NCBI GenBank assembly: GCA_001898725.1
Contig: MKUV01000060.1
Span: 1-41,301 of the forward strand
Origin: Caedibacter sp. 37-49
GTDB lineage: Bacteria > Pseudomonadota > Alphaproteobacteria > Caedimonadales > Caedimonadaceae
DNA length: 41,301 nt
Reading direction: 5' to 3'
Part shown: positions 1-41,301 of the stretch, in pieces
Position numbering within the stretch: the first letter of the stretch is position 1
How the letters are laid out: every line of letters starts with the position of its first letter
Translations under genes and position numbers: made by a program
The notes under the pieces: generated by a model
The model's input: the letters and a program-made list of their open reading frames with translations, nothing else
Databases searched by the model: none
Told to the model about the DNA's origin: nothing

Positions 1-510
1 AAACCACATCTGCAGGCCAAATGCAGCACATAATCTTCCAAAAACTCATACTTCAGGAACGACTAGCTCAAACCCAACAAAAGTTTCACCATCTCCATTG
101 ATGTTCATTATGCAGTCAGAAAGGTTAGATTCAATAGGGATTAACTTCTTACTATTAGAATCTTCCTTAAACAGGAAGAGTTTTGGAAGTAACGTTTGGT
201 TGTGCCGTTTTTCCTAAAAAGAGAGTTCCATTAAAATTTACGGCAAGCCCCAAGATAGGTGAATTATCAATTACTATTCCTTTTTCTTGAGTCCAATAAA
301 AAAATGTCTATCCAAATGGCCTACAATGGTTGATCCATCCGCATTGATGGCAGACATTTCAATTTGATATCGTTGAACATTAAAAGTGAATGGCATAAAA
401 TTAGTTTGAAGCTGCGGACCTTCATGATCATGATCGGATGCAACAATGATGGGTGTTCCTGAAAAGATTAGGGTATTTATCAGAAGTATTTTAAGTAATT
501 TTTTATGCAT
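1..510 (-). pseudogene. Decayed HAF-repeat secreted protein gene (runs off window edge)
   Basis: Reads from an ATG at 510 leftwards. The first 78 codons carry a signal-peptide-like N-terminus (MHKKLLKILLINTLIFSG) and one HAF-type repeat (INADGSTIVGHLDRHFF). The frame then breaks in a run of seven T (plus strand A run about 298-304). One extra T would restore YWTQEKG and, downstream, VNFNGTLFLG, which align with the same positions in the two intact neighbours. A second shift is needed near 170 to read INGDGETFVGFE, and that frame then stops. So it is a homologue of the genes at 684-1994 and 2381-3628 carrying at least two frameshifts. The remainder lies outside the window, so its full length is unknown. 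Its promoter matches those of the intact copies. Decay is well supported; a phase-variable T-tract is an alternative for the first shift only. Confidence 0.75.
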
Positions 511-543
511 GAAATGTCCTTAATTTTAAATACCAAAAGGTAA

Positions 544-572
544 AACCTAAGCAGAGTGTGTCAAAAAGTCAA
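544..572 (-). promoter_or_regulatory. Predicted promoter of the decayed HAF gene
   Basis: On the minus strand TTGACT (572-567) and TAGGTT (549-544) are separated by 17 bases. The same layout, including the adjoining TTTTTGACA, is found in front of both intact HAF genes, which makes this more credible than a lone match. Confidence 0.6.
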
Positions 573-616
573 TAAATTTAGAAGAACAATACTCTTAGGA
601 GATTCCCTTTAAAAGA

Positions 617-668
617 AAAAAGCCTCACAGATTTGTAATTCACATTACCAAATCTAAATGAGGCTTTT
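617..668 (-). terminator. Rho-independent terminator of HAF gene copy 1
   Basis: AAAAGCCTCA and TGAGGCTTTT form a perfect 10-bp outer stem around an inner stem AGATTTG/CAAATCT. On the minus strand the hairpin is followed by a T-rich tail. It lies just downstream of the stop codon at 684. Confidence 0.85.
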
Positions 669-683
669 AACTAAGATATATTT

Positions 684-1994
684 CTAGTTTGCTTCAGTTT
701 GATAAACCTTAATTGAGGGTTTATCATTTGCAATTTCATCAGTGCCAAATTTAATATCTCCACTTTTAAATTCAGGAAGATAAGCGCGCCAGAAAATTCT
801 TCTGTTTAAGTTTAGTCCAGTGCCTATAGCAATTGAGCCATCAGCGCTTACTCCTGTAGCCTCCTCTAGAATTACGCCTTTAGGTAAATAAGGCTTTAAG
901 TAATCGGTTAAAGAAACCATCCCCTTTTCAGGGGTCCAAATAAATGCCCTTATTTGTTGAGACCCCGTATCTTTATCTTTTCCGATTGTTGACGAACCTA
1001 CAATAACATTACCATACCAATTAATGGCTTTAGGTCGACTATCAAAACCTTTCTTATTTAGAGAGCCTAAGGACTCGATACCTCTTTGTAGTGTATGTAT
1101 AAAACCAGTCAGATTTCCTCCTGATCCTCCTAAGTCGCAATATCCTATAGTAACACTACCATCATGGTTAGTCGCAATGGCTTTACTATGAGTGAAACAC
1201 ATATGAGTTCGTGCCTTTTTAATTTCTTGAGGAGGTAAAATGCCTAAAGATCTTATAGCGCCGTTGATCCAAACAGTAGCTCTAGAATTATGGTTATTTT
1301 TATGATCAGAAGAATAACCAACGGCGACACTTCCATCAAAGTTGGTTCCAAGAGCAACACTTCCATATTTTCCTTTATTTAAATTTTCCAATATTTTTTT
1401 GCCAACACCTTGTTGATACGTATAGGCAGCATTACGCGCCCCATTTTCATAATAAGAATCATAACCTACAAGAGTTTTACCATCTCCACTCATCGCAGTA
1501 ACTCCCTGCATAACATTTAAATCATGTACATAAATATCTGGATCTGGTTTAAACTTATCCCAACAATTTGTTTTAGTAACATTTTTCTTCAAAAAATAAG
1601 GCTTAGCAATTGGCACTGACAGAGCGTTTAGATCAAATCCTGCTAAAAAAACTGTTCCATTAAAATTTACAGAAAATAAACTACTTATAGTTTTTCTAGG
1701 GTTACTCGATGGAATTTCATACTTAAAAATCGTGCTACCATTTTCTTTAGTCCAAAAAAAGGCTTGTCGATTAATGTGTCCAACAATAGTTGTTCCATCA
1801 GCGCTAATGCCTTCAACATCAAACTCGATAATATTTGGAATAATAGAATTTTTTAAATCTACGATATTGAACTCTGGCTTTATTTTATTTTGGGTGTGAG
1901 GCTCAGCTTCATCGTTACAAGATGCAATGGTAGGAAGAGTTCTTGAAAGAATAATCGTACTTATAGCTAGGTATTTTAATGATTGTTTAAACAT
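684..1994 (-). CDS. Secreted HAF-repeat protein, copy 1
   Basis: 436 residues. The N-terminus has a basic/hydrophobic leader ending TIASC, which fits a lipoprotein signal (I-A-S-C, Cys26), although signal peptidase I cleavage is also possible. The rest is a series of about six HAF-type repeats with the core (S/N)(A/G/F)DG(S/T)xxVG followed by an aromatic W/F segment, at roughly residues 65, 170, 215, 275, 330 and 385. The C-terminal block contains GVSADGSIAIGTG and IFWRAYLPEF. HAF-repeat proteins are extracellular or cell-surface proteins of unknown biochemical role in several host-associated alphaproteobacteria; no catalytic motif or autotransporter barrel is visible here. The ATG at 1994 is preceded by AGAGGA. 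The first 42 residues match copy 2 at all but one position, while the middle differs greatly, suggesting recombination or diversifying selection. Confidence 0.8.
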   Translation of the reverse strand: MFKQSLKYLAISTIILSRTLPTIASCNDEAEPHTQNKIKPEFNIVDLKNSIIPNIIEFDVEGISADGTTIVGHINRQAFFWTKENGSTIFKYEIPSSNPRKTISSLFSVNFNGTVFLAGFDLNALSVPIAKPYFLKKNVTKTNCWDKFKPDPDIYVHDLNVMQGVTAMSGDGKTLVGYDSYYENGARNAAYTYQQGVGKKILENLNKGKYGSVALGTNFDGSVAVGYSSDHKNNHNSRATVWINGAIRSLGILPPQEIKKARTHMCFTHSKAIATNHDGSVTIGYCDLGGSGGNLTGFIHTLQRGIESLGSLNKKGFDSRPKAINWYGNVIVGSSTIGKDKDTGSQQIRAFIWTPEKGMVSLTDYLKPYLPKGVILEEATGVSADGSIAIGTGLNLNRRIFWRAYLPEFKSGDIKFGTDEIANDKPSIKVYQTEAN

Positions 1995-2026
1995 TTTATC
2001 CTCTTTTTTTAATGAATATAGGGGGA

Positions 2027-2055
2027 ATCCTAATCAACGTATGTCAAAAAGTCAA
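2027..2055 (-). promoter_or_regulatory. Predicted promoter of HAF gene copy 1
   Basis: Minus strand TTGACT (2055-2050), 17-base spacer, TAGGAT (2032-2027). The spacer begins with TTTTGACA, so the element reads TTGACTTTTTGACA. The pattern is conserved before all three HAF loci. Confidence 0.65.
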
Positions 2056-2313
2056 GAAAAACTCTGACTTGCGATGTTAAGAGATTAATAGGAATTAAGG
2101 AATCTTTTGACGTCTGCCCCCCTCATCTGCGATTGATGAAGCATCAATTTGATTAAGAGATGAGGCTTCAATGGCTGGACATTATTTGTTGAAGCAACAC
2201 AAAATTTTCTTATTATAACATCCTATATCAACTGTGGTTATAACATCAACATACGGGGGATTTGAAAGAGTTGTAAGTATGACATTAAAAAAAGAAAATT
2301 TATTTCTAAAGGA

Positions 2314-2364
2314 AAAAAGCCCCACAGATTTGTAATTCACATTACCAAATCTAAATGAGGCTTT
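2314..2364 (-). terminator. Rho-independent terminator of HAF gene copy 2
   Basis: Same nested hairpin as at 617-668. One base change in the outer stem (plus strand AAAAGCCCCA opposite TGAGGCTTTT) becomes a U-G wobble in the RNA, so the stem is kept. It lies directly after the stop codon of the gene at 2381-3628. Confidence 0.8.
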
Positions 2365-2380
2365 TAACTAAGATATTGTT

Positions 2381-3628
2381 CTAGTTTGCTTCAGCTTGAG
2401 TAGGCTTGATTGAGAGCTTATCACTTACAATTTTACCAGCGCCAAATTTAAAATCCTCACTCTTAAACTCAGGAAGGTAAGCGCGCCAGACAAAGGCAGT
2501 GTAACTCTCTAAGTATCTTCCATTGCCTACAACGACAGAGCCATCAGCGCTTACACCTGTAGCCTGCTCTAGAATTACGCCTTTAGGTAAATAAGGCTTT
2601 AAGTAATTTTCTAAAGAAACTATCCCCGTTTTAGGGGTCCAAATAAAAGGTTTGTTTGTTGTATCTAAACTACCTACAATAACTTCACCATTACCATTAA
2701 TGGCTTTAGGTTTGTTATTATAACTTATACCATTTAATGTGCCAAAGGATTTCATACCGTCATTCAGGGTATATCTAAAACCAGTGAAAGCGTCACTTGT
2801 GTAGCAATATCCTATAGTAACACTACCATCATAATTAGTCGCAATGGCTTCACTATCAGTGAAACTCACATGAGTTGGTGCTCCTTTAATTTCATCTGGA
2901 TCTAAAGATATCATAGCGCCGTTGGTCCAAATAGTAGCTCTTTTATAATCATCATTAGTACTATTATTATATTTCTTACGAACAAAAGAATAACCAACGA
3001 CGACACTTCCATCAAAGTTGGTTCCGAGAGCAGCACTTCCTCCAATTCCATCATTTCGATTTTTCAATATTGTTCTACCAACGTCTTTTCCCCACGTATA
3101 TGGGATATTATAACCCCCGTTACAAAGATAACCAACAAAAGTATTACCATCTCCACTCATGCCAGTAACTTTCTCGGGAACTGTCCCAGAAATCTTAATT
3201 TCAGAGATTTCGTCAAGAATATTAGTATCTGCTAGCCATTTACAAGAGTAAGGATTACTAATTGTTCCGGAGAGTGTAAGCCCTCCTAAAAAAACTGTTC
3301 CATCAAAATTCATTGAAAACAAGGTTGAACCTATGTTTTTATTGGCATTATCTTTAATTGGAAGTCCAAGATACGTTGTACCTCTTTTTTGAGTCCAGAT
3401 AAAACTGGTTTGATCTACGTTCCCACCAATAGTTGATCCATCAGCGCTGATACATTTCCCCAGAGCCCTAAGAGCATTTCTTTTATCTACTGTTATTATC
3501 GTGAACTCTGGCTTTATTTTATTTTGGGTGCGAGGCTCAGCTTCATCGTTACAAGATGCAATGGTAGGAAGAGTTCTTGAAAGAATAATCGTACTTATAG
3601 CTAGGTATTTTAATGATTGTTTAAACAT
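2381..3628 (-). CDS. Secreted HAF-repeat protein, copy 2
   Basis: 415 residues. The signal region (MFKQSLKYLAISTIILSR, ending TIASC, possible lipobox) is identical to copy 1. Repeats with DG(S/T/N)xxVG cores are seen near residues 62, 160, 205, 265, 315 and 365, for example ISADGSTIGGNVD, MSGDGNTFVGYLC, NFDGSVVVGYSF and NYDGSVTIGYCY. The C-terminal block (YLKPYLPKGVILEQATGVSA, then FVWRAYLPEF) is shared with copy 1. No enzyme motif is present. It is probably exported and displayed at the surface or in the periplasm; a role in host contact is only inference from its family. It sits divergently from yebC and shares the intergenic region with it. Copies 1 and 2 are a recent duplication by their flanks but old by their centres, which is odd and treated as a finding. 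Confidence 0.8.
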   Translation of the reverse strand: MFKQSLKYLAISTIILSRTLPTIASCNDEAEPRTQNKIKPEFTIITVDKRNALRALGKCISADGSTIGGNVDQTSFIWTQKRGTTYLGLPIKDNANKNIGSTLFSMNFDGTVFLGGLTLSGTISNPYSCKWLADTNILDEISEIKISGTVPEKVTGMSGDGNTFVGYLCNGGYNIPYTWGKDVGRTILKNRNDGIGGSAALGTNFDGSVVVGYSFVRKKYNNSTNDDYKRATIWTNGAMISLDPDEIKGAPTHVSFTDSEAIATNYDGSVTIGYCYTSDAFTGFRYTLNDGMKSFGTLNGISYNNKPKAINGNGEVIVGSLDTTNKPFIWTPKTGIVSLENYLKPYLPKGVILEQATGVSADGSVVVGNGRYLESYTAFVWRAYLPEFKSEDFKFGAGKIVSDKLSIKPTQAEAN

Positions 3629-3660
3629 TTTATCCTCATTTTTTAATGAATATAGGGGGA

Positions 3661-3689
3661 ATCCTAATCGAGGCGTGACAAAAAGTCAA
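3661..3689 (-). promoter_or_regulatory. Predicted promoter of HAF gene copy 2
   Basis: Minus strand TTGACT (3689-3684), 17-base spacer, TAGGAT (3666-3661), equivalent to the promoter of copy 1. The second TTGAC in the spacer is changed here to TTGTCA. Confidence 0.65.
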
Positions 3690-3740
3690 GAAAAACTCTG
3701 ACTTGCAATTCTAGGGGATAAAGAGTAATTAAGGAATCTC

Positions 3741-3769
3741 TTGACGTCTGCCCCCATCATCTGCGATTG
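3741..3769 (+). promoter_or_regulatory. Possible yebC-ruvCAB promoter
   Basis: TTGACG at 3741-3746 is a good -35 candidate; 17-18 bases later only a weak -10 (CGATTG or GATTGA) is found. The block is conserved in the duplicated copy at 2107-2136, but that reflects duplication, not selection. Confidence 0.35.
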
Positions 3770-3804
3770 ATGAAGCATTAATTTGATTAAGAGATGAGGA
3801 TTCA

Positions 3805-4554
3805 ATGGCCGGACATTCCCAGTTTAAGAACATTATGCATCGTAAGGGTGCTCAAGATGCGAAGCGAGCAAAAGTTTTCACGAAGCTTATTCGTGAGTTA
3901 ACAGTTGCTGCGAAAGAAGGTGGGGCAGACCTTCTAAGTAATCCACGCCTTCGCAGTGCTGTGATTGCAGCGCGTGAGGCGAATATGCCTAAAGATACCA
4001 TGGAGCGTGCGATTAAGCGGGCTTCCGGTGGTGATGATAGTGCAGATTACCAAGCGATTCGCTATGAAGGTTATGGTCCAGGAGGCGTTGCTGTTATCGT
4101 GGAAGCTTTGACGGATAATCGTAACCGGACGGCAGCAGAAGTTCGCTCAAGCTTTACAAAGTATGGGGGTAATTTAGGCGAATCGAATAGTGTTAGCTTT
4201 CAATTTGATCAGTTAGGTCAGATCCTGTATCCTTCGTCAAAAGCAAGTGTGGATGAGATGTTTGAGGCCGCTCTTGAGGCAGGTGCTGATGATGTCGTTA
4301 CAACAGAAGACCAGCATGAAATTTATTGTAAGGTCGAAGATTTAGCCACTGTTCGGGATACATTAATGGCTAAATATAGCGATCCGCAAGGCGCCAAACT
4401 CGTCTGGAGGCCCAAGAATACTATTTCGATTGATGGTGATACCACAAAAACGCTTTTTAAATTGTTAGAAGTCTTAGATGATAATGATGATGTTCAAAAC
4501 GTCTATTCAAATGAAGACGTTGATGAAGCTATTTTAAAAACCTTAGAACTTTAA
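3805..4554 (+). CDS. yebC: YebC/PmpR-family protein
   Basis: 249 residues, the usual length for the family. The N-terminus [18 protein letters not shown] and the segment [14 protein letters not shown] are family hallmarks, followed by GYGPGGVAV and [11 protein letters not shown]. YebC/TACO1 proteins are cytoplasmic; they were described as transcription regulators and more recently as factors helping ribosomes through difficult motifs such as proline stretches. The ATG at 3805 is supported by GATGAGG upstream and by the conserved MAGH start. It is the first gene of a yebC-ruvC-ruvA-ruvB cluster, an arrangement common in alphaproteobacteria, and is followed after 19 bases by ruvC. The start region lies inside the right end of the HAF tandem repeat. 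Confidence 0.96.
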
Positions 4555-4573
4555 AGATACAAGGAAACGCCAA

Positions 4574-5071
4574 GTGCCAACAATTATTGGCTTAGACCCA
4601 GGCTTACGCCATACAGGTTGGGGAATTGTAAAGACGACGGGTAATTCGTTAAAATATGTTGCGCATGGTGTGATTAGTCCAGCAACGAAGTTTGATTTTG
4701 CAACGCGTCTTAAACTTCTTTACCAAGATTTACAATCAGTTATTTCGGAATATAAACCGGATGAAGCGGCGGTTGAGGAAACATTCGTTAACATGAATGC
4801 AAGTTCGACGCTCAAATTAGGCATGGCGCGTGGTGTCGTATTGCTTGTTCCAGCTCAACAGGGCTTAAAGGTGGCTGAGTACGCGACAAATAGTGTCAAG
4901 AAAACGGTGGTAGGTGTCGGTCACGCGACGAAAGATCAAGTGGCCATGATGGTGGAACGCTTATTATATGGATGTAAGGGAATTAAAGAAGATGCTGCAG
5001 ATGCCCTTGCTGTTGCGATCTGTCACGTGCATACTTCATCAATCGAAAACAAATGGAAGAGTTGCGCATGA
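4574..5071 (+). CDS. ruvC: Crossover junction endodeoxyribonuclease RuvC
   Basis: 165 residues. It resolves Holliday junctions by paired incisions after RuvAB branch migration. The RNase H-like fold is visible: IIGLDPGLRHTGWG at the N-terminus (first catalytic Asp7), VEETFVNMNASSTLKLG (catalytic Glu near 67), and KEDAADALAVAICH near the C-terminus with the last acidic pair. A GTG start at 4574 preceded by AAGGAAA is chosen because it places the conserved GLDPG motif at residues 5-9. The stop codon overlaps the ruvA start in an ATGA junction, so translation of ruvC and ruvA is probably coupled. Confidence 0.96.
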   Translation: MPTIIGLDPGLRHTGWGIVKTTGNSLKYVAHGVISPATKFDFATRLKLLYQDLQSVISEYKPDEAAVEETFVNMNASSTLKLGMARGVVLLVPAQQGLKVAEYATNSVKKTVVGVGHATKDQVAMMVERLLYGCKGIKEDAADALAVAICHVHTSSIENKWKSCA

Positions 5072-5676
5072 TTAGTAAATTAACAGGCATTCTCGACTCA
5101 ACTTACGACACAAGTGCGGTTATTGATGTGAATGGGGTCGGCTATAGTGTGTTTTGCTCCCAGAAAACATTAAGCCAATTCGGGAAATCAGGCGAGAAAG
5201 TCACGCTTTTCACAGAAATGATTGTTCGCGAAGACTTTATGCAATTATATGGTTTTAAAACAGCTGAAGAAAGAGAGTGGTTTCGTCTTTTCTTGTCTGT
5301 TCAAGGTGTTGGCATGAAGGTCGCTTTGGCGATTTTATCGATTGGTGATCCACAACAGTTCACGCATGCAATTGTTCATCAGGATAAGACCTTTTTTGCG
5401 CAAGCTGAAGGTGTGGGGCCGAAACTTGCAATGCGCTTAGTGCATGAACTAAAAGATAAAGTGAATAAGCAGATGCCTTTGAGCAGCTTTACACTTAATA
5501 CCGATATTTCTTTTCCAACAAATGCTCTTCAGGATGCGTTGTCAGCCTTAACGAATCTTGGGTATAAACTTATAGAAGCGCAAGAAGCTCTTAATTTCGC
5601 ACAGCAAAAAGCTGGAAAAGATGCTACGATTGAAGAATTAATTCGATTAAGCTTAACAAAACTCGCGAGGATATAA
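5068..5676 (+). CDS. ruvA: Holliday junction branch migration protein RuvA
   Basis: 202 residues. It binds four-way junctions as a tetramer and loads RuvB. The OB-fold domain comes first (MISKLTG, VNGVGYSVFCS), then helix-hairpin-helix repeats (VQGVGMKVALAIL, AEGVGPKLAMRLVHELK) and a C-terminal RuvB-contacting domain (about 150-202: QDALSALTNLGYK). The ATG at 5068 is preferred over an in-frame ATG at 5053 because it gives the typical MIxKLxG start and the four-base ATGA overlap with ruvC. Followed after 3 bases by ruvB. Confidence 0.95.
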   Translation: MISKLTGILDSTYDTSAVIDVNGVGYSVFCSQKTLSQFGKSGEKVTLFTEMIVREDFMQLYGFKTAEEREWFRLFLSVQGVGMKVALAILSIGDPQQFTHAIVHQDKTFFAQAEGVGPKLAMRLVHELKDKVNKQMPLSSFTLNTDISFPTNALQDALSALTNLGYKLIEAQEALNFAQQKAGKDATIEELIRLSLTKLARI

Positions 5677-5679
5677 AGC

Positions 5680-6672
5680 TTGCAACCGCAACGACTGACT
5701 GACCCTAATGTTCTTGAAGAGGATTTTACCGAAAGATCCTTGCGCCCCAGTTCACTTCAAGATTTTATCGGCCAGCAGCCGGTGCGAGAAAATCTTAAAG
5801 TTTTTATTGAAGCAGCACGACAGCGTGAGGAAGCCTTAGATCATGTCCTCTTTTATGGACCTCCGGGTTTGGGAAAGACGACCCTAGCGCAGATTGTGGC
5901 GACGGAATTAGGGGTTAACTTTCGTGCAACTACGGGACCTGTCATCAATAAACCAGGGGATTTGGCGGCAATCTTAACCAATTTACAGCCAAAAGATGTT
6001 CTTTTTATTGATGAAATTCACCGCCTTAATCCCATCATTGAGGAAGTTCTGTATCCCGCAATGGAAGATTTCAAGCTGGATTTAATGATTGGTGAGGGAC
6101 CTGCGGCGCGCTCAATTCGCATTGATTTGCCCCCTTTTACCCTTGTAGCTGCCACAACGCGGACGGGGTTAATTACATCGCCGTTACGGGATCGTTTCGG
6201 GATTCCTTTGCGTTTAGAGTATTATACACCCGCCGAACTTGAGATGATTGTTGCACGCGCGGCAAGGCTTCTCTCGTTTCCGATGACATCAGAAGGCGTT
6301 AAAGCGGTGGCGCATCGAGCGCGAGGGACACCCCGTATAGCCGGTCGCCTTTTAAGGCGCATTCGGGATTTTGCTGAGGTCATGAAAGTACCGGAAGCCG
6401 ATGCTGAGTTCTGTGATCAGGCTTTAAATCGGTTAGGGGTTGATCAAGAAGGATTAGATGCCTTAGATCGTCAATACTTAAATCAATTAGCACGCGTTTA
6501 TAATGGGGGACCGGTTGGAATTGAAACCCTTGCCGCTGCTCTTTCTGAGCAAAGGGACACGCTCGAAGATGTGGTCGAACCTTATCTCATCCAGCAAGGC
6601 TTTTTGCAACGAACGCCAAGAGGACGCCAACTCACTTCAGAAGCTTATCGTATTTTAGGCCTTCAAGCTTAA
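5680..6672 (+). CDS. ruvB: Holliday junction branch migration helicase RuvB
   Basis: 330 residues. AAA+ motor ATPase of the RuvAB branch migrator. Visible motifs: [12 protein letters not shown] at the N-terminus, Walker [10 protein letters not shown] near residue 61, Walker B LFIDEIHR near 110, sensor-1 ATTRTG near 157, arginine-finger region SPLRDRFG, and a C-terminal winged helix ending [12 protein letters not shown]. The start is a TTG at 5680, with GCGAGG about 9 bases upstream; no ATG fits. It closes the yebC-ruvCAB cluster and ends opposite the convergent gene at 6709-7839. The short AT-rich gap holds only a weak A/T palindrome, not a clear terminator. Confidence 0.96.
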
Positions 6673-6708
6673 ATACTTAAAACTAAATCAAAAAATATAT
6701 TTTTATAA

Positions 6709-7839
6709 TTAGTATATGGCTTTAGAAGTCTCGGTTGTTGTTGGTTCTGCTCCTCTAATGGGCGGCATAGCAATCAGTAGATTTGAAGGAACTTTTCCAT
6801 ACCCGTATCCAATACGGAAGGGCAGTTCTTTAACGGCTTCTTTCTGCTCAATGAAATACCGAGCAAGATCTGGTTGTTTATAGGCCACAAAGCTTTCACC
6901 GTAAGGTTCTTCATAAATACCAAAATAACGAAGTTGCCATTGATGTTGTTGTAGAACACGATAAGGAAGGCCAGTATCGTCTTGTAAAAGCAAGGTCGTA
7001 TTTGCAAGGACGAACTCAACAAGTTTAGCAAAGCCCACCTGATGAGGTGTATAAGATGCTGATTTAAACATGGTCGCAAGCGGCGCTTTCTTTGTTAAGA
7101 AAGGCGTAAATTGTTGAAGGTTATAGTCATTCAAGTTTTGCCTGAAATAAGAAATCGTTTGCGTTTTATCATGACCTTTTTGAAGAAAGGTAATACGGAC
7201 ACCTTGAGCTTCTTGATCTTGACACTCAATGAGTTCGCCTTTGTCTGAAATTCTTACAAAATCAACCGCCTTTATTTCTGCTTCAGAACGTTTCAGAAGC
7301 CCTAGTAAAGTTGGTAGAACACCACAATCAAAATAGTCTTTACACATGTCTTTGGTGATAAAAAAGCTTCTGTGGAAGAGAGAGCTTGTGCCATTTTGAA
7401 TATTCTCAAGATATCTTTGCCGTTTTTCGGGTGACGCAAACATATCAAAAGCAATTTTTGGCCCCACACGCTCAAGTCCAACAATAATATATTCAGCGCT
7501 AAATGGGAAAAATAGCAGAGCGTTAAGGACATCAGGCCCGCCCATGGGATAAAAAAGAGGTAAAGTAATTTTACCCAGATGTTGGTCGCGCCAGGCTCTC
7601 ATAGGAGCAAGACGTTTATCTTGAATACTTTGCCAGCGCTCTTCAAAATCTTTAGAAAAATTCTGCCATTCTTGCGTCTGCTCATAGGCGGTGAAAGCAC
7701 CACCTTGAGGAATGCCTGCTAAAAAAGTCGCAATTTGATCAGCCGTGACTTCTTGAGGTGATGGATTCGCTTGTTCAGATAGTGAAGGAAGGCTCACAAG
7801 TAAGGATAAAATTAAAAAATATGGGTAAAAACTTTTCAT
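6709..7839 (-). CDS. Secreted protein of unknown function
   Basis: 376 residues, function not recognised. The first ~22 residues (MKSFYPYFLILSLLVSLPSL) form a classical signal peptide with likely cleavage near SEQA. The rest is soluble, with aromatic/proline motifs such as PLFYPMGGPDVLNALLFFPF near 93-112 and repeated Tyr/Phe later (YRVLQQHQWQLRYFGIYEEP near 295). Two Cys lie close together (DMCKDYFDCG near 165) and could form a periplasmic disulfide. No catalytic signature can be assigned. It is monocistronic, convergent with ruvB, and its upstream side faces the structured region at 7994-8495. Composition is like the chromosomal background, so recent transfer is not suggested. Confidence 0.75.
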   Translation of the reverse strand: MKSFYPYFLILSLLVSLPSLSEQANPSPQEVTADQIATFLAGIPQGGAFTAYEQTQEWQNFSKDFEERWQSIQDKRLAPMRAWRDQHLGKITLPLFYPMGGPDVLNALLFFPFSAEYIIVGLERVGPKIAFDMFASPEKRQRYLENIQNGTSSLFHRSFFITKDMCKDYFDCGVLPTLLGLLKRSEAEIKAVDFVRISDKGELIECQDQEAQGVRITFLQKGHDKTQTISYFRQNLNDYNLQQFTPFLTKKAPLATMFKSASYTPHQVGFAKLVEFVLANTTLLLQDDTGLPYRVLQQHQWQLRYFGIYEEPYGESFVAYKQPDLARYFIEQKEAVKELPFRIGYGYGKVPSNLLIAMPPIRGAEPTTTETSKAIY

Positions 7840-7993
7840 AACAATACTTCATTATTTAAATCTAGATGGAGTGTTTCTACTCCTCCTATAGAAATTCGTC
7901 AAATTGATAATTCATCTTTAAGTAGTAAGCGCATATTTTAATGTTTAAAAGGAAATAATATCATTAATTTTCCTATTTTTGTACATATTTCTA

Positions 7994-8022
7994 TTGAAAA
8001 AAGTAACGATGTGTGATAGGGT
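7994..8022 (+). promoter_or_regulatory. Predicted promoter of a structured transcript
   Basis: TTGAAA (7994-7999), 17-base spacer, TAGGGT (8017-8022). The expected start of transcription near 8029 coincides with the first base of an 11-bp perfect hairpin, an arrangement typical of stable RNAs. Confidence 0.5.
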
Positions 8023-8028
8023 ATAAGG

Positions 8029-8495
8029 GAAAGCTTAGAGATAAGCTCTAAGCTTTCAAATAAAACGTTTTATTTTGTCCAATACTGTTAGAAAAAGCCC
8101 TCCGATAACGAGGGGAGCTTAGAATCCCAGAGAGAAGATGAAAATTCTCTCGAAGGAAGAGCTTACGCCCTTAACTTGGGGGAATGCCCCCTCATGTCTG
8201 AAGACTTTGGGCATGATGCTGGTAAAGATCTTTGGCAAGCGTCGACACTGCTGAAGAGATTTCATGGCACAAGGGTGGGAGAAGAAAGCAAGAGCTTGAT
8301 TGTTATCCGTGTTCTAGAAACTGATGACAGGTTTTTGTGGCTTGTGGTTGGACGGGTAAAAGAAGATAAGGGAGAGGTTCGTCTTCCAATTCAAAGGTTA
8401 CTTTTTCACTTCCTTATAGGGGAGAAATAACTTGAGAGGGCGGCATCTTCCTTTTTCTTCTTCTTTGTGAAAGCAAAGAGAGGAGGCTTGGGTAA
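8029..8495 (+). ncRNA. Candidate structured non-coding RNA or leader
   Basis: The approximately 790-base gap between the gene ending at 7839 and the CDS at 8634 holds a run of hairpins: AAAGCTTAGAG/CTCTAAGCTTT (8030-8056), the palindrome AAATAAAACGTTTTATTT (8058-8075), CCCTC/GAGGG (8098-8114), GAGAGAA/TTCTCTC (8130-8151), GGGGG/CCCCC (8178-8191) and a pyrimidine/purine hairpin around CTTTG/CAAAG (about 8450-8482). It is visibly richer in G+C than its flanks and has a promoter upstream. An open frame of 84 codons (8176-8430) crosses it but lacks a ribosome site. RNase P, tmRNA, SRP and 6S hallmarks were looked for and not found. A decayed gene cannot be excluded. Confidence 0.35.
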
Positions 8496-8524
8496 GAGAA
8501 TAAGGGTCAATTTTGACAAAAATA

Positions 8525-8553
8525 TTGACTAATATTGTTGAGAATGGTAAATT
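8525..8553 (+). promoter_or_regulatory. Predicted promoter of the 8634 gene
   Basis: TTGACT (8525-8530), 17 bases, TAAATT (8548-8553). A second TTGACA lies just upstream at about 8513, giving two -35-like boxes in tandem, which recalls the doubled TTGAC of the HAF promoters. Confidence 0.45.
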
Positions 8554-8633
8554 GTTACTGTTTATTTTTATGATTCAAATCGTAGAAGCTAAGAATGCTA
8601 ATATTAATTTAAAAAATTTTTGATGGAATTTAA

Positions 8634-9623
8634 ATGTATAATAAGTTCAGACTATTGTTAATTGGAATATTACTTTTAGGTAATTTTAAAGAAGCAAACT
8701 GTTCATACACAGATGGCGATTTTAATCTTGCAGGAAATTGGATATGGGATAATAAAACTAGAACAGCATGGTGTAATAGCACGACTACTTCAGACTCCTC
8801 AGATATACATTCTATTTTATCTTTAGCAAATGGCTTACAACTTGCTCTTGGAGTGATTGTTGCCCCTGTATTTAAAGAGAGGTTACTTGACCCAATGTGT
8901 AATGGAATAGGGTTTGGAGCTAAATGGATGTGGGGAAAGATAAGTTGCTGTAGACGTTCTAATAGTGTGAACAGAGTAAGTTCTGATGATATGCTTCTTA
9001 ATGATTTAGTTTTGAATGTTCCTAAATCTATTAAATTTAGTTTGCAACAAATAGATGAAATCTTTACGCAAAGAGAAAAATGGCATAAACAACCTATTGT
9101 TAGAGAAAGCCAAGAAAATTATCTGATAGGCTATAGATATCTAGGAGGTAGTGAGACAAGTCTCTTTGAATTTTTAATAGTTGAAGGCGGATTTAGTAAT
9201 ATTTCTCAAGAAAGTAGCTGCCTTCTTAGTAAAAATGTGAAAACCACCCCTTTTTTAATCAGCAAGCATCCTGCCGAGGATAAAAAGGGTTCAAGTAGAG
9301 TAGTTAATCCAAGACATATATTAAATCTTACTGATTGGGATGGTGGTGTTGCGCTCGCTGCTGCTACTGAGGATCAGCAAGAATTTACCCAATTTAAAGA
9401 AAATTTTTTGAATTCATTATCATTGATATCGCAACCATTGTTTGAGGAATCGTTTTGGAAGCATCAATATTTTTCACAGGGAAATTTGGGGCATGATTTA
9501 GATTTTCCTCATATAGTTTATTTTAATAAGAATGCACAGACTTTACATATTTTTTTCAATAGGGCACAGTCTCCAGGTGCAAATGAAGAAAGTGATTATA
9601 TAAAAATTCAAAAGTTAAGATAA
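8634..9623 (+). CDS. Secreted protein of unknown function
   Basis: 329 residues, not recognised. The N-terminus MYNKFRLLLIGILLLGNF and the following EANCSYTDG look like a signal peptide of about 22-24 residues. A hydrophobic stretch near 55-75 (SILSLANGLQLALGVIVAPV) could be a membrane segment, followed by WMWGKISCCRRS. Further on there is an extended soluble part with short motifs (YLIGYRYLGGSETSLFEFL, LNLTDWDGGVALAAAT) and no known domain. The ATG at 8634 has only a weak ribosome site (GATGGAA). AT-rich codon use and neighbouring IS debris place it in an accessory region. Its stop codon at 9621-9623 overlaps an in-frame ATG of the next ORF, and the two genes are probably cotranscribed. Confidence 0.7.
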   Translation: MYNKFRLLLIGILLLGNFKEANCSYTDGDFNLAGNWIWDNKTRTAWCNSTTTSDSSDIHSILSLANGLQLALGVIVAPVFKERLLDPMCNGIGFGAKWMWGKISCCRRSNSVNRVSSDDMLLNDLVLNVPKSIKFSLQQIDEIFTQREKWHKQPIVRESQENYLIGYRYLGGSETSLFEFLIVEGGFSNISQESSCLLSKNVKTTPFLISKHPAEDKKGSSRVVNPRHILNLTDWDGGVALAAATEDQQEFTQFKENFLNSLSLISQPLFEESFWKHQYFSQGNLGHDLDFPHIVYFNKNAQTLHIFFNRAQSPGANEESDYIKIQKLR

Positions 9624-9652
9624 TGATACTTTTAACTCATAAGGGGAAAGAT

Positions 9653-10114
9653 ATGAATAAATTAAAATGTTTCCAGCTATTTATTATAATTTTTAACTTT
9701 CTTTCCTTATATAGTTATAACACAAAAGCGAGTGATATTGATTGGCGTGACGTTTCTCAGAATAGTCAATTAAGTCAAAGAGTTAAGAAGATTGGCAAGA
9801 CTAATCTTCAGGAAAATGAACCACTTTTATCCCTTGAAGAGAGATATGAAAATGCCTATGGAGGTAAGGCGTTAGGAGAATATGCTTTATATTGCGCCAC
9901 TATTGGTAAAAGCGTTAACATTAATCGATTGATCGTAGAATACGAATTAGATCAAAATGACTCAGAATCTGGTCCAACCCCTCCAAGTAAGTATAAATAT
10001 TACTTGCAAAATCAACATGGTGTCCCACCCTATCTTGTGGACAATCTTTACACAGAGTTACATTCAACGATATTGAGATTAAAAACAGCCATTCAAGAGA
10101 AAAATCAAGATTGA
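9653..10114 (+). CDS. Small secreted protein of unknown function, probably frameshifted
   Basis: 153 residues from the ATG at 9653, which has AAGGGG six bases upstream and opens a clear signal peptide (MNKLKCFQLFIIIFNFLS, then LYSYNTKAS). An earlier in-frame ATG at 9623 would add ten residues and has no ribosome site. The mature part is hydrophilic with YGGKALGEYALYCATIGKS, weakly reminiscent of a Sel1/TPR helix pair. The frame ends in EKNQD at a run of five A. If one A were missing, the frame would continue for about 46 residues (KIEQEKHKVTLDNLVRIVAL and on to GNIEAVEK, stop at 10251), which looks like a genuine helical C-terminus. The annotated gene is therefore likely truncated by a single-base change near 10100-10104. 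Confidence 0.65.
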   Translation: MNKLKCFQLFIIIFNFLSLYSYNTKASDIDWRDVSQNSQLSQRVKKIGKTNLQENEPLLSLEERYENAYGGKALGEYALYCATIGKSVNINRLIVEYELDQNDSESGPTPPSKYKYYLQNQHGVPPYLVDNLYTELHSTILRLKTAIQEKNQD

Positions 10115-10253
10115 GCAGGAGAAGCACAAGGTTACTCTTGATAACCTTGTTAGAATTGTAGCTCTAAAATTTACCAATCCGCACCAAGTTAAAATGAAAG
10201 AATTAAAAGTAGAGTTAGAAAAAGAAGGTAATATTGAAGCCGTTGAAAAATAG
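10115..10253 (+). pseudogene. Detached C-terminal tail of the 9653 gene
   Basis: An uninterrupted frame, shifted by one base relative to the upstream CDS, encodes a charged helical segment ending GNIEAVEK. It has no start codon of its own near its beginning. A short stem AAGGTTA/TAACCTT (10128-10148) lies in it but lacks a T-tail. Best read as the severed end of the preceding gene. Confidence 0.5.
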
Positions 10254-10331
10254 GTTGCATATTATCGGGAAGTTAGAATTAAACTTACTGACTATGTATC
10301 ATAGGTAACATTTGATTGACTTTGTCACCGA

Positions 10332-10484
10332 CTAATTTGTAAGCTTCAGTTGTTGCCGTTCTTCAAAATATACCTCTAACTGAGAAATGGTCAAAGCCCA
10401 ATTTTGGAGGGGCTGATTCCATTTTTCAGCAATTTTCTGGCAAGCACAATAAAGAAGTTGAAAACACTGATTAGCAAAAATTTT
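10332..10484 (-). mobile_element. IS256 (mutator)-type transposase C-terminal fragment
   Basis: On the minus strand 50 codons, ending at a TAG at 10334-10332, read KIFANQCFQLLYCACQ, then EKWNQPLQNWALTISQLE and VYFEERQ. This matches the well-known C-terminal signature of IS256/MULE-type transposases (a Lys-Trp-x-x-Pro-x-x-x-Trp core followed by the FxxR end). No upstream transposase sequence can be read and no terminal inverted repeats were recognised, so only a relic remains. It implies past insertion and deletion between the secreted-protein genes and tRNA-Glu. Confidence 0.75.
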
Positions 10485-10815
10485 AATTTTGGGATTTGCC
10501 CTCCTTGTTTTTCAATTTCATCTTTTGGAGAAGATTCAAAAACGGGAAAAAGGTAAAATTTTGCTAGTGCTTAATAACAATAAAATTGGGCAACTATTCC
10601 TTTGTCATCCTCGGGCTTATCCCGAGTATCTCAGGCAATCTGACGATGGTGGTAAAAGTTAAGAGATGTCCTATCAGAGCGGATAGGGAAATCCGTTCAA
10701 GGCGATATTAAGTTCTTTTCTAAAAATAAGCTTGCGCAAGGACTACCTTAAAAAAGAGGCGTTAAGATGAAATTTTTATGTCTTCTTTTGCTTTAGAATT
10801 GAGTATAGTCATCGC
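10485..10815. other. Intergenic debris with palindromic repeat
   Basis: Mostly featureless sequence following the transposase relic. It contains a REP-like element at about 10601-10640 (GTCATCCTCGGG, short loop, CCCGAGTATCTC) and a small stem CCTATC/GATAGG near 10668-10688. No gene is supported. Confidence 0.5.
10602..10640. repeat. REP-like palindromic element
   Basis: CTCGGG (10610-10615) and CCCGAG (10621-10626) form a stem around CTTAT, flanked by TTTGTCATC and TATCTCAGGC. This resembles the dispersed GTCAT...CTCGGGnnnnnCCCGAG...ATCTC palindromes common in alphaproteobacterial genomes. Only one copy is present in this window. Confidence 0.55.
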
Positions 10816-11055
10816 ATGATGCCCTTGAATCATAAAACTTTGCTTTTATTCCAGTTATTAGCTTATGCAACGCTTACATGCTGTTGCTCGTCTGCATTTT
10901 TGGATGAGAAAAGCATTTCTAATTCTCAAAAAGAGACGAAGCGAAAGACGCGTCAATCTTATGATTTATCACATGATCGTGTTCAACATCATTTGGACAG
11001 TGCTCAAGCGCAGTGGAAGAAGCGTAAGCTTAAAGAGAAAAAAGCTTCTGAGTAA
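10816..11055 (+). CDS. Small possible exported protein
   Basis: 79 residues from ATG 10816 (a second ATG follows at once). The hydrophobic head (LLLFQLLAYATLT) is followed by three Cys and SSAFLDEK, then a very basic, helical tail (KRKTRQSYDLSHDRVQHHL, WKKRKLKEKK). The head could be a signal sequence or a poor lipobox: the residue before the first Cys is Thr, not A/G/S, so lipidation is doubtful. No convincing ribosome site is seen. It lies just before tRNA-Glu, transcribed towards it. It could also be a chance frame. Confidence 0.4.
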   Translation: MMPLNHKTLLLFQLLAYATLTCCCSSAFLDEKSISNSQKETKRKTRQSYDLSHDRVQHHLDSAQAQWKKRKLKEKKASE

Positions 11056-11095
11056 GGTTTTAAGCTGACTAAAGTGGAAGAATGTATAAAAAAGG

Positions 11096-11171
11096 TGGCG
11101 TCCCCAGCGGGATTCGAACCCGCGTTGCCGCCGTGAAAGGGCGGTGTCCTAGGCCTCTAGACGATGGGGAC
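11096..11171 (-). tRNA. tRNA-Glu (anticodon TTC)
   Basis: 76 bases on the minus strand. The acceptor arm GTCCCCA/TGGGGAC is perfectly paired; the D-arm contains GTCTAGAGGCCTAGGAC; the anticodon stem CCGCC/GGCGG encloses CTTTCAC with anticodon TTC; the T-arm GCGGGTTCGAATCCCGC is canonical; the discriminator is G and CCA is encoded. It stands alone between accessory debris and the ETF-QO gene. A weak -35/-10 pair (TTGATT, TAAAGG) lies some 10-40 bases upstream on the minus strand. Confidence 0.97.
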
Positions 11172-11366
11172 ATCGGCTCAACCTTTACTGGGTTGTGAAA
11201 TGAAAATCAAGTAAAATGTTCATTTTTTTAGCATTAATTTTAATTTGTGAATTTTTATAGTTTTTTATGAAAAATAGGTGGAAAATATTAATATAACTAT
11301 TTGAAAATAAATAATAAATATTTCAACAATTTTAATAATTTTGTCGACTTATGAGGGGTTCTGTGC

Positions 11367-11372
11367 TATGAT
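11367..11372 (+). promoter_or_regulatory. Extended -10 promoter of ETF-QO gene
   Basis: TGCTATGAT at 11364-11372 is an extended -10 box 27 bases before the start codon. A TTGTCG at 11341-11346 is 20 bases upstream, too far for a normal -35. The 225 bases back to the tRNA are very AT-rich and otherwise empty. Confidence 0.45.
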
Positions 11373-11398
11373 AAAAAAATAATATATGGGAGAAAAAC

Positions 11399-13021
11399 AT
11401 GGGAGATGAGTTAAGTTTTGATGTGGTTATTGTGGGCGCAGGACCGGCAGGTCTTTCCGCGGCTATTCGATTAAAACAGCTGTGTAATGCTAATAATCAA
11501 ATGCTGAGTGTTTGTGTGCTTGAAAAGGGAGCAGAAGTAGGTGCGCATATTCTTTCGGGCGCCGTTCTTGAGCCTCGAGCTCTTAATGAACTAATTCCGG
11601 ATTGGAAGGAAAAAGGTGCACCGCTCGAAACCGTGGTTCAAGAAGATAAATTTCTACTTTTAACACAAAAGAGATCATTTCGGTTGCCCACACCACCGCT
11701 CATGAAAAACCATGGCAATTACATTATTAGTTTGGGAAATTTTTGTCGTTGGCTTGCGCAGCAAGCTGAAGCCTTAGGCGCTGAAATTTATCCAGGTTTT
11801 TCTGTTGGTAAGACGCTTGATGATGATCAAGGAAAAGTGGTTGGTGTTGAAACGATGCCAAGAGGTCTTGACGCGAATGGCCAGCAAAAAGAGGCTTATG
11901 AACCTGGTGTGCAAATTTTAGCGCGCCACGTTATTTTTGCAGAAGGCTGTCGAGGATCATTAAGCAAAGAGTTGTTTGAAAAGTTTAATCTACGCAAGGA
12001 CTGTCAAACCCAAACCTATGGGATTGGACTTAAAGAATTATGGGAAATCAAACCTGAAAAACATCAGCAAGGTCGGGTACTACATACCATTGGCTGGCCG
12101 CTTGATGCGAAGACTTATGGAGGCTCTTTTATTTATCATCTAGAAAATAACCAGCTCGCTATTGGTTTTGTGATAGGTCTTGATTATGAAAATCCTTATT
12201 TAAGTCCCTATGATGAATTCCAACGATTTAAACATCATCCTGCAATCCAATCGCTCTTGGAAGGAGGGCGTCGTATTTCTTATGGCGCACGCGCTTTAAA
12301 TGAAGGAGGATGGCAATCCATTCCACAACTTAGCTTCCCAGGGGGCTCATTAATTGGATGTGCCGCGGGGTTCTTAAATGTTCCTAAAATTAAAGGTACT
12401 CATACAGCGATGAAATCAGGAATGATTGCTGCTGAAGTGATTTTTGAAGCTTTAAGTCAAGGAAGAGAGCCTCAGGAAGAAATGCTTGATCAGCAAGTTC
12501 GACAAAGCTGGATTGCAGAAGAGCTAAAGCCTGTCCGTAATATTCGGCCAGGATTTAAAAAAGGAATTTGGCATGGTCTCATTAATGCAGCTTTTGAGAC
12601 GGTGTTACAGGGGAAGACGCCATGGACTTTGAAGCATCAGGAAGACCATAAATCTTTAAAAAAAGCCAAAGAATGCCAGCCTATCTCATATCCAAAACCA
12701 GATGGTGTTATTTCCTTCGATAAAATGTCTTCTGTCTATCTTTCGAATACAAACCATGCAGAAGACCAACCTTGTCATTTACACTTGAAACAGTCTTTCA
12801 TCCCTATAGCGCATAACCTTGCACTATATGATGCGCCGGAACAACGTTATTGTCCTGCAGGGGTTTATGAAATTACTCAAAACGCAACAGGTGCTCCTCA
12901 CTTGCAAATTAATGCGCAGAACTGTGTTCATTGTAAAACGTGTGATATTAAAGATCCTTTACAAAACATTAATTGGGTAGCACCCGAAGGTGGGGATGGC
13001 CCGCGTTATCCAAATATGTAA
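11399..13021 (+). CDS. Electron transfer flavoprotein-ubiquinone oxidoreductase
   Basis: 540 residues, full length for ETF-QO. It passes electrons from reduced ETF (fatty acid and amino acid dehydrogenases) to the quinone pool at the membrane. Evidence: FAD-binding GxGxxG at residues 11-20 (VVIVGAGPAGLSAAIRL), VCVLEKGAEVGAHILSGAV, a second FAD segment (LIGCAAGFLNVPKIKGTH near 320-338), and a C-terminal 4Fe-4S domain with cysteines in QRYCPAGVYE and NCVHCKTCDIKDP, followed by PEGGDGPRYPNM. The ATG at 11399 has GGGAG six bases before it. It is the first gene of a rightward run with dapB nine bases on. Its presence indicates some beta-oxidation or amino-acid-derived respiration despite ATP import. 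Confidence 0.95.
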   Translation: MGDELSFDVVIVGAGPAGLSAAIRLKQLCNANNQMLSVCVLEKGAEVGAHILSGAVLEPRALNELIPDWKEKGAPLETVVQEDKFLLLTQKRSFRLPTPPLMKNHGNYIISLGNFCRWLAQQAEALGAEIYPGFSVGKTLDDDQGKVVGVETMPRGLDANGQQKEAYEPGVQILARHVIFAEGCRGSLSKELFEKFNLRKDCQTQTYGIGLKELWEIKPEKHQQGRVLHTIGWPLDAKTYGGSFIYHLENNQLAIGFVIGLDYENPYLSPYDEFQRFKHHPAIQSLLEGGRRISYGARALNEGGWQSIPQLSFPGGSLIGCAAGFLNVPKIKGTHTAMKSGMIAAEVIFEALSQGREPQEEMLDQQVRQSWIAEELKPVRNIRPGFKKGIWHGLINAAFETVLQGKTPWTLKHQEDHKSLKKAKECQPISYPKPDGVISFDKMSSVYLSNTNHAEDQPCHLHLKQSFIPIAHNLALYDAPEQRYCPAGVYEITQNATGAPHLQINAQNCVHCKTCDIKDPLQNINWVAPEGGDGPRYPNM

Positions 13022-13051
13022 CCTAGAAGAATGGATAGATGGGAAGTTAAA

Positions 13052-13858
13052 ATGATTGATAAAATTCATATTGCCGTGACGGGCGCCTCTGGCCGCATGG
13101 GACAGCTGATTATTCAGCAGATCCTTGAATTTCCCTATGCAACGCTGACAGGTGCAAAGGTTTCATGTACAAGCCCTTTCGAAGGAGAAGGTCTTAGAAA
13201 GCTATTTCCAAATGCATCTGAAGAGCTCCTGTTTACCTCTAATGCAAGTGATGCTTTTAAGAAGGCTCAAGTGATTATTGATTTTACTTCTCCTGAAGCC
13301 CTGCAAACGCATCTTGAGATTGCTCAGCAAAAAGGCATCGGTCTCGTGATTGGTACAACCGGCCTAACGAAAGAGCAATTTCAGGTTTTAGAAAAGGCTT
13401 CAGTTAATATTCCCATTCTTTACGCTGCGAATTTTAGTTTAGGTATTAATTTGCTTCAAGAAATGGTGAAAGAAGCCTCTAAAAGGTTGGGAGCTGATTT
13501 TGATATTGAAATTCTTGAGATGCATCATCGTCATAAGCAAGATGCTCCTTCAGGGACAGGGTTAAGCCTTGCAAAGGCAGCGGCAGAGGGTCGAGATTTA
13601 AATTTACAAGAAAAGGCGATTTATGACAGGACACGGGTGCGACAAGCGCGTCGCGAAAATGATATTGGTTTTGCAATTTTGCGTGGTGGCAGCGTTATGG
13701 GCGATCATTCAGTCATTTTTGCATCAGACGAAGAAATTGTGGAATTTTCTCATCGTGCCTTAACGCGCGAAATTTTTGCAAAAGGGGCTCTAAAGGCAGC
13801 CTTATGGCTTGCAAATCAAAGGCCCGGCTATTATAAATTTGCCGATATTTTAACTTAA
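13052..13858 (+). CDS. dapB: 4-hydroxy-tetrahydrodipicolinate reductase
   Basis: 268 residues. It catalyses the NAD(P)H-dependent reduction in the diaminopimelate/lysine pathway, supplying meso-DAP for peptidoglycan. The nucleotide-binding IAVTGASGRMGQ is at residues 5-16; FTSPEA and GTTGLTKEQ follow; the substrate site reads EMHHRHKQDAPSGTGLSLA near 147-165. The ATG at 13052 (GGGAAG five bases upstream, 268 residues as in typical DapB) is preferred over an in-frame ATG at 13031 that would add seven residues. It lies between ETF-QO and trmJ on the same strand with short gaps. Retention suggests that the cell still builds DAP-containing peptidoglycan. Confidence 0.94.
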   Translation: MIDKIHIAVTGASGRMGQLIIQQILEFPYATLTGAKVSCTSPFEGEGLRKLFPNASEELLFTSNASDAFKKAQVIIDFTSPEALQTHLEIAQQKGIGLVIGTTGLTKEQFQVLEKASVNIPILYAANFSLGINLLQEMVKEASKRLGADFDIEILEMHHRHKQDAPSGTGLSLAKAAAEGRDLNLQEKAIYDRTRVRQARRENDIGFAILRGGSVMGDHSVIFASDEEIVEFSHRALTREIFAKGALKAALWLANQRPGYYKFADILT

Positions 13859-13877
13859 GACCAAGGCAAAGCATCCT

Positions 13878-14660
13878 ATGATAGGCCCAGTTATTATTCT
13901 TGTTGAGTCGCAAATCCCGCAAAACATCGGGAAAACAGCGCGTGCAATGCTGAATTGTGAATTACGAGATCTTAGGCTTGTTAGACCTCTTGTCGATCCT
14001 TGCCATCGTGATGCACGGGCATTAGCGGCTGGTGCTGATGAAGTTTTGGAAAACGCGAAGATCTTTAATTCTACTGCTGAAGCAATTGCAGACCTTCATC
14101 GTGTTTTCTCAACAAGTGCTCGGCATCGAGATATGGTTGAGCTCCAGTTAACGCCTAAGAAAGCGGCAGATCTTTTTGTAACCATGGTTCAAGAAAATCA
14201 TCGTGTAGGTGTTCTTTTTGGACCTGAACGCGCAGGTCTTGATAATGAAGATGTTGCCTTATGTGAGGGGAATATTTATGTTCCTGTCAATCCGCAGTTT
14301 AGTTCTCTTAATCTAGCACAAGCCGTTTTACTTATTGCTTATGAATGGTATCAAGCTAAAACCCAATTTCCTGAAATGACGTTTAAAAAGGGAGAGACGA
14401 CCCTAGCCACGCGAGAAGAATTAGGAGGATTTTTAATGCATCTTGAGCAAGAATTGGATTATGCAGGCTATTTTAGGGCAGATCATAAAAAACCAAAAAT
14501 GCTTAGAACAATTCATAATATGTTCTCTAGAGTTCCTTTAACCTCTCAAGAAGTGCGAACTTTACGTGGAATTATATCAGATCTTTCGGACCCTCAGGGC
14601 GAAAGAGCAAGGATGACTAAACGAAGACTGCAAAAAAATGAAAAAGAAAGTGAGGTTTAA
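13878..14660 (+). CDS. trmJ: tRNA (Cm32/Um32) 2'-O-methyltransferase, TrmJ type
   Basis: 260 residues, SpoU/TrmH (SPOUT) family. Motif 1 appears as QIPQNIGKTARAM at residues 12-24, motif 2 as LFGPERAGLDNED near 114-126, and motif 3 as SSLNLAQAVLLIAYEWYQ near 140-157, forming the trefoil-knot AdoMet site. A C-terminal helical extension (LEQELDYAGYF, MFSRVPLTSQEVRTLRGI) is typical of TrmJ and distinguishes it from TrmL. TrmJ methylates position 32 of tRNAs. It starts 20 bases after dapB and precedes rpsD, which has its own promoter. TrmJ versus another SPOUT member is the main uncertainty. Confidence 0.88.
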   Translation: MIGPVIILVESQIPQNIGKTARAMLNCELRDLRLVRPLVDPCHRDARALAAGADEVLENAKIFNSTAEAIADLHRVFSTSARHRDMVELQLTPKKAADLFVTMVQENHRVGVLFGPERAGLDNEDVALCEGNIYVPVNPQFSSLNLAQAVLLIAYEWYQAKTQFPEMTFKKGETTLATREELGGFLMHLEQELDYAGYFRADHKKPKMLRTIHNMFSRVPLTSQEVRTLRGIISDLSDPQGERARMTKRRLQKNEKESEV

Positions 14661-14702
14661 AACTATCCCCCGTCACTTACTAAACATTTTTTAATAATAG
14701 AA

Positions 14703-14730
14703 TTGACAAGAGAGGGTAAACCGGTATATC
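14703..14730 (+). promoter_or_regulatory. Predicted rpsD promoter
   Basis: TTGACA (14703-14708), 16-base spacer, TATATC (14725-14730), about 60 bases before the rpsD start codon. One of the best sigma-70-like matches in the window. Confidence 0.65.
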
Positions 14731-14788
14731 TCAGAGCAGAAATATATTTTTAAAAATTTTCTTGTCCCTTGATAGAGTAATATAAAGC

Positions 14789-15403
14789 ATGACAAAACGT
14801 TTAAATTCTAAGTACAAAATTGACCGTCGTTTAGGGGTAAATCTCTGGGGACGTCCAAAGAGCCCGGTAAATTCACGCGCTTATGGACCAGGTCAGCATG
14901 GACAAAACAAAAGCAAACCAAAAGATTATGGTTTGCAATTGGCAGCAAAACAACGCTTAAAAGGCTATTATGGTAATATTGGGGAGCGCCAATTTCGTCG
15001 TCTCTTTCAAGAAGCTATTCGTCGTCGCGGTGATACAGGTGAAAATCTAGTTGAACTTTTAGAAAGACGCCTTGATGCGGTTGTCTATCGTATGAAATTT
15101 GTGCCAACACCTTTTGCAGCACGTCAATTTATCAACCATGGCCACGTAAAAGTGAATGGTCGTCGCGTCAATATCGCTTCTTACCAAGTCAAAGATGGCG
15201 ATGTAATTGAAATTAAAGATAGCTCAAAACAAATGGCAATGGTTCAAGAATCAGTGAATTCTCAAGAAAGGGAAACGCCTGACTATATTCAAGTTGATGC
15301 CAACTCCTTGAAAGGAACATTTGTACGAGGACCACAGCTTGCCGATGTACCTTACCCAGTACAAATGGAGCCAAATCTTGTGATTGAGTTCTATTCACGT
15401 TAA
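14789..15403 (+). CDS. rpsD: Small-subunit ribosomal protein uS4
   Basis: 204 residues, the standard length. It is a primary 16S rRNA binding protein that nucleates 30S assembly and contributes to decoding accuracy. Evidence: [19 protein letters not shown] at the N-terminus (non-zinc form without the Cys cluster), [20 protein letters not shown], and the S4 RNA-binding domain from about 95 ([32 protein letters not shown]). No strong Shine-Dalgarno precedes the ATG at 14789. It is monocistronic with its own promoter and a strong terminator. Located away from the large ribosomal protein operons, as often in alphaproteobacteria. Confidence 0.97.
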
Positions 15404-15424
15404 GTGTTAGCGAACAAAGGAATT

Positions 15425-15456
15425 AAAAAAGGAACTTTTAAGTTCCTTTTTTTTTG
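15425..15456 (+). terminator. Rho-independent terminator of rpsD
   Basis: AAAAAAGGAACT and AGTTCCTTTTTT pair around TTTA, ending in a run of nine T at about 15447-15455. It lies 22 bases after the rpsD stop. Confidence 0.9.
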
Positions 15457-15480
15457 GAAAGGGGAAAGAAAAGATGCAAA

Positions 15481-31814: not shown

Positions 31815-32604
31815 TTTATATTTCTATCCGATTTTAAAAATTAATAAATTAAGCGCGCGTCAAGACGTAGTCTTGCGCTCTATGCCTAACAGCAGAATTT
31901 GTCGGTAGTTCTATAAATGACTGCAAGTTAAAGGGCAGTTATTGTTTTTAAAAAGAGCTATGATAAATTCATCGCTTAAGACTCTCTTAACCATTTTTAG
32001 GCGGAATGTCAATAAAATAGCACAAAATAATGCAGTGTGTGAGTATTAACATATTTGGAAGAGTATCAAATTTATAATTTTTTTGTTTTTGTACTTAATT
32101 TTCTTGATTTTTGAAACTATATATGGTAGCCTGGTTGTAGATGGTCAGAAATGATTTTCTCCCCTTATGAAGGTTTAAAAAAAATCTTCATAATTCTTTC
32201 AAAGATCTTTCAAACTGTCTTAACAAAAACAATAATTCAGGGACTTACAAACCTGAATTGTTAGAAAAGATAAGCCTTTAACACTCTTTTTGAGTGAATG
32301 CCCTTTCTTTGTCTTTTTTCAGGGGTCGATCCCCTTAGAAAAAGAAGCAGAAGATAGACCTGATCAAATACTTCTCTTTGGCTATCGCGAAGCTATAAGA
32401 AAAGTGAAAAGGATATGGGTGTTCTCATGAAGAAGGTATATGAAGAGACAAAGGCAGGAAGATCGTGGGTTTGAAAGAAACCTTCTCTCCTTTATCTCAA
32501 CCTTCTTTAGGAAAAAGGCTTCCCGATTCCTTTCTGTGAGCGACTCTCACAGAAAGGGAAAGGGGCGAACAATAAAAAACAAACCATAAACAGGGAGTAA
32601 TAAA
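31815..32604. other. 790-base intergenic region with several strong hairpins
   Basis: No gene is supported. Hairpins seen: AGCGC/GCGCT with inner AAGAC/GTCTT (31852-31879); AATGACTGC/GCAGTTATT followed by five T (31916-31949, terminator-like on the plus strand with no gene before it); AATTCAGG/CCTGAATT (32234-32259); CACTC/GAGTG (32282-32296); AGGGG/CCCCT extended by CTTTTT/AAAAAG (32313-32344); and CCTTTCTGTGAG/CTCACAGAAAGG with loop CGACT (32529-32557). The second half (32200-32560) is likely transcribed rightwards as RNA or as the leader of the next gene; no convincing promoter was found. Confidence 0.5.
32234..32557 (+). ncRNA. Candidate structured leader or non-coding RNA
   Basis: Four successive stem-loops, the last a 12-bp perfect stem ending 47 bases before a strong ribosome site and ATG at 32605. 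Several short words (GAATGCCC after a first hairpin, TCTTTGGC in the middle, a closing pyrimidine/purine hairpin) occur in the same order in the structured region at 8029-8495, also upstream of a secreted protein gene. The similarity is weak and judged by eye. No T-run follows the last stem, so read-through into the gene is possible. Confidence 0.3.
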
Positions 32605-33066
32605 ATGGATAAATTTGAACAAAAAGAAATGATTAAGAACAGTAAGTGGGAACACGTATGCTCTAAGGCCGCTACTATATTGCAACCAGGGTTTTTGAAG
32701 GGAGATTGGCCGCAACTCTTTCATCGCTGGTGGGATCTCCTCTTTGATTGTACAGGTCGGCAACTATTGGCGATAGGTGAAATCTTTAGGCCATGTGAGA
32801 CCTTCGATGTAGGACCTCGGATGACAAAAGTTAAGAACCCACTTCACCTTCCTGGGATTTGTCCCAGGGATTTAAGGAAACCAGCAGATGTGTTTAGGCA
32901 TCAGAAGGTCCTTAGTGATAAAGCCTATAGAAATACGGAAAATTCTTATCAAAACGATATTTATATTTCTTTTTTCTCAAAGGCGCCCCCACCGTGCAAA
33001 AAAAGTATTTTTAAAATTATGGTTCATATCAATCCTTTATTAATCCTTTTAGAGTCAACTAAGAGG
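32605..33066 (+). other. In-frame 5' extension of the Sel1 gene, of doubtful coding status
   Basis: 154 codons open without a stop from an ATG at 32605 with a very good ribosome site (AGGGAG seven bases before). It begins MDKFEQKEMIKNSKWEHVC and is rich in Trp, Cys, His and Pro, unlike the exported protein that follows. G+C is visibly higher than in the flanks and it contains a hairpin CCTGGGA/TCCCAGG. Either a real N-terminal domain, a separate small gene fused by loss of its stop, or part of a structured leader. Confidence 0.4.
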
Positions 33067-35379
33067 ATGCAAAAGAAAACCTTATTTTATATTATTTTTA
33101 GCATGTTTATCCTTGCTTTTAATCAGGGTAAAGCATCTTCTGTTATTGAAGAGCAACAAGGTAATGGGCCGAGCAAAAAGAAGTTTAAAGCGGTATCTAT
33201 TCCATTAAATTTGTCTGGTATTAAAGGTGAAAAAGCTACTTTTCAAGATAATTCAGCTCCTATTTCATCTCCTCGTCTTATACTTGTTGAAACTCCCGGA
33301 AGTCCTCTTTTTAAACCAGGAGAGTCTCCGAGAGACTGGGATAAACCTTTAAGCGGGACGCCAAGGCAAGAAGAACAACAAAAAACAACTGGTAATGCTC
33401 TTGGTTTAAGAAAAAAATCCTCTGTAGCTCGAATGGTAATACAACATGAACCAGAGTCGTCTCCTCGCGCACCTAAAACGCCACGACAAGAAGATTATGA
33501 TAATCCTTTAAAACAAGCTTTTGAAAAGGGATTAGAATGCCAAAAGAAAGGTAAATTAGAGAAGGCGCTTAAATATTTTCAAGAAGCTTTTGCTTATAAG
33601 CCTGAAGTCGCCTCAAAAAAAATTGGTGAAGTGGCCTATGGTTTAGGAGTAGGTCCGATGTCCGAATTCCAAGTTACACAAGATATTCAAAAATGTAAGA
33701 TTGCTTTTCTATACTTTAAAACTGCGGATAATTATCAATATGAAGCTGCAAGAAAGGGATTGTTAAAGTCAGCTAAAGCACTTGCTGTACATGCTTTGAA
33801 ATCAAGCGATTATGAGGAAGCAAAGGAGTTATTTATCATTGGCGCTGAGAGAAATGATATTAAAAGTCTCTTAAATTTAGGAAACCTTATAAAAGAAAAA
33901 AATTTAGAAAATTCCTTGGCAAAACACCCTTGGACTGCTGCAAAATGTTACAAACGAGCTGCTTTGCTCCGAAGTCATGAAGGTCAGATTAAGTATGCTC
34001 AGTGGGCTGAGCAACTCGTTGTAGAAGAAAAAGCAAAGACCCAGGCGCCCCGCCTTTTATATGAAGCAATCGTTTTTTATGAAATGGCTCTTGGAAGAGG
34101 TTGTCTTTTAGATGATCCAAAAATGATTCAAGAACGACGAGAGCAAAAAATATATATAGAAAAACTTTTCAATAATGGAAAAACTCTATTTGAGAAAAAT
34201 AATTTTGTTGGTGCTATTTCCCGTTTAGAAATAGCAGCTAAAAAAGGACATCTTACGGCAAAATTATTAATGGCTCAAGCATATGAAAGAATTGGAAAAA
34301 TAGCAGAAGCAAAAAAGCTATATGAAGAATTAGCTGAATTAGATGATCCTGAAGCTCTTTGTGCACTTGCTCGTTTAAATGAAGAAGATTTTTATGAAAC
34401 TGAAAGTTTATTGAAAAAAGCAATTTATTTAAATTATCCAATGGCTTATTTTGATCTGGGAATTTTATATGCACGTTATGCGCGCCAACTTGAAGCAGAA
34501 AAATCAGGCGATAATGCATCTAAATATTATTACAAAGCGATCTGCTGCTACCAAGATTTTTTGAAAAATGAAGATCAAAATAAACCAGAACATAACGCAG
34601 AAGCTAAATTTAATCTTAGTCTTTTATTTAAGTGGAATGGGCGTATTGGAGAGACACGCGAGTATACAAAAGCTTCGGCTTTAATGGGGCATCCTCAAGC
34701 CATGCACAATTATGCCGTATTTCTGGGAGGAGAAGGAAGAAAAAATCGTGCTAAGACTTGGTTTGAAAAAGCAGCAATCAAAGGATTTTCAGCGGCACAA
34801 GTGGCTATGGCAGAAATTGAAACAGAAAATGGAAATATTGTTGAAGCAGCTAAGTGGTATCAACAAGCGAAATTTAATAATTATCCCGGAATAGAAAGTA
34901 TCTTAGAGACTTTTTTGCAAGAGCAACTTGCAAAACATCTGAGTGGTTTAGATGGAAAAGACAAGGACGCTTGCTTTGTTCTCGGTGTCCTCTATAAAGT
35001 TCAAGAAAACCTAAAAATGGCTAAAAAATGCTTAAAAATCTCTGCTCAACAAGACCATATTAAAGCAGCATTTGAGCTAGGTCTTTTGTATGAAGAAGAA
35101 CACAATATTCAAAAGGCGTTAGTATGGCAAGAAAAAGGAGCAAGTGGGGAAGGCAAGGCATTAGCTCATTGGGCGGGGCTTTTTTATATGAACAGTTTAG
35201 ATGCTAAAGATAAAGAAAAAGCTCTTGAAGCCTTAGAAGGCGCGTGCGAAAAAGGATATCTTGAAGGCTACTTAGATTTAGCCCGACGTCTTGAGGCTGC
35301 AAAAAGAGAGAAAAAGGCAGAATTTTTCTATCAAAAAGACAAAGAGTTGAGAGAAAAATTGGCAAATTCTCACCCTTAA
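33067..35379 (+). CDS. Secreted Sel1/TPR-repeat protein
   Basis: 770 residues from ATG 33067, which opens a signal peptide (MQKKTLFYIIFSMFILAFNQ, cleavage near GKA-SS). A disordered Ser/Pro segment follows (about 25-150: SPRLILVETPGSPLFKPGES, RAPKTPRQE), then tandem alpha-helical Sel1/TPR repeats to the end, for example EKGLECQKKGKLEKALKYF, AKLLMAQAYERIGKIAEA, AMHNYAVFLGGEGRKNRAK, AAFELGLLYEEEHNIQKALV. Sel1 proteins mediate protein contacts and many in intracellular bacteria act on host processes; that role is inferred. The start is uncertain: AGAGG abuts the ATG directly, which is too close, and the open frame continues to an ATG at 32605 with an excellent ribosome site. If that is used, the hydrophobic stretch becomes an internal segment. 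Confidence 0.8.
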   Translation: MQKKTLFYIIFSMFILAFNQGKASSVIEEQQGNGPSKKKFKAVSIPLNLSGIKGEKATFQDNSAPISSPRLILVETPGSPLFKPGESPRDWDKPLSGTPRQEEQQKTTGNALGLRKKSSVARMVIQHEPESSPRAPKTPRQEDYDNPLKQAFEKGLECQKKGKLEKALKYFQEAFAYKPEVASKKIGEVAYGLGVGPMSEFQVTQDIQKCKIAFLYFKTADNYQYEAARKGLLKSAKALAVHALKSSDYEEAKELFIIGAERNDIKSLLNLGNLIKEKNLENSLAKHPWTAAKCYKRAALLRSHEGQIKYAQWAEQLVVEEKAKTQAPRLLYEAIVFYEMALGRGCLLDDPKMIQERREQKIYIEKLFNNGKTLFEKNNFVGAISRLEIAAKKGHLTAKLLMAQAYERIGKIAEAKKLYEELAELDDPEALCALARLNEEDFYETESLLKKAIYLNYPMAYFDLGILYARYARQLEAEKSGDNASKYYYKAICCYQDFLKNEDQNKPEHNAEAKFNLSLLFKWNGRIGETREYTKASALMGHPQAMHNYAVFLGGEGRKNRAKTWFEKAAIKGFSAAQVAMAEIETENGNIVEAAKWYQQAKFNNYPGIESILETFLQEQLAKHLSGLDGKDKDACFVLGVLYKVQENLKMAKKCLKISAQQDHIKAAFELGLLYEEEHNIQKALVWQEKGASGEGKALAHWAGLFYMNSLDAKDKEKALEALEGACEKGYLEGYLDLARRLEAAKREKKAEFFYQKDKELREKLANSHP

Positions 35380-35478
35380 ATAAATATTCTAGGAAAATTT
35401 TATTCAATAATTCTTTAATCTTTTTACAAGATACTATCTTTGTTACAGTTGTGTTTATGAAGGATAGGGAGAATTTAA

Positions 35479-36429
35479 ATGACACAAACAGTCAATCCGC
35501 AGATTCAGCAATTTTTAGATCAATTTAATGCGTTTATGTTAACGCAGCCGAAACAAATTCCGATTGAAGCTGGGCGTTTGGCTTATGAACACTTTTCGAT
35601 TATGCAAAGCGGAATACCTTTACGCTTGCGTCGTGTTGAAGATTTAACAATTCCTGTGTCCAACGGCAGTACACAAATTCCTGTTCGCATTTATACACCG
35701 CAACTTGGTGTAAAGTTACCAGCTCTCGTTTATTATCATGGTGGCGGATGGCAACGAGGAAGTATCACAACGCATGATTCGATCTGTCGTAATTTAGCCG
35801 TAAAAGCCAATTGTATTGTTATGTCTGTAGAGTGGCGTTTGGCTCCAGAGCATAAGTTCCCAACTGGACTTGAAGATTGCTGGGATGCTTATCATTGGTT
35901 TTTAGAGCATGGCCCAAAAGACTACAACGTTGATCCACAGCGTATTGCTATTGGTGGCGATAGCGCTGGTGGAAACATGACGGCTGTGACGATTCAAAGA
36001 TTAAGAAATGAGAATAAGCAGTTACCAAAGTTTCAACTATTGCTTTATGCGGCGTTGGATTTAGGATGTAGCATGCCTTCTTATAAGACTTATGCAGATG
36101 GATACTTCTTAAGTGCTGAGCATGTTCAATATTATGTTGATCACTACCTTAATTCAGGCTCAGAAGTCGATGATCCAAGAGCATCTCCATTGCGTGCTAA
36201 AGATCTTTCGGGACTGCCTGCAACGCATGTTGTGACGGCTGGGTTTGATCCTTTAAGAGCTGAAGGACAAGCTTATTATGAAAAGTTGAAGCAATTTGGC
36301 GTTCCTGCAACCTATCAATGTTATGAATCAATGATTCATGCGTTCTTACATATGACAGGAACAGTGCCAGAAGTGAATAAGATTATTGATGAAATTGCTG
36401 CTCGCTTAAAAGAAGGCTTAAGTGCTTAA
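35479..36429 (+). CDS. Alpha/beta-hydrolase, hormone-sensitive-lipase-type esterase
   Basis: 316 residues. The HSL/GDXG family signatures are intact: oxyanion-hole HGGG in LVYYHGGGWQRGS near 88-100, nucleophile Ser in IGGDSAGGNMT near 156-166, Asp in TAGFDPLRAEG near 254, and His in ESMIHAFLHM near 286. Family members hydrolyse short-chain esters; the natural substrate is unknown. No signal peptide, so it is cytoplasmic. ATG at 35479 with AGGGAG upstream. Its 3' end overlaps the convergent esterase gene by 12 bases. Confidence 0.92.
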   Translation: MTQTVNPQIQQFLDQFNAFMLTQPKQIPIEAGRLAYEHFSIMQSGIPLRLRRVEDLTIPVSNGSTQIPVRIYTPQLGVKLPALVYYHGGGWQRGSITTHDSICRNLAVKANCIVMSVEWRLAPEHKFPTGLEDCWDAYHWFLEHGPKDYNVDPQRIAIGGDSAGGNMTAVTIQRLRNENKQLPKFQLLLYAALDLGCSMPSYKTYADGYFLSAEHVQYYVDHYLNSGSEVDDPRASPLRAKDLSGLPATHVVTAGFDPLRAEGQAYYEKLKQFGVPATYQCYESMIHAFLHMTGTVPEVNKIIDEIAARLKEGLSA

Positions 36430-37428
36430 GGCTTGTGCCATAAGCGGTAAGCTACGATCAAGACGGTAGTCAAGACCTGAATGGTTATCAGGAAATTCTT
36501 CAAATATATGAGAAATTTGGTAATCATTCAGCAAGTTACTTAAGCGTCTTGCGCCAAAATGAAGATAGTGTTGGTCATAAATGCCACAATCTAAAAAGAT
36601 AAATTTCATTGTTCTAAGGTTGATGGCGTATTGGGGCAGCATTTCTAAAGGATCCCATTGAAGCCAATTTGCCCATCTTTCAGGAATTAATTCTGCTGTT
36701 TTTAGGGTTACAGGAAGTTGAATGCCACAATATTCATTTGGGTTAGGATCATAGCTTGCTGCCATTGCTAGTATCATAAGCGTGGTAAAGTCCTCACTTT
36801 TCAATTTTGGCGCGGTTTGAATTTTTGTTAAAAATTTTTCATATGAACCACCATAATTCTCTAGATTCATTAGAGCTTTTGGAAGTTCTGATAAATATAC
36901 CCATTCAAACCCCATATCGCCTGAGTGACAGGCAATTGCCGACCAAATTGTTGAATGGCGCATCCCATTAACGAGTGCCCCATAGCCGCCAGAAGATTTT
37001 CCGATAAGCCCACGCTTCCCGGGACCGCCACACGGGAAATTAGTTTCAAGCACGGAAAGTAAATCATCCTTTAAAAAATTCTCGTAATTACCCATGGCTA
37101 AGCTGTTGATATACTGATTGCCTCCAAGTGAAGTAAAACAATGTGGAAATGCGACAATAACTGGTGGCATTCCTTCTGCAATAAGGCGGTCGAGGCGTTC
37201 TGGCATTGATTCTCGAAAACCTTGCCACCCAATTCTGCCTAGTCCAGAATTACCGAAGGCCGCGAGTTCAATAATGAGAGGATAGTGATTCTCAGAATGG
37301 TAGCCAGAAGGAAGATAAACAGGGCAGTGGCGAACAGGTGAATCCCCTAATAAATTATTTGCAAGCGCTTCAGAATAAACTTCAATGAATTCTAGTTGTC
37401 CTTGAGGTTGAGGCTTTGTAACAAGCAT
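36418..37428 (-). CDS. Putative esterase (esterase D/enterochelin-esterase-like fold)
   Basis: 336 residues. An alpha/beta-hydrolase with VYLPSGYHSENHYPLIIELA near 38-57, nucleophile Ser in LIGKSSGGYGAL near 142-153, a likely acid in FLDCGIYDQHY near 285-295 and His in EFPDNHSGLDYR near 314-325. This pattern fits the putative-esterase family, which includes S-formylglutathione hydrolases and siderophore esterases; the actual substrate is not evident. No signal peptide. It starts 16 bases after the SCO1 stop and is probably cotranscribed with it. AAAGGAA precedes the ATG. Having two unrelated hydrolases tail to tail is probably chance. Confidence 0.87.
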   Translation of the reverse strand: MLVTKPQPQGQLEFIEVYSEALANNLLGDSPVRHCPVYLPSGYHSENHYPLIIELAAFGNSGLGRIGWQGFRESMPERLDRLIAEGMPPVIVAFPHCFTSLGGNQYINSLAMGNYENFLKDDLLSVLETNFPCGGPGKRGLIGKSSGGYGALVNGMRHSTIWSAIACHSGDMGFEWVYLSELPKALMNLENYGGSYEKFLTKIQTAPKLKSEDFTTLMILAMAASYDPNPNEYCGIQLPVTLKTAELIPERWANWLQWDPLEMLPQYAINLRTMKFIFLDCGIYDQHYLHFGARRLSNLLNDYQISHIFEEFPDNHSGLDYRLDRSLPLMAQALST

Positions 37429-37444
37429 TGAAAATTCCTTTACC

Positions 37445-38065
37445 CTATAAAATCTTCATAAGAGCTTTTTGAAGCTCTCTAGGGGGCGTCAAATGATTGA
37501 AATGGGCAATAAAGCGTCCTTGGCGATCCATGATATAAATGATTGATGTATGATCCATCAAATACTCCGTTGTGGTCTCATCAGGTTCTACCTTCGCACC
37601 GTGCACCCTATATGCTTTCATTACAGCCTGAATTTGCTGTTCTGAACCTGTGAGCATAACGAAACGTGAATGATAATTTTCGCGATAACGGGCTAAATGC
37701 TGAACCGTATCACGTTCAGGATCGATAGTAATGAATAAAGGTTGAATTTCCTTTGCTTTTGTTCCTAATGCTTCTAAGGCTTGAGACATGTTGTAAAGAG
37801 CACTAGGGCAGATGTCCGGACAAAAGCTATAGCCAAAATAAACAAGAAGTATCTTTCCTTTAAAATCCGCTTCTGTGCGAGGTTGCCCTTCATGATCAAT
37901 TAAGGAAAATGTGCCGCCAATCTCAGGTGTGCCATAATCCTTTTCTTGAGGTAAAATAATAGCTGTTTCAGAAGGAAAAGCGCGAGGTCGTGTATTTAAA
38001 TAACCAAGCCAGGCTCCACCAGCAAGACAAATAAATATGACGATTAAAATTGCAATACGACGCAT
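37445..38065 (-). CDS. SCO1/SenC-family copper protein
   Basis: 206 residues. One N-terminal membrane anchor (RIAILIVIFICLAGGAWLGY) followed by a periplasmic thioredoxin-like domain: GGTFSLIDHEGQPRTEADFK near 50-69, copper-binding CPDIC in YFGYSFCPDICPSAL near 76-90, TIDPERDT near 112, and the copper-ligand His in YLMDHTSIIYIMD near 167-179. SCO proteins deliver copper to the CuA centre of cytochrome c oxidase, so an aa3-type oxidase is expected elsewhere. First gene of a two-gene unit with the esterase; divergent from the Sel1-like gene at 38212. Confidence 0.95.
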   Translation of the reverse strand: MRRIAILIVIFICLAGGAWLGYLNTRPRAFPSETAIILPQEKDYGTPEIGGTFSLIDHEGQPRTEADFKGKILLVYFGYSFCPDICPSALYNMSQALEALGTKAKEIQPLFITIDPERDTVQHLARYRENYHSRFVMLTGSEQQIQAVMKAYRVHGAKVEPDETTTEYLMDHTSIIYIMDRQGRFIAHFNHLTPPRELQKALMKIL

Positions 38066-38141
38066 TAGTTATAGGGGCTTTTTAAATTGAGAAGCTTTAA
38101 TGGTATCTGAAAAATATCATTTTTCCTAGAGATAAATATGG

Positions 38142-38169
38142 TTGACATTCTTATACAAAAATTTAGACT
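38142..38169 (+). promoter_or_regulatory. Predicted promoter of the 38212 gene
   Basis: TTGACA (38142-38147), 16 bases, TAGACT (38164-38169), about 43 bases before the start codon. The -35 is a perfect consensus. Confidence 0.55.
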
Positions 38170-38211
38170 TCTAATATTGTCCTTACATCTTTTTAACTAA
38201 GGAGCTCATCT

Positions 38212-39471
38212 ATGAAAGCAAAAGTCCTCCCCCTTATTACAAGTTCTTTTCTTGTGTTATCAATATACTCAGCTCAAGCATTTAATACCCTTGATAATGA
38301 ATCACCTCGATATAAGATGCCAAAAAGATATCATCATCTTAAGGAACTTAAGAATGAAGCTCTTAGAGAGGCTAGAAAAGAAGCGCAAGAGTCGCGTGGC
38401 GTAAAATATGTTGGTTTTCGTAATACAATTGAAATTCATGCCATTGATTTTGAAAAAGAATGGAACGAAGATTCTAAAGAAAATATCCAAGTTTCAAAAT
38501 CTACAGTTAATCCTTCAACGAAACCAAAACTCGAAAAAAGGCTAGCAGTACCTAAGTTAAAGCTTACCGAAGAGAGAGTCATATCAAGTGATGTTGAGGA
38601 AAATAAGGTAATAAAGCCTGAAAATTCAACCCAGCACAAACGCGGGGCAGGAAATATTGTAAACCTAGAACAGCTTTTTGCAAAACCCTTAAGTCCAAGA
38701 GCTCAAGAACAATTAAATACTATGGTGGGAAGAGTATCTATTGAAAAAGCATCAATAGAAGGCCTGACAACCTGGGCAAAGCTTGGTAATATTTCAGCTC
38801 AACATGAATTAGGTGGCCGCTTAATGAATCGAAAGCCATTAACTGCTTTAAAATGGATTGGTAAAGCTGTTGAACAAGGCGATGAACAAAGTGTCGCTTT
38901 ACAAGCAAAAATATTGGATAGACTTGAAAAGCGTCATGCGAGAATCATAGCACTTCATGATCACCATTTTAGGAAGAAAATAAGGTCAGAAATTGAAAAT
39001 CCTTGTCTTCCTGCACAAGTGCCTCTTTTCCCTTTTTCTGGCGAAAAAATCGGAGATAATCAAGTCTGGAAGAAATGGTACATGCAAGCAAGTCTTATAT
39101 TAACGGACGATCCTTTTAATCCTGAAGCTAAAAATTTGCTAGATGCTGTAAGTCAACTTAAGCCAAGTTTTAAAGACGCTTATTTTCGTCTCTATTTAGT
39201 AGAGCTTGCTAAAGGAAATAAAGAGGAGGCGATGATTTACCTTAAAAAAGCAGCGTTAGGACCTAAAGGATTGGATGTTGCGCAATATCAAATGGGATTG
39301 CACTTATTAAAGCAAGGCCGACAAATAGCCGCTGAAAGGTGGCTAAAAAAGGCTTCTGATCAAAAATATTGGTTGGCAGACGAGGAACTTAAGAAACTGT
39401 ATTCTGAAAAGAAGGAAATGTTAGAGAAAATCTTAAATGAACACAATCGTTCTATAAAGATTAATCCCTAA
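38212..39471 (+). CDS. Secreted Sel1-like repeat protein
   Basis: 419 residues. Signal peptide MKAKVLPLITSSFLVLSIYS with cleavage after SAQA. A basic, probably disordered segment (about 30-150) is followed by Sel1-like helical repeats: GLTTWAKLGNISAQHELGGR near 185-204, ALKWIGKAVEQGDEQSVAL near 213-231, AYFRLYLVELAKGNKEEAMI near 325-344, and VAQYQMGLHLLKQGRQIAAE near 360-379. It shares the type of architecture, but not close sequence, with the 770-residue protein at 33067, and the motif SPRAQ with the Ser-rich protein at 28022. ATG 38212 follows AAGGAG. Closed by a strong terminator. Function unknown; host interaction is inference. Confidence 0.78.
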   Translation: MKAKVLPLITSSFLVLSIYSAQAFNTLDNESPRYKMPKRYHHLKELKNEALREARKEAQESRGVKYVGFRNTIEIHAIDFEKEWNEDSKENIQVSKSTVNPSTKPKLEKRLAVPKLKLTEERVISSDVEENKVIKPENSTQHKRGAGNIVNLEQLFAKPLSPRAQEQLNTMVGRVSIEKASIEGLTTWAKLGNISAQHELGGRLMNRKPLTALKWIGKAVEQGDEQSVALQAKILDRLEKRHARIIALHDHHFRKKIRSEIENPCLPAQVPLFPFSGEKIGDNQVWKKWYMQASLILTDDPFNPEAKNLLDAVSQLKPSFKDAYFRLYLVELAKGNKEEAMIYLKKAALGPKGLDVAQYQMGLHLLKQGRQIAAERWLKKASDQKYWLADEELKKLYSEKKEMLEKILNEHNRSIKINP

Positions 39472-39487
39472 ATTCTTGCATCCTAGT

Positions 39488-39522
39488 AAAAGCCGAGAAG
39501 CGAGAGTTTCTCGGCTTTTTTA
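39488..39522 (+). terminator. Rho-independent terminator after the Sel1-like gene
   Basis: AAAAGCCGAGAA and TTCTCGGCTTTT form a 12-bp stem with an 8-base loop and a T-run at 39516-39521, 17 bases after the stop codon. Confidence 0.92.
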
Positions 39523-39559
39523 GTATGTGAAAATGGATATAAGATTTTATTTTTAGATG

Positions 39560-39587
39560 TTGACGCATTCATCCTTTTTGCTATCTT
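39560..39587 (+). promoter_or_regulatory. Predicted promoter of the riboswitch-MFS transcript
   Basis: TTGACG (39560-39565), 16 bases, TATCTT (39582-39587). Transcription would begin near 39594, just at the start of the riboswitch P1 stem. Confidence 0.55.
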
Positions 39588-39593
39588 CATAAA

Positions 39594-39773
39594 AATTAAT
39601 TTTAAGGTCCAGAGGTACTTTTCTCTGTTTAAAAGGGAATCTAGTAAGCTAACTTTAGAGCTTTCCTTGCAACTGTGCTTGGTGCGCGTTCTTTTTGATA
39701 TATTATGGGGAAATTTCCCTGAGAAGACAGAAAAGAGCATCGGAATCCAAAAGTCAGGAGACCTGCCTAATAA
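39594..39773 (+). ncRNA. Cobalamin (B12) riboswitch
   Basis: About 180 bases with the landmark elements of the class in the right order: TTAAAAGGGAATCTAG (about 39629-39644, cf. the conserved GGGAA block), TTGCAACTGTG (39667-39677, cf. the CGCAACTGT core), a variable peripheral helix with GGGGAAATTTCCC (39707-39719), and the B12 box AGTCAGGAGACCTGCC (39752-39767). AT-rich ends can pair as P1. It lies in the leader of the MFS gene at 39911 with no other gene between except a 36-codon frame. Ligand-bound aptamers of this class normally turn expression off; here no terminator follows the box, so control may be at translation. Confidence 0.9.
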
Positions 39774-39775
39774 TT

Positions 39776-39886
39776 ATGAATGAAGACATAAGTTGGTTTG
39801 CAGTGGTGAAAGCGTGTGGAATATATTTAATGCTTTTATTAGGCTCTCTCAGTTTTAAGATCATTTGTTCATGTGTGTTAATGTAA
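39776..39886 (+). CDS. Possible 36-residue membrane microprotein or leader ORF
   Basis: Begins with ATG nine bases after the B12 box and reads MNEDISWFAVVKACGIYLML, then LLGSLSFKIICSCVLM; largely hydrophobic with one likely membrane helix. It ends 24 bases before the MFS start. No ribosome site except the GGAG inside the B12 box 15 bases upstream, which is too distant to be convincing. It could couple riboswitch state to transporter translation, be a small subunit, or be a chance frame. Confidence 0.3.
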   Translation: MNEDISWFAVVKACGIYLMLLLGSLSFKIICSCVLM

Positions 39887-39910
39887 AAAAAGATTAGGAG
39901 CCCTCAATAA

Positions 39911-41137
39911 ATGGTCAAGCTTTTAAAAAACAAATTTGCACATCTTCCTTTTGAAATTTGGGCATTAACTTTTGCGAACTTATTGGTGGCTGTTGCAACA
40001 ACAATGGCTTTTAGCATCTCGCCATTCTTTATTACTACTGTTCTTGGGCTTAGCATGTTTTCGATGGGGGCGATGGAAGGTTTTACAGAAGCGCTCTCTC
40101 AAGTTTGTAAATTGTCATCTGGAATAAGCAGCGACTATTTTCGTAAAAAAAAGCCAACCCTTTTATTTGGTGTTTTTTTAGCTGCCCTTTCTAAACCTTT
40201 TTTTATCTTAGCCAATGGTTCAATGGCAGTCATGATTTCAAAAATACTAGAACGTATTAGCAATGGCGTTATCGCAACGCCGCGAGATGCTTACGTTGCA
40301 GATATATGTAGCTCATCTAAAAGAGGAGCAGCTTATGGTGTGATGATGACAGGAAAAACAATCGGATGTGTTATTGGACCATTGCTTGTTTCAGGACTGA
40401 TATTTTTTACAGAAGATTATCGCCTTATCTTATGGATTGGATTCCTTCCTGTTATTGCGGCTTTGTTCATTATTTGGAAGTATATGCACGAGGCAAATTC
40501 TCAAGAAGATAAGGTGGGAACAGAAAAAAAGAAAGGAAGTTCAATATCTTTTGAGGACATGAAGCATTTGCCTTCTAAGTACTGGATGACAATTGGAATT
40601 GCTGCTGTTTTTATGCTTGCTCGTTTTAGCGATGGATTTTTAGCTTTACGTTTAAAAGAATTAGGGGCTCCATTGCCTGTTTGTACAGCAACAATTGGGA
40701 TTTTTAATTTTATTTCAGTATTATGTAGTTATCCCATAGGCCGCCTTTCAGATAAACTAGGACGAGAGAGGCTTCTTTATTTTTCTTACATTTCTTTAAT
40801 TCTTTGTAACGTCTGCTTTATTTTTGCAGGCGATATGTGGCTTGGTTTGGTCGGTGTTTTATTATGGGGTGCTCAACGTAGTACTTCACAAATTCTTTTT
40901 ACAGCTTTAATAGCGGATGTAGCGCCTAAAAAAATCATAGGGACAGCAATAGGTCTTTTTTATATTGTTTTAGGGATTTCTTCTTTGCTTGCAGGAAGTA
41001 TCTCAGGATGGATAGCCAATACTCATCTTTCAAACGTGTTTATCTTTGGATTCTTTGTCTCAATTCTGGCATTAATTATCCATGCTTTAACTCTCGGAAG
41101 ATTTAGTTCTTATAAAGAATCTTTAAGGACTACCTAG
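39911..41137 (+). CDS. MFS transporter under B12 riboswitch control
   Basis: 408 residues, about 12 membrane helices in two halves joined by a charged loop (about 195-215: MHEANSQEDKVGTEKKKGSS). MFS signature motifs: after TM2 SSGISSDYFRKKKP near 73-86, LERISNGVIATPRDAYVAD near 116-134, and in the second half YPIGRLSDKLGRERLL near 276-291. The carrier is controlled by the cobalamin riboswitch upstream, so the likely substrate is cobalamin, cobinamide or a related compound; this is inference from regulation, as MFS sequence alone does not show the substrate. No BtuB/BtuFCD genes are in the window. ATG 39911 follows AGGAG by ten bases. No strong terminator is seen; a short stem AACCTT/AAGGTT lies at 41197-41212. 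Confidence 0.88.
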   Translation: MVKLLKNKFAHLPFEIWALTFANLLVAVATTMAFSISPFFITTVLGLSMFSMGAMEGFTEALSQVCKLSSGISSDYFRKKKPTLLFGVFLAALSKPFFILANGSMAVMISKILERISNGVIATPRDAYVADICSSSKRGAAYGVMMTGKTIGCVIGPLLVSGLIFFTEDYRLILWIGFLPVIAALFIIWKYMHEANSQEDKVGTEKKKGSSISFEDMKHLPSKYWMTIGIAAVFMLARFSDGFLALRLKELGAPLPVCTATIGIFNFISVLCSYPIGRLSDKLGRERLLYFSYISLILCNVCFIFAGDMWLGLVGVLLWGAQRSTSQILFTALIADVAPKKIIGTAIGLFYIVLGISSLLAGSISGWIANTHLSNVFIFGFFVSILALIIHALTLGRFSSYKESLRTT

Positions 41138-41301
41138 ATTATTAAAATTAGAGAAAATTCATTCCAACTGCTAAAAACATCCTTTAATTCGAGAACAACC
41201 TTTCATAAGGTTAGATCTTTCAATTTAAACTATTTAGTCGATTCTGAAGTATGAAGAAAAGCAAGGAAGCGCCTATAGTACAGAGAATTATTTTAGGGTA
41301 G
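41138..41301. other. Right-hand intergenic end
   Basis: AT-rich sequence with a weak stem AACCTT/AAGGTT around TCAT (41197-41212), perhaps a poor terminator for the MFS gene. Nothing else can be supported before the window ends. Confidence 0.3.

Follow-up and report, generated by a model that had tools for sequence, protein, structure and literature searches.

Organisation of the leader and the MFS gene

The window, the whole stretch of 41,301 nucleotides that we analysed, belongs to a genome of 1.83 Mb in 78 contigs (G000). At 39911–41137 (+) it carries an open reading frame for an MFS permease of 408 amino acids that matched MFS_1 (PF07690; E 2.8e-49) and has a likely ribosome-binding site, AGGAG, at 39896–39900 (+). 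RF00174 matched the leader at 39588–39784 (+) over the full length of the model (positions 1–189; 67.2 bits; E 1.3e-14), exceeding the gathering cut-off of 31.5 bits by 35 bits. The scan bore out the initial annotation, which had described a B12 riboswitch here with the right coordinates and B12 box. The box (AGTCAGGAGACCTGCC; 39752–39767, +) is intact by sequence and by the RF00174 match, and the aptamer also retains P1, P3 and the AAAAGGGAA core. The leader is, as judged from its sequence, a true descendant of a class I cobalamin riboswitch. Ten genomes of the order yielded 13 cobalamin riboswitches, the window copy having the lowest score. The Rfam match together with the relative-rate excess described below identifies it as an eroding aptamer homologue.

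A promoter of the form TTGACG-16-TATCTT, with TG before the −10 element, lies at 39560–39587 (+); such matches were no more frequent in the region than expected by chance, but the sister species G003 and G002 both retain this one. The proposed arrangement of a dedicated promoter followed by an MFS gene thus held. Upstream, a consensus scan and inspection of the sequence located a terminator-like stem with a T-run at 39501–39521 (+; stem 39501–39513). Since this stem closes the preceding TPR-like gene (38212–39471), the riboswitch leader appears to be its own transcription unit.

Erosion of the leader among three congeners

To characterise the state of the leader, we compared it with its counterparts in the two sister species. 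The same leader in G003 (the MAG "Caedibacter sp. 38-128", which NCBI places under Gammaproteobacteria) scored 121.8 bits and has a perfect L5–L13 kissing loop (6/6 pairs), with a pairing energy of −18.2 kcal/mol compared to −7.7 kcal/mol in the window. Within the L5 segment of the window (GCTTTCCTTGCAAC; 39660–39673, +), CCTTGC replaces the CCCCGC of the intact copy, which makes full pairing with L13 impossible. The P13/L13 expression platform (39787–39808, +) has lost two of its six stem pairs and three of its six kissing pairs; the other three kissing pairs are G–U only, leaving 0/6 Watson–Crick pairs in the homologous register. The pairing at −7.7 kcal/mol lies outside that register and was equalled by 120 of 500 shuffles, so no good alternative pairing was present. 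Intact copies ranged from −11 to −18 kcal/mol, except for the leaders of a gene of no known family at −8.8 kcal/mol. Compensatory change in the window kissing loop was also tested and was ruled out by the L5–L13 pairing analysis.

The substitution pattern was then assessed. Nine of 52 conserved columns are changed in the window aptamer. Departures are also numerous in the nrdA leader of G007 (10), which keeps its kissing loop, and in the btuB leader of G001 (6), which means that changed columns are not by themselves proof of decay. A Fisher test of conserved against other columns was marginal (p 0.03); for this reason we base the case for decay on the broken loop and on a relative-rate test. 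In that test, which used the G002 nrdA leader as outgroup, 33 private changes fell on the window lineage and 11 on G003 (p 0.0013), and four other outgroups agreed (p 2e-5 to 0.003). No such excess on the window lineage, relative to G003, was detected in a second B12 leader of the genome (3 vs 8), in NrdJ (52 vs 53) or in the MFS protein (9 vs 17). Folding of the complete leader RNAs added no information (z −0.24 and −0.53).

The leader is more severely altered in G002, where deletions have removed P13, the GGGAAG strand and the J6/3 region, and where RF00174 gave no match at E 0.5; the promoter and fragments of the aptamer remain before the MFS gene. Shared ancestry of the decay in the window genome and G002 was considered and ruled out, because 25 NrdJ sites join G002 and G003 as sisters, compared to 8 and 3 for the alternatives; the two losses are thus independent. 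Across the three congeners, one and the same riboswitch can be followed from an intact through an eroding to a destroyed state, as a natural series upstream of a gene that stays intact.

These data allow a still-working riboswitch to be weighed against a decaying one. A switch that represses the MFS gene when B12 is plentiful, perhaps with altered kinetics or ligand preference, would agree with the wide margin over the RF00174 cut-off, with the retained B12 box, P1, P3 and AAAAGGGAA core, and with an aptamer that is 74% identical to that of G003 where fourfold sites of the MFS gene reach 52%; the G007 nrdA leader likewise departs at many conserved columns yet keeps its kissing loop. We consider this improbable for the window, given a homologous register devoid of Watson–Crick kissing pairs, a broken P13 stem and the nine changed conserved columns. 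Descent and score place the RNA in RF00174, but the L5–L13 kissing loop is lost, and we suggest that the RNA be annotated as a degraded cobalamin riboswitch. The description "clear" is too strong for this copy, in which the kissing loop and P13 are broken and change is accelerated. Regulation of the MFS gene by the leader appears to be decaying in the window genome; some ligand binding by the aptamer may remain, since the B12 box and P1 are kept.

The second riboswitch of the genome (L001, 1501–1696, −) is intact, with 0/52 conserved columns changed, and also occurs in G003. It precedes a membrane-anchored protein of 327 amino acids of no known family (gene L020, 8593–9576, −; further locus L022, 7903–9168, +), with 60% identity and a dN/dS of about 0.33 between the two genomes; its predicted structure was uninformative (pLDDT 36). 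With none of the conserved leader columns changed, this protein could prove more informative than the MFS permease about how the genus handles B12.

Origin of the leader and B12 requirement in the order

To trace the origin of the leader, we assigned targets to the 13 riboswitches from the positions of riboswitches and genes and from neighbouring open reading frames. The targets were nrdA in five genomes (G002, G004, G005, G006 and G007), btuB in four (G001, G004, G005 and G006), and, in both G000 and G003, the gene of the 327-residue protein and the MFS gene. That B12 controls nrdAB and btuB is an established pattern, and B12 riboswitches regulate isozymes of B12-dependent enzymes (PMC3766115). 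The L13 found downstream of the G003 MFS aptamer, GGCGGGGTGCAC, is the same in the nrdA leaders of G005 and G006. Other nrdA leaders vary L13 along with L5 (G004, ACCCCCGT with ACGGGGT; G007, CCCTCGC with GCGAGG), and the L13 of btuB leaders differs from the nrdA/MFS type. Leader trees placed the two MFS leaders with that of G002 nrdA (FastTree support 0.93; the trio had an ultrafast bootstrap of 100), and the leaders of the 327-residue protein fell nearer the btuB leaders with weak support. The MFS riboswitch was thus most likely copied from an nrdAB leader, as far as leader sequences and trees indicate. The copying is dated before the genus diversified because G002 also retains the promoter and aptamer fragments before its MFS gene. 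A search for synteny linking the MFS locus to nrdAB loci, as expected if nrdAB had been deleted in place, found none. Whatever the MFS protein carries, this appears to be a leader that was transferred from the operon of an enzyme to the gene of a transporter.

The demand for B12 was assessed across the same ten genomes. NrdJ is encoded in all ten, and that of the window organism scored 2125 bits against the model of the vitamin B12-dependent reductase (cut-off 1737). No other large-subunit ribonucleotide reductase was found in G000, G003 or G001; nrdAB is kept in G002 and was not found in G000 or G003. A PduO-type cobalamin adenosyltransferase is present in 8/10 genomes, G000 included; the family's four genomes yielded no B12-binding domain of the MetH/mutase type. 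The window also encodes an ATP/ADP translocase (22753–24273, −; PF03219, 665 bits), which is characteristic of energy-parasitic intracellular bacteria and fits the intracellular life previously proposed.

No TonB-receptor Plug domain, as in BtuB, was found in the genus, and the sister genus retains one BtuB-like receptor. E. coli BtuC, BtuR and QueG had no match in the ten genomes, the absence of BtuC resting on a single E. coli sequence; the same query recovered BtuB relatives at 25–29% identity. The genome check thus returned NrdJ and an adenosyltransferase, but neither BtuB nor BtuC. From its gene content, the window organism appears to need external adenosylcobalamin or a precursor. Given its dependence on NrdJ, and with neither BtuB nor BtuC detected in an importer search that covered these two, a non-Btu route for B12 would be required. 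The initial annotation had proposed such a route; that part is favoured by NrdJ as the sole reductase detected and by the undetected BtuB and BtuC, but its suggestion of the MFS protein as the cobalamin carrier was not supported, for reasons given below.

Across the order as a whole, NrdJ is accompanied mostly by the adenosyltransferase and often by BtuB, with a BtuC-like permease in 0/10 genomes. At L091, 5434–7895 (−), L092, 7018–9536 (+), and L093, 4732–7244 (−), in G004, G005 and G006, a small gene resembling a dedicated TonB comes after btuB. In G001, a different MFS gene (437 amino acids; L023, 9668–10981, +) lies divergently beside the riboswitch-controlled btuB, where it could be an inner-membrane partner or stand by chance.

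The MFS permease and its possible role

The MFS gene is intact in G000, G002 and G003, with dN of about 0.08–0.12 and dS above 1. The protein of G003, the nearest named relative found, is 87% identical to that of the window (dN about 0.09, dS about 1.0, dN/dS about 0.09). In all three species, strong purifying selection maintains the MFS protein. Foldseek matched the predicted model, of modest quality (pLDDT 69), to MFS structures with probability 1.00, and a PDB sequence search gave no match at E 1e-5. By profile and fold the protein is an ordinary MFS permease, which does not sustain the suggestion of an undescribed transporter class. A relative at 72% identity lies beside a mitochondrial-type-carrier-like gene on a Chlamydiales-labelled MAG contig (L007, 1–4450), the binning of which may be wrong.

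Orthologues at 52–66% identity were detected in G004, G007, G008 and G009 and, class-wide, in G022. No riboswitch was found before those of G004, G008, G009 and G022; the G007 gene is cut by a contig end. Among the orthologues checked, a riboswitch precedes the MFS gene only in G000 and G003, and it is dead in G002. G001, G005 and G006, all with NrdJ, have no orthologue. The earlier reading of the MFS protein as a cobalamin carrier is weakened by this absence of the riboswitch at orthologues elsewhere, by the three B12-dependent genomes that lack the gene and by a leader that looks copied from nrdAB.

The leader could have arrived by accident. An nrdAB riboswitch copy landed before an MFS gene unrelated to B12 by rearrangement, with no benefit and now being lost, would account for the nrdAB-type leader, its loss or erosion in two of three species, the bare orthologues and the generic protein. 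We regard this as rather unlikely: the G003 aptamer and kissing loop are almost unchanged despite a fourfold-site identity of 0.52 in the MFS gene, which requires selection, and the other identifiable targets in the order, btuB and nrdA, are all B12-related. The permease might instead by-pass NrdJ, for example by taking up deoxynucleosides or similar compounds under B12 shortage, in replacement of a lost, B12-repressed nrdAB. The nrdAB-type leader agrees with this, as do the control of isozymes by B12 riboswitches (PMC3766115) and the retention of nrdAB in G002, where the MFS riboswitch is dead, against G000 and G003, where nrdAB was not found. A pattern over three genomes is weak, however, the sequence bears no sign of a nucleoside transporter and the closest folds are mixed MFS porters, so that we hold this reading to be very improbable.

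The explanation that we prefer overall, at slightly less than an even chance, is an nrdAB-derived riboswitch before an MFS gene for a corrinoid carrier, with control decaying in the window. The sequences show that the riboswitch was already in place upstream of the MFS gene when the genus arose; G003 has preserved it, the window copy is partly eroded and that of G002 is destroyed. In G003, binding of adenosylcobalamin would close the L5–L13 kissing loop and lower MFS expression, so that the carrier would be produced under B12 limitation; the window loop would no longer close normally, and the MFS gene is probably expressed without B12 control. More tentatively, the MFS protein would be an inner-membrane carrier of cobalamin or another corrinoid supplying NrdJ, BtuB and BtuC being undetected in the genus. 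The link to B12 is drawn from the riboswitch in one genus, chiefly the well-kept G003 copy, and from the absence of known importers, and by this genomic context the permease is a candidate corrinoid carrier for which B12 uptake is plausible, if somewhat doubtful. Loss of the switch in two of three congeners speaks against this role and fits a weak benefit. The fuller scenario, in which the MFS protein took over corrinoid import for the essential NrdJ in a genus that lost BtuB and in which BtuCDF was not detected, under B12 control through the copied nrdAB riboswitch, and would be the first MFS-type B12 carrier, is doubtful. Were the MFS protein a B12 carrier, it would explain the vitamin supply of B12-dependent endosymbionts that lack BtuB and BtuCDF. 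Many bacterial B12 carriers are still unidentified (PMC8123684). Among open-licence papers, we found no MFS B12 carrier, no B12 riboswitch before an MFS gene and no account of the B12 riboswitches of this order; the novelty of a B12 riboswitch before an MFS gene is provisional.

Compared with class I riboswitches of RF00174, the window leader is alike in its full-length match, B12 box, core and a P13/L13 homologous to that of the order's nrdA leaders, but differs in a mutated L5, J6/3 region and L13 and in the lost kissing loop. Its nearest relatives are the leaders of B12-riboswitch-controlled nrdAB, the isozyme of NrdJ, whereas the gene behind it is an MFS permease and nrdAB was not detected in the window genome. 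The permease shares the twelve-helix MFS fold of the drug and metabolite porters OxlT, NorA, LmrP and YajR, but only 13–18% sequence identity, and the records of these porters do not mention B12 carriage or control. To BtuB/BtuCDF, with btuB under a riboswitch in G001, G004, G005 and G006, it is alike in possible role only: MFS proteins are unrelated to ABC importers, and neither a Plug domain in the genus nor a BtuC-like match in the ten genomes was found. BtuM and CbrT (ECF) belong to different protein families, the window MFS matching MFS_1 only, but both are inner-membrane B12 routes other than BtuCDF (PMC8123684), as is proposed for the window MFS.
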